A stretch of 43,044 bases of DNA from Modestobacter altitudinis. Its GTDB lineage: Bacteria > Actinomycetota > Actinomycetes > Mycobacteriales > Geodermatophilaceae. The position numbers and the translations under genes were made by a program. The stretch spans positions 1-43,044 of the forward strand of contig NZ_SJEW01000041.1 of NCBI RefSeq assembly GCF_005930475.1, in the 5' to 3' direction. The notes under the pieces are model-generated. The model searched no databases. It was not told the DNA's origin and worked only from the letters and a program-made list of their open reading frames with translations. The first letter of the stretch is position 1; each line of letters begins with the position of its first letter. This document shows positions 1 through 43,044 of the stretch, piece after piece.

Positions 1-2
1 TC

Positions 3-923
3 CCCACCCGCCCCGACGAGCTGCTCCGCGACGCCGATGCCGCGATGTACGCGGCCAAGGCCAAGGGGCGCAACCAGCACCTGGTCTTCACCCCGGCCCT
101 GCGCGCGACGCTGGAGGACCGGTGGCAGATCGCCAGCCGGTTGCGCGACGCGGCCGCGCTCGACCAGCTGGTGGTGCACTGGCAGCCGGTGGTGCACCTG
201 GCCACCGGGGACGTCCGCGGCTGCGAGGCGTTGCTGCGGTGGCAGCACCCCCAGCGGGGCCTGGTCGGGCCGGAGGAGTTCATCCCGGTCGCCGAGGAGG
301 ACGGGCTGATCGTGCCGGTCACCCGGTGGCTGCTGGAGACCACGCTCAGCCAGGCAGCGGCCTGGGCCGGGGCCGGGCTCGAGCTGGTCATCGCGGTCAA
401 CATCAGCGCGGTGCACCTGTCGACCGGCACACTCGTGGACGACGTCCTCGGGACGGTCGCGCGGACCGGGGTCCCACCCCGGCGGCTGGTGCTGGAGCTG
501 ACCGAGACCGCGCTCGCCCGCGACTCCGACCGCGCCGCGGAGCAGTTCGCGGCGCTCCGCTCGCAGGGCGTGCGGCTGGCGATCGACGACTTCGGCAGCG
601 GGTACAGCTCGCTGTCCGCGGTGGCCTCGCTGCCGGCCGACGTGCTGAAGGTCGACCGCACCCTGGTGGCCGGGCCGCTGCCGGCGCGCTCGGCCGCGCC
701 CGACGCGGTGCTCGCCGCGGTCACCGCGCTCGGGACCGCCCTCGACATGCGGGTGCTCGCCGAGGGCATCGAGACACCGGAACAGCTGGCGCGGGTGCGC
801 GCCGTGGGCTGCGAGTACGGGCAGGGGCACCACCTCTCCCCACCGCTGCCGGCCGACCGCTTCGCGGCGCTGCTCGCCGAGGGCCGGCGGCTGACCGGCC
901 ACCAGCGGCTCCCCCCGCGCTGA
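3..923 (+). CDS. GGDEF-EAL cyclic-di-GMP protein, 5'-truncated
   Basis: C-terminal part of a two-domain cyclic-di-GMP enzyme; the window begins inside it, so about 306 codons are visible and no start can be given. The first residues (DADAAMYAAKAKGRN) are the typical end of a GGDEF diguanylate cyclase domain, whose signature lies off the window. A full EAL phosphodiesterase domain follows. Its metal and substrate residues are present: EALLRW, the Asn of VNIS, the Glu of LELTE, IDDFGSGYSSL, the Lys of LKVDR and the Glu of AEGIE. Hydrolysis of c-di-GMP is therefore plausible; whether the GGDEF half is active cannot be seen. It is paralogous to the complete PAS-GGDEF-EAL gene near the other end of the window. 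A strong hairpin follows the stop. Confidence 0.93.
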   Translation, partial: PTRPDELLRDADAAMYAAKAKGRNQHLVFTPALRATLEDRWQIASRLRDAAALDQLVVHWQPVVHLATGDVRGCEALLRWQHPQRGLVGPEEFIPVAEEDGLIVPVTRWLLETTLSQAAAWAGAGLELVIAVNISAVHLSTGTLVDDVLGTVARTGVPPRRLVLELTETALARDSDRAAEQFAALRSQGVRLAIDDFGSGYSSLSAVASLPADVLKVDRTLVAGPLPARSAAPDAVLAAVTALGTALDMRVLAEGIETPEQLARVRAVGCEYGQGHHLSPPLPADRFAALLAEGRRLTGHQRLPPR

Positions 924-935
924 GGACCCCGGACG

Positions 936-974
936 CAGCAGAGCCCCCACCCGAGGAGGGCGGGGGCTCTGCTG
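936..974. terminator. bidirectional hairpin terminator
   Basis: Perfect 13-bp arms (CAGCAGAGCCCCC at 936-948, its complement at 962-974) around a 13-base loop. It lies between the convergent EAL gene and the yceI-like gene and can serve both. There is no clear T tract, as is usual in GC-rich actinomycetes. Confidence 0.85.
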
Positions 975-988
975 GGCTGAGCGGGCTG

Positions 989-1546
989 TTACGCCGCGCG
1001 GAGCACGGCCTCGATCTCGAGCTCGACGGAGATCTTGTCGCCGACCACGACGCCGCCGCCGTCCATCGGCATGTCGATGTCCACGCCGAACTCCTTGCGG
1101 GAGATGTCGGTCTTGCCGGAGAAGCCGGCGCGCGTGCCGCCGTAGGCGTCCGGGCCGAAGCCGTTGAGCTCCAGGGCCAGGGTGACCGGCTTGGTGATGC
1201 CCTTGATCGTCAGGTTGCCCTCGACGACCCAGTCCTCGCCGTGGGCGCGCACGGCGGTCGAGCGGAACTCCATGACGGTGTGGTTGCCGACGTCGAAGAA
1301 GTCAGCGGACTTGATGTGCGCGTCCCGCTGCTCCTGCCGGGTGTCGATCGAGTCCATGTCGACGGTGGCGTGCACGGTGGAGGCCGCCGGGTCGGTGGCG
1401 GTGACGATCTCGCCGGAGAACTCACGGAAGTAGCCACGGACCTTGCTGACCATCATGTGGCGGACCGAGAAGCCGACGGTCGAGTGCGAGGCGTCGATGT
1501 CCCATGTGCCGACGACGTAGCCGGGGATCTGGGTGGTGCTGGTCAT
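989..1546 (-). CDS. YceI family protein
   Basis: A 185-residue protein of the YceI family, a lipocalin-like beta barrel that binds polyisoprenoid or similar amphiphilic lipids in studied members. Visible family signatures are WDIDASHSTVGFSVRHMMVSKVRG near the N-terminus, the central DFFDV segment, the TIKGITKPVTLALELNG strand pair, and the C-terminal KISVELEIEA strand. It has no signal peptide, so the protein is probably cytoplasmic, as is common for actinobacterial members. I chose the ATG preceded by GGAGGGTCACC; the frame stays open further upstream but that stretch runs antisense to the marR gene. It is divergent from that MarR gene, which is the likely regulator. The physiological ligand cannot be inferred. 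Confidence 0.93.
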   Translation of the reverse strand: MTSTTQIPGYVVGTWDIDASHSTVGFSVRHMMVSKVRGYFREFSGEIVTATDPAASTVHATVDMDSIDTRQEQRDAHIKSADFFDVGNHTVMEFRSTAVRAHGEDWVVEGNLTIKGITKPVTLALELNGFGPDAYGGTRAGFSGKTDISRKEFGVDIDMPMDGGGVVVGDKISVELEIEAVLRAA

Positions 1547-1599
1547 GGTGACCCTCCATCTGGTTGAGCGTTTGACTGCTTCGCTGGGCCGTAGCGTAG

Positions 1600-1626
1600 T
1601 TGAAGGCTTGAGTATTCCGCTAGTAC
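1600..1626 (+). promoter_or_regulatory. possible promoter in the yceI-marR divergent region
   Basis: TTGAAG at 1600-1605 and TAGTAC at 1621-1626 resemble -35 and -10 boxes with a short 15-base spacer. TTGA is repeated (TTGAAGGCTTGAG), which could be part of a regulator site. The marR ATG at 1637 has no visible ribosome binding site and lies about where transcription would start, so the mRNA may be leaderless or nearly so. This is weak evidence. Confidence 0.3.
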
Positions 1627-1636
1627 CCTCGCCGAC

Positions 1637-2161
1637 ATGAGCAGTGACGCGTGTCCCGGGCCCCTGGGTGGTGCTGCCCCGCGGTCGTCGTCGGGAGCGC
1701 AGGGGACGACCCGGTGGCTGGACGCCGACGAGCAGCGCACCTGGCGGGCCGCCATGTACGGCTGGATGCTGCTGGAGGACCGGCTGGACCGCGAGCTGGT
1801 CCGGGAGACCGGCATCTCGCACGCCTACTACGAGATCCTGGTCCAGCTGTCGGAGACCGAGGGCCGGTCGCTGCGGATGAGCGAGCTCGCCGACCGCTGC
1901 CTGTCCTCCCGCAGCCGGCTCTCCCACGCGGTGTCCCGGCTGGAGGAGCGCGGCTGGGTGCGCCGCCAGGTCTGCGCCGAGGACGGCCGCGGGCAGCTCG
2001 CCGTCCTCACCGACGCGGGCTTCACCGCGCTCGAGGCGGCAGCGCCGGTCCACGTGGACAGCGTGCGCACGCACCTGTTCGACCAGCTGAGCCCCGAGCA
2101 GGTCGAGGCGCTGCGCGACATCGGCGAGACTCTCCTGCACCACCTCGCCGACTCCGACTGA
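1637..2161 (+). CDS. MarR family transcriptional regulator
   Basis: A 174-residue winged-helix regulator. After about 25 variable residues comes a dimerisation helix (EQRTWRAAMYGWMLLEDRLDREL). The HTH follows (residues about 75-105, RMSELADRCLSSRSRLSHAVSRLEERGW) and then the wing (VCAEDGRGQLAVLTDAG). MarR proteins usually repress their own gene and a divergent neighbour and are released by small aromatic or lipophilic ligands or by oxidation. The divergent partner here is the yceI-like gene 90 bases away, so that is the likely target. It converges on the glycerophosphodiesterase gene, with a strong hairpin between them. Confidence 0.92.
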   Translation: MSSDACPGPLGGAAPRSSSGAQGTTRWLDADEQRTWRAAMYGWMLLEDRLDRELVRETGISHAYYEILVQLSETEGRSLRMSELADRCLSSRSRLSHAVSRLEERGWVRRQVCAEDGRGQLAVLTDAGFTALEAAAPVHVDSVRTHLFDQLSPEQVEALRDIGETLLHHLADSD

Positions 2162-2187
2162 CCCTCCGCGCTCCCCGGCGCGGAGGG
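2162..2187. terminator. bidirectional hairpin terminator
   Basis: Perfect 10-bp stem (CCCTCCGCGC at 2162-2171 with its complement at 2178-2187) and a 6-base loop, starting directly after the marR stop. It separates the convergent marR and glycerophosphodiesterase genes. Confidence 0.85.
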
Positions 2188-2197
2188 CCCGAGCGGG

Positions 2198-3337
2198 TCA
2201 GGCGGCGACGTCGGCGTCCTCGGTGAGGAACAGGTCGCGGGTGAGCACACCGGTGTCCGGGTTGTCGGTGAACAGCCCGTCGACACCGGCCTCCCAGAAG
2301 CGCAGCTGCTCGGTGATCGCGTCGCCGTAGTCGGCCGGGTCGTCCCCCTTCTGCAGCGCCGGCGGCAGGAAGGTGTTCTCGTTGCGGAACGTGTAGGGGT
2401 GCACCAGCAGACCGACCGCGTGGGCGTCCGCGACGAAGGACGTCGGCTGCCCCAGCGTCCCGTCGGGGGCAGTGGGGATCACCTGGGTCTTGTCCGGGCC
2501 GACGCCGTCGGCGTAGCCGGCCACCCAGGCCAGGCCGGCGGCGGTGGACAGGTCGGCGTAGGTGCGCGGGTCACCGGCGGCGACCAGGTCGGCCGGCGCG
2601 CCCGTGGCGCCGAGGAGCTGGACGAGCGGCAGCTGCACCCCGGCGGCGTCCAGCACGCGCAGGTTCGTCGTCTCGAACGACTGCAGGAAGACCGGGTCAC
2701 CGCGGTGGGTCAGGTCCGCCTGGCGCAGGTCGGCCAGCAGCGCTCCCTCCAGCGGCAGGCCCACCGACTCGAAGTAGGTGGGGTGCTTGGTCTCGATGTA
2801 GGCCCCGACCTCCCGGTCGAGCTCGTCGCTGAGCTGCGCCCGCAGCTCCAGGTACTCGTCGACGGTGGGGATCTGGAACAGCCCGTCGTAGAGGGTGTTC
2901 TCCTGCCGCACCTCGGGCAGCCGCTCGACGGCGCGCAGCGTCTCCAGCTCGGCCAGCGTGAAGTCCTCGGTGAACCAGCCGGTCAGCTCGACGCCGTCCA
3001 CGGTCTTGGTCGTGCGCCGGTCGGCGAACTCCGGGTGGTCGGCGACGTCGGTCGTCCCGGAGATCTCGTTCTCGTGCCGGCACACCAGCTCGCCGTCGGA
3101 GGTGCTCACCACGTCGCACTCGATGTAGTCCGCCCCCATCCGGGCGGCGAGCGCGTAGGAGGCGAGGGTGTGCTCGGGCCGGTAGCCCGACGCCCCCCGG
3201 TGGCCGATCACCAGCAGCCGCTCCTCGTCCTGCCCGGACGACGCGGAGGCGGTCGCGGCCAGCGACCCCGGCACGAGCAGTGACAGCAGCAGGACGAGGA
3301 CGGTGGCGGCCGCACGCGGCCGGAGGACGGTGTGCAC
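2198..3337 (-). CDS. secreted glycerophosphodiester phosphodiesterase (GlpQ-like)
   Basis: A 379-residue enzyme expected to hydrolyse glycerophosphodiesters to an alcohol and glycerol-3-phosphate outside the membrane. Residues 1-33 form a signal peptide: basic start, hydrophobic stretch VLVLLLSLLVPG, then an ASA-type cleavage site. The GDPD TIM barrel begins with VIGHRGASGYRPEHT (His46, Arg47, Glu55). The metal-binding ECD (Glu73, Asp75) and the general-acid His88 (LVCRHE) follow. Further barrel strands include FLQSFE and GLFTDNPD near the C-terminus. Length and motifs match GlpQ-type rather than short UgpQ-type enzymes. The start is a GTG with GGGGGAA just upstream. It lies downstream of a crotonase gene on the same strand but is cut off from it by a 32-bp palindrome, so it is probably transcribed alone. 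Confidence 0.95.
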   Translation of the reverse strand: MHTVLRPRAAATVLVLLLSLLVPGSLAATASASSGQDEERLLVIGHRGASGYRPEHTLASYALAARMGADYIECDVVSTSDGELVCRHENEISGTTDVADHPEFADRRTTKTVDGVELTGWFTEDFTLAELETLRAVERLPEVRQENTLYDGLFQIPTVDEYLELRAQLSDELDREVGAYIETKHPTYFESVGLPLEGALLADLRQADLTHRGDPVFLQSFETTNLRVLDAAGVQLPLVQLLGATGAPADLVAAGDPRTYADLSTAAGLAWVAGYADGVGPDKTQVIPTAPDGTLGQPTSFVADAHAVGLLVHPYTFRNENTFLPPALQKGDDPADYGDAITEQLRFWEAGVDGLFTDNPDTGVLTRDLFLTEDADVAA

Positions 3338-3511
3338 GGTTCCCCCACGGGCCCGGACGACGACCCTCGCCGTCGGCCCGAGGCGATCTCAACCCCCCGA
3401 AGGCCCTCCGACGACGGCCGGCGGCCGAACACCTGGTGAACGGAGGTCTGGCCTCGCGGGTCGGTGACCCAGCGCAGTCGGCTGAGCAACAGCTGGGTGC
3501 CGGCTGTGGGC

Positions 3512-3543
3512 AGCCGGCTGCCTGCGCGCGCAGGCAGCCGGCT
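3512..3543. terminator. 32-bp perfect palindrome, crotonase terminator
   Basis: Bases 3512-3543 are their own reverse complement (two 16-base arms with no loop bases). An outer pair, 3481-3487 with 3541-3547, could extend the fold. The palindrome shares its last base with the stop codon of the minus-strand crotonase gene. It would block read-through into the phosphodiesterase gene. Confidence 0.75.
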
Positions 3544-4412
3544 CAGCGCAGGTCGTCCGGCCTGCCCGGCCAGGGCGGGACGCCGGGGACCTCGGTCACC
3601 GGCGCCCGGAACCGCGCGGGGCGCTTCTCCAGGAACGACCGGACCCCTTCCGCGGCGTCCTCCCCCGCGCCCAGGGCGGCCAGCGCGGCGGACTCGGCGC
3701 GGTGCGCGTCCCACGGCGACGCGGCGCCGAGCATCGACCACATCAGCTGCCGGGCGGCGGCGACAGCCGACCCGGAGGTGTGGTCGGCGATCTCCCGCGC
3801 CAGCGCGTAGGCCGTCGGCAGCAGCTCGTCGTCCGGCACCACGCGGGACACCAGCCGCCCGCAGAGCGCCTCCGCCGCGTCGAGGACCCGCCCGGTGGCG
3901 ACCCACTCCATCGCCTGGCTGATCCCCACCACCCGCGGCAGGAACCAGCTCGACGCCGCCTCCTGGACGATCCCGCGCCGGGTCAAGACGAACCCGAACC
4001 GGGCCGACTCGGCGGCGATCCGGACGTCCATCGGGAGCGTCAACGTCGCCCCGATGCCGACCGCCGGGCCGTTCACCGCGGCGATCACCGGCTTGCGCAG
4101 CGCCGCGAACGGCAGCGAGGCAACCCCGCCCCAGTCGCGGGGCACCCCGCCGATGGTCTCGGGCGCGGTCGGCCGGTCGGGACGGTCCGGGTCGAACGTC
4201 GATCCGCCGGAGAGATCGGCCCCGGCGCAGAACGCCCGGCCGGCGCCGGTCACCACCAGCACCCGGACGGCGTCGTCGGCGTCCACCTGTCCGCAGACCT
4301 CGGCGAGCTCCCGGGCCATCTCCGCGGTGAAGGCGTTGAGCCGGTCGGGTCGGTGCAGGGTCAGCGTGCCGATCCCGTCGGCGACCTCGTAGCGGACCTG
4401 GGTCCAGCTCAC
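3543..4412 (-). CDS. enoyl-CoA hydratase/isomerase (crotonase) family protein
   Basis: A 289-residue crotonase-fold protein acting on an acyl-CoA. The oxyanion-hole loops are visible: AFCAGADLSG and NGPAVGIGATLTLPMDVR. The second catalytic Glu position is kept in QAMEWVATGR. The position of the first catalytic Glu, in the usual FGxPE motif, reads FGFVLTRRGIVQEA here, so the canonical hydratase Glu is missing. It belongs to the subgroup with RGIVQEAASSWFLPR, whose true reaction is uncertain and may not be hydration. The GTG start overlaps the stop of the upstream acyl-CoA dehydrogenase by four bases (GTGA), so the two are translationally coupled. Together with the dehydrogenases it forms a beta-oxidation-like operon. 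Confidence 0.92.
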   Translation of the reverse strand: MSWTQVRYEVADGIGTLTLHRPDRLNAFTAEMARELAEVCGQVDADDAVRVLVVTGAGRAFCAGADLSGGSTFDPDRPDRPTAPETIGGVPRDWGGVASLPFAALRKPVIAAVNGPAVGIGATLTLPMDVRIAAESARFGFVLTRRGIVQEAASSWFLPRVVGISQAMEWVATGRVLDAAEALCGRLVSRVVPDDELLPTAYALAREIADHTSGSAVAAARQLMWSMLGAASPWDAHRAESAALAALGAGEDAAEGVRSFLEKRPARFRAPVTEVPGVPPWPGRPDDLR

Positions 4413-5389
4413 CGGCTCAGCGCCCCGGCGAGCACGAGCCCCGCCACGGTGTCGAGGTGCTCGGCCTCGTCGCCGAGCAGGAATCGGTCGACCTTCGCCC
4501 GCCGCCAGTACAGGTGCGCGTCGTGCTCCCAGGTGAACCCGATCCCGCCGTGCACCTGGATGCAGGTCTCGGCGGCCCGCTCCAGCGTCTCGGCCGCGAA
4601 CGCCTTCGCCGACGCGGCGGCCAGCGGCAGCTCGTCCGGTGCGGAGTCGGCAGCCCATGCCGCCCACCAGACCAGCGAGCGCAGCTGCTCGACCCCGACC
4701 CAGGCGTCGACGAGGGCGTGCTTGACCGCCTGGTAGGAGCCGATCTGCCGGCCGAACGCCGTGCGGACCCCCGCGTACTCGACGCCCAGCTGCACGGCCC
4801 GGCCGGCTGCGCCGAGGTCCTCGGCGGCCAGGGCCACCAGGGCGACGTCCCGTGCCCGGGCCCACAGCGCCTGGGCGCCCTCGGCCAGCACCCTGCGCGA
4901 GGTGAGCCGGACCGAGGCCAGCCCGCGAGTGGCGTCCATCGGCGTGCCGGCGGTGACCTCGCCGGACCCGAGCACCAACGCACCGTCCTCCAGGGCCAGG
5001 AAGGTGTCGGCCGCGGCAGCGTCGATGGAGGGCGCCGCCCCGTCGAGCACCGCGTAGCCGGTGGAACCGTCTGCCAGCGCCGCGAGGAGGTCCGGGTGGT
5101 CGGCGAGCAGGACGGCGGCGCGGGCGGCGGTCACCAGCGACGGACCGGCGAGCACCGCTCCGGCCTGCTCGGCGACGACGGCCAGGTCCAGCACGTTGCT
5201 GCCCGCACCACCGGCGTCCTCCGGCACCGTGATGCCCAGGAAGCCGATGTCGGCCAAGGCCTTGCGGCCGGGGGTGACCGGGCCGCCGTCCAGCGCGCGG
5301 CGGGCGTCGGCGGCCGATGCCGAGCCGGTGAAGAAGTCGCGGGCGCCGGCGGCCGCGGCCCGCTGGTCGTCGTCCAACTCGAAGTTCAT
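4409..5389 (-). CDS. acyl-CoA dehydrogenase family protein (short, 326 aa)
   Basis: An FAD-dependent acyl-CoA dehydrogenase homologue of 326 residues, shorter than the usual 380-400. The N-terminal helical domain (MNFELDDDQRAAAAGARDFF, then GFLGITVPEDAGGAG) is present, the middle beta domain is reduced, and the C-terminal helical domain is clear (TAFGRQIGSYQAVKHALVD, then VHGGIGFTWEHDAHLYWRRA). The Glu of TWEHD is a candidate catalytic base. Short members of this type often pair with a longer partner to form heteromeric FadE enzymes in actinobacterial steroid and branched-chain acyl-CoA breakdown. The longer partner would be the gene 22 bases upstream. The ATG follows a GGGGTCC-type site. The pairing is inference from gene order. 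Confidence 0.92.
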   Translation of the reverse strand: MNFELDDDQRAAAAGARDFFTGSASAADARRALDGGPVTPGRKALADIGFLGITVPEDAGGAGSNVLDLAVVAEQAGAVLAGPSLVTAARAAVLLADHPDLLAALADGSTGYAVLDGAAPSIDAAAADTFLALEDGALVLGSGEVTAGTPMDATRGLASVRLTSRRVLAEGAQALWARARDVALVALAAEDLGAAGRAVQLGVEYAGVRTAFGRQIGSYQAVKHALVDAWVGVEQLRSLVWWAAWAADSAPDELPLAAASAKAFAAETLERAAETCIQVHGGIGFTWEHDAHLYWRRAKVDRFLLGDEAEHLDTVAGLVLAGALSR

Positions 5390-5411
5390 GACCGGACCCC
5401 CTCCACGGAGT

Positions 5412-6635
5412 TCACCTACGAACTCCGTCGAACGGCGCGGTCTTGTCCTCCCGCGGCTCCGGCGGCAGCCCCAGCACGCGTTCACCGATGATGTTGCGCA
5501 GCACCTCGTTGGTGCCGCCGGCGATGGCGATGCCGGGCAGCCACGCCTGGTTGCGCTGCCAGCGGCCATCGTCGCCGTCGGGTCCGCGGCCGTAGACGGC
5601 GTCGTCGCCGAGCAGCCGCACCCCGGCGTCGGCGACGAGCTTCGCGGCGGTGGTGCCGGCCAGCTTGCCGGCGCTTGCCTCGGGTCCTGGCAGGCCGCCC
5701 TTGCTGATCGCGGTGTAGCGCCGGTAGCCGGTGTACCGGTTGGCCAGCGCGGCGACCGCGGCCCGGCCGAGCGCCTGCCGGGCCAGCACCTGCCGCTCGG
5801 CGCTCAGCTGCGGCACCCGCTCGGCGGCCAGCGCGGCGAGGGACTCGACCGACAGGCCCAGGTCGTTGCCGCCGCCACCGACGGCGACCCGCTCGTTGAG
5901 CAGCGTGGTCAGCGCGACCCGCCAGCCCTCCCCCGGCTCGCCGAGCCGGTCGCTGTCCGGGACGTGCACGTCGTCGAAGAAGACCTCGTTGAAGTCCGAC
6001 TGGCCCCCGAGCTGCTTGAGCGGCCGCACGGTGACGCCGGGGGCGTGCATGTCGACGATGAACATGGTCAGCCCGGCGTGCTTGGGCCGGTCGGCGTCGG
6101 TGCGGGTGAGCAGGATGCCGTGGTCGGCGACGTGGGCCAGCGTCGTCCACACCTTCTGGCCGTTGACCACCCACTCGTCGCCGTGCCGGACGGCGGTGGT
6201 GCGCAGCGCGGCGAGGTCGGAGCCGGACCCCGGCTCGCTGAACAGCTGGCACCAGACGTCCTCGGCGCGCAGCAGCCGGGCGAGGTACCGCTCGTGCTGC
6301 TCGGGGGTGCCGTGCGCGACCACCGTCGGCCCGCACATGCCCAGGCCGATGTGGTTGATCAGCGTGGGCACCCGCGCACGGGCCAGCTCCTGGTTGACGA
6401 TGGCCTGCTGGGCCAGGGTGCCGCTCTGCCCGCCGTGCTCCCTGGCCCAGCTGACCCCGACCAGGCCGGCGTCGGCGAGCACCCGCTGGGTGCGGCGCAG
6501 CGCCTGCTCCTGCTCGCCCGCGTCGGCGGCCTCCTCCCCGGCGTCCAGGTGCACCAGCTCCGCGGCGTGCTCCTCCAGCAGGGCACGCACCCGGGCGCGA
6601 AAGGCCGCCTCGTCGGGGGTGTCGTCGAAGTCCAT
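5412..6635 (-). CDS. acyl-CoA dehydrogenase (407 aa)
   Basis: Full-length FAD-dependent acyl-CoA dehydrogenase that introduces a 2,3-double bond into an acyl-CoA. The N-terminal helical domain runs over residues 1-120. The beta domain includes CQLFSEPGSGSDLA and WVVNGQKVWTTLAHVAD. The C-terminal FAD and substrate region ends with AGGTNEVLRNIIGERVLGLP. The start ATG has GGAGAGG upstream. It is the first gene of a minus-strand operon with a second, shorter dehydrogenase and a crotonase, and it is divergent from an acyl-CoA ligase. The cluster looks like activation followed by a dehydrogenation step for an unusual acyl chain. The substrate cannot be read from the sequence. Confidence 0.95.
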   Translation of the reverse strand: MDFDDTPDEAAFRARVRALLEEHAAELVHLDAGEEAADAGEQEQALRRTQRVLADAGLVGVSWAREHGGQSGTLAQQAIVNQELARARVPTLINHIGLGMCGPTVVAHGTPEQHERYLARLLRAEDVWCQLFSEPGSGSDLAALRTTAVRHGDEWVVNGQKVWTTLAHVADHGILLTRTDADRPKHAGLTMFIVDMHAPGVTVRPLKQLGGQSDFNEVFFDDVHVPDSDRLGEPGEGWRVALTTLLNERVAVGGGGNDLGLSVESLAALAAERVPQLSAERQVLARQALGRAAVAALANRYTGYRRYTAISKGGLPGPEASAGKLAGTTAAKLVADAGVRLLGDDAVYGRGPDGDDGRWQRNQAWLPGIAIAGGTNEVLRNIIGERVLGLPPEPREDKTAPFDGVRR

Positions 6636-6725
6636 GCGTGCGCCTCTCCTCGGCGGAACCCGTTGACCGGTCGGGCCGTCACGAACAGCATGACCCAGGT
6701 CACATGAAGTGTCGGGGGGAGTCCC

Positions 6726-8294
6726 ATGACCGACCAGCGCACCGCCCGGTGGCGCGGCATGACGATCGCCGACCAGGTGGCCCGGCATGCCCGGTCGACC
6801 CCCGACGCGACCGCGCTGCGGTTCGCCGGGACCGGCCGCAGCTGTGCCGAGCTCGACGAACGGGTGACCCGGCTGACCGCAGCGCTGGTCGAGCGCGGTG
6901 TGCGGCGCGGTGACCGGGTGGCGGTGCTGACCCTCAACGGGTTGGAGGGCGTCGAGACGTTCCTGGCCGCGGCCCGGCTCGGCGCGATCGCCGTCCCGTT
7001 GAACTTCCGGCTGGTCGCCGACGAGGTCGGCTACGCGCTCTCCGACAGCGGCGCGGCGGCGCTCGTCGTCGACCCGGTGCTGGCCGACACCGCGGCGAAG
7101 GCCCGGGACGCCGCGCCCGAACTGCAGATCGTGCTGACCGTCGGCCCGGAGTACGAGGAGTCGCTGGCCGCCGCCTCGCCTGCCCAGGTAGACCACGCGG
7201 TCGACGATGACGACCCGGTGTTCCTGATGTACACCTCCGGGACGACGGGCAAGCCGAAGGGCGCGGTGCTGTCGCACCGCAACCTGTTGGTCCACACGTT
7301 GAGCCAGGTGACTCACCTGGGCGTGGCCCCCGACGACCGGGTGGGCCTGAGCGGGGCGCCGCTGTTCCACATCGCCGCGGTCTCCGGGATGGTCACGACG
7401 CTGACTGTCGGAGGCACGTTCGTGCTCACCCGGTCCGGCGCGTTCGACCCGGTGGCGACGGTCGACGAACTCGAGCGGGAGCGGGTCTCCAACGCCTTCT
7501 TCGTGCCCGCGCAGTGGCAGGCCATCTGCGCCGTCCCCGGGATCGCCGACCGAGACCTGTCCCCGCTGCGCCGGATCGTCTGGGGAGCCGCACCGGCGTC
7601 GACGACGCTGCTGCGCACGATGATGGCCACCTTCCCGCAGGCCGAGGTGGTCTCCGCGTTCGGCCAGACCGAGTGCTCACCGGTCACCTGCCTGCTGCGC
7701 GGCGAGGACTCGGTGCGCAAGATCGGCTCGGTCGGCACCCCGATGCTCAACGTCGAGGTCCGGGTGGTCGACGACGCGATGGACGACGTCCCGCGGGGCG
7801 AGGTGGGTGAGATCGTCTACCGCTCGCCGATGGTCATGACGGAGTACTGGGGCAAGCCCGAGGCGACCGAGGAGGCCTTCGCCGGGGGCTGGTTCCACTC
7901 CGGGGACCTGGTGCGACAGGACCCCGAGGGCTACTTCTACGTCGTCGACCGCAAGAAGGACATGATCATCACCGGCGGTGAGAACGTGTACTGCGCCGAG
8001 GTCGAGGACGTGCTGGCCGCCCACCCCGGCGTTGCGGAGGTCGCGCTGATCGGCGTGCCGGACACCCGCTACGGCGAGGCGCCGCTGGCCGTCGTCACCC
8101 CGCGCGACCCCGCCGCGCCCCCGACGCCGGCCGAGCTGACCGCCTGGTGCCGGGAGCGGCTGGCGCACTACAAGTGCCCGCGGGAGTGGTCGATCAGCGA
8201 CGCGCTGCCGCGCAACCCGAGCGGCAAGGTGCTCAAGACCGAGCTGCGCACCCTGCACTCGGCCGGCGCCCTGGTCTCCGACCCAGCGGTCTGA
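6726..8294 (+). CDS. AMP-forming acyl-CoA ligase (FadD-like)
   Basis: A 522-residue adenylate-forming enzyme that activates a carboxylic acid with ATP and joins it to CoA. Visible signatures are the P-loop-like YTSGTTGKPKGAVLSH, the AFGQTE motif, the hinge region DLVRQDPEGYFYVVDRKKDM, ITGGENVYCAEVE, and the C-terminal catalytic Lys in NPSGKVLKTEL. Length is typical for medium to long-chain FadD ligases. The ATG has GGGGGAG upstream. It is transcribed away from the acyl-CoA dehydrogenase operon, with 90 bases between the starts, and probably supplies its substrate. The stop is followed six bases later by the left hairpin of the AbiEi/DUF559 cassette. Confidence 0.94.
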   Translation: MTDQRTARWRGMTIADQVARHARSTPDATALRFAGTGRSCAELDERVTRLTAALVERGVRRGDRVAVLTLNGLEGVETFLAAARLGAIAVPLNFRLVADEVGYALSDSGAAALVVDPVLADTAAKARDAAPELQIVLTVGPEYEESLAAASPAQVDHAVDDDDPVFLMYTSGTTGKPKGAVLSHRNLLVHTLSQVTHLGVAPDDRVGLSGAPLFHIAAVSGMVTTLTVGGTFVLTRSGAFDPVATVDELERERVSNAFFVPAQWQAICAVPGIADRDLSPLRRIVWGAAPASTTLLRTMMATFPQAEVVSAFGQTECSPVTCLLRGEDSVRKIGSVGTPMLNVEVRVVDDAMDDVPRGEVGEIVYRSPMVMTEYWGKPEATEEAFAGGWFHSGDLVRQDPEGYFYVVDRKKDMIITGGENVYCAEVEDVLAAHPGVAEVALIGVPDTRYGEAPLAVVTPRDPAAPPTPAELTAWCRERLAHYKCPREWSISDALPRNPSGKVLKTELRTLHSAGALVSDPAV

Positions 8295-8299
8295 CCGTC

Positions 8300-8355
8300 G
8301 ACTGACAGCTCAGCGTGGTCGGCGGGCAGCTGCGACCACGCTCAGCTGCCATTCG
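8300..8355 (+). repeat. left flanking hairpin of AbiEi/DUF559 cassette 1
   Basis: A 56-base imperfect palindrome; the best arms are 8306-8321 and 8333-8348 (15 of 16 paired). It aligns without gaps to the 56 bases at 9274-9329 on the other side of the gene, about 40 of 56 identical by hand count. Differences cluster in the loop and the arms are conserved (shared core TGACAGCTCMGCGTGGWCGG). It may also terminate the upstream ligase gene. Confidence 0.75.
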
Positions 8356-8358
8356 GCG

Positions 8359-8371
8359 GCCTGTGGACGGC
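8359..8371 (+). promoter_or_regulatory. 13-base motif shared by both AbiEi/DUF559 cassettes
   Basis: GCCTGTGGACGGC lies 38 bases before the GTG start. The identical 13 bases lie at 34931-34943, also exactly 38 bases before the GTG of the second cassette. It contains TGTGGAC, which resembles the core of a DnaA box on the reverse strand, but a promoter or recognition role is equally possible. Confidence 0.6.
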
Positions 8372-8409
8372 GCCAGCAGCGACAGTGCCGGAGCCGCCAG
8401 AGTGTCGCG

Positions 8410-9279
8410 GTGCCCCCGGTGCGCCGTCCTGAGCAGCTCCGCGGCCGGGTGTTCCGCGGCAGCACCGCCGTCCGCCGGGGGTGGCTGACCGCGAACCAGC
8501 TGCGCGGACCCGGCTGGCAACGGCTCTTCCCCGACGTCTACGCCGACTCCGCCCTCGAGGTCACCCACCTGCTGCGCGCCCGGACCGCGGCCCGGCTGCT
8601 GCTGCCGCACGCCGTCGTCTCCGGGGCGAGCGCCGCCGTCCTCTGGGGGCTGGACGACCTCGCCGGCCCCGCGGACGACGTGGAGCTGACCGTGCCGCCC
8701 GGCGCTCACCGCGGCGCAGCGCCCGGGGTGCTGGTCCGCCGGCGGGTGCTGCCCGGCGACTGCCTTCGCCCCGTGACAGGGGTGCGGGCGACCGCGCCGG
8801 CCACCACCGCGCTGGAGCTGGCCGCGCGGCTCCCGCTCGACGACGGCGTCGTCCTGCTGGACCGCTTCGTCGCGGCGAAGCTCACCACGCTGACGACGCT
8901 GCGGATGGACGCGGCCGAGCTCACCGGTCGGGGCTGCCGCCGAGCCCGGCAGGCGGCCGCGCTCGCCGACGGGCTGGCCGCCTCACCACAGGAGACCCGG
9001 CTGCGACTGCTGCTGCACCGCTCGCCCCTGCCGACGCCGGTACCCCAGCACGTCGTCCGGCAGCAGGGCCGGTTCGTGGCCCGGCTCGACTTCGCGTGGC
9101 CCGAGCGCCGGGTCGGGTTGGAGTACGAGGGCGCCTGGCACACCACGCGCATCGGCGAGGACCGGCGGCGGATCGAGGCGCTGCAGGCAGCCGGGTGGCG
9201 GGTGCTGTTCGTGACCGCCGCCGACCTGCGCTCCCCCGGCGCGCTGCTGGCCCGGATCTCCGCGGCGCTCGCCGAGTGA
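8410..9279 (+). CDS. AbiEi-like antitoxin domain plus DUF559 nuclease-fold protein
   Basis: A 289-residue protein with two parts. Residues about 18-150 resemble the N-terminal winged helix and following domain of type IV AbiEi antitoxins (VRRGWLTANQLR, WQRLFPDVYA, VSGASAAVLWGL). Residues about 195-289 look like a DUF559/Vsr-like endonuclease fold: LDFAWPERRVGLEYEGAWH gives Asp227, Glu238, Glu240 and His244, then EDRRRIEALQAAGWRVLFVTAADL. A DNA-binding nuclease is inferred; no AbiEii toxin partner is present. The start is a GTG without an obvious ribosome site. Flanking hairpins of 56 bases lie on both sides, and the stop codon is inside the right one. A homologue with a deleted nuclease core sits at 34982. 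Confidence 0.85.
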   Translation: MPPVRRPEQLRGRVFRGSTAVRRGWLTANQLRGPGWQRLFPDVYADSALEVTHLLRARTAARLLLPHAVVSGASAAVLWGLDDLAGPADDVELTVPPGAHRGAAPGVLVRRRVLPGDCLRPVTGVRATAPATTALELAARLPLDDGVVLLDRFVAAKLTTLTTLRMDAAELTGRGCRRARQAAALADGLAASPQETRLRLLLHRSPLPTPVPQHVVRQQGRFVARLDFAWPERRVGLEYEGAWHTTRIGEDRRRIEALQAAGWRVLFVTAADLRSPGALLARISAALAE

Positions 9280-9329
9280 CAGCTCCGCGTGGACGGACGG
9301 GCCTCCCGTCCACGTTGAGCTGTCACTCG
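9274..9329 (+). repeat. right flanking hairpin of AbiEi/DUF559 cassette 1
   Basis: A 56-base palindrome with arms of about 23 bases (GAGTGACAGCTC outer part perfect, two mismatches inside). It is a gapless look-alike of 8300-8355. It includes the stop codon of the nuclease gene in its left edge and ends 7 bases before the stop of the convergent crotonase, so it also works as a terminator for both. Confidence 0.8.
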
Positions 9330-9336
9330 ACGCGGA

Positions 9337-10101
9337 TCAGACGCCCCGCCAGACGGGAGTGCGCTTCTCCGCGAAGGCCCGGGCGCCCTCGAGGGCGTCG
9401 GCGGAGGCGAACACCTGGTCGGCCAGCGCCTGCTGCGCGTCCAGTGCCGCACGGTCGGTCCAGGCCACCGAGGCAGCGATCAGGGCCTTGCTGGCCCGCA
9501 CCGCCAGCGGTCCGTTCGCGGCGACCCGGCTGGCCAGCTGGCGGGCGCCGGCCAGCGCGCCGCCGGGCTCGGTGAGCACGTTGACCAGCCCGAACCGGTG
9601 CGCCTCCTCCGCCGGCAGCGGGTCCCCGGTGAGCGCCATCTCCATCGCCCGCTGGTAGGGCAGTGCCTTGGCCAGCCGCAGCACCCCGCCGCCGGCCGCG
9701 AACAGCCCGCGCTTGACCTCCGGGATGCCGAACCGGGCGTCGCGGGCGGCGACGATCAGGTCCGCGCTCAACGCCAGCTCGCAGCCCCCGGCGAGCGCCC
9801 AGCCCTCGACGGCGGCGATCAGCGGCTTGGCCGGCGGCGCCTCGGTGAGCCCGGCGAACCCGCGACCCTCGATCCGCGGACGCTCGCCGCGGGCGAAGGC
9901 CTTGAGGTCCATCCCGGCGCAGAACGTGCCCCCGGCGCCGGTGAGCACCAGGACGGCGACGTCGTCCCGGGCCTCGAGGTCGTCCAGCGCGGCGGCCAGC
10001 GCCTCGGTGGTCGCCAGGTCGACCGCGTTCCTCGCCGCCGGCCGGTTCAGGGTCAGCACGCCGACCCCGTCGGCCACCTCGGTGAGCACCGGTTCCGTCA
10101 T
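9337..10101 (-). CDS. enoyl-CoA hydratase (crotonase family)
   Basis: A 254-residue crotonase-fold enzyme, expected to hydrate 2-enoyl-CoA. Both oxyanion-hole segments are visible (GTFCAGMDLKAF and EGWALAGGCELALSADLIVA). Unlike the crotonase at 3543, both catalytic glutamates are kept: FGIPEVKRGL and the following RAMEMALTGDP. The C-terminal trimerisation helices include AFAEKRTPVWRG. The ATG has a strong GGAGGACG site eight bases upstream; an in-frame start further up lacks one. It lies downstream of a patatin-like gene on the same strand but a 13-bp hairpin separates them. The length is normal for bacterial EchA proteins. Confidence 0.94.
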   Translation of the reverse strand: MTEPVLTEVADGVGVLTLNRPAARNAVDLATTEALAAALDDLEARDDVAVLVLTGAGGTFCAGMDLKAFARGERPRIEGRGFAGLTEAPPAKPLIAAVEGWALAGGCELALSADLIVAARDARFGIPEVKRGLFAAGGGVLRLAKALPYQRAMEMALTGDPLPAEEAHRFGLVNVLTEPGGALAGARQLASRVAANGPLAVRASKALIAASVAWTDRAALDAQQALADQVFASADALEGARAFAEKRTPVWRGV

Positions 10102-10122
10102 CTCGCGTCCTCCTCGTCGAGT

Positions 10123-10160
10123 GGAGTCCCAGCGCATCGGGAACCGAGCGCTGGGACTCC
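10123..10160 (-). terminator. hairpin terminator of the patatin-like gene
   Basis: Perfect 13-bp arms (GGAGTCCCAGCGC at 10123-10135, complement at 10148-10160) with a 12-base loop. It starts three bases after the patatin-like stop and lies upstream of the crotonase ribosome binding site. Confidence 0.8.
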
Positions 10161-10162
10161 GA

Positions 10163-11014
10163 TCAGCCCTGCCAGACCTCGGCGACCCGGGCGGCCACGG
10201 CGGCAGCCTGCGCCCGGCCGGCCCGGGCAGACGGCGGACGGGCGGCCGGGTCGAGCACGTTCTTCCCGATCGCGGACAGGCTGGCCTGGTCCGGGCTGAC
10301 CACGGCCACCCGGCTGACCAGCCCGGTGACCTGCGCGTCGACGCTGGTCATCGGACCGATGCCGCGCGGCAGCGGCGCGATCACCACGATCCGGTCGGAG
10401 GCGGCGGCCAGGTCGGCGTTGGCCGGCGACCGCATCCCGCCGTCCATGTAGCGGCGCCCGGCGATGGTGACCGGTGGGTAGACGCCGGGCACGGCGCAGC
10501 TGGCGCCGACCGCGGCCACCAGCTCCACGCCGGACTCCCGGGTGAACGTGGTGAACTCCCCGCTCCCGGCGTCGACCGCGGTGACCAGCAGCGGCCGGTC
10601 GGACCACTCGGGGTCCGGCAGCCGGGAGGCGATCGCGGCCCGGCGCTCCGCCTCGGGAGGGGTGCGCCCGCTGTCGGCGGCGGCACGCGCGACCGCGCCG
10701 ACCCGGCGGCGGAAGGCGGTGTCGTCGCGGCGGGCGAGCAGCATCGCCATGCCGTACCGGGCGAGCGTGCCCCGGCCGAGCCGGGCGACCTGCTCGGTGC
10801 CGGCCGGCTCCAGCTGCCGCTCGTACAGCGTGGCCAGGTCGACCCCGCTGCGCAGCTGGGCGCCGACGACCGACCCGGCCGAGGTGCCGATCACCAGGTC
10901 CGCGCTGCTCAGGTCGACCCCGGCGTCGGCCAGACCGGCCAGGACGCCGATCTCCCAGGCGATGCCGGTGATGCCGCCGCCTCCCAGGACCAGGGCCGTG
11001 CGCTGCTCGCTCAT
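10163..11014 (-). CDS. patatin-like phospholipase family protein
   Basis: A 283-residue patatin-fold lipid acyl hydrolase using a Ser-Asp dyad. The oxyanion loop LGGGGITG is at residues 10-17. The nucleophile elbow GTSAG gives Ser45, and the Asp sits in RYMDGGMRS. No signal peptide is visible, so the enzyme is probably cytoplasmic or membrane-associated and would release fatty acids from lipids. I chose the ATG directly before SEQRTALVLGGGG; a GTG six codons upstream is also possible. It is divergent from an acyl-CoA ligase, which could activate the fatty acids it releases. Confidence 0.92.
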   Translation of the reverse strand: MSEQRTALVLGGGGITGIAWEIGVLAGLADAGVDLSSADLVIGTSAGSVVGAQLRSGVDLATLYERQLEPAGTEQVARLGRGTLARYGMAMLLARRDDTAFRRRVGAVARAAADSGRTPPEAERRAAIASRLPDPEWSDRPLLVTAVDAGSGEFTTFTRESGVELVAAVGASCAVPGVYPPVTIAGRRYMDGGMRSPANADLAAASDRIVVIAPLPRGIGPMTSVDAQVTGLVSRVAVVSPDQASLSAIGKNVLDPAARPPSARAGRAQAAAVAARVAEVWQG

Positions 11015-11106
11015 CGGGCCATCCTGACGCACGGGGTCGGTGTCGACTCAGCGGGTGACGTGGGCCACTCTGAGGTCCAGCAACGACGCTGCCGGGAGGA
11101 CGACGG

Positions 11107-12861
11107 ATGACGGCAACGCAGGACCCCATCAGGACGACGGCGCCGACGACCTGGCCGCCGGGGCTGCCGCGCTCGCTGGAGTACCCGCTGGTGCCGGTCG
11201 GCTCGGTGCTGCGGGCCGCGGTGCGCCGCTGGGGCGACCGGACGGCGTTCGTGCACCACGACGTGGAGCTCTCCTTCACCGAGCTCGGCCGCCGCGCGCA
11301 CGCGGTCGCCGCCGGGCTGGCCGAGCGGGGCATCGGCCGGGGGGACGTCGTCGCGGTCCACCTGCCCAACTGCCTGCAGTACCCGGCGGTCTACTACGGC
11401 GTCCTGCTGGCCGGCGCCGTCTTCTCCCCCACCAACCCGCTGCTGCCGCCGGCCGGGCTGGCGCACCAGCTCGCCGACACCGGCGCCCGCGCGCTGGTCA
11501 CCTGGGAGCCGGTGCTGCCGGTGGTGCGGGCCGCGCTGGCCGGGACCGGGGTGCAGACCGTCGTCGTCACCGGGCCGCAGCAGATCGCCGACCCGCAGGC
11601 GCCGGTGGACCTCGACGGGCTCCCCGGCGCGGTCTCCCTCGCCGACCTGCTGGCCGCCGACCCCACCGACGCGCACCGGGACGCCGCCCTCGATCCGGTC
11701 ACCGACCTGGCCCACCTGGCGTACACCGGTGGCACGACCGGGGTGAGCAAGGGCGTGGAGCTGCCGCACCGGGCCGTGGTCGCCAACGTGCTGCAGTCGT
11801 CGTGCTTGAGCAGCGGCTCGGTCCCGGTGCTCGACCACGAGGGCGACGTGACGCTCGACCAGGTGGGCAGCGAGACGGAACACCCCATCCGGCTGGGCGG
11901 CGCGCGGTTGATCAACCTCACCCCGTGGTTCCACGCGATGGGCGTCATCGGCTACCTCAACGGCCAGGTGATGGTCGGGGCGACCGTCATCCTCCACGAC
12001 CGCTTCGACCCGGCGCGCTACGTGGCCGACGCGGTCCGGTTCCGGGTGACGCGCATCGGCGGAGCACCGCCGGTCTTCGTCGCGCTGCTCCAGGTCCCGG
12101 GCATCGCCGACGCCGACCTGTCCAGCGTGCGCGACATCTCCAGCGGCGCGGCTCCGCTGCCGGTGCCGCTCATCGAGCGGCTGAGCGCGCTGGTGCCGGG
12201 CGCCGTGATCGGCGAGGGGTACGGCCTCACCGAGGTCACCATGCAGGCCACCGGGAACCCCCCGCACACCAGCGGCGTGCGCAAGGCCGGCACGGTCGGC
12301 GTCCCGCTGCCCGACACCGAGATCAGCATCCGCCCGCTGGGCGGGGGCGACCCGCTGCCGGTCGGGGAACGCGGCGAGGTGTGCATCCGCGGCCCGCAGG
12401 TGATGCGCGGCTACGCCGGGCGCCCCGACGCCACGGCGGAGGCGATCGACGCCGACGGCTGGTTCCACAGCGGTGACATCGGGGTGCTGGACGCCGACGG
12501 CTACCTGTCGATCGTGGACCGGACCAAGGACATGCTGCTCTACAAGGGCTACAACGTGTTCCCCCGCGAGCTGGAGGAGCTGCTGTTCGCCACGCCCGGC
12601 GTGGTGGCGGCCGCGGTGGTCGGCCGACCCGACCCGGAGGCCGGCGAGCTGCCGGTGGCCTACGTGGTCCGCCGCCCGGACGACGCCGGCAGGGCGCTGA
12701 CCGCGCAGGGGGTGATGGCGACGATCAACGAGCAGGTGACGCCGTACAAGCGGCTGCGCGACGTCGTCTTCGTCGACGCGCTGCCGGTGTCCCCGGCCGG
12801 CAAGGTGCTCAAGCGCGAGCTCAGCGCCCGCGAGAGAGCCGCGCAGGCCACCACCAGTTGA
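11107..12861 (+). CDS. long-chain fatty acid-CoA ligase (AMP-binding)
   Basis: A 584-residue adenylate-forming ligase. The P-loop is YTGGTTGVSKGVELPH. Next come LTPWFHAMG, the GEGYGLTEVT motif and RGPQVMRGYAGRPDAT. The hinge is VDRTKDMLLYKGYNVFPRELEE and the catalytic Lys is in SPAGKVLKREL. These and the length fit long-chain fatty acid CoA ligases of the FadD type. The ATG has GGGAGGACGACGG upstream. Its last 41 bases overlap the end of the convergent MMPL transporter gene, so the final 13 codons of both are fixed by the same DNA. The neighbours (patatin-like lipase, crotonases, thioesterase) fit a lipid-turnover context. Confidence 0.95.
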   Translation: MTATQDPIRTTAPTTWPPGLPRSLEYPLVPVGSVLRAAVRRWGDRTAFVHHDVELSFTELGRRAHAVAAGLAERGIGRGDVVAVHLPNCLQYPAVYYGVLLAGAVFSPTNPLLPPAGLAHQLADTGARALVTWEPVLPVVRAALAGTGVQTVVVTGPQQIADPQAPVDLDGLPGAVSLADLLAADPTDAHRDAALDPVTDLAHLAYTGGTTGVSKGVELPHRAVVANVLQSSCLSSGSVPVLDHEGDVTLDQVGSETEHPIRLGGARLINLTPWFHAMGVIGYLNGQVMVGATVILHDRFDPARYVADAVRFRVTRIGGAPPVFVALLQVPGIADADLSSVRDISSGAAPLPVPLIERLSALVPGAVIGEGYGLTEVTMQATGNPPHTSGVRKAGTVGVPLPDTEISIRPLGGGDPLPVGERGEVCIRGPQVMRGYAGRPDATAEAIDADGWFHSGDIGVLDADGYLSIVDRTKDMLLYKGYNVFPRELEELLFATPGVVAAAVVGRPDPEAGELPVAYVVRRPDDAGRALTAQGVMATINEQVTPYKRLRDVVFVDALPVSPAGKVLKRELSARERAAQATTS

Positions 12862-14896
12862 CCCGGCCCAGCGCCGCCACCAGCGCCGGGGTGAGCACGC
12901 CGCGGACCACCGTGGCGTCCAGCAGGATGCCGATGGCCAGCGTGGTGGCGAAGATCTTCACGTCCACCACCGGCACCGTCGACAGCGCGACGAAGGCGAG
13001 GAAGAGGATCAGCGCCGCGGAGGTCACCAGCCGGCCGGTGTACGCCACGCCGTGCACGGTCGCCGCGTCGGTGCCCATGCCCTGGTCGTGGCCCTCCTGG
13101 ATCCGGCTGAGGATGAACACCTCGTAGTCCATCGACAGCCCGAACAGGAACGAGAAGGCCGCGACCGGCACCCAGAAGGTGATCGTGCCGGTGGCCGTCG
13201 CGCCGAACAGCGCCTCGGTCAGGTGCCCCTCCTGCCAGATCCACACCGTGATGCCGTACGCGGCGGCGATCGAGACGACGTTGAGCAGCAGCGCCTTGAC
13301 CGGCAGCCAGACCGAGTGCAGGGCCCGCGCCAGCAGCGCGAAGGTGATCAGGCAGACCAGCGGCAGCACCCACCAGGCGTTGCCGTAGATCGCGCGCACC
13401 GAGTCCGCGTCCCCGGCCGCGGTGCCGCCCACCCGGGCGCCGTCCAGGCCGGCGGCCGCGTCGCGGACCGCGGTCAGCGCGTCCCGGCCGGCGGTGGACG
13501 ACGGGTCGTCGGCGAGGACGACGTCGACCAGCCCGGTGCCGTCGGCCTCCCAGGTCTCCCCCGCCGGCGCCAGCACGCCGGCGACGCCCTCGACCGCGGA
13601 CAACGTCTGCACCGCGGCGGCCCGGTCGGCGGTGAGCACCTCGACCGGGCGAGCCGCCCCGGCGGGCAGCCCGTCGGCGGTGAGCTGCCGGAACGCGGCC
13701 GCGGCCGGGGTCGACCCGGTGGCGGTGGCCGACACCTCCGGGCTGCCCAGCCGGATGCCGAGCACCGGCAGGGCGAGCAGCAGCAGCACGACGGTGGCCA
13801 GCAGCGCGGAGACCCAGCGGTGCCGGACGACCGTCGTCCCGATCCGGTGCCAGGTGCGGCTCTCCGCGCTCGGCGGCCGGCGGCGCGGCCACTCCAGCCG
13901 GCGCCCGACCGAGAACAGCACCACCGGCAGCAGGGTGAGCGCGACCAGCACGCTGACCAGTGGGATGAGCAGCCCCCCGAAGCCGACGGTGCGCAGGAAC
14001 GGCAGCGGGAGCACCACCAGCGACAGCAGCGAGACGGCGACCGTGACGCCGCTGAAGACCACCGCGCGGCCGGCCGTGGTCATCGCCGTCCGGACGGCGG
14101 TGCGGTCGTCGGCGCCGGCGGCCCGCTCCTCCCGCCAGCGCATCACCACCAGCAGCGAGTAGTCGATGGCCACGCCCAGCCCGATCAGCCCGACCAGGTA
14201 CTGGACGATGAAGCTGACGTCGGTGAGCGCGGTCAGCCCGAGCACCAGCAGGAACGTGGTGGTGATCGCCACGGCGGCGACCAGCAGCGGTACCAGCGCC
14301 AGCAGCGAGCCGAACACCAGCACCAGGACGACGACCGCACCGCCGGCGCCGAAGGCGATCTCGACGATGATCGGCCGCTCGTCGCCACCGCCCTCGGCGA
14401 GCACCGTCGTGCCGGTGACGACCGGGGCGGCGCCCGCGACGGTGGCGCCGGACAGCGCACCCTCCAGCTGGGGCAGGGCGGCGACGTAGGGCGCCGGGCC
14501 CTCGACCGCGGGCGGCCAGACCAGCGCGACGGCACTGCGGTCCTCCCCCGCGCCGAGCGCCTCGGCACCGGGGGTCCCGTCGAACGGCGTGGCGACCCGC
14601 CAGCCCGGCTGGCGGAACCGGTCGAACACCGCGGAGAGCTCCGGTCGGGCGCCCTCGACGGTGCTGCCCTCGGGCAGCGCGACGGTGACCAGCAGCGGGT
14701 CGTTGCCGCCGCCGTTGCCGAACTGCCCGGTGATCGCCTCGTTGGCCTCGTAGGCGAGCTGGCCGGGGGTGGAGAAGTCGAAGCCGAGCCGGTCGATCGT
14801 CGTCGGGGCGAACGCCCCGCCGGTCAGCGCCACGGCCAGCCAGGCCAGCACCACCAGGCGTCGGTGGGCGAGCACCCAGTCGGTCAGTCGGCCCAT
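12821..14896 (-). CDS. MMPL family RND transporter
   Basis: A 691-residue inner-membrane protein of the MMPL branch of RND transporters, which move lipids or drugs using the proton gradient. The fold is duplicated. Each half has one N-terminal helix (WVLAHRRLVVLAWLAVALTGG; RHRWVSALLATVVLLLLALPVLG), an extracytoplasmic loop, and a five-helix bundle. The first bundle contains GLIGLGVAIDYSLLVVMRWREE and the second FLFGLSMDYEVFILSRIQEGHDQG, the two conserved proton-relay segments. The ATG has GAGGGGGAGACG upstream. It is divergent from a MarR gene, with a 22-base palindrome between them that is the likely operator. Its end overlaps the convergent ligase gene by 41 bases. The cargo is unknown. Confidence 0.95.
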   Translation of the reverse strand: MGRLTDWVLAHRRLVVLAWLAVALTGGAFAPTTIDRLGFDFSTPGQLAYEANEAITGQFGNGGGNDPLLVTVALPEGSTVEGARPELSAVFDRFRQPGWRVATPFDGTPGAEALGAGEDRSAVALVWPPAVEGPAPYVAALPQLEGALSGATVAGAAPVVTGTTVLAEGGGDERPIIVEIAFGAGGAVVVLVLVFGSLLALVPLLVAAVAITTTFLLVLGLTALTDVSFIVQYLVGLIGLGVAIDYSLLVVMRWREERAAGADDRTAVRTAMTTAGRAVVFSGVTVAVSLLSLVVLPLPFLRTVGFGGLLIPLVSVLVALTLLPVVLFSVGRRLEWPRRRPPSAESRTWHRIGTTVVRHRWVSALLATVVLLLLALPVLGIRLGSPEVSATATGSTPAAAAFRQLTADGLPAGAARPVEVLTADRAAAVQTLSAVEGVAGVLAPAGETWEADGTGLVDVVLADDPSSTAGRDALTAVRDAAAGLDGARVGGTAAGDADSVRAIYGNAWWVLPLVCLITFALLARALHSVWLPVKALLLNVVSIAAAYGITVWIWQEGHLTEALFGATATGTITFWVPVAAFSFLFGLSMDYEVFILSRIQEGHDQGMGTDAATVHGVAYTGRLVTSAALILFLAFVALSTVPVVDVKIFATTLAIGILLDATVVRGVLTPALVAALGRVNWWWPARLSRGR

Positions 14897-14914
14897 CGTC
14901 TCCCCCTCGCGAGC

Positions 14915-14936
14915 GAGCATCAGGAGACTGATGCTC
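14915..14936. promoter_or_regulatory. palindromic operator between MMPL and MarR genes
   Basis: Perfect 9-base arms, GAGCATCAG and CTGATGCTC, separated by GAGA. The size and symmetry suit a MarR dimer. It lies 18 bases before the MMPL start and 25 before the marR start, so binding could repress both divergent genes. Confidence 0.7.
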
Positions 14937-14961
14937 TGCCGACAACCTACGGTGTCCCTTC

Positions 14962-15465
14962 GTGGAGCAGCCAGCTGGTGGATGCGACCGGGGACCGGCG
15001 GTGCCCGGCTGGGTCGCCGCGGGTCCTGAGAGCATCCCGGCCTACGCCCTGGCCCGCGCCGGTGCCGCCATGACCGCCGCCTTCACCCGCCGGCTGGCCA
15101 CCGTGGGCCTGCGGCCGCACACCCTCTCCGTGCTGGTGCACCTCGCCCGCGAACCCGCGCTCACCTCCGCCGAGCTCGCCCGCCGGCTGGACGTGACGCC
15201 GCAGAGCATGAGCGCGCTGCTGGCCGGCCTGGTCGACGCCGGCTGGGTGGAGCGGCCGTCGGGCGCGCGGCGCGGCCAACGCATCGACGTCCGGCTCACC
15301 GCGGCCGGCCGGCGGGTGCTGGCCGATGCCGGTCCGGTGCTCGCCGAGCTCGGCCGCCCGGAGACGATGGGCCTCACCGCCGAGGAGGCGGACACCCTGC
15401 ACGCCCTGCTCGGGCGCGTGCTGGCCACCGTGGACACCCCCGACCGACCGAGGACGACGTCGTGA
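14962..15465 (+). CDS. MarR family transcriptional regulator
   Basis: A 167-residue winged-helix regulator. The first 25 residues are variable. The dimerisation helices (AYALARAGAAMTAAFTRRLATVGL) and HTH (LTSAELARRLDVTPQSMSALLAGLVDAGWVERP) follow, and the wing is SGARRGQRIDVRLTAAGRRVL. The start used is a GTG 25 bases after the palindromic operator; an internal start near residue 37 would remove part of the dimer domain and is less likely. It probably represses itself and the divergent MMPL exporter. The last four bases overlap the start of the thioesterase gene (GTGA), so the two are coupled. Confidence 0.92.
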   Translation: MEQPAGGCDRGPAVPGWVAAGPESIPAYALARAGAAMTAAFTRRLATVGLRPHTLSVLVHLAREPALTSAELARRLDVTPQSMSALLAGLVDAGWVERPSGARRGQRIDVRLTAAGRRVLADAGPVLAELGRPETMGLTAEEADTLHALLGRVLATVDTPDRPRTTS

Positions 15466-16241
15466 CCGAGATCGCCGAGGCCTTCTACCTGCCGCTGGGC
15501 GAGGGCCGGTTCGCCCCCACCAAGGCCACCGAGAGCCCCTGGGACGCGGAGTCCCAGCACGGCGGCCCACCGTCGGCGCTGCTGGCCCACCTGGCCGGGG
15601 CCTCCGCCGAGCCTGACCAGCGCGCCGCCCGGGTGTCGGTGGACTTCCTCGGCGCCATCCCGCGCCGGGAGCTGACCGTGGAGGTCTCCGTGGTCCGGCC
15701 CGGGCGGCGGATCTCGCTGAGCGAGGCCCGGATGACCGTCGACGGGCGCGCCGTCGCCGTCGCCCGGGTCTGGTACCTGGCCACCGGCCCCACCCCGCCC
15801 GCGCGCACGCCCGCCGTCCTCCCGCCGCCGGTGCCCGAGCGCGACTCGGTCTTCCTGCCGCACCTGGCCGACTGGGGGTACGGGCAGGCGCTGGACTGGC
15901 GGTACACCGCCGGCTCCGCCGACCGGCCCGGTCCGGCGGCGGTGTGGACCCGGGTGCGCATCCCGCTGGTGGCCGGCCAGCCGATCACCCCGCTGGCACG
16001 CACGCTGGTCGCCGCCGACGCGGCCAACGGCCTGTCCGCCGAGCTGCCGCTGGACCGGTGGCTGTCCATCCCGCCGGGGATGGCGACCACGCTGCTGCGC
16101 GAACCGGTCGGCGAGTGGGTGCACCTGGACTGCCGCACCCAGCTGGCCGAGGACGGGCTGGGGCTGTGCTCCGGCGTGCTGTCCGACCCCGGCGGCACCC
16201 TCGGCGAGGTGGCCCAGCCGCTGCTGGTCCGGGCGCGGTGA
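15462..16241 (+). CDS. acyl-CoA thioesterase family protein (double hot-dog)
   Basis: A 259-residue protein of the TesB-like thioesterase family, which hydrolyses acyl-CoA to free acid and CoA. The first hot-dog domain includes HGGPPSALLAHLAGA and the strand VSVDFLGAIPRRELTVEVSVVRPGRRI. The second ends with WVHLDCRTQLAEDGLGLCSGVLSDPGGTLGEVAQPLLVR, with typical Asp, Thr and Gln positions. GTG start, overlapping the marR stop by four bases. Being co-transcribed with the MarR gene and divergent from a lipid-type exporter suggests a regulated unit for acyl-chain handling or detoxification; that link is inference. Confidence 0.9.
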   Translation: MTEIAEAFYLPLGEGRFAPTKATESPWDAESQHGGPPSALLAHLAGASAEPDQRAARVSVDFLGAIPRRELTVEVSVVRPGRRISLSEARMTVDGRAVAVARVWYLATGPTPPARTPAVLPPPVPERDSVFLPHLADWGYGQALDWRYTAGSADRPGPAAVWTRVRIPLVAGQPITPLARTLVAADAANGLSAELPLDRWLSIPPGMATTLLREPVGEWVHLDCRTQLAEDGLGLCSGVLSDPGGTLGEVAQPLLVRAR

Positions 16242-16299
16242 GCGCACCCCGGCCCCCGGCGCTCGCTATCGTCCGGTCGGTGACGGGAGCGCGGTCGGG

Positions 16300-17325
16300 A
16301 TGCTGAGCGACGACCACAGCGGGGTGCACCTCGCGCACACCGAGGAGTCCCCCGCCCGCCAGGTCGGGCGGCGGGTCGTCATCGCCTCGGTCGTGCTGGT
16401 GCTGACCGTGCTCATCGTCTACCTGGACCGGGACGGGTACCGGGACAACAGCGGCGGCGAGATCAGCGTCCTGGACGCCACCTACTACGCCACCGTCACC
16501 CTCTCCACGACCGGCTACGGCGACATCACCCCGGTGACACCCGGCGCCCGGCTGGTCAACATCCTCGTGATCACGCCCATGCGGATCGCGTTCCTGCTCA
16601 TCCTCATCGGCACCACCCTCGAGGCGCTCACCGCGCGCTCGCGGGAGGAGTTCCGGGTCCGACGCTGGAGGTCTCGCGTGCGCCAGCACGTCGTCGTGTG
16701 CGGCTACGGCACCAAGGGCCGCAGCGCCATCCGAGCACTGCTGAGCACCGGCACTGATGCCGCCCACATCGTGGTCGTCGACCCCGACCCGCGGGCGATC
16801 GAGGAGGCGACCTCGGCCGGGCTCACCGGGGTGCTCGGCGACGCCGGGCGGATGGAGGTGCTGCGCCGGACGTCGGTGGAGAAGGCCCGGGCGGTCGTGG
16901 TCGCGGCCAACCGGGACGACGCCGCGGTGCTCATCGTGCTCACCGTGCGGCAGCTGAACCCCAGCGTGCCTATCACCGCCAGCGTGCGTGAGGAGGAGAA
17001 CGCCAGCCTGCTCCGGCAGTCCGGCGCCGACTCGGTGATCACCACCTCGGCCACCTCCGGGCGGCTGCTGGGGCTCTCCCCCGACCAGCCCGGCGTCGTG
17101 CACGTCGTGGAGGACCTGCTCACCGCCGGCCGGGGGCTGGACCTGCAGCAGCGCACGGTCACCCCCTCCGAGGTCGGCCTCGGCGCCCGGCAGCTGCGGG
17201 ACGTCGTGCTGTCCGTGGAGCGCAGCGGCCGTCACCTGAGGTTCGACGACCCGCTGATCGGCACCCTGCAGAGCGGTGACGTGCTCGTCGTCGTCAAGGC
17301 CCACCGGGCACCCGAGCTGAACTGA
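16300..17325 (+). CDS. potassium channel protein with TrkA-N (RCK) domain
   Basis: A 341-residue two-helix potassium channel. TM1 is residues 25-42 (VVIASVVLVLTVLIVYL). The pore helix and selectivity filter are STTGYGD at residues 69-75, and TM2 is about 86-108. A cytoplasmic RCK/TrkA-N Rossmann domain begins at about residue 129 (QHVVVCGYGTKGRSAI) and is followed by a TrkA-C-like end. This is the Kch/MthK-like layout, in which nucleotide or ion binding to the RCK ring gates the pore. The ATG has a GGGAG about 12 bases upstream. It lies 58 bases after the thioesterase gene and may have its own promoter. Confidence 0.94.
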   Translation: MLSDDHSGVHLAHTEESPARQVGRRVVIASVVLVLTVLIVYLDRDGYRDNSGGEISVLDATYYATVTLSTTGYGDITPVTPGARLVNILVITPMRIAFLLILIGTTLEALTARSREEFRVRRWRSRVRQHVVVCGYGTKGRSAIRALLSTGTDAAHIVVVDPDPRAIEEATSAGLTGVLGDAGRMEVLRRTSVEKARAVVVAANRDDAAVLIVLTVRQLNPSVPITASVREEENASLLRQSGADSVITTSATSGRLLGLSPDQPGVVHVVEDLLTAGRGLDLQQRTVTPSEVGLGARQLRDVVLSVERSGRHLRFDDPLIGTLQSGDVLVVVKAHRAPELN

Positions 17326-17389
17326 CCCGACCGGGTGACCGGGCGGGGTCCGGTTTGCCGCCACCCGACCACCCGCCCAGACTCGGTCG

Positions 17390-18781
17390 GTGCGCCAAGC
17401 AAAGGCTCCGCAGCCCACCACCGCCGACTCCGGTCCCGACTCCGAGGACACCGCCCTGCGCCGGGCGGTCAGCGGGAAGCTGTTGTACGTCTTCATCCTG
17501 GGCGACGTCCTGGGGGCCGGCATCTACGCCCTGGTCGGCGAGATCGCCGGGGAGGTGGGCGGCGCGATCTGGGTTCCCATGCTGGTCGCGCTGCTCCTGG
17601 CCCTGCTGACCGCCGCCTCCTACGCCGAGCTGGTCACCAAGTACCCCCGGGCCGGTGGGTCGGCGGTGTTCGCCGAACGGGCCTTCGGCCGGCCGGTGGT
17701 GTCCTTCCTCGTCGGCTTCTGCATGCTCGCCGCCGGTGTCACCAGCGCGGCCGGGCTGGCCCTGGCCTTCGCCGGCGACTACCTGTCGGTCTTCCTCGAC
17801 GTGCCCGCCGTCCCCGCTGCCGTGGTGTTCCTGCTCGTGGTCGCCCTGGTCAACGCCCGCGGCATCAAGGAGTCGGTCCGGGCCAACGTGGTGATGACCG
17901 TGATCGAGGTGTCCGGGCTGCTGCTGGTGGTGGTGCTCGGCGCCGTCGTGCTCGGCCGGGGCGACGGGGACGTGGGCCGGGTGGTGGAGTTCCCGGAGGG
18001 GGTCTCCGCCGGGTCGGCGGTGCTGGCCGCCGCGGTCCTCGCCTACTACTCCTTCGTCGGGTTCGAGACCTCGGCCAACGTCGCCGAGGAGGTCCGGGAC
18101 GTGCGCCGGGTCTACCCGCGGGCGCTGTTCGGGGCGCTGCTCACCGCGGGGGCGGTGTACGTGCTGATCGGGCTGGTCGCCTCGATCGTCCTGCCCTCCG
18201 GCGAGCTGGCCTCCTCGACCGGCCCGCTGCTCACCGTCGTGCAGGCCACCGGCATCGGCGTGCCGGACCGGCTGTTCAGCGCGATCGCGCTGATCGCGGT
18301 GGCCAACGGCGCGCTGCTGACGATGATCATGGCCAGCCGGATGGTGTTCGGGCTGGCCGAGCAGCGGCTGCTGCCCCCGGCGCTGGGCGCGGTGCTGCCG
18401 GGACGCCGCACCCCGTGGGTGGCGATCGTGCTGACCACGGCCGTCGCCATGGCGCTCACCACGGTCGGCGACCTCGGCGAGCTGGCCAACATCGTCGTCC
18501 TGCTGCTCCTGCTGGTCTTCCTGAGCACCAACGTGTCCGTGCTGGTGCTGCGCCGGGACCGGGTCGAGGCCGACCACTTCACCGCGCCCGTCGTCCTGCC
18601 GGTGCTGGCCATCGCCTCCTGCGGCCTGCTGCTGTGGCAGCAGGAGGCCACCACCTGGCTGCGCTCGGGGCTGATGCTGCTGGTCGGCGTCGCGCTGTAC
18701 CTGCTCGCCCAGGCGCCGTGGTGGCGGGGCGACCGGTCCCGGCCGGCCGCGGGTGGGCCTGCGTCAAGGACGGCCCGATGA
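17390..18781 (+). CDS. APC family amino acid permease
   Basis: A 463-residue integral membrane protein with about 12 hydrophobic segments. TM1 holds the APC signature GDVLGAGIYALVGEIAG (a GAGI-type break). TM2 and the loop contain SYAELVTKYPRAGGSAVFAERAFG. TM6 holds YYSFVGFETSANVAEEVRD. These are typical of APC amino acid or polyamine/cation transporters; substrate specificity is not readable. The start is a GTG after an unremarkable leader. It is followed 38 bases later by a GH63-type hydrolase, possibly as one transcript with the potassium channel upstream. Confidence 0.92.
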   Translation: MRQAKAPQPTTADSGPDSEDTALRRAVSGKLLYVFILGDVLGAGIYALVGEIAGEVGGAIWVPMLVALLLALLTAASYAELVTKYPRAGGSAVFAERAFGRPVVSFLVGFCMLAAGVTSAAGLALAFAGDYLSVFLDVPAVPAAVVFLLVVALVNARGIKESVRANVVMTVIEVSGLLLVVVLGAVVLGRGDGDVGRVVEFPEGVSAGSAVLAAAVLAYYSFVGFETSANVAEEVRDVRRVYPRALFGALLTAGAVYVLIGLVASIVLPSGELASSTGPLLTVVQATGIGVPDRLFSAIALIAVANGALLTMIMASRMVFGLAEQRLLPPALGAVLPGRRTPWVAIVLTTAVAMALTTVGDLGELANIVVLLLLLVFLSTNVSVLVLRRDRVEADHFTAPVVLPVLAIASCGLLLWQQEATTWLRSGLMLLVGVALYLLAQAPWWRGDRSRPAAGGPASRTAR

Positions 18782-18819
18782 CGATTGGGTGAACAGGAGG
18801 TCGCAGCGCCGGTGACCGG

Positions 18820-20319
18820 GTGAGGATGCAGGGACCGCGAGAGGAGCTGACCCTGCAGATGACCGTGTCCCAACCCAGCGCCGTGGAGATCGGGCTGATG
18901 TCCGGCCGGGCCGGCTACGTGCTCCGGGCCAATGACCGGGGTGCGTTCACCGTCGCCTCGCCGACCCTCTACCCGCACATGTGGAGCTGGGACGCCGGGT
19001 TCGTCGCCCTGGGCATCGCCACCGTGTCGGTGCCCCGCGCGCTGACCGAGCTGCGCAGCCTGCTGTCCGGGCAGTGGGCGACCGGGATGATCCCGCACAT
19101 CCTGTTCCACCAGCCCAGCGACTACTTCCCCGGACCGGAGCGCTGGCGCACCCAGGTCGCCGCCGCGCGCCCGGCCGGGGTGCAGACCTCGGGCATCTGC
19201 CAGCCGCCGATCCACGTCATCGCGCTCTCCCGGATCCTGCACGACGCCCGCCGCAAGGGCGGTGCGGACCAGGAGCTGGCCGAGGACTTCGTCCGGGAGA
19301 CCTTCGACCAGTGGCTGGCCTGGCACTCCTACCTGGCCACCGCCCGCGACCCGTACTCCTACGGCCTGGTGGAGATCCACCACGGCTGGGAGTCCGGGAT
19401 GGACGACTCCCCGCGCTGGGACTCCCCCTACGCCCGCGTGCACCCGCAGCCGGACATGCCGCCGTTCGTCCGGGCCGACCTCGCGCACGTCGCCGACCCC
19501 TCGCAGCGCCCGACCGACGCCGAGTACACGAAGTACCTGTGGCTGCTGGAGCAGAAGGTCCGGGCCCGCTACGACGACGCGGTGTACCGGGCCAGCGGTG
19601 ACTTCGTGATGGGCGACGTCCTGGTGTCCGCCCTGCTCGCCGCGGCCAGCGACCTGCTCGCCGACATGGGCGAGGAGCTCGGCATCGGCCTGGGTGCCGC
19701 CGGCGGGGTCGAGCAGTCCCGGGCGATCGCCCGCCGCTTCCGCACCGGCGTGCTCCGCTCGGTGAGCCCGCGGACCGGGCTGGCCCGCGACCTGGACCTG
19801 CGCACCGGCGAGTGGTCGGAGGTGGAGAGCGCGGCGGGCTTCGCGCCGTTGCTGTGCGGCGGCGACGACGCGCTCACCCGGCGGCAGCGGGACCTGCTGC
19901 TCGGCCCGCGGTGGTGCGGGCACTCCCGGCTGCGCTGGCCGGTGGTCCCGTCGGTGTCCCCGGCGTCCCCCGCGTTCCGGGAGCACACCTACTGGCGTGG
20001 ACCGCAGTGGCCGGTGCTGAACTGGCTGATGGCCTGGGCGCTGAACCGCTCCGGGGAGCAGGAGGCGGCCAACCAGCTGCGGCTGGCCGGGTTGTCCCAG
20101 CTCGTCGACTGCGACTTCGCGGAGTACTACCAGCCGGTGACCGGTCAGACGCTGGGCAGCCGCGACCAGTCCTGGACGGCGGCGATCGCGCTGGACTTCC
20201 TGGCCGCCCGGCGCCCGGCGCAGCGTCGTCCGGTGCGCTGGCTGACCAGCGAGCTGCCGCGGATCACCCCGGCCCAGGCCCGGGCGGCGGCCACCACGCC
20301 GGACGACCGCCTGCCGTGA
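18820..20319 (+). CDS. GH63-type glycoside hydrolase, glucosylglycerate hydrolase-like
   Basis: A 499-residue (alpha/alpha)6-barrel hydrolase resembling the mannosylglycerate/glucosylglycerate hydrolases of Thermus and mycobacteria. Those enzymes recycle the compatible solute glucosylglycerate to glucose and glycerate. Substrate-ring motifs include HMWSWDAGF near residue 53 and GVQTSGICQPP near 120. HHGWESGMDDSPRWDSP gives the likely general acid Asp195, and FAEYYQPVTG gives the likely base Glu435. The spacing of 240 residues is close to that in the studied enzymes. The start is uncertain: GTG 18820, ATG 18826 or ATG 18859 (GGAG upstream of the last). Its stop overlaps a GTG of a small reading frame. 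Confidence 0.88.
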   Translation: MRMQGPREELTLQMTVSQPSAVEIGLMSGRAGYVLRANDRGAFTVASPTLYPHMWSWDAGFVALGIATVSVPRALTELRSLLSGQWATGMIPHILFHQPSDYFPGPERWRTQVAAARPAGVQTSGICQPPIHVIALSRILHDARRKGGADQELAEDFVRETFDQWLAWHSYLATARDPYSYGLVEIHHGWESGMDDSPRWDSPYARVHPQPDMPPFVRADLAHVADPSQRPTDAEYTKYLWLLEQKVRARYDDAVYRASGDFVMGDVLVSALLAAASDLLADMGEELGIGLGAAGGVEQSRAIARRFRTGVLRSVSPRTGLARDLDLRTGEWSEVESAAGFAPLLCGGDDALTRRQRDLLLGPRWCGHSRLRWPVVPSVSPASPAFREHTYWRGPQWPVLNWLMAWALNRSGEQEAANQLRLAGLSQLVDCDFAEYYQPVTGQTLGSRDQSWTAAIALDFLAARRPAQRRPVRWLTSELPRITPAQARAAATTPDDRLP

Positions 20320-20474
20320 CCACCTCGGGCGTCTCCGGAGCACTCCCTCACGCCGACGCCGACGGACCACCGCACCGACCCGACGCCGTCCAGCAGCAGC
20401 ACCGCCCGGTGCCCGCGGCCCCGTGGTGGCTGGTCCCGGCCACCGCGCTCACGGTCGCGCTGATCGCGTCCTGA
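20316..20474 (+). CDS. possible 52-residue C-tail membrane protein
   Basis: Small frame whose GTG overlaps the stop of the hydrolase gene in the four-base GTGA arrangement that links other real gene pairs in this window. The 52-residue product is hydrophilic and Pro/His/Gln-rich, then ends in one hydrophobic segment (PWWLVPATALTVALIAS), as in a tail-anchored peptide. I recognise no family. It could equally be chance in GC-rich DNA. Confidence 0.3.
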   Translation: MTTSGVSGALPHADADGPPHRPDAVQQQHRPVPAAPWWLVPATALTVALIAS

Positions 20475-20580
20475 CCACCGAGCTGCCCACCCGCCGCGCG
20501 CTGCGCACGGAGCCCGCCGCGGCGCTGGCGCAGGCGGGGTGGTGGAGGATCATGCGGGCGCGCACCTCCAGGAGGAACCC

Positions 20581-21615
20581 ATGGCGTCACCGCTCCCCCC
20601 GCTGCCCACGACCGTCGTCGGAAGCCTGCCCCAGCCGGACTGGCTCATCGACCGCGACCGGCTCGGGCACCAGTTCCCGCCGCGGGTCCGGGCGCGCGAG
20701 CTCTGGCGGGTCCCGCCGGAGTTCCTGCAGGAGGCCCAGGACGACGCCACCCTGGCCGCCGTCCGGGCGCAGGAGCTGGCCGGGCTGGACATCGTCGGGG
20801 ACGGCGAGATCCGCCGGGAGTCCTACTCCAACCACTTCGCCACCGCGCTGGAGGGCCTCGACCTCGACTCCCCGGGCACCGTGCGGAACCGGTCCGGGAT
20901 CGACATCCCCGTGCCGCGGGTGACCGGGGAGATCCGGCGTCCGGAGCCGGTGCAGGTGCAGGACGTGCGGTTCCTGCGGGCGCACACCGACCGCGCGGTC
21001 AAGATGACCGTCCCCGGGCCGTTCACGATGACCCAGCAGGCGCAGGACGACCACTACGGCGACGACCGCGTCCTCGCGCTGGCCTACGCCGACGTCGTCC
21101 GGGCCGAGATCGCCGACCTGTTCGCCGCCGGCGCGGACATCGTGCAGCTGGACGAGCCCTGGCTGCAGGCCCGCCCGGAGGTGGCCCGCCGCTACGGCGT
21201 CGAGGTCCTGACCCGTGCCCTGGCCGATGCCCCGGGACCGGTGCACGTGCACGTCTGCTTCGGCTACGCGGCGATGGTCGCCGAGCGTCCCGAGGGCTAC
21301 TCGGTGCTGCCCGAGCTCGCCGACCTGCCGGCCGCGGCGATCTCGGTCGAGACGGCGCAGTCGCACCTGGACCCCGCGACCCTGCGGCCGCTGCGCGGGA
21401 AGGGCGTCGCGCTGGGCGTGCTGGACCTGTCGACGCCGGAGGTCGAGACGCCCGAGGTGATCGCCGACCGGGTGCGGCGGGCGCTGGACCACGTCGACGT
21501 CGACCGGCTGGTGCTGTCCAGCGACTGCGGGCTGAAGTACCTGCCGCGGGAGTCGGCCGCGGGCAAGATGCGCGCCCTGGCCGAGGCGGCGGCGGTGCTC
21601 CGCACCGAGCTGTAG
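20581..21615 (+). CDS. cobalamin-independent methionine synthase-like protein (MetE C-terminal family)
   Basis: A 344-residue zinc-dependent methyltransferase-like TIM barrel related to the catalytic half of MetE and to epoxyalkane:coenzyme M transferases. It begins TTVVGSLPQP (the MetE-type VGSxP start). Candidate zinc ligands are His and Cys in HVHVCFG, Glu in ISVETAQ, and Cys in SSDCGLKYLPR. The N-terminal MetE domain is absent, so it is a stand-alone core domain; many of these act on thiols other than homocysteine, and the substrate is open. The ATG follows a strong AGGAGG. A long GC hairpin after the stop ends the transcript. Confidence 0.92.
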   Translation: MASPLPPLPTTVVGSLPQPDWLIDRDRLGHQFPPRVRARELWRVPPEFLQEAQDDATLAAVRAQELAGLDIVGDGEIRRESYSNHFATALEGLDLDSPGTVRNRSGIDIPVPRVTGEIRRPEPVQVQDVRFLRAHTDRAVKMTVPGPFTMTQQAQDDHYGDDRVLALAYADVVRAEIADLFAAGADIVQLDEPWLQARPEVARRYGVEVLTRALADAPGPVHVHVCFGYAAMVAERPEGYSVLPELADLPAAAISVETAQSHLDPATLRPLRGKGVALGVLDLSTPEVETPEVIADRVRRALDHVDVDRLVLSSDCGLKYLPRESAAGKMRALAEAAAVLRTEL

Positions 21616-21624
21616 GCGGGAACG

Positions 21625-21668
21625 CGACGGCGCCTCCCGCACCCGGCCGGGTGCGGGGGGCGCCGTCG
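21625..21668. terminator. bidirectional hairpin terminator
   Basis: Long stem pairing CGACGGCGCC (21625-21634) with 21659-21668, continued by CCCGCACCCG-type pairing around a GGCC centre. It lies between the convergent methyltransferase-like and allene-oxide-cyclase-like genes. Confidence 0.85.
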
Positions 21669-21675
21669 TCCTCGG

Positions 21676-22161
21676 TCAGCGCAGCCGGATCGTCAGGTCG
21701 ACGCGGTCGGTGTCCGGCACGAACTCACCGGTGACCGTGCCGCCGACGCCGGTGTAGCGGCCGGTGCCGCCGGTGACGGCCCACTCGAAGCCGCGCGGGC
21801 CGACGGCCGGGTCCTCCTGCGAGGCCCCCTGGGTCGTGATCATCGACCCGTCGGCGAAGACGACGGTCGCGGTGCAGGCCACCACCAGGCGGGTCTCCCC
21901 GAACTCGGTGACCTGGCAGGACCCGGTGGTGTACCCGACGACCTGTCCGTTGCGCAGGACGTCGTCACGGAAGGCCTGCACGTCGCCGGCGCTCGGACCG
22001 GCGTCACCGAGGTCGAGGTCGGTGTTCGTGCCGACGACCGTCGTCAGCCGGAGGGTGTCGTCGGCGTCGGCCGCCGTGGTGGCGGCGAGGGTGATGCAGC
22101 CGCCGAGGACGGCGACCAGGGTGGCGGTCGTGGCGGCCCGGCGGGTGCGGCGGGTGGTCAT
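21676..22161 (-). CDS. secreted allene oxide cyclase-barrel / dirigent-like protein
   Basis: A 161-residue protein with a signal peptide (twin-Arg-rich start RRTRRAATTATLVAVLGG, cleavage near ADA at 31-34). A small beta barrel of the allene oxide cyclase-like type follows. Marks are VGYTTGSCQVTEFG, TATVVFADGSMITTQG and the glycine-rich GGTGRYTGVGGTVTGEF. Two cysteines (in GSCQ and VACT) could form a disulfide outside the cell. In bacteria the function of this family is not established. ATG with GGAGGAGCACGCG upstream, 15 bases after the membrane-protein gene, so the two form one operon divergent from the histidine kinase. Confidence 0.82.
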   Translation of the reverse strand: MTTRRTRRAATTATLVAVLGGCITLAATTAADADDTLRLTTVVGTNTDLDLGDAGPSAGDVQAFRDDVLRNGQVVGYTTGSCQVTEFGETRLVVACTATVVFADGSMITTQGASQEDPAVGPRGFEWAVTGGTGRYTGVGGTVTGEFVPDTDRVDLTIRLR

Positions 22162-22176
22162 CGCGTGCTCCTCCGA

Positions 22177-22662
22177 TCAGCCGGCGACGGCCAGGTAGAC
22201 GGCGCCGGCCACGGTCAGCACGGCGAGGACGACGGCGATCCCGGCGGCCATGGACCGTCCACCGGACCGGCGTGCGGAGGTGGCGAGCCCGGCCGCGCCG
22301 CCGGCGACCACCGCGGGGACGCCGGTCCAGAAGACGCCGAGGCTGAGCACGCCGATGGCCGCGAGCCACAGCGCCCGCCGACCGGCGGCCGCAGGTCCCG
22401 CGGCCCGCGCCGCAGCGGTCACCAGGCTGACCACGACGGCGGCGACGAGCACGAAGGCCAGCAGGACGGCGAGGGCCCCGAGCCCCCCGCCGTCGGCGAA
22501 GTCGAACCCCCAGTCCGGGCTGCCGGGCCTCCAGGGGGTGTCGACGAACTGACCCACGAACGTGCAGCCGAGCGCCACGAGCGCCCCGGTGACGACGAAC
22601 GGGTCGGGGGTGAGCAGGGTCCGCCGGTCACCGGTCCGGTGCTCGGCGCGGGTCGTGGTCAT
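22177..22662 (-). CDS. conserved hypothetical membrane protein
   Basis: A 161-residue protein with a hydrophilic N-terminus (about 22 residues) and about four hydrophobic segments: FVVTGALVALGCTFVGQFV, LGALAVLLAFVLVAAVVVSLV, ALWLAAIGVLSLGVFWTGV with the following glycine/alanine run, and AAGIAVVLAVLTVAGAVYLAV at the C-terminus. No family is recognised. ATG with GGAGGACCTG directly upstream. It is first in a two-gene operon with the secreted barrel protein and divergent from the two-component system, 169 bases away with two inverted repeats between. Control by that system is a reasonable guess. Confidence 0.75.
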   Translation of the reverse strand: MTTTRAEHRTGDRRTLLTPDPFVVTGALVALGCTFVGQFVDTPWRPGSPDWGFDFADGGGLGALAVLLAFVLVAAVVVSLVTAAARAAGPAAAGRRALWLAAIGVLSLGVFWTGVPAVVAGGAAGLATSARRSGGRSMAAGIAVVLAVLTVAGAVYLAVAG

Positions 22663-22680
22663 CAGGTCCTCCACGTGTCG

Positions 22681-22710
22681 GTGGTCGCCGGCTGTCCCGG
22701 CGCCGACCAC
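22681..22710. promoter_or_regulatory. inverted repeat upstream of the two-component operon
   Basis: GTGGTCG (22681-22687) pairs with CGACCAC (22704-22710); inner CCGG pairs extend it with a small bulge. It lies 19 bases before the minus-strand membrane-protein start. Could be an operator or an mRNA leader fold. Confidence 0.35.
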
Positions 22711-22753
22711 CGTGCCGGTCCCGGCCGGCCCACCGCATGAGCCCACGGGCCGC

Positions 22754-22780
22754 TCCGACCGGGAGGAGCTCCCGGTCGGA
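22754..22780. promoter_or_regulatory. inverted repeat upstream of the histidine kinase gene
   Basis: Perfect 11-base arms (TCCGACCGGGA at 22754-22764, complement at 22770-22780) with a GGAGC loop, 51 bases before the kinase start. A candidate binding site for the neighbouring response regulator, or a transcript hairpin. Confidence 0.4.
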
Positions 22781-22831
22781 CCGGGACCCGAGCGGGGTCC
22801 ACCGGGACACGACCGGCCGCACACTGGGCCG

Positions 22832-24829
22832 GTGCGCTCCCGCCTGATCGGCACCGGCGTCGCCGTCGCGGCGACGGTGCTGTGTGCTGCGGCGCTGGGA
22901 CTGGCGATCTGGGTGCGCTCCCGGATCGGGGAGGACTCGGACGGGTCGGTCAGCGGCGGCGTGATCGCGGTCGGCTACGCGCTGACCGGCGCACTGCTGG
23001 TCCACCTGCGGCCGCGCAACGCCATCGGCTGGCTCCTCGTGCTCAGCGGGCTGCTGCAGGGCGCGAGCGTCGGTTCGGGGGCCTACGGCGGCTACGGCGT
23101 GGACTCCGCCGTCCCGCCGTGGCCGCTCGCGGCCTGGGCCGCGCAGCTCGGGTCGATGCTGTGGTTCTCCTCCGTGGTCCTCCCGGTCACCGTGCTGATG
23201 GCCGTGTACCCCTCCGGTCGGCTGCCGTCACGGGCCTGGCGGTGGCCCGTCGGAGCGGTCTGCGTCGGCCTGGCCGGGCTCACCGTCGGCTCGACCCTCA
23301 GCCAGGGCGCCTACGACGACATCGCCTCCGGCCGCGCGCCACTCGTGCTCCCCACCGGCTGGTGGACCATCGCGCTGGGCGCCGTCTGGGCCGTCGCGCT
23401 GGTCCTCGGTGGCCTGACGATCTGGGCCGGCACCGTCGTCCGGCTGCTCCGGGCCCGGCTTCCGGAGCGCCAGCAGCTGGCCTGGCTGGTCTGCGTCGTC
23501 CTGCCGCTGACGGTCGCCATCTTCCTGCTGCCGGACGCGCCCGCGGTCGGCTTCGTGCTGGCGCTGCTGGTGCCCGCCGCGGTGGCCGTCGGCGTCCTGC
23601 GCTACCGGATGCTGGGCATCGTGGTCAGCCGCGGGCTGGTCTACGCCACGCTGACCGTGGCCGTCGTCGGCGGCTGCCTCACCGTCGCCGTGCTGGCCGG
23701 CGCAGCGCTCGGCCGGTCGATCTCCCCGGTGCCTGGTGCGGTCGCCGCGGCGCTGATCGCGGTCAGCCTGAGCCCGGCCCGTAGCCGCCTGCAGGCCGCC
23801 GCCGACCGGCTGGTCTACGGCGAGCGCCGAGACCCGGTGGCCGCGGTCGCTCGGTTGGGCGACCGAGTCGCCGAGGCCGACGAGGCCGACCTCCTCCCCG
23901 CCGTGCTGAGCACGGTGACCGCTGCGCTCCGGGCCCCCAGGGCATGGGTCACCGACCTGGACGGCCGGGTGCTGGCCACCGCGGGGGACAGGGACGTCGC
24001 CCCGGTGGCGCCGGTCCCCCTGCGGGTGGCCGGGCGCGACGTAGGCCACCTCCAGGTGGGCGCGCGGGCACCCGGTGAGGCGTTCACCGCCGGCGACGAA
24101 CGGTTGCTCGCGGCGCTGGCGCCGCAGGTGGCCGTGGTCGTGCGGGCGCTGCAGCTGGCGCGGTCCCTGGAGCAGGAGCGCGACCGCGTGCTCGCCGCCA
24201 CCCACGCCGAGCGGGACCGGATCCGCCGGGAGCTGCACGACGGGCTGGGGCCCTCCCTCGCCGGGATCAGCCTCGGGGTGCAGGCGGTGCAGGCCCAGCT
24301 CGACGGCACCGCCGGACCGGCCGTGGCCGGCATGCTGCCCCGGCTGCGTCAGGAGACCGACTCGGCCGTCGACGAGGTCCGCCGGATCATCGACGGCCTG
24401 CGGCCGGGACCGGTCGACGAGCTCGGCCTGCTGCCGGCGCTCCGACGGCACGCCGACGCGCTGCGGGTCTCGGTGCCGGTGCGGGTGCGCGCCGCCGACC
24501 TGCCGCCGCTGCGCCCGGACGTCGAGGCCGCCGCCTACCGCATCGCGGCCGAGGCGCTGACCAACGTGGCGCGCCATGCCGGAGCGAGCCGGGCCGACGT
24601 GTCCCTCGGCGTGCGCGGTGACCGGCTCACCGTGGCGGTGACTGACGACGGTTGCGGTCTGGCCGCCCCCCGCTCGGCGGAGCCGTCCGGGGACGGCTCC
24701 CCCGCCGGCGGGCTGGGGCTGACCTCGATGACCCGCCGCGCGGAGGAGCTCGGCGGCAGCCTGCGGGTGGAGAGCGACCGGCGCGGGACCCGGGTGGAGG
24801 CGCTGCTGCCGCTGGAGGGCGTCCGGTGA
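22832..24829 (+). CDS. sensor histidine kinase (NarL/LuxR-type system)
   Basis: A 665-residue membrane histidine kinase. The N-terminal half has about ten hydrophobic segments (for example LIGTGVAVAATVLCAAALGLAIWV and VVVSRGLVYATLTVAVVGGCLTVAVL) forming an uncharacterised membrane sensor. A GAF-like segment (residues about 340-445) follows. The HisKA_3 helix has the phospho-acceptor His469 in RIRRELHDGLGPSLAGISLG. The ATPase domain shows ALTNVARHAGASR (N box), VTDDGCGL and GLGLTSMTRRAEELGG. I chose a GTG because no sensible homology lies in the open frame upstream. Its stop overlaps the regulator start by four bases (GTGA). It would phosphorylate the downstream LuxR-type regulator; the signal is unknown. 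Confidence 0.93.
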   Translation: MRSRLIGTGVAVAATVLCAAALGLAIWVRSRIGEDSDGSVSGGVIAVGYALTGALLVHLRPRNAIGWLLVLSGLLQGASVGSGAYGGYGVDSAVPPWPLAAWAAQLGSMLWFSSVVLPVTVLMAVYPSGRLPSRAWRWPVGAVCVGLAGLTVGSTLSQGAYDDIASGRAPLVLPTGWWTIALGAVWAVALVLGGLTIWAGTVVRLLRARLPERQQLAWLVCVVLPLTVAIFLLPDAPAVGFVLALLVPAAVAVGVLRYRMLGIVVSRGLVYATLTVAVVGGCLTVAVLAGAALGRSISPVPGAVAAALIAVSLSPARSRLQAAADRLVYGERRDPVAAVARLGDRVAEADEADLLPAVLSTVTAALRAPRAWVTDLDGRVLATAGDRDVAPVAPVPLRVAGRDVGHLQVGARAPGEAFTAGDERLLAALAPQVAVVVRALQLARSLEQERDRVLAATHAERDRIRRELHDGLGPSLAGISLGVQAVQAQLDGTAGPAVAGMLPRLRQETDSAVDEVRRIIDGLRPGPVDELGLLPALRRHADALRVSVPVRVRAADLPPLRPDVEAAAYRIAAEALTNVARHAGASRADVSLGVRGDRLTVAVTDDGCGLAAPRSAEPSGDGSPAGGLGLTSMTRRAEELGGSLRVESDRRGTRVEALLPLEGVR

Positions 24830-25500
24830 CCGTGCGCGTGGCGCTGGCCGACGACCACCCGATGTACCGGTTCGGTCTGCGGGCGGCGCTGGAGACCTCC
24901 CCGGAGGTGGAGGTGGTGGGCGAGGCCGGGGACGGCGACGAGCTGGTCGCCCTGGTCGGCCGGCACTCCCCCGACGTCGTCCTCACCGATCTGTCGATGC
25001 CGCGGATGACCGGGACCGCCGCCGCGCTGGAGCTCGCGGTCCGGCACCCGCAGGTCGCCGTCCTGGTCCTGACCATGCACGAGGACGACGCGTCGCTGTT
25101 CGCCGCGCTGCGCGCCGGGGTGCGCGGCTACCTGCTCAAGGGCGCCGACCGGACCGAGATCGTCCGTGCGGTGCTCTCGGTCGCCGCGGGTGAGGCCGTG
25201 TACGGACCCGCGGTGGCGCGACGGATCGTGGACTTCTACACCGGCGCCGCCCGGGACTACCGCGCACAGACCTTCCCCGAGCTGACCGGCCGGGAACGGG
25301 AGGTGCTGGAGCTGCTCGCCGCCGGACTGGGCAACCACGAGGTGGCCCGCCGGCTCCAGCTGTCGGAGAAGACGGTCCGCAACCACGTGTCGGCGGTGCT
25401 CACCAAGCTGCAGGTGCCCGACCGCGCGGCCGCGGTGGCCCGGGCGCGCGACTCCGGGCTGGGAATGCCGCAGGCGGGGCGGCACTTGCCGGGTACGTGA
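24826..25500 (+). CDS. LuxR/NarL family response regulator
   Basis: A 224-residue response regulator. The receiver domain begins RVALADDHPMYRFGLR with acidic Asp9/Asp10, the phospho-acceptor Asp55 in VVLTDLSMP, the conserved Thr in LVLTMHEDD and Lys in YLLKGA. The C-terminal LuxR-type HTH is LTGREREVLELLAAGLGNHEVARRLQLSEKTVRNHVSAVLTKL. Translation is coupled to the kinase by a GTGA overlap, and its own stop overlaps the start of the F420-type reductase in the same way. Likely targets are its own operon and the divergent membrane/secreted protein pair. Confidence 0.95.
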   Translation: MTVRVALADDHPMYRFGLRAALETSPEVEVVGEAGDGDELVALVGRHSPDVVLTDLSMPRMTGTAAALELAVRHPQVAVLVLTMHEDDASLFAALRAGVRGYLLKGADRTEIVRAVLSVAAGEAVYGPAVARRIVDFYTGAARDYRAQTFPELTGREREVLELLAAGLGNHEVARRLQLSEKTVRNHVSAVLTKLQVPDRAAAVARARDSGLGMPQAGRHLPGT

Positions 25501-26189
25501 CGACCATCGGACTCATCGGCAGTGGCAACATCGGCAGCACCGTGGCGCGGCTGGCGGTCGACGCCGGCCACGACGTGGTGATCAGCAACAGCCGTGGACC
25601 GGAGACCCTCTCCGAGCTCGTGGCCGAGCTCGGCCCGAGGGCGCGGGCCGCCACCGCAGCGGAGGCCGCCGCGGCCGGCGACATCGTGGTGGTGACCGTG
25701 CCGCTGAAGAACTACCGCGAGGTACCGGTCGAGCCGCTGCGCGGCAAGGTCGTCATCGACACCAACAACTACTACCCCGAGCGCGACGGGCACGTCGCCG
25801 AACTCGACGACGAGTCGACGACGACCGGCGAGCTGCTCCAGGCCCACCTCCCCGAGTCCCAGGTCGTGAAGGCCTTCAACAGCATCTACGTCACCCAGCT
25901 CGGCACCCTGCAGCGGCCCGCGGGTGACCCGGAACGCTCCGTGCTCCCGATCGCCGGCGACGACGAGGCGGCCAAGCAGACGGTGACCGGGTTCCTCGAC
26001 TCGATCGGGTACGACGCCCACGACGTCGGCCCGCTCGCGGAGGGCTGGCGCTTCCAGCGGGACACCGCGGCCTACGTGATGATCTACGCCGTCCCCGGCC
26101 CCGACGCCCCCAACGGCCCCGGCCAGCAGGTGACCCGGGCGACGTTGCAGGAGAAGCTGGCCGCTGCAGTGCGCTACCGCGACATGTGA
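25497..26189 (+). CDS. NADPH-dependent F420 reductase family protein
   Basis: A 230-residue Rossmann-fold protein of the F420H2:NADP oxidoreductase-like family. The nucleotide motif is IGLIGSGNIGSTVARLAVDAGHDVVISNSRGP, where the Ser-Arg after the second strand is typical for NADP(H) phosphate binding. Other marks are DIVVVTVPLKNYREVP, VVIDTNNYYPERDG and VVKAFNSIYVTQLG. Some members reduce F420, others act on unknown substrates; the F420 role is a family-level guess. The GTG start overlaps the response-regulator stop (GTGA), an unusual partner for a two-component pair. A 17-bp hairpin follows. Confidence 0.88.
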   Translation: MTTIGLIGSGNIGSTVARLAVDAGHDVVISNSRGPETLSELVAELGPRARAATAAEAAAAGDIVVVTVPLKNYREVPVEPLRGKVVIDTNNYYPERDGHVAELDDESTTTGELLQAHLPESQVVKAFNSIYVTQLGTLQRPAGDPERSVLPIAGDDEAAKQTVTGFLDSIGYDAHDVGPLAEGWRFQRDTAAYVMIYAVPGPDAPNGPGQQVTRATLQEKLAAAVRYRDM

Positions 26190-26201
26190 GTCCTCGGAAC
26201 G

Positions 26202-26237
26202 CACGTAGGGCCCGGTCTCCAGACCGGGCCCTACGTG
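26202..26237. terminator. bidirectional hairpin terminator
   Basis: Perfect 17-base arms (CACGTAGGGCCCGGTCT and its complement) with a 2-base centre. It lies between the end of the F420-type reductase and the 3' end of the minus-strand tmRNA and can terminate both. Confidence 0.9.
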
Positions 26238-26262
26238 GTGGAACGGGGGGATTGACGTGGAG

Positions 26263-26635
26263 TGGAGGCGGCGGGAATCGAACCCGCGTCCTGCGACGCA
26301 TCACCAGGGCTTCTCCGAGCGCAGTCCGCTCTGTCTCTGCTCGACCCCACCGATCCCACGAACAAGTCGGTGTGACGGGCCCAGTCACTGTTTGGTGTCC
26401 CACACGCACCCGCGACCGGTGCGTGCAGTGAGTCATCTAGCTGATGCCAGGAACCGGATCGATGACGAACCCGGGCTGACAGACTCGCCTAGCTGCTGTT
26501 AGGCAGCGAGAGCGAAGTCGCGCTGACTGGAGTCGGCGCTTGTGTTTTTTGCAACGCGTGGTTAACGAGCTCATCGTTGCCTTCCTCGGCTCGCTTCCCC
26601 TGGTCACCCGACCGCAGTCGAGACCAATCGCCCCC
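26263..26635 (-). ncRNA. ssrA: transfer-messenger RNA (tmRNA)
   Basis: Rescues stalled ribosomes together with SmpB. On the minus strand the 5' end GGGGGCG pairs with CGCCTCC at the 3' end to form the acceptor stem (with one G-U pair), next to a T arm GCGGGTTCGATTCCCGC. The mRNA-like part encodes AKNTSADSSQRDFALAA followed by TAA (codons 26552-26502, stop 26501-26499), with the ALAA degradation end. Length is about 373 nt. After the discriminator A the DNA reads CT, so the 3' CCA is not encoded and must be added. This stretch is less GC-rich than its surroundings. smpB is in the same window, 7.7 kb away. Confidence 0.96.
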
Positions 26636-26694
26636 CTGTTGAGTTGTACGAGGACTGTAACGGCAGGTGGACCCGGAGTGTTCCACCGGCGTCC

Positions 26695-27846
26695 TCAGAT
26701 CCAGTCGCGCCGCTTGAACACCAGGTACAGCACGACGCTGACCATGAGCATCAGCACCAGGGCGAGCGGGTAGCCCAGCCGCCAGTCCAGCTCGGGCATG
26801 TGCGTGAAGTTCATCCCGTAGACGGTGCCGACCAGGGTCGGGGCGAACAGGATCGCGGCCCAGGCGGAGATCTTCTTGACCTCCTCGCCCTGCGCCAGCG
26901 ACGTCTCGGTGAGCTCGCGGATCTCCTCGTTCTGCCGCTGCGCGACCAGCGTGGCGTTCACGGTGAGGATGTCCCGCAGCTGCAGCCGGAAGCCCTCCAC
27001 CCGCTCGGTGACCTGCGTGACGTGGTCGGCGACGTCCCGCAGGTAGCTGCGCAGCTCCTCGTCGACGCCGTACTTCTCGAACCCGGCGGTGATGGCGGCC
27101 AAGATGCCGGTGAGCGGCTGGGCGGCCCGCTGGAAGTCCACCACCTCCTGGGACAGCTCGTAGATGCGCCGGGACACCTGCGGGTCGCCGCGGAAGACCT
27201 CGACCTCGATCTCGTCGATGTCGTTCTCCAGGCCGGCGACGACCGGCGCGTACCCGTCGACGACGGCGTCCAGGATCGCGTACAGCACCGCCTCGCTGCC
27301 CTGCGCCAGCAGCCCCGGGTCGCTCTCCAGCCGGCGGCGCACCCGGGAGAGGTCGGGCGACTCGCTGTGCCGGACGGTGATGACGAAGTCCCGGCCGAGG
27401 AACAGGTGCAGCTCGCCGAAGTCGACCTCCTCGGCGTCGTCGAGGTACCGGGCGGCCTTCAGGACGACGAAGAGCGTGTCGCCGTACCGCTCGAACTTCG
27501 GCCGCTGGTGCGCCTTGATCGCGTCCTCGACCGCCAGCTCGGGCAGGTCGTACTGCTCGGCCAGCTCACCGAGAGCGGCCGGGTCCGGCCGGTAGAGGCC
27601 CAGCCACACCATCCGGTCCTCGTAGCCCTCGGTCAGCCACTCGTGGCTCTCGGCGGGTGACGCCGGCGTGGCGATCCGCCGGCCGCCGGCGTAGACGGCG
27701 TTGTCCACCATCCGGGCAGGGCGGTCCACCGAGGTCAGCGGCGTCGCCGGCCGGTCGGGCAGCCGCGGCACGGCAGCGGCCGCGCGGGGGCGGCGGGTGA
27801 GGGTGGACAGAGCGGCGCGAGGCGCGCTGCGACGGCGGTCGGACAC
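26695..27846 (-). CDS. corA: CorA family magnesium/cobalt transporter
   Basis: A 383-residue CorA channel for Mg2+ (and Co2+). The large N-terminal cytoplasmic domain is followed by the long stalk helix (DVADHVTQVTERVEGFRLQL and onward). Two C-terminal membrane helices are visible, ILFAPTLVGTVYGMNF with the diagnostic GMN motif, and YPLALVLMLMVSVVLYLVF, then the basic end KRRDWI. I chose the GTG before SDRRRS, with GGGAGTCC upstream; a GTG 17 codons earlier is possible. The gene ends 59 bases before the tmRNA 5' end on the same strand. No M-box riboswitch was recognised in the leader. Confidence 0.94.
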   Translation of the reverse strand: MSDRRRSAPRAALSTLTRRPRAAAAVPRLPDRPATPLTSVDRPARMVDNAVYAGGRRIATPASPAESHEWLTEGYEDRMVWLGLYRPDPAALGELAEQYDLPELAVEDAIKAHQRPKFERYGDTLFVVLKAARYLDDAEEVDFGELHLFLGRDFVITVRHSESPDLSRVRRRLESDPGLLAQGSEAVLYAILDAVVDGYAPVVAGLENDIDEIEVEVFRGDPQVSRRIYELSQEVVDFQRAAQPLTGILAAITAGFEKYGVDEELRSYLRDVADHVTQVTERVEGFRLQLRDILTVNATLVAQRQNEEIRELTETSLAQGEEVKKISAWAAILFAPTLVGTVYGMNFTHMPELDWRLGYPLALVLMLMVSVVLYLVFKRRDWI

Positions 27847-28267
27847 GACGGACTCCCGGAGGACGCGGGGACGGGGACGCCGGAGCGGTCCCCGCACGCC
27901 GCACCGCCGCGGGTCAGGCGTCGACCGGGCGCGTCAGCAGGAGGGGACCTCGGGACTGTGACTGGGGGGCTCGGCACGCATCTGCCCGGTCACCTCCCCA
28001 CGTCCCTGGATGCCCGGCGGAGCGCCGCGGGGCCGTCGACCATCGTGACATGGCAGTGCGGGCCGGGGCATCCCGACCACCCGACCGGGGGATGAACGCC
28101 GGGTGACCGTCCGCCCGGGCAGCACCCGCCGGGAGTCCGCCGCCGACGGTGAGGTCTGGGCACAGTCGAGCTCTGCCCCCAGGTGGAGGCAGAGCTCGAC
28201 TCCCTGCGCCTGCACCGGCCCGGGGCGTGAGAGGCGGCCGGCCCGGCGAGCGCTGGACGACCGGAGG
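27847..28267. other. 421-base intergenic region upstream of corA
   Basis: Contains the leader and presumably the promoter of the minus-strand corA gene, plus one clear hairpin at 28164-28201 that ends the upstream minus-strand gene. Short open frames occur but lack ribosome sites and recognisable composition. I see no riboswitch, repeat or RNA gene. Confidence 0.5.
28164..28201 (-). terminator. hairpin terminator of the SCO6745-family gene
   Basis: Perfect 14-base arms (AGTCGAGCTCTGCC at 28164-28177, complement at 28188-28201) with a 10-base loop, 66 bases after the stop of the minus-strand gene ending at 28268. Confidence 0.7.
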
Positions 28268-29137
28268 TCAGCGGGAGGCGAAGACGCCGGCCGGATAGGC
28301 GCCGTTGGCGACCAGCCGCGCGGACAGCCGGCCCCCGAGGTCGGCCACCCGCTCGGACCGCTCGGCCCCCAGGTGCACGAAGGGCGCGGCGGAGAGCTCG
28401 TCGGTCTCCTGCTCGACCGCCGCGCGCAGGGCGACGCCGTCCGCGGTGAGCGCGCCGTCGGCGACCAGGCCGCGGTCGGTCAGCCCGGCGACCGCCGCCG
28501 CCCACTCCTCGGCCGACCACCCCCGGGTGGCCTGGGCGGCCTGCTCGGTGAACCCGCGGCCGGTGAGGGTGTGGGTGACCAGCGCCTCCAGGCCGCTGAG
28601 CCCGTGCCGCACCAGGGTCAGCACGTGCCCGTCGCCGCGGTGCTCGCGGAGCAGGGTGACCCCGTGCCACACCTGCAGCAGCGGGTCCTCCGGCCACGGC
28701 TGGTCGGCGTGCCCGGCGTACAGCGGTCGCCCCTCGGGGGTCAGCACGGTGCACGCCTCGCGGAGCAGGTCGGCGAGCTCGGCGACGTCCTCGGCCGGCG
28801 GGTCGGCGAGCAGCCGGGTGAGCGACGCCCGCGCCGCAGCCGACCGTGCGGCGAGCACCTGCTCGGGTGCCGCCAGCGTCCAGGCGCGCGGGATGTGCCG
28901 GGCCACGATGCCGGGCGCGTAGTTGCCGAACGTGGCGGTCACGACGCCGGGGCCGACCGCGCCCATCGCCGCCGCGCGGCCGGCGAAGTAGACCATCCGG
29001 CCGGGCCGGATGCCGATCGCCGTCAGCTGCTCGTCGGTCTCCGGCGCGAAGTAGACGTGCGAGTGCAGTGGCTCCAGCCGGCGGTGGGTTCGGGCCACGA
29101 GCCGCAGGGCAGGAGAGGGCTGATCGACGCTGACCAT
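28268..29137 (-). CDS. SCO6745 family protein
   Basis: A 289-residue protein of an actinobacterial family named after Streptomyces SCO6745, of unknown biochemical role. Typical segments are an N-terminal ARTHRRLEPLHSHVYFAPE, the GRAAAMGAVGPGVVTATFGNY stretch, and LLQVWHGVTLLREHRGDGHV. A C-terminal winged-helix-like part follows (GWSAEEWAAAVAGLTDRGLVADGALTADG). This last part looks like a degenerate MarR-type fold. I chose the ATG giving MVSVDQPSP. It is divergent from a TetR regulator, with two palindromic sites next to its start, so it may belong to that regulator's targets. Confidence 0.85.
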   Translation of the reverse strand: MVSVDQPSPALRLVARTHRRLEPLHSHVYFAPETDEQLTAIGIRPGRMVYFAGRAAAMGAVGPGVVTATFGNYAPGIVARHIPRAWTLAAPEQVLAARSAAARASLTRLLADPPAEDVAELADLLREACTVLTPEGRPLYAGHADQPWPEDPLLQVWHGVTLLREHRGDGHVLTLVRHGLSGLEALVTHTLTGRGFTEQAAQATRGWSAEEWAAAVAGLTDRGLVADGALTADGVALRAAVEQETDELSAAPFVHLGAERSERVADLGGRLSARLVANGAYPAGVFASR

Positions 29138-29167
29138 GAGCAGACCGTAGCCGGGGTGTGAACTGTG

Positions 29168-29193
29168 CAAGAACTTGACGCAGTAAGAACTTG
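29168..29193. promoter_or_regulatory. tandem palindromes, likely TetR operator
   Basis: CAAGAACTTG at 29168-29177 and TAAGAACTTG at 29184-29193, exactly 16 bases apart. The first is a palindrome except for its AA centre. They lie between the divergent SCO6745-family and TetR genes and probably bind the TetR product, perhaps as two dimers. Confidence 0.6.
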
Positions 29194-29280
29194 TACTCAG
29201 TTCAGCTTTCGGTCTACGGTGATCGCGTGATGGGGAGAGCCAAGGCAGCGAGCGTTCCGCGCTGTGCCGTGAACTCCGTC

Positions 29281-29859
29281 ATGGGGCTGCGGGAGCGCAA
29301 GAAGCTCGCCGCCTGGCGCACCATCCGCTCCACCGCGCTGCGCCTGATCAGTGAGCGCGGCTTCGACGCCGTCAGCGTCGAGGACATCGCCGCCGAGGCC
29401 GGGGTCTCCCGCACCACGTTCTTCAGCTACTTCCCCAGCAAGGAGGCCGTCGCCTTCGACCTCGACCCCGAGGAGCTCGCGCAGTGGCGCGCGCTGCTGG
29501 AGGACGACTCGAGGGACGCCCCGCTGTGGGAGGCGCTGACCGACCTCGTCGTCGACATGGCGAAGCTGCTGCCCGAGTGGCTGCCCGTGCAGAAGCGGGT
29601 GCTCGAGCAGTGCCCCTGGCTGGTCCACACCGCCCGGGGCACGTGCGACAGCTTCGCGCCCGACCTGAAGGCCTGGATCGCCCGCCGTCTCCCCGACGGC
29701 GACGACCTGAGGACCACGTTGGTCTTCAACACCGCCATGGCCGCGTTCATCACCGCGGTCGAGGCATGGGAACCGGACGACTCCTTCGACCAGCTCCTGG
29801 ACACGGTCCGAGACTGCCTGCGCTGGGCCGGCGCAGGACTCGCCCACCCCGTGAGCTGA
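29281..29859 (+). CDS. TetR family transcriptional regulator
   Basis: A regulator of about 192 residues. The N-terminal HTH runs from MGLRERKKLAAWRTIRSTALRLISERGFDAVSVEDIAAEAGVSRTTFFSYFPSKEAVAF, a classic TetR DNA-binding domain. The remainder is a helical ligand/dimer domain. I chose the ATG before GLRERKK because that is where the family usually begins. A GTG-ATG pair at 29227-29232 would add 17-18 residues, and a weak -10-like TACGGT at 29215-29220 could make that form leaderless. The MFS exporter 139 bases downstream and the divergent SCO6745-family gene are the likely targets. Confidence 0.9.
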   Translation: MGLRERKKLAAWRTIRSTALRLISERGFDAVSVEDIAAEAGVSRTTFFSYFPSKEAVAFDLDPEELAQWRALLEDDSRDAPLWEALTDLVVDMAKLLPEWLPVQKRVLEQCPWLVHTARGTCDSFAPDLKAWIARRLPDGDDLRTTLVFNTAMAAFITAVEAWEPDDSFDQLLDTVRDCLRWAGAGLAHPVS

Positions 29860-29998
29860 CCCGCACCACCCCCGACCGGCGCTGATCCGCCGGCCCTCCT
29901 GCTCCTCCGCCCGATGACCGCGCTGTGCCGCCGGTCGTCCGTGCCCGCACGCCCTCACCCCTCTCCACTGCGCTGCGCGCAGGAAGGACAGCTCTGCC

Positions 29999-31501
29999 AT
30001 GCCCGCAGACAACCTCACCACCCCACCGGGGACGACGTCGTCCGACGCCACCCCGGTCGTCGACACCGGACCCGACCCCCGCCGCTGGCTGGCGCTGGCG
30101 GTCATCGCCGTCGCCCAGCTGATGATCGTGCTCGACGTCTCCGTCGTGAACATCGCCCTCCCCGACGCCGGGATCGACCTGGGCATCAGCGCCGCCAACA
30201 TCCAGTGGGTGGTGACCGCCTACACCCTCGCCTTCGGTGGCCTGCTGCTGCTCGGCGGCCGGATCGCCGACTTCATCGGCCGCAAGCGCGCCTTCCTGAT
30301 CGGCCTGGCCGGCTTCGCCGGCGCCTCCGCGCTCGGCGGCATCGCCCCGAACCAGGAGCTGCTCTTCGCCGCCCGCGGTCTGCAGGGCGCCTTCGCCGCA
30401 CTGCTCGCGCCGGCCGCGCTGTCGCTGCTCGCCGTCACCTTCACCGACGCCAAGGAGCGGGCCCGGGCGTTCGCCGTCTTCGGGGCGATCTCCGGCGGTG
30501 GCGCCGCGATCGGCCTGATCCTCGGTGGCGTGCTCACCGAGTACGCGTCCTGGCGCTGGACGCTGGGCATCAACGTGCCGATCGCCGCCCTCACCATGGT
30601 GCTCGCCGTCGTGCTGGTGAAGGAGAGCCGGGCCACCGGTGACCGGCGCTACGACGTCCCCGGGGTGCTGCTGTCCACCCTGGGCCTGGTCAGCCTGGTC
30701 TACGGGTTCAGCAAGGCCGCCGAGGAGGGCGTGGGCTGGTCCGACCCGGTCACCCTCGGCCTGCTCGCCGTCGCCGCCGTGCTGCTCGTGTCGTTCGTGC
30801 TCTACGAGCGCCGCGCCAGCCACCCGCTGCTGCCGCTCCGCGTCGTCCTGGACCGCATCCGGGGTGGCTCGTACCTGGTCTTCCTGCTCGTCGGCGCCGG
30901 GATCTTCGCGATCTTCCTGTTCCTGACCTTTTACTTCCAGCAGACCCTGGGCTACAGCCCGCTGGAGTCCGGGTTCGCGTTCCTGCCCTTCAGCGGCGGC
31001 ATCATCGTGGGCGCCGGGATCGTGTCCCAGCTCCTCCCCCGCGTCGGGCCGCGTCCGCTGATCATCGCCGGCCTGGCCCTGGGGGTGCTCGGGATGCTCT
31101 GGCTGACCCAGATCGAGTCGACCAGCGCGTACGTCACCGAGGTGCTCCCCGCCGAGATCGCGATCAGCTTCGGCATGGCGGCGGTCTTCGTCCCGGCGTC
31201 CAGCACCGCACTGGTCGGCGTGGCCGAGCACGACGCCGGCATCGCCTCCGCGGTGCTGAACACCTCCCAGCAGGTCGGTGGCTCGCTGGGCCTGGCCCTG
31301 CTGAGCACCTTCTACGCCTCGGCGGTCACCGGTCACCTGGCCGACAACCCCGGCGAGGCGCCCGGTGAGGCCTTCGTGCACGGGTACCACGTGGCCTTCC
31401 TCTGGGGCGCCGTCTTCCTCGCCGTCGCCCTGGTGATCGCCGCGGTGCTCATCTCGGCGAAGAAGGACGACCTGCCCGCCGACGCCGCGATGGCCGTCTG
31501 A
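29999..31501 (+). CDS. MFS drug efflux transporter, DHA2 (EmrB/QacA) family
   Basis: A 500-residue exporter with 14 predicted membrane helices, driven by protons. Motif A is visible in GGRIADFIGRKRAFLIGL. TM1 carries AQLMIVLDVSVVNIALPDA (the LDxTVVNIALP-type motif D1 of DHA2 proteins) and TM5 carries GGAAIGLILGGVLTEYASWRWTLGINVPI (motif C). These place it with EmrB/QacA-type multidrug exporters; the real substrate is unknown. ATG with GGAAGGA upstream. It follows a TetR gene on the same strand, the normal arrangement for inducible efflux. A 16-bp hairpin follows the stop. Confidence 0.95.
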   Translation: MPADNLTTPPGTTSSDATPVVDTGPDPRRWLALAVIAVAQLMIVLDVSVVNIALPDAGIDLGISAANIQWVVTAYTLAFGGLLLLGGRIADFIGRKRAFLIGLAGFAGASALGGIAPNQELLFAARGLQGAFAALLAPAALSLLAVTFTDAKERARAFAVFGAISGGGAAIGLILGGVLTEYASWRWTLGINVPIAALTMVLAVVLVKESRATGDRRYDVPGVLLSTLGLVSLVYGFSKAAEEGVGWSDPVTLGLLAVAAVLLVSFVLYERRASHPLLPLRVVLDRIRGGSYLVFLLVGAGIFAIFLFLTFYFQQTLGYSPLESGFAFLPFSGGIIVGAGIVSQLLPRVGPRPLIIAGLALGVLGMLWLTQIESTSAYVTEVLPAEIAISFGMAAVFVPASSTALVGVAEHDAGIASAVLNTSQQVGGSLGLALLSTFYASAVTGHLADNPGEAPGEAFVHGYHVAFLWGAVFLAVALVIAAVLISAKKDDLPADAAMAV

Positions 31502-31516
31502 CCTCGCCCGTCACCG

Positions 31517-31556
31517 CCCCCGAGGGGCCATGTTGGCCAGCATGGCCCCTCGGGGG
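31517..31556. terminator. bidirectional hairpin terminator
   Basis: Perfect 16-base arms (CCCCCGAGGGGCCATG at 31517-31532, complement at 31541-31556) with an 8-base loop between the convergent MFS and GNAT genes. Confidence 0.88.
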
Positions 31557-31558
31557 TG

Positions 31559-32539
31559 TCAGGTCAGCGGCGCCAGCTGGTGCGACCAGGACACCTGAGT
31601 GCGGTGGGTGTGGAAGCCCAGGCTCTCGTACAGGCCCAGCGCCCCGGTGACGTTCTCGCTGTCCACCTCGAGCCCGGCGGTCTGGCAGTCGGCGGCCGCC
31701 GCGGCGTGCAGCGCCTCGATGATCACGGCCTTGGACAGCCCGCGCCCCCGGGCGGCGGGGACGACGCCGATCTGGCCGAAGTAGCTCTCCCGGGACCCGG
31801 TGGCGGCGGCGGTCGCCTCGGAGACGTAGGACAGCGCGTACCCCACGACCGCCCCGTCGGAGACGGCCAGCACCGACAGGTCGGGGCGGAAGGACGGCTG
31901 GCCGGTGAACATGACCTGCCACGAGGCGACGTCCCGCTCGCTGGAGCCGTAGTGCTCGGTGAACGCGGCATTGTGCGCGCGGCGCACCTCGTCGTCCCGG
32001 TCCCAGCTGAAGGGGACCAGCTCGACGTCCTCCACGCGGCGGCGCGGCGGGAGGTCGGTGAGCGGGCGCTCCATGTGGAAGAACCAGCGGACCGGCTGCA
32101 GCCCCGCCCGGCGAACCAGCGCCTCCAGCGAGGGCATCGTCGTGCAGACCGTCGCCGTCAACCGGGCCGGCGCCTCGGGGTGCCGCTCGGCGTGCAGCTC
32201 GCGGCCGCGCTCGAGCTGCCAGGCCAGCAGCGAGCGGCCGATGCCGCGCCCGCGCCAGTCCGGCCGGACCCGTCCCTCCAGGTGCACGCCGTAGGCGTCT
32301 CGGAAGGTGGGCGGCGCGATCGCGCTGGCCCAGGCGACCAGCTCGTCGCCGGAGCAGACCACCCGGGTGTCGCGCTCCAGGTCGACCAGGTCGTTGACGA
32401 ACCAGGCGGTGAGGTCCTCGGGGCTGGCGAGGTCACCGGTCTGGTCGACGGGCTCCGCGAGGGCCTCCAGATCGACGATGGCGACGACGTCGTCCGGGCG
32501 CATGGGGCGAGCGGTCAGGCCTTCGGGTAGCGGGGACAC
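31559..32539 (-). CDS. tandem GNAT acetyltransferase
   Basis: A 326-residue protein with two GNAT folds, as in mycothiol synthase-like and other actinobacterial double GNATs. The first domain (residues about 8-160) has an acetyl-CoA loop VRPDWRGRGIGRSLL. The second (about 170-326) has VVPAARGRGLSKAVI and ends with VDSENVTGALGLYESLGF. In such tandems usually only one domain is active; both keep the RGRG core here. The substrate is unknown, and I do not call it MshD. GTG start with no clear ribosome site; 11 bases after the amidohydrolase stop, so it is last in the smpB-linked operon. Confidence 0.9.
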   Translation of the reverse strand: MSPLPEGLTARPMRPDDVVAIVDLEALAEPVDQTGDLASPEDLTAWFVNDLVDLERDTRVVCSGDELVAWASAIAPPTFRDAYGVHLEGRVRPDWRGRGIGRSLLAWQLERGRELHAERHPEAPARLTATVCTTMPSLEALVRRAGLQPVRWFFHMERPLTDLPPRRRVEDVELVPFSWDRDDEVRRAHNAAFTEHYGSSERDVASWQVMFTGQPSFRPDLSVLAVSDGAVVGYALSYVSEATAAATGSRESYFGQIGVVPAARGRGLSKAVIIEALHAAAAADCQTAGLEVDSENVTGALGLYESLGFHTHRTQVSWSHQLAPLT

Positions 32540-32550
32540 AGCACCCGAGG

Positions 32551-33456
32551 CTAAGCGGTCACCTCGAACAGCCGCGCGCCGTTCTCCCACAGGACGGCGC
32601 GCAGCCAGTCCTCCCCCAGCTCCAGCCGGTGCAGCGCGGCGAGCTGGTGGGCGTAGGGGTACGGGATGGCCGGGAAGTCGCTGCCGAGCACGACCTTGTC
32701 CCGGAGCGCGGCCAGCCGGGGCAGCAGCGCGCGGTCGAAGGGCATCAGCCGCTCGGTGAAGTCGGTGGCGAACATGGTGGTGTCCAGGTGCACCCGCTCG
32801 TAGGTCTCGGCCAGCTCCAGGAATGCCCCGTACTCCGGCATCCCGAGGTGGGCGATGACCAGCTGCAGCCGGGGGAACCGCTCGAGCAGGCCGGCCATCG
32901 GCGCCGGGCCGGTGTGCTCCCCGCGCAGCGGGCCGGAACCGCAGTGGATGACCACCGGGGTCCCGGTCTGCTCCAGCCGCTCCCAGACCGGCAGCAACAG
33001 CTCGTCGCGCGGGTCGAAGTCCCCGACCTGCACGTGCACCTTGAACACCCGCGCCCCGGCGGCCAGGGCCTCGGCCACGTAGACCGGCGCCCCCGGCTCG
33101 GGGTAGAAGGTGGCCGACTGCAGCACCTGCGGGTGCGCCCGCGCGAAGTCCGCGGCCTGGTCGTTGAGCCAGGCGGCCATCCCGGCCTTGTGCGGGTACG
33201 GCAGGGTCGGGAAGGCGCGCACCCCGAGGCCGGCCAGGACGGCGAGCCGCTCCTCCACCGGGAGCGCGTAGGTGACCGGCCACGGCGCGCCGTAGTGGGA
33301 CTCGGCATCGGCGAAGTACTGCCAGACCTTGGCCTGCACCCGCTCGGGCAGGAAGTGCACGTGCACGTCGACCAGCCCGGGCAGCCCCAGCTCCCGCCAG
33401 TACCGCGGGACGTCGGCGTCGTCGACCGGCGGGAGGACCGCTGGCGTCGCCGTCAC
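32551..33456 (-). CDS. amidohydrolase family protein (amidohydrolase 2, ACMSD-like)
   Basis: A 301-residue metal-dependent TIM barrel of the amidohydrolase-2 group, which includes decarboxylases and hydrolases of aromatic or carboxylated compounds. Likely metal ligands are His-x-His in LVDVHVHFLP, the His of VVIHCGSG, the His of VIAHLGMPEYG, and the Asp of VLGSDFPAIPYPY. No signal peptide. The GTG start overlaps the stop of the upstream quinone oxidoreductase by four bases (GTGA). The reaction cannot be assigned from sequence alone. Confidence 0.92.
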   Translation of the reverse strand: MTATPAVLPPVDDADVPRYWRELGLPGLVDVHVHFLPERVQAKVWQYFADAESHYGAPWPVTYALPVEERLAVLAGLGVRAFPTLPYPHKAGMAAWLNDQAADFARAHPQVLQSATFYPEPGAPVYVAEALAAGARVFKVHVQVGDFDPRDELLLPVWERLEQTGTPVVIHCGSGPLRGEHTGPAPMAGLLERFPRLQLVIAHLGMPEYGAFLELAETYERVHLDTTMFATDFTERLMPFDRALLPRLAALRDKVVLGSDFPAIPYPYAHQLAALHRLELGEDWLRAVLWENGARLFEVTA

Positions 33457-34373
33457 AGCGTGACGACGACCTTGCCGCGGACGTGCCCCTCGGCGACCAG
33501 CCGCTGCGCGTCCGCGACCTGGGCCAGCGGGAACGCCTTGGCGATCGCCACCCGCAGCTGGCCCGCGTCGGCCATCCGGCCGAGCTCCTCGAGGTCGTGC
33601 TGGTCGGGCCGGACGAACACGTACCGGCCGCCCAGGTCACGCACCACCGGGTCGACGATGCTGGCGATCCGGGCCGGGTCGCGCACCTGGTCGGGGGCGT
33701 CGCCCAGCGCCGGCCCCCCGATCAGGTCCAGGACGGCGTCCACCGGCTCGGACAGCTGCCCGCTGATCGGGCCGGCGCTGTAGTCCAGCACCTCGGCGGC
33801 CCCGGCGTCGGTCAGGAAGCCGTGGTTGCGCGGGCTGGCGGTGCCGATGACGTGGGCGCCCAGCGCGGCGGCGATCTGGACGGCGAAGAAGCCGACCCCG
33901 CCGGCCGCGCGGTGCACCAGCACCCGGTCGCCCTCGCCGACGTCCAGCACCTCGGTGAGCGCCTGGTACGCGGTCAGCCCGGCCAGCGGCAGCGCGCCGG
34001 CCTCGGCGAACCCCAGCGACTCGGGCTTGTGCGCGATGCAGCGCTGCGGGGCGGGGACGAGCTCGGCCGCCGTCCCCCACTGGACGTCGTCCCGGCGCAG
34101 GTAGCCGAACACCTCGTCCCCCGGGGCGAAGTCGACCACCGCGGGACCGACCTGCTCGACGACGCCGGCGAGGTCCCAGCCCGGGACGATCGGGAAGTGG
34201 TGCGGGAAGGCGCCGGCGAGGTGACCCTCACGGATGCCGATGTCGACCGGGTTGACCCCGGCAGCCCGCACCCGGACGAGCACGGCGTCGGGTCCGACGG
34301 GTGGCTCGGGCAGGTCGTCGCGCAGCTGCAGGACCGACTCGTCGCCGAACCGGTCGTAGGCGATGCCCCGCAT
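33453..34373 (-). CDS. NADP-dependent quinone oxidoreductase-like (zinc-free MDR) protein
   Basis: A 306-residue medium-chain dehydrogenase/reductase. The N-terminal GroES-like domain shows VRAAGVNPVDIGIREG and VPGWDLAGVVEQVG. The Rossmann domain has VLVHRAAGGVGFFAVQIAAALGAHVIGTAS. The usual zinc-ligand cysteines are absent, as in quinone oxidoreductases, which reduce quinones or enones with NADPH. The C-terminus ends GHVRGKVVVTL, typical of the family. The ATG overlaps the smpB stop by one base (TGATG), so expression is coupled to smpB. It continues into the amidohydrolase with a GTGA overlap. Confidence 0.93.
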   Translation of the reverse strand: MRGIAYDRFGDESVLQLRDDLPEPPVGPDAVLVRVRAAGVNPVDIGIREGHLAGAFPHHFPIVPGWDLAGVVEQVGPAVVDFAPGDEVFGYLRRDDVQWGTAAELVPAPQRCIAHKPESLGFAEAGALPLAGLTAYQALTEVLDVGEGDRVLVHRAAGGVGFFAVQIAAALGAHVIGTASPRNHGFLTDAGAAEVLDYSAGPISGQLSEPVDAVLDLIGGPALGDAPDQVRDPARIASIVDPVVRDLGGRYVFVRPDQHDLEELGRMADAGQLRVAIAKAFPLAQVADAQRLVAEGHVRGKVVVTL

Positions 34374-34849
34374 CAGCGGCGACCCTTGACGTAGCGGCCG
34401 AAGGCGCGCTCCATCTCCCGCCGGGAGTCGCGCTCGGCGAGGTCCTGCCGCTTGTCGTAGGTCTTCTTGCCCTTGGCGAGCGCCAGGGTGGCCTTGACCT
34501 TGCCGTCCTTGAAGTAGAGGTCGAGCGGGACCAGGGTCAGCCCGCCCTCCTTCGTCTTCCCGATCAGCTTCTCGATCTCGCTGCGGTGCATCAGGATCTT
34601 CCGCTTGCGCCGCGGGGTGTGGTTGTTCCATGTGCCCTCGGTGTACTCCGGGATGTGCACGTGCTGCAGCCAGACCTCACCGTCGTCGACGGTGGCGAAC
34701 CCGTCGACGAGCGAGGCGCGACCGGCACGCAGGCTCTTCACCTCGGTGCCGGTGAGCACCAGGCCCACCTCGTAGGTGTCCAGGATCGAGTAGTCGTGCC
34801 GCGCCTTCTTGTTCTGGGCGATGAACTTGCGCCCCTGTTCCCGCGGCAT
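34373..34849 (-). CDS. smpB: SsrA-binding protein SmpB
   Basis: A 158-residue partner of tmRNA in trans-translation. The OB-fold core is clear: [52 protein letters not shown], and [19 protein letters not shown]. The basic C-terminal tail ([23 protein letters not shown]) reaches into the mRNA channel. In many actinomycetes smpB directly follows ftsX. Here it is separated from ftsX by a reverse-oriented hairpin-flanked cassette, so it may need its own promoter within 34850-34981. Its stop overlaps the next gene's ATG. Confidence 0.97.
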
Positions 34850-34870
34850 GCCCCCAGGTTAACCGCCCGC

Positions 34871-34925
34871 GACAACTGCGATCTCGCGGCTTCCCACGCG
34901 GAGGAGCCCCGAGATCGCAGCAGTC
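34871..34925 (+). repeat. left flanking hairpin of AbiEi/DUF559 cassette 2
   Basis: A 55-base palindrome; core arms 34876-34891 and 34905-34920 pair at 15 of 16 positions (CTGCGATCTCGCGGCT). It aligns without gaps to 35601-35655 beyond the gene, about 37 of 55 identical by hand count, with arms better kept than the loop. It lies 21 bases upstream of the smpB start. Confidence 0.75.
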
Positions 34926-34930
34926 ACGGC

Positions 34931-34943
34931 GCCTGTGGACGGC
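34931..34943 (+). promoter_or_regulatory. 13-base motif shared by both AbiEi/DUF559 cassettes
   Basis: GCCTGTGGACGGC, identical to 8359-8371, again 38 bases before the GTG start and a few bases after the left hairpin. Confidence 0.6.
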
Positions 34944-34981
34944 CGCAGCGCACACGGACCCCGGGACGGCACCCTCCCCCG

Positions 34982-35602
34982 GTGCCCCGCCGTCGTGCGC
35001 CGTCCCAACTCACTGGTCCGGCGACCCGCCCCGCCGCCCTGGCCGGAGACATCTCGGACTGGCAACTCCGTCATCCCGACGTCGTCCGGCTGTCCCGGGA
35101 CACCTACCTCCCCCGGGCTCAGGACGCCGACCTGCGCACCCGCTTGCCGGCGGTGCTGATGACTGCGCCACCCGGTGCCGTGGTCAGCCACCAGACGGCG
35201 GCGGCGCTGTGGCGGGTGGAGATCCCGCTCGCCGCCCCCGACCCGCTCGCCCATCTGACCGTCCCGGCCGCGTCGAAGGCCCGCAACCGTGCCGACCGGC
35301 GGTTGCACCGGGCTCAGTTGTCTCAGCAGGACGTCGAGCGGCGCTGGGGCATGCCGGTGACCACCCCCGCCCGCACGTGGCGCGACTTGGCCGCTGTGTT
35401 GGAGCCGGCCGCGCTGCCCGCCTGCCCCCACGCCTCGCAGGCTCGCCGCGGGCCCCTGCAGGCGGGCCGAAGGAGTCAGGTCGACCGGCGGCAGAACCGG
35501 CTCGTGTTGGAGGGCTGGATCGTCCTGCGGTTCAGCTCGGCCGACGTCCTGGGCCGGCCGGACGAGGTGATCGCCGCCGTGCGCCGCGCTCTCGGGCTGT
35601 GA
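34982..35602 (+). CDS. AbiEi-like protein with deleted DUF559 core
   Basis: A 206-residue homologue of the 289-residue protein at 8410. The N-terminal AbiEi-like half is kept (SDWQLRHPDVVRLSRDTYLP, GAVVSHQTAAALWRV, TTPARTWRDLAAVL). At the C-terminus only the last DUF559 piece remains (DRRQNRLVLEGWIVLRFSSADV and a final helix). Residues matching 141-251 of the longer protein, including all candidate nuclease residues, are replaced by 27 unrelated residues encoded by a palindrome-rich stretch. The frame stays open to the normal end, so it is either a decayed copy or a DNA-binding-only derivative. GTG start. It runs against the ftsX-smpB genes around it. The stop is at the edge of the right hairpin. 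Confidence 0.7.
   Translation: MPRRRAPSQLTGPATRPAALAGDISDWQLRHPDVVRLSRDTYLPRAQDADLRTRLPAVLMTAPPGAVVSHQTAAALWRVEIPLAAPDPLAHLTVPAASKARNRADRRLHRAQLSQQDVERRWGMPVTTPARTWRDLAAVLEPAALPACPHASQARRGPLQAGRRSQVDRRQNRLVLEGWIVLRFSSADVLGRPDEVIAAVRRALGL
35416..35467. repeat. inverted repeat at the nuclease-core deletion
   Basis: GCCCGCCTGC (35416-35425) pairs perfectly with 35458-35467, and inner short palindromes (GCCTCGCAGGC) lie between. It coincides with the 27-residue stretch that replaces the DUF559 core in cassette 2, so it may be an inserted palindromic element or the scar of the deletion. Confidence 0.5.
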
Positions 35603-35655
35603 GTTCTGCGGTCTCGGGCTCCCCCCGACGAGGAAGCCCCGAGACCGCAGAACTC
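35601..35655 (+). repeat. right flanking hairpin of AbiEi/DUF559 cassette 2
   Basis: Perfect 18-base arms (35601-35618 with 35638-35655; GAGTTCTGCGGTCTCGGG) and a 19-base loop. The gene's TGA stop is at 35600-35602, on its first bases. It ends 8 bases before the ftsX stop and can also terminate ftsX transcription. Confidence 0.82.
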
Positions 35656-35663
35656 AGCGGCGG

Positions 35664-36548
35664 CTACAGGCGGACGTAGAGCCGCAGCGTCACGTAGGCG
35701 GCGACGGCGGCGAGCCCGACGCCGGCCGCGGCGATGACCGGGCTGATCGCCGCGATCGCCGACCAGTCGACCGGCGGGATGATCCCCGCCTTGATCGGCC
35801 CGGCCAGCGTCTTGTCGACGAACAAGATCTTGGTGAGCACCAGCCCGCCGATCGCGAGCAGCGCACCGATCAACCCGGCCAGCGCAGCCTCGAGGATGAA
35901 CGGCAGCTGCGTGTACCAGCGGGAGGCGCCGACCAGCCGCATGATGTTGGTCTCGTTGCGTCTGTTGAAGGCCGCGAGCTGGATGGTGTTGGAGATCAGC
36001 AGCAGCGCGGCCAGGGCCTGGACGACGGCCACCGCGATGGTGGCGTTCCGCGCACCGTTCAGCAGGCTGAACAGCCGGTCGAGGAAGTCGCCCTCGTCGC
36101 GCACCTCGTCGACGCCGTTCTGCCCGTTCGGGAACTGCTCGGCGATCACCGGGTAGCGCTGCGGGTTGACCAGCTCCACCCGGAAGCTCTCCGGGAGCGC
36201 GTCCTGCGGGGTGTTGGCGATCAGCGCCGGCTGCTCCTGGAACTGCTGGGTGAAGCGGGCGTAGGCGTCGGCCTTGGACTCGTAGAGGTAGTCCTTGACC
36301 TCCGGCGAGGAGTCCAGCTGCGCGGCGATGGCGTCCCGCTGCGGGTCGGTGATGCCGTCGGCGAGGTAGATCGAGACCTGGATCTTGTCGTAGTAGATCT
36401 CGCGCATGTCGCCGATCATGTTGGCGATCAGCAGACCGGTGCCCATGAGGCCCAGCGAGATCCCGGTGGTCAGGATCATCGCGACCGTCATGGTCAGGTT
36501 CCGACGCAGCCCAGCGGCCACCTCGGAGAGGACGAAGTTGACGCGCAT
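35664..36548 (-). CDS. ftsX: permease-like cell division protein FtsX
   Basis: A 294-residue FtsX. The N-terminal cytoplasmic start (MRVNFVLSEVAAGLRRNLTM) leads into TM1 (VAMILTTGISLGLMGTGLLIA). A large extracellular loop (about residues 45-165, with QVSIYLADGITDPQRDAI) follows, then three more helices. The segment NRRNETNIMRLVGASRWYTQLPFILEA is the conserved FtsX motif. With FtsE it transmits a cytoplasmic ATPase signal to peptidoglycan hydrolases outside (RipC in mycobacteria). It follows ftsE by 36 bases. Downstream, where smpB would be expected, comes an inserted cassette in opposite orientation. Confidence 0.97.
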   Translation of the reverse strand: MRVNFVLSEVAAGLRRNLTMTVAMILTTGISLGLMGTGLLIANMIGDMREIYYDKIQVSIYLADGITDPQRDAIAAQLDSSPEVKDYLYESKADAYARFTQQFQEQPALIANTPQDALPESFRVELVNPQRYPVIAEQFPNGQNGVDEVRDEGDFLDRLFSLLNGARNATIAVAVVQALAALLLISNTIQLAAFNRRNETNIMRLVGASRWYTQLPFILEAALAGLIGALLAIGGLVLTKILFVDKTLAGPIKAGIIPPVDWSAIAAISPVIAAAGVGLAAVAAYVTLRLYVRL

Positions 36549-36584
36549 CAGTTCCCTGTCATGTGGATCAGCGGGCGGGGCATC

Positions 36585-37274
36585 TCAGCGCCCGAGCCCG
36601 TAGACGCCACGGCTCTGGTCACGGCTGAGGATGCCGTCGTTCAGCTCGATCACGCGCCGCCGCATCGAGTCGACGATGTGGTAGTCGTGCGTGGCCATCA
36701 CGACGGTGGTGCCGGTGCGGTTGATCCGCTCCAGCAGCAGCATGATGTCCTGGCTCGTCTCCGGGTCCAGGTTGCCGGTGGGCTCGTCGGCCAGCAGGAC
36801 CAGCGGGCGGTTGACGAACGCCCGGGCGATCGCCACCCGCTGCTGCTCACCACCGGAGAGCTCACCGGGCAGCCGGTTCTCCTTGCCGTCGAGGCCGACC
36901 ATCTCCAGCACCTCGGGGACGACGCGCTTGATCGTCCGCTGCGGCTTGTTGATCACCTCGAGGGCGAAGGCCACGTTCTCGGCCACCGTCTTGTTGGTCA
37001 GCAGCCGGAAGTCCTGGAAGACGCAGCCCATCGTGCGGCGGAGCTTGGGCACCTGCCACTTGCTCATCGTGTTCAGGGTCTTGTCGTTGACCTTGATGAC
37101 GCCCTTGGTGGGGCTGTCCTCCTTCAGCAGCAGCCGGAGGAAGGTCGACTTGCCCGAACCCGAGGAGCCGATGAGGAAGACGAACTCACCCTTGTCGATC
37201 TGCATCGAGACGTCGTCCAGGGCCGGCCGAGGGCTCGACGGATAGACCTTGGTGACGTGTTGCAATTCGATCAC
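36585..37274 (-). CDS. ftsE: cell division ATP-binding protein FtsE
   Basis: A 229-residue ABC ATPase. Walker A is GSSGSGKST, the Q-loop is CVFQDFRLL, the signature [14 protein letters not shown], Walker [13 protein letters not shown], and the switch His is in [10 protein letters not shown]. The N-terminal [24 protein letters not shown] is typical FtsE. It pairs with FtsX at the division site. The start is a GTG; a GGAGG lies about 15 bases upstream, so the ribosome site is weak. Upstream, prfB is on the same strand, but a hairpin between them suggests ftsE has its own promoter. Confidence 0.97.
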
Positions 37275-37326
37275 GAGGGACGACGGTACCTCCCCGCCGC
37301 GTCATCATGCCCCGCGCCACGCGACA

Positions 37327-37398
37327 GGAGGACCTCGTTCGGCCTCGGTGCAGGGTCCCTCGACGAGGGTGCGAGTCGTGGGGGCACCGAGGTCCTCC
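37327..37398 (-). terminator. possible prfB terminator
   Basis: GGAGGACCTCG (37327-37337) pairs with CGAGGTCCTCC (37388-37398), just after the minus-strand prfB stop. A small inner hairpin CCCTCG-A-CGAGGG lies at 37357-37369. The long loop makes it a weaker terminator than others in the window. Confidence 0.5.
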
Positions 37399-37399
37399 C

Positions 37400-38512
37400 T
37401 CAGTTCAGCTCGGCGTTCTCCTGCTGGCGGCGCCAGCGGATCCCGGCCTCGATGAAGGCGTCGATGTCGCCGTCGAGGACGTTGGAGGGGTTGCCGCTCT
37501 CGGTCTCGGTCCGCAGGTCCTTGACCATCTGGTACGGGTGCAGCACGTAGGACCGCATCTGGTTGCCCCAGCTGCTGCCCTCCCCCTTGAGCGCGTCCAT
37601 CTCGGCCCGCTGCTCGGCCTGCCGGACCACGAGCAGCCGGGCCTGCAGCACCCGCAGCGCCGCGGCCCGGTTCTGGATCTGCGACTTCTCGTTCTGGCAG
37701 GAGACGACGATGCCGGTCGGGAGGTGGGTCATCCGGACGGCGGAGTCGGTGGTGTTGACGCTCTGCCCACCGGGACCCGACGAGCGGAAGACGTCGACCC
37801 GGATCTCGTTCTCCGGGATGTCGACGTGGTCGGTCTGCTCGACGACGGGCAGCACCTCGACCCCGGCGAAGGAGGTCTGCCGGCGGCCCTGGTTGTCGAA
37901 CGGCGAGATCCGCACCAGCCGGTGGGTGCCCTGCTCCACCGACAGGGTGCCGTAGGCGTAGGGCTGCTTGACGGCGAAGGTGGCCGACTTGATCCCGGCC
38001 TCCTCGGCGTAGGAGACGTCGTAGACCTCGGTCGGGTACTTGTGCCGCTCGGCCCAGCGCAGGTACATCCGCATGAGCATCTCGGCGAAGTCCGCGGCGT
38101 CGACGCCACCGGCCTCCGAGCGGATGGTCACCAGCGCCTCGCGGGAGTCGTACTCACCGGAGAGCAGGGTGCGCACCTCGAGCTCGTCGAGGACCGTGCG
38201 GATGCTCACCAGCTCGCGCTCGGTCTCGGCGGTGGTGGCCTCGTCGCCCTCCTCCGCGGCCATCTCGTGCATCAGCCCGACGTCGTCGAGCCGGCTGCGC
38301 AGCTCCTCCACCCGGCGCAGGTCCCCCTGCAGGTAGGACAGCCGGGAGGTGAGCGCCTGCGCGGCCTCGACGTCGTTCCAGAGGTCGGGCGCGGCGGCCT
38401 TCTGCTCCAGCTCGGCGACCTCGCGGCGCAGGTCGTCGACCCGCATCACGGCCTCGATGGACTTCAGGGTCGTGTCGAGTTCGTCCAGGACGACGGAGAA
38501 GTCAGCGGCCAC
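37400..38512 (-). CDS. prfB: peptide chain release factor 2
   Basis: A 370-residue class I release factor. The catalytic GGQ is in [17 protein letters not shown]. The anticodon-like tripeptide is SPF ([17 protein letters not shown]), which identifies RF2 reading UGA and UAA. The N-terminal helical domain starts [18 protein letters not shown]. There is no in-frame stop and no programmed frameshift site near the start, unlike Escherichia coli prfB. The start is a GTG, with a -10-like TATCCT ending eight bases upstream and no ribosome site, so the mRNA may be leaderless. It is followed by ftsE and ftsX in the conserved order. Confidence 0.97.
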
Positions 38513-38520
38513 AGCGATCG

Positions 38521-38528
38521 AGGATAGT
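38521..38528. promoter_or_regulatory. candidate -10 region shared by prfB and the divergent small gene
   Basis: Minus-strand TATCCT (38526-38521) ends eight bases before the prfB GTG, which would put transcription start near the start codon. On the plus strand the same bases give GATAGT (38523-38528), about 30 bases before the divergent ATG. No clear -35 box on either side. Confidence 0.45.
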
Positions 38529-38558
38529 GCGCCTGGCGCCGGGGTACCGCACTGCAGC

Positions 38559-38873
38559 ATGAGCACGCCACCGCCGGACGACCGACCCACGCCGGACGAC
38601 CTCACCGAGTACGAGCGCGCCGACTTCCCGCACGGTGTCCCCGCCTCCGCGCGCTCCCTGCCCGAGGGTGGCGCCGCCGCCGCCCGCAGCGCGCTGACCC
38701 TGCGGCTGGTGCTGGCCGCCTTCGGGCTGGTCCTGTGCACCGTGCTCGGGGTGCTCGCCCTGGGCGCGGACGTCCCGCTGGTGTTCCCGCTCGTCCTGTT
38801 CGTGCTGGCCGCGATCGCCCTGGTGGACCTGGTCGTGGTGGCCCGGCGGAAGCTGCGCGGCGAACCGGGCTGA
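38559..38873 (+). CDS. small membrane protein, DUF6343-like
   Basis: A 104-residue protein with a hydrophilic N-terminal half ([22 protein letters not shown]). Two membrane helices follow ([22 protein letters not shown] and [25 protein letters not shown]) and the end is basic. The pattern of RSAL-LRL before the first helix and DLVVVxRRK after the second resembles the actinobacterial DUF6343 family, without a known role; this is a loose resemblance. ATG start, no strong ribosome site, divergent from prfB. Confidence 0.75.
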
Positions 38874-38877
38874 CCGG

Positions 38878-39828
38878 TCACTCGTAGAGCACGTACTCCG
38901 GCTGCGGGACGAGCGCGAGGACCTCCTCCGGGGTCATCAGCGGCCCGGAGCGGGTGTCCTCCTCGTAGAAGAGCTTGAAGCCGGCGTGGACGAACGGCGG
39001 CGTCCCGGCCATCACCCGCAGGTAGGTGCCGATCTTGTCGGCCGCGGCGCCGATGCCGTCGACGCTCTTCACCACGGCCACCCCGGGCCGGTCGACCAGG
39101 GCCTCTTGGCCGGAGACGATGTCGGCGTGCAGCTGGTGGTAGAGCATCACCTTCTGCGGCAGGTGCCCGGCGGTGACCAGCCCGTCGAGGTAGGCCGAGA
39201 CACCGTCCAGCTCGGCGCCGGTGGTGGAGCCGAACACGTCGCCGGGCACCTCGCCGGCCTCGATCGCCCACTCGGGGTCCAGGGCGACGCCGACGTCGGG
39301 CTGGGTCAGCCACTTCTCGTAGTACTGGACGGCGGGCAGGAAGTCCCCGCTGCCCGGCTGGATGCCCAGCAGCAGGATGCCGCCGGCCGCGCGGGCGGCG
39401 TCCAGGTACTGCTGCACGGTGGCGTCGTCCGCGGCGATCGACCAGTCGCCGTTGGGCCCGGGCACGGACTGCACGACGGTGGCGATGAGCTCGACGATCG
39501 GCAGCACCGGGCGGTCGGCACCGTAGGCGGCGGACTGCTGGCGCAGCTGCTCGGTGGCCGCGGCGAGGTCACCGGTCATCGGCCCCAGCGCGGGTGAGCC
39601 GGGGGCGCCGGAGAAGCCGACCAGCCGATGGCCGGGGAAGACCTGGGTACCGCCGCCGGGCAGCTCCTGCTGCGTCGGGGTGGGCGGTGCCGTCGTCTCC
39701 TCCGCTGTCGAGGCCGACGGGGCCGGCGGATCGCTGACGGCGGGCGCCGCGGCGGACTCCGTGCCGCAGCCGGTGACCAGCAGGACGGCGGCGGTCACGG
39801 ACAGCAGCAGGGGGCGTCGGGAGCGCAC
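38878..39828 (-). CDS. putative lipoprotein, TIM-barrel-like
   Basis: A 316-residue lipoprotein. The signal is [20 protein letters not shown], with lipobox LVTGC and lipidated Cys21. A Ser/Thr/Pro/Ala-rich linker (to about residue 57) leads to a globular domain. Its order of strands and loops suggests a glycosidase-like TIM barrel: [39 protein letters not shown] and [13 protein letters not shown]. The Asp and Glu of LDPEW are candidate functional residues. No family is recognised with certainty. GTG start. It converges with the small membrane protein gene and lies 50 bases after the PAS-GGDEF-EAL gene on the same strand. Confidence 0.82.
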
Positions 39829-39878
39829 GACCGGTGACCCTCGTCCCCCCGGCGGTCGACAGCAAACCGGGGAGTCGC

Positions 39879-41657
39879 TCAGCCCGTCCGCCGGCGCGCC
39901 GGCCGTCGTCCGGTGAGCCGCCGTCCCTCGAGGAAGGTGAGCAGGTCGGCGGCCGGCATCGGCCGGGCGATGTGGTGCCCCTGGGCGAAGGTGCAGCCGA
40001 GCTCCCGGACCAGGGTCAGCTGGTCGGCGGTCTCCACCCCCTCGGCCAGGCTGCGCATCCCGCAGGCGGTGGCCAGGCCGACGACCGCGGCGATCGCCGC
40101 AGCGGACTCGCTGCGCCGCGTCTCGGTGCCGGCGACCAGGCTGCGGTCGAGCTTGAGGATCCCGGCGGGGATGGAGACGAGCTGGCTGAGCGAGGAGAAG
40201 CCGCTGCCGAAGTCGTCGATGGAGACCTCGACCCCGGAGACCCGCAGCCGGGCGAACTGCGCCGCGGCCCGCACCGGGTCCTCTGCCACGCTGGTCTCGG
40301 TGAGCTCGAGGACCAGCCGCTCGGGCGCGAGACCGCTGGCGTCCAGGGCGTCGTGCACGTCGGCGACCAGGGTGCCGGTGCCGAAGTGGGCGGCGCTGAT
40401 GTTGACCGCGGTCACCATCGGGACGCCGTCCCGCTCCCAGGCGGCGGTCTGCCGGGTGGCCTCCTGCAGCACCCACCGGGTGAGCGGGACGACGAGACCG
40501 TTCTGCTCGGCGATGGGGATGAAGTCACCCGGCATGAGCAGCCCCCGCTCGGGGTGCTGCCAGCGGACCAGTGCCTCGACGCCGGAGACCTCGCCGGTGA
40601 GCAGGTGCTGGATCGGCTGGTAGTGCAGCACCAGCTGCCCGGAGTCGATGGCCTCGTGCAGCTCGCCGGCGACGAGCACCTTCTGCTCGACGGCCCAGCG
40701 CAGGTCGGGGTGGAACACCCGGACGCGGTTGCGCCCAGCACCCTTGGCCGCGTACATGGCCAGGTCGGCGTCCCGGACCAGGTCGGTCGAGCGGGTCTCG
40801 TCGTCGTCGGCGGCCGCGGTGGCGACGCCGATGCTGACCGTCAGCTGGGTGCGGCGGTCGCCGAGGACGAAGGGCTCGTCGAAGGTCCGCTGGAAGCGCT
40901 CGGCCAGCCGGAGGGCGCCGCCGACGTCGCAGTTGCGGCACAGCACGACGAACTCGTCGCCGCCCAGCCGGCCGACGGTGTCCTCGGCCCGGGTGCAGCT
41001 GCTCAGCCGGGACGCCAGCTCCCGCAGCAGGGCGTCCCCGACGTCGTGGCCGAGGGTGTCGTTGACGTCCTTGAAGCCGTCGGCGTCCAGGAAGAGCACG
41101 CTCATCGCCCCGCGGTCGCGGCGGCGCAGCTCGGCGTCGATCAGCTCGTGCAGGTGCACCCGGTTGGGCAGGTCGGTGAGGTGGTCGTGCCGGGCCTGCC
41201 AGGCGGAGGCCTGCTCGGCCTCGACCCGGGAGGTCACGTCGGTGTGGGTGACGACGACCCGGCCCGACCGGTCGGCGCGGGAGGCCTGCAGGTGGAACCA
41301 GCGCAGCCCGAGCGCGGTGGTCAGCGCGTAGTCGACCGACACCGCCTCCCGCCTCCCCTCGGCGAGCTCCCGCAGCGCGGCGATGCGCTCGTGGTTGGCC
41401 GCCCCGGCGGAGAGGCTGAGGATCACGGAGTAGTAGTTGGCGCCGACGCCGACGCGGAGCCGGTCGTCGCCGAGCAGGTCGGCCGCGGCGGCCCAGGCCG
41501 AGTTGACCAGCAGCATCGTGCCGTCGGCATCGATCAGCACCGTGGGCGAGGGCAGGGCGTCGAGCACCCCGGCGACGAGGTCGGCGTTCTCCCGGTCGCC
41601 GCCGTCCCGGTGGCTGACGTCGAGCGGGAGCTGGGGGCCCGCCACCGTTCGCGACAC
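39879..41657 (-). CDS. PAS-GGDEF-EAL cyclic-di-GMP signalling protein
   Basis: A 592-residue cytoplasmic protein. A PAS sensor domain runs over residues about 25-140 (SPTVLIDADGTMLLVNSAWA to VVVTHTDVTSR). The GGDEF domain (about 155-315) has intact GGDEF at 232-236 and an inhibitory RxxD site RAED at 223-226. The EAL domain (about 325-575) has GVEALVRW, VNISAAHF, LELTETSV, IDDFGSGFSSL, LKLDRSL and LAEGVETADQL. Both catalytic halves therefore look active; which one dominates cannot be told. The GTG is preceded by GGGGGAG at good spacing. It is closely similar to the truncated gene at the left end of the window. Confidence 0.95.
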   Translation of the reverse strand: MSRTVAGPQLPLDVSHRDGGDRENADLVAGVLDALPSPTVLIDADGTMLLVNSAWAAAADLLGDDRLRVGVGANYYSVILSLSAGAANHERIAALRELAEGRREAVSVDYALTTALGLRWFHLQASRADRSGRVVVTHTDVTSRVEAEQASAWQARHDHLTDLPNRVHLHELIDAELRRRDRGAMSVLFLDADGFKDVNDTLGHDVGDALLRELASRLSSCTRAEDTVGRLGGDEFVVLCRNCDVGGALRLAERFQRTFDEPFVLGDRRTQLTVSIGVATAAADDDETRSTDLVRDADLAMYAAKGAGRNRVRVFHPDLRWAVEQKVLVAGELHEAIDSGQLVLHYQPIQHLLTGEVSGVEALVRWQHPERGLLMPGDFIPIAEQNGLVVPLTRWVLQEATRQTAAWERDGVPMVTAVNISAAHFGTGTLVADVHDALDASGLAPERLVLELTETSVAEDPVRAAAQFARLRVSGVEVSIDDFGSGFSSLSQLVSIPAGILKLDRSLVAGTETRRSESAAAIAAVVGLATACGMRSLAEGVETADQLTLVRELGCTFAQGHHIARPMPAADLLTFLEGRRLTGRRPARRRTG

Positions 41658-41854
41658 GCGTGCTCCCCCTCTCGACGCTGACCTCGGTGGCACCGACGGT
41701 GCCCCGTGACCATCGGCACCGGTCGCGCTCCTGACACGTCCGCCACGCCGGTGCGACCGGATCGGGTGGGACGTCACAGGCGCAGGCCCGGCCGCCCGCC
41801 GGGTCTGCTTCCCCAGCGTGTGAACGGGCCGGTACCGAGGGTAAGGCACCGCCC

Positions 41855-42091
41855 ATGAGCGAATCGACGACGATCGAGCTCGGTGGCGAGGAGTACCTGG
41901 TGCAGCGGGAGGGGGACGCGCTGCGGCTGGGCCGGCAGGTCGGTGGGGACACCGTCTGGCTGGACGACATCGAGGTCAGCGCGCTGCCCGGCCCCGCCCG
42001 CGAGGCGCTGGAGCGCGGCGAGCACTCCGACCAGACGCTGCAGACCAGCCTGCTCGGCGTGGTCCAGGCCGAGGTCGACCGCGGCGCCTGA
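41855..42091 (+). CDS. hypothetical small protein (78 aa)
   Basis: An acidic, soluble 78-residue protein starting SESTTIELGGEEYLVQREGDALRLG. It looks like a small beta-rich fold with a C-terminal helix (LQTSLLGVVQAEVDR). No family recognised. The ATG has a GAGGGTAAGG upstream. It is divergent from the PAS-GGDEF-EAL gene, with 197 bases between the starts in which I see no clear repeat or RNA. A weak hairpin (42154-42173) follows. Confidence 0.65.
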   Translation: MSESTTIELGGEEYLVQREGDALRLGRQVGGDTVWLDDIEVSALPGPAREALERGEHSDQTLQTSLLGVVQAEVDRGA

Positions 42092-42236
42092 GCTCGTGCG
42101 GGAGCTGGCCGCGCGTGGTCCGGGGCCGAGCCGGGCGCACTGATGGCACTGGCCTGACCCCGCTGCGGGTCAGCCGTCCAGGGGGCACCCTGGGTGCCGA
42201 GGGCCGACGACGTCCCTCATGCCGGGAGGCCGTGCG

Positions 42237-42470
42237 ATGAGCGTGCTCTACCGCTGCGACGAGTGTGCCGAGGTGGCCGAGCCGGCCTCCGCCGTGGGCT
42301 GGGTGGAGGTGCGCGAGCTGGCCGGCCGGCCGCTGCTGCCGCCCGAGCCCCACCACCTGTGCCGGGTCTGCTGGGCACGGACCACCGCCGCCGTGCACGC
42401 CAGCCGGGTGGAGGTGCTGGAGTTCCCGCAGCTCAGCGAGCACGCGCAGAACCGCGACACCGTGCAGTGA
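42237..42470 (+). CDS. small zinc-ribbon protein (77 aa)
   Basis: A 77-residue protein with two CxxC knuckles, Cys7/Cys10 (RCDEC) and Cys42/Cys45 (HHLCRVC), which should bind one zinc. No family recognised; a protein- or nucleic-acid-binding role is possible. The ATG follows GGGAGG at normal spacing. An ATG six codons earlier overlaps that site and is less likely. A 7-bp palindrome GGCACCC-T-GGGTGCC (42184-42198) lies in the leader. Confidence 0.7.
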   Translation: MSVLYRCDECAEVAEPASAVGWVEVRELAGRPLLPPEPHHLCRVCWARTTAAVHASRVEVLEFPQLSEHAQNRDTVQ

Positions 42471-42487
42471 GGTCGCCCGCCTGAGGG

Positions 42488-42751
42488 TCAGTCGTTGAAC
42501 GGCGTGAGGCCGCCGGCTGCCCAGGTCAGCACGATCATCGCGACGAAGACGGCGACGGTGCACGCGATCCCCGCCGCTGCGGTCAGCCAGGAGTACCTGC
42601 CGAACAGGCCGACCGGCCCGTCCGGCTCGGGGCCGGCCGCCGCAGGCCGGTCGACCGTCGCCGGGAGCGGCGGCTCGGACGGGCGCCGTGGGCGCGGGAC
42701 GACCGCCGTCCCGACGCGGTCGGTGTCTCGGGCAGAGGTGGGGGTGCTCAT
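42488..42751 (-). CDS. small single-helix membrane protein (87 aa)
   Basis: An 87-residue protein with a Pro/Arg-rich hydrophilic N-terminal half and one membrane helix near the C-terminus (WLTAAAGIACTVAVFVAMIV), then LTWAAGGLTPFND. It ends close to the zinc-ribbon gene (17 bases between convergent stops). ATG with GGGAGGCACGCG upstream. The C-terminal 40 residues closely match the partial gene at the window end, so the two are tandem paralogues. Function unknown. Confidence 0.7.
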   Translation of the reverse strand: MSTPTSARDTDRVGTAVVPRPRRPSEPPLPATVDRPAAAGPEPDGPVGLFGRYSWLTAAAGIACTVAVFVAMIVLTWAAGGLTPFND

Positions 42752-42863
42752 CGCGTGCCTCCCGCGGAGGACGGCCGGGCCAGGGCCTGTGCTCAGCTCT
42801 GGCGGGGACGCTACTCGCGGACGACGGCCGTGGCGGCGGTCCGGACACGGCTTCTCGGGTGGG

Positions 42864-43043
42864 TCAGCCGAAGAGGTTCCCGCCGCCGGCGACCCAGGTC
42901 AGCACCACCATCGCCACGAACAGCACGACGATGGAGACGACCACGACCACCGGGGTCATCCAGGCGTGCGACTGGAACAGCCCCACCTTCTCGCCGGCCT
43001 CGCCGCGGTCCTGCTCCGCTGCTGGGCCGGCGAGAAGGTGGGG
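42864..43043 (-). CDS. single-helix membrane protein paralogue, 5'-truncated
   Basis: C-terminal 59 codons of a gene running off the window. It shows EKVGLFQSHAWMT, a hydrophobic helix (VVVVVSIVVLFVAMVVLTW) and VAGGGNLFG before the stop. This matches VGLFGRYSWLT, VFVAMIVLTW and AAGG in the neighbouring gene. The first residues visible here (PHLLAGPAA) come from the right arm of a perfect inverted repeat at the window end and may be an assembly artefact. Confidence 0.65.
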   Translation of the reverse strand, partial: PHLLAGPAAEQDRGEAGEKVGLFQSHAWMTPVVVVVSIVVLFVAMVVLTWVAGGGNLFG

Positions 43044-43044
43044 C
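42980..43044. repeat. perfect 20-bp inverted repeat at the window end
   Basis: Bases 42980-42999 (GCCCCACCTTCTCGCCGGCC) are the exact reverse complement of 43025-43044, with a 25-base spacer. The right arm stops at the last base of the window. It lies inside coding sequence. Confidence 0.85.

Follow-up and report, generated by a model that had tools for sequence, protein, structure and literature searches.

An AbiEi-EDxHD nuclease gene flanked by matched palindromes in Modestobacter altitudinis and its relatives

The spread of REP palindromes is a long-standing open question, so far tied to RAYTs. In REP/RAYT systems, also referred to as REPtrons, a nuclease gene (RAYT, or TnpAREP) is flanked by two palindromes that co-vary with it, palindromes occur in solo and paired copies, and their copy number is related to the gene, according to the parts of the articles drawn on here (PMC2817692, PMC3116915, PMC3733652). 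RAYTs are described as resident genes in the part used of one of these articles (PMC3116915). Repeats with a GTAG foot are described from Proteobacteria, Cyanobacteria, Chloroflexi, and the PVC group in another of these articles, in the text of which the string "actinobacteri" does not occur and REPs tagged with CGTC are stated to have no known transposase (PMC3733652). REP counts for three Actinomycetota genomes have been provided by RepRanger, with neither RAYT nor nuclease occurring as a word in its text (PMC12306157). Among the PMC articles searched, no link was found between palindromes and a protein such as the one analyzed here, and none of the DUF559 papers in PMC seems, by title and the start of the abstract, to be about repeats.

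The window analyzed in this study is a stretch of 43,044 nucleotides of the soil actinobacterium Modestobacter altitudinis (contig NZ_SJEW01000041.1 of assembly GCF_005930475.1, herein referred to as genome G000). The unit of interest consists of the following features:

8296..8358 (8295-8359 at widest), no strand assigned: upstream palindrome, direct and inverted repeat with 9270-9332, DNA fold z -3.8
8362..8368, plus strand: TGTGGAC, close behind the upstream palindrome on its 3' side; no other sequence is as constant across the units
8398..8403, plus strand: -10-like CAGAGT, as read in the window, 6 nt before the GTG start
8410..9279, plus strand: gene for a predicted AbiEi-like plus EDxHD/Vsr (DUF559) protein, GTG start, 289 aa
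9270..9332, no strand assigned: downstream palindrome, holding the stop codon 9277-9279, with repeat and fold evidence

The initial annotation had placed the two hairpins at 8300-8355 and 9274-9329; these coordinates are right, and the palindromes are slightly longer. Both have 27-nt arms, which are 85% complementary and separated by 11 nt in the upstream palindrome and 89% complementary and separated by 9 nt in the downstream one. The two palindromes are 71% identical in direct register (63 nt) and 78% identical when inverted. Folded as single-stranded DNA, they reach z-scores of -3.8 (upstream) and -6.9 (downstream), and for either of them none of 200 shuffles was as good. The layout was also described correctly, with one hairpin before the gene and the TGA stop inside the other, as were the gaps of 5 nt to the stop of an AMP-binding ligase gene (8292-8294) and of 7 nt to the stop of a convergent enoyl-CoA hydratase gene (9337-9339). 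Between these convergent ligase and hydratase genes there are one gene and two palindromes. Both neighbors are metabolic, and the earlier statement that there is no toxin partner holds as well: no AbiEii toxin gene was found beside the window gene, and neither of the two adjoining genes encodes a methylase.

The exact arm GACAGCTCNGCGTGG was found at the two window palindromes and nowhere else in the genome. In Rfam, only two sub-threshold matches of the inverted repeat to plant microRNAs were found and taken as chance. The window-type palindromes are about 55-60 nt long and differ from GTAG repeats in their foot: GTAG is on neither strand of 8296-8358 or 9270-9332, and GTGG occurs in the interior of the window stems instead of at their foot and is missing from the rows of genomes G005, G001, and G018. 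CGTC, the tag of the REPs that lack a known transposase, marks the outer foot of each window palindrome, reading one way at 8296-8299 and inverted at 9329-9332. It is also present at the upstream palindrome of G007, but the feet of the G005 and G018 orthologues do not have it; this likeness is not kept in several orthologues.

The protein encoded in the window matches Pfam DUF559 with 20.6 bits, equal to the cut-off, and AbiEi_1 with 18.9 bits, below the cut-off of 22.2. The best structural match of its structure model is the homing endonuclease I-Bth0305I, and both the fold and the catalytic residues aligned with E, D, H, and D of that enzyme are present; the AbiEi part matches at the level of the fold, with a large rmsd. 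On this model the protein is predicted to be an AbiEi-like part joined to an EDxHD/Vsr nuclease, which agrees with the fusion proposed from the sequence at the outset. In PADLOC, weak matches to AbiEi, Vsr, and ZorE were found. A Pfam scan of 84 family members (E 0.01) retrieved DUF559, MTES_1575, AbiEi_1, DUF2726, and nothing else; thus, no Y1/HUH tyrosine transposase domain was found in these 84 members, and no HUH transposase is among the 50 structure matches listed for the window protein. The window protein shares the nuclease fold and the four catalytic residues with I-Bth0305I and other EDxHD (Vsr-like) homing endonucleases, but differs from them in the AbiEi-like DNA-binding part, in its own flanking palindromes, and in that no intron or intein was seen at the gene. 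Unlike the AbiEi antitoxins of type IV AbiE systems, it has no adjacent toxin gene and is fused to a nuclease, and unlike Vsr very-short-patch-repair endonucleases and DUF559 proteins, it has an extra DNA-binding part and neighbors that are not methylases.

Nine members of the family were found in the window's genome at E 0.001, including the window gene, and a broken copy in the window was found additionally. For the genus, the 220 nt before each gene were compared with the 150 nt around its end at 79 higher-scoring places from 20 genomes, 77 places being usable. Loci L139 and L142 have too little flank and were left out of the 79, and seven genus places with lower scores are part of the wider set of 27 loci (see below). 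The split reading frames of L100, L113, and L124 are outside the protein alignment, from which L085, L095, L120, and L142 were also excluded by choice.

In 68 of the 77 loci, the two flanks of a gene match each other better than do 99% of the mismatched flanks drawn within that genome. When partners were permuted inside each genome, the observed sum of flank matches was not reached in any of 10,000 rounds. A score >22 in either orientation was found in 71 of 77 loci vs 90 of 855 random placements with the same geometry and DNA, and in direct orientation in 67 of 77 vs 50 of 855; this lower score is reached by 6-11% of random placements, the DNA being GC-rich and hairpin-rich. The relative orientation of the two palindromes is not fixed (27 direct, 31 inverted, 13 tied). 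Most copies thus carry cognate hairpins at both edges, as the initial annotation had expected.

The palindromes might be ordinary terminators that are alike by chance or through gene conversion. They follow stop codons directly, and convergent genes of the genus often have stem-loops between them. At a score >30, however, the counts are 58 of 77 units vs 1 of 855 random placements, and the partners are copy-specific (see below). The pattern also recurs across the class. Ordinary terminators are disfavored by the random-placement and partner-shuffle controls, and we regard this explanation as very improbable.

The wider samples gave the following results. Among 80 family loci from named records, nearly all of Geodermatophilaceae (Klenkia, Geodermatophilus, Blastococcus, Goekera, and Modestobacter) plus one of Catenuloplanes, and partly overlapping with the Modestobacter genomes of the genus set, 58 match, vs 6% of mismatched pairs, and 22 are without a clear match. 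In the wider set of genus and order loci, a score >22 was found in 18 of 27, one of which (L064) looks like GC-rich chance; the other 9 have no clear match. Protein family matches (E 1e-15) were found in 175 of 246 sampled genomes of the class, from which 28 of 30 returned loci were scored (L390, without usable flank, is a miss, and L374 repeats L209): 22 of the 28 exceed the 95th percentile of mismatched pairs, 14 the 99th, and 6 have no clear match. The pairing of matched palindromes is real, general, and beyond chance.

Sister genes of one genome bear different palindromes, e.g., GAGTGACAGCTCCGCG (window), GAGTGTGCGCTGGTCGTC, GTGCAGCTACCGGGC, and GGGGCCATGTTGGCCAACATGGCCCC. Across nine window-unit orthologues, the likeness of palindromes within a locus is 0.88, vs 0.77 and 0.79 with their counterparts in other species; only 3 of 20,000 permutations were as high, and the own partner was the best one in 6 of 9. 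In 22 hand-picked window-type palindromes from 12 loci, 92.7% of cells pair, and double-sided changes number 56 vs 20.7 in shuffles. When the partner is slid along these palindromes, pairing falls to 30-42%, the tested structure being that of the window, which favors it. Thus, the palindrome partners are copy-specific and base changes keep the dyad; the co-variation of gene and palindrome known from REP/RAYT is present here. Pairing and copy specificity beyond random placements also support the earlier proposal that nuclease and palindromes belong together in a REP/RAYT-like or homing-like manner, to which the structure model contributes a nuclease of the homing-endonuclease type. The closest orthologue of the window gene (G010, 91%) keeps an open reading frame and has lost the upstream palindrome. 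At L138, L141, and L128, sister genes have short GCGCTTTCGCGCG-like arrays on both sides, not single palindromes.

On the promoter side, 77 of 78 genus loci contain TGTGGAY in the 110 nt that precede the match start, compared with 7 of 3726 control windows; among the family loci the count is 72 of 80. For downstream flanks the counts are 1 of 80 and 0 of 78. Both the motif and the upstream palindrome could be placed in 62 loci, and in 60 of these the motif comes after the palindrome. The aligned -10-like consensus xAxxxT (A 91%, T 92%) begins 36 nt after TGTGGAY, and the start codon follows six nt further; a scan for sigma-70 promoters gave no match. TGTGGAC resembles the reverse complement of an actinobacterial DnaA box. 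This arrangement suggests that the transcript of the window gene may be leaderless; a leaderless start would leave the upstream palindrome untranscribed, so that the palindrome would act as DNA. An RNA-level element was considered and is disfavored, because the upstream palindrome precedes the promoter-like element.

AbiEi antitoxins bind inverted repeats at their own promoters. The upstream palindrome could accordingly be an operator through which the AbiEi-like part regulates its own gene, the downstream one could end transcription, and the nuclease could serve, e.g., in defense. The weak AbiEi matches in PADLOC, the position of the palindromes at the gene ends, and the conserved TGTGGAC and -10-like element after the upstream palindrome fit such an arrangement. 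It leaves unexplained why the downstream palindrome is a copy of the upstream one and varies with it from species to species, and why the same palindromes are found beside unrelated genes. Neither window stem is followed by a T tract, which also counts against it, and a scan for T-tract terminators was empty; in actinobacterial terminators the T tract is often missing. All in all, we consider an operator with a terminator unlikely.

Copies of the palindromes at sites other than the gene flanks were searched in 23 genus genomes for three families with short cores, with gene flanks included in the counts; reversed control patterns gave 0 matches in each genome. The first family, GGCCATGTTNNNNAACATGGCC (CATG-type), was found in G016 (51), G006 (40), G000 (17), G012 (11), G007 (3), and G010 (2), and in none of the other 17 genomes. 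The second, AAATGGCCATTT with flanks, was found mostly in G001 (26), G008 (21), G003 (20), G017 (17), and G002 (16), with lower counts in G016 (5), G004 (4), and other genomes (0-2). The third, TTTCGGCGCCGAAA, was found in G017 (26), G006 (20), G007 (19), and G002 (14), less often in G000 (6), G003 (6), and G014 (5), and in none of the rest. A cognate gene is present in 11 of 13 genome-by-family cells with at least 10 copies vs 4 of 56 other cells (Fisher 5e-8, the 10-copy threshold having been set after the counts were seen and genome kinship inflating such tests). G002 is counted among the 11 for AAATGGCCATTT, though its gene has a palindrome downstream only. No cognate gene was found for the 51 GGCCATGTTNNNNAACATGGCC copies of G016 or the 19 TTTCGGCGCCGAAA copies of G007, where the gene was perhaps lost or missed. 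Thus, abundance tracking the cognate gene, a REP/RAYT feature, is present in the three families tested.

As far as listed, the variant bases fit the gene: the core is GGCC in all copies listed for G000 and G006, and CGCG, CGCC, or GGCG in 10 of 11 copies in G012, the gene of which has CGCG and CGCC. GCTTT is found in all four copies listed for G002. Some copies are paired: the 40 copies in G006 include six pairs spaced 52-55 nt, and pairs spaced 34 nt (G017) and 24 nt (G007) occur elsewhere. Such close pairs resemble REPIN doublets. The window family is low-copy. Its strict two-arm pattern was found in G016 (5), in G008, G005, and G018 (4 each), in G001 (3), in G007 and G013 (2 each), and in G021 and G017 (1 each), counts that include gene flanks and, in G001 and G005, one match each that looks unrelated. 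The 14 other genomes have none, including G000, where the imperfect copies of the window unit miss the pattern too.

A solo palindrome of a sister family, with its cognate gene on contig C107, and a second, decayed unit were found elsewhere in the window:

31515..31558, no strand assigned: solo palindrome with core GGCCATGTTGGCCAGCATGGCC, which departs by one change from the exact C107-family pattern
34876..34920, no strand assigned: upstream palindrome of the second unit, DNA fold evidence
34982..35602, plus strand: broken AbiEi-DUF559 gene of the second unit, missing residues 148-254 of its G016 relative
35600..35656, no strand assigned: downstream palindrome of the second unit, overlapping the stop codon, DNA fold evidence

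The solo palindrome is located between convergent MFS-like and GNAT-like genes (named by inspection). At the orthologous place in 14 other genomes, the same family was found in G006 alone, other long palindromes in G007, G010, and G014, and other stem-loops, identified by eye, in ten more. G010 is a close relative of G000: 12 of 14 flank pieces are 93-98% identical between the two. In G000, 14 solo sites of the first family were considered, of which 13 are comparable in G010, the remaining one, L304, running into a contig end there. Four of the 13 are common to both genomes (3 of them decayed in G010), and nine are absent or replaced, gain and loss being unpolarized; among these nine, there is a clean 27-nt difference at one site and there are other palindromes at three. 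The orthologue of the C107 gene is at the same place in G010, without about residues 98-236, which include the nuclease core. The palindrome upstream of this orthologue has decayed, and a downstream one was not found allowing up to five changes. The loss of the core together with the decay of the palindromes would be a correlation, and, because this is a single comparison, the direction of cause could be either way.

In the second window unit, the gene corresponds to its G016 relative over residues 1-147 and 255-292; the nuclease core is gone, and no Pfam match is left. Its palindromes belong to another family and enclose TGTGGAC, and the neighbors are smpB and ftsX. Relatives of this unit with matched flanks were found in G016, G009, and G020 (L202, L203, and L204), and one with a partial match in G012 (L207). 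Thus, the nuclease core was lost in two different ways, here and in the G010 orthologue of the C107 gene. At the exact contig end (42980-43044) there is a 29-nt inverted repeat with 7 nt between its arms, possibly a fold-back assembly artefact.

In the 17 genus genomes that hold an orthologue of the hydratase gene, a gene of the window type was found within 1.5 kb of it in 11 and therefore behaves as a resident. At this site, G013 and G021 have a split gene. In G011, a 70% complete draft, the ligase gene lies directly next to the hydratase gene, and the nuclease gene and the palindromes are both missing; the empty site of G003 has a different palindrome, and in G014, G015, G019, and G002 another arrangement or a contig end was found at the hydratase site (G002 off the contig). 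A palindrome, GGAGTCCCAGCGC...GCGCTGGGACTCC, is located before the hydratase gene at 10123-10160 and possibly represents another dispersed family, because similar ones were found in G007 and in the empty site of G003. The freely mobile cassette considered initially is not supported for the window unit, and the predicted clean absence from related strains was found in one draft genome (G011) and in no other. Judging from the gene order, the window unit is old at its site and mostly resident, not freely mobile; the quick turnover between relatives is that of the solo palindromes of the sister family, not of the window unit.

A homing element is a further explanation, in which the palindrome would be the cleavage site and the gene would copy itself into alleles with one palindrome, the flanking pair being the footprint of insertion and the solo copies the targets. 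The homing endonuclease as best structural match, the two homologous flanking palindromes, and solo window-type palindromes found beside the same hydratase gene in six relatives are in line with it. Yet the sole clean empty site, that of G011, has no palindrome, the solo palindromes themselves vary in presence between G000 and G010, and where a genome has dozens of palindromes from the same family, a single gene with cognate flanks was seen among the copies fetched. We consider homing doubtful.

The reading we prefer, with a probability of about 0.6, is that the gene and its two palindromes form one unit, in which a nuclease, probably dimeric, would target its own palindromes and contribute to their spread. 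It is based on the matched pairs, the copy specificity, the kept symmetry, the genome-wide copies of three families, the site differences in one family, and the conserved catalytic residues. Counting against it are the abundant palindromes of G016 and G007 for which no cognate gene was found, the lack of a strict solo copy of the window palindrome in its own genome, the loss of the upstream palindrome in the G010 orthologue, and the family, wider, and class loci without a clear match. Co-variation points to recognition of the own palindrome: within a protein dimer, the AbiEi-like part would recognize the dyad of the palindrome in double-stranded form, and the EDxHD/Vsr nuclease would cut or nick there. 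Such cleavage may be what causes the spread, with copies of the palindrome appearing over evolutionary time at other intergenic sites and the gene staying mostly resident. The likeness to REP/RAYT thus includes a palindrome-flanked nuclease gene, co-variation, solo and paired copies, the correlation of copies with the gene, and resident single genes. The window family would resemble REP/RAYT in its mode of action without belonging to it, since it lacks the enzyme that defines those systems: an AbiEi-EDxHD protein takes the place of the Y1/HUH tyrosine transposase.

In a broader sense, the AbiEi-EDxHD nucleases, a large family in actinobacteria, could represent a second, independently evolved REP-type system, in which many of them recognize and multiply their own intergenic palindrome without a HUH transposase and specificity diversifies rapidly between sister genes; we see the chances for and against this generalization as evenly balanced. 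The findings suggest an unstudied route for the spreading of short DNA repeats. If true, such a convergent system with a metal-dependent nuclease would make "nuclease plus own palindrome" a general life style of short repeats, and would point to a role for a gene family that is very common but so far has no name beyond DUF559/AbiEi-like. Additionally, the many natural pairs of protein and palindrome would then offer a DNA-recognition code for long dyad targets.
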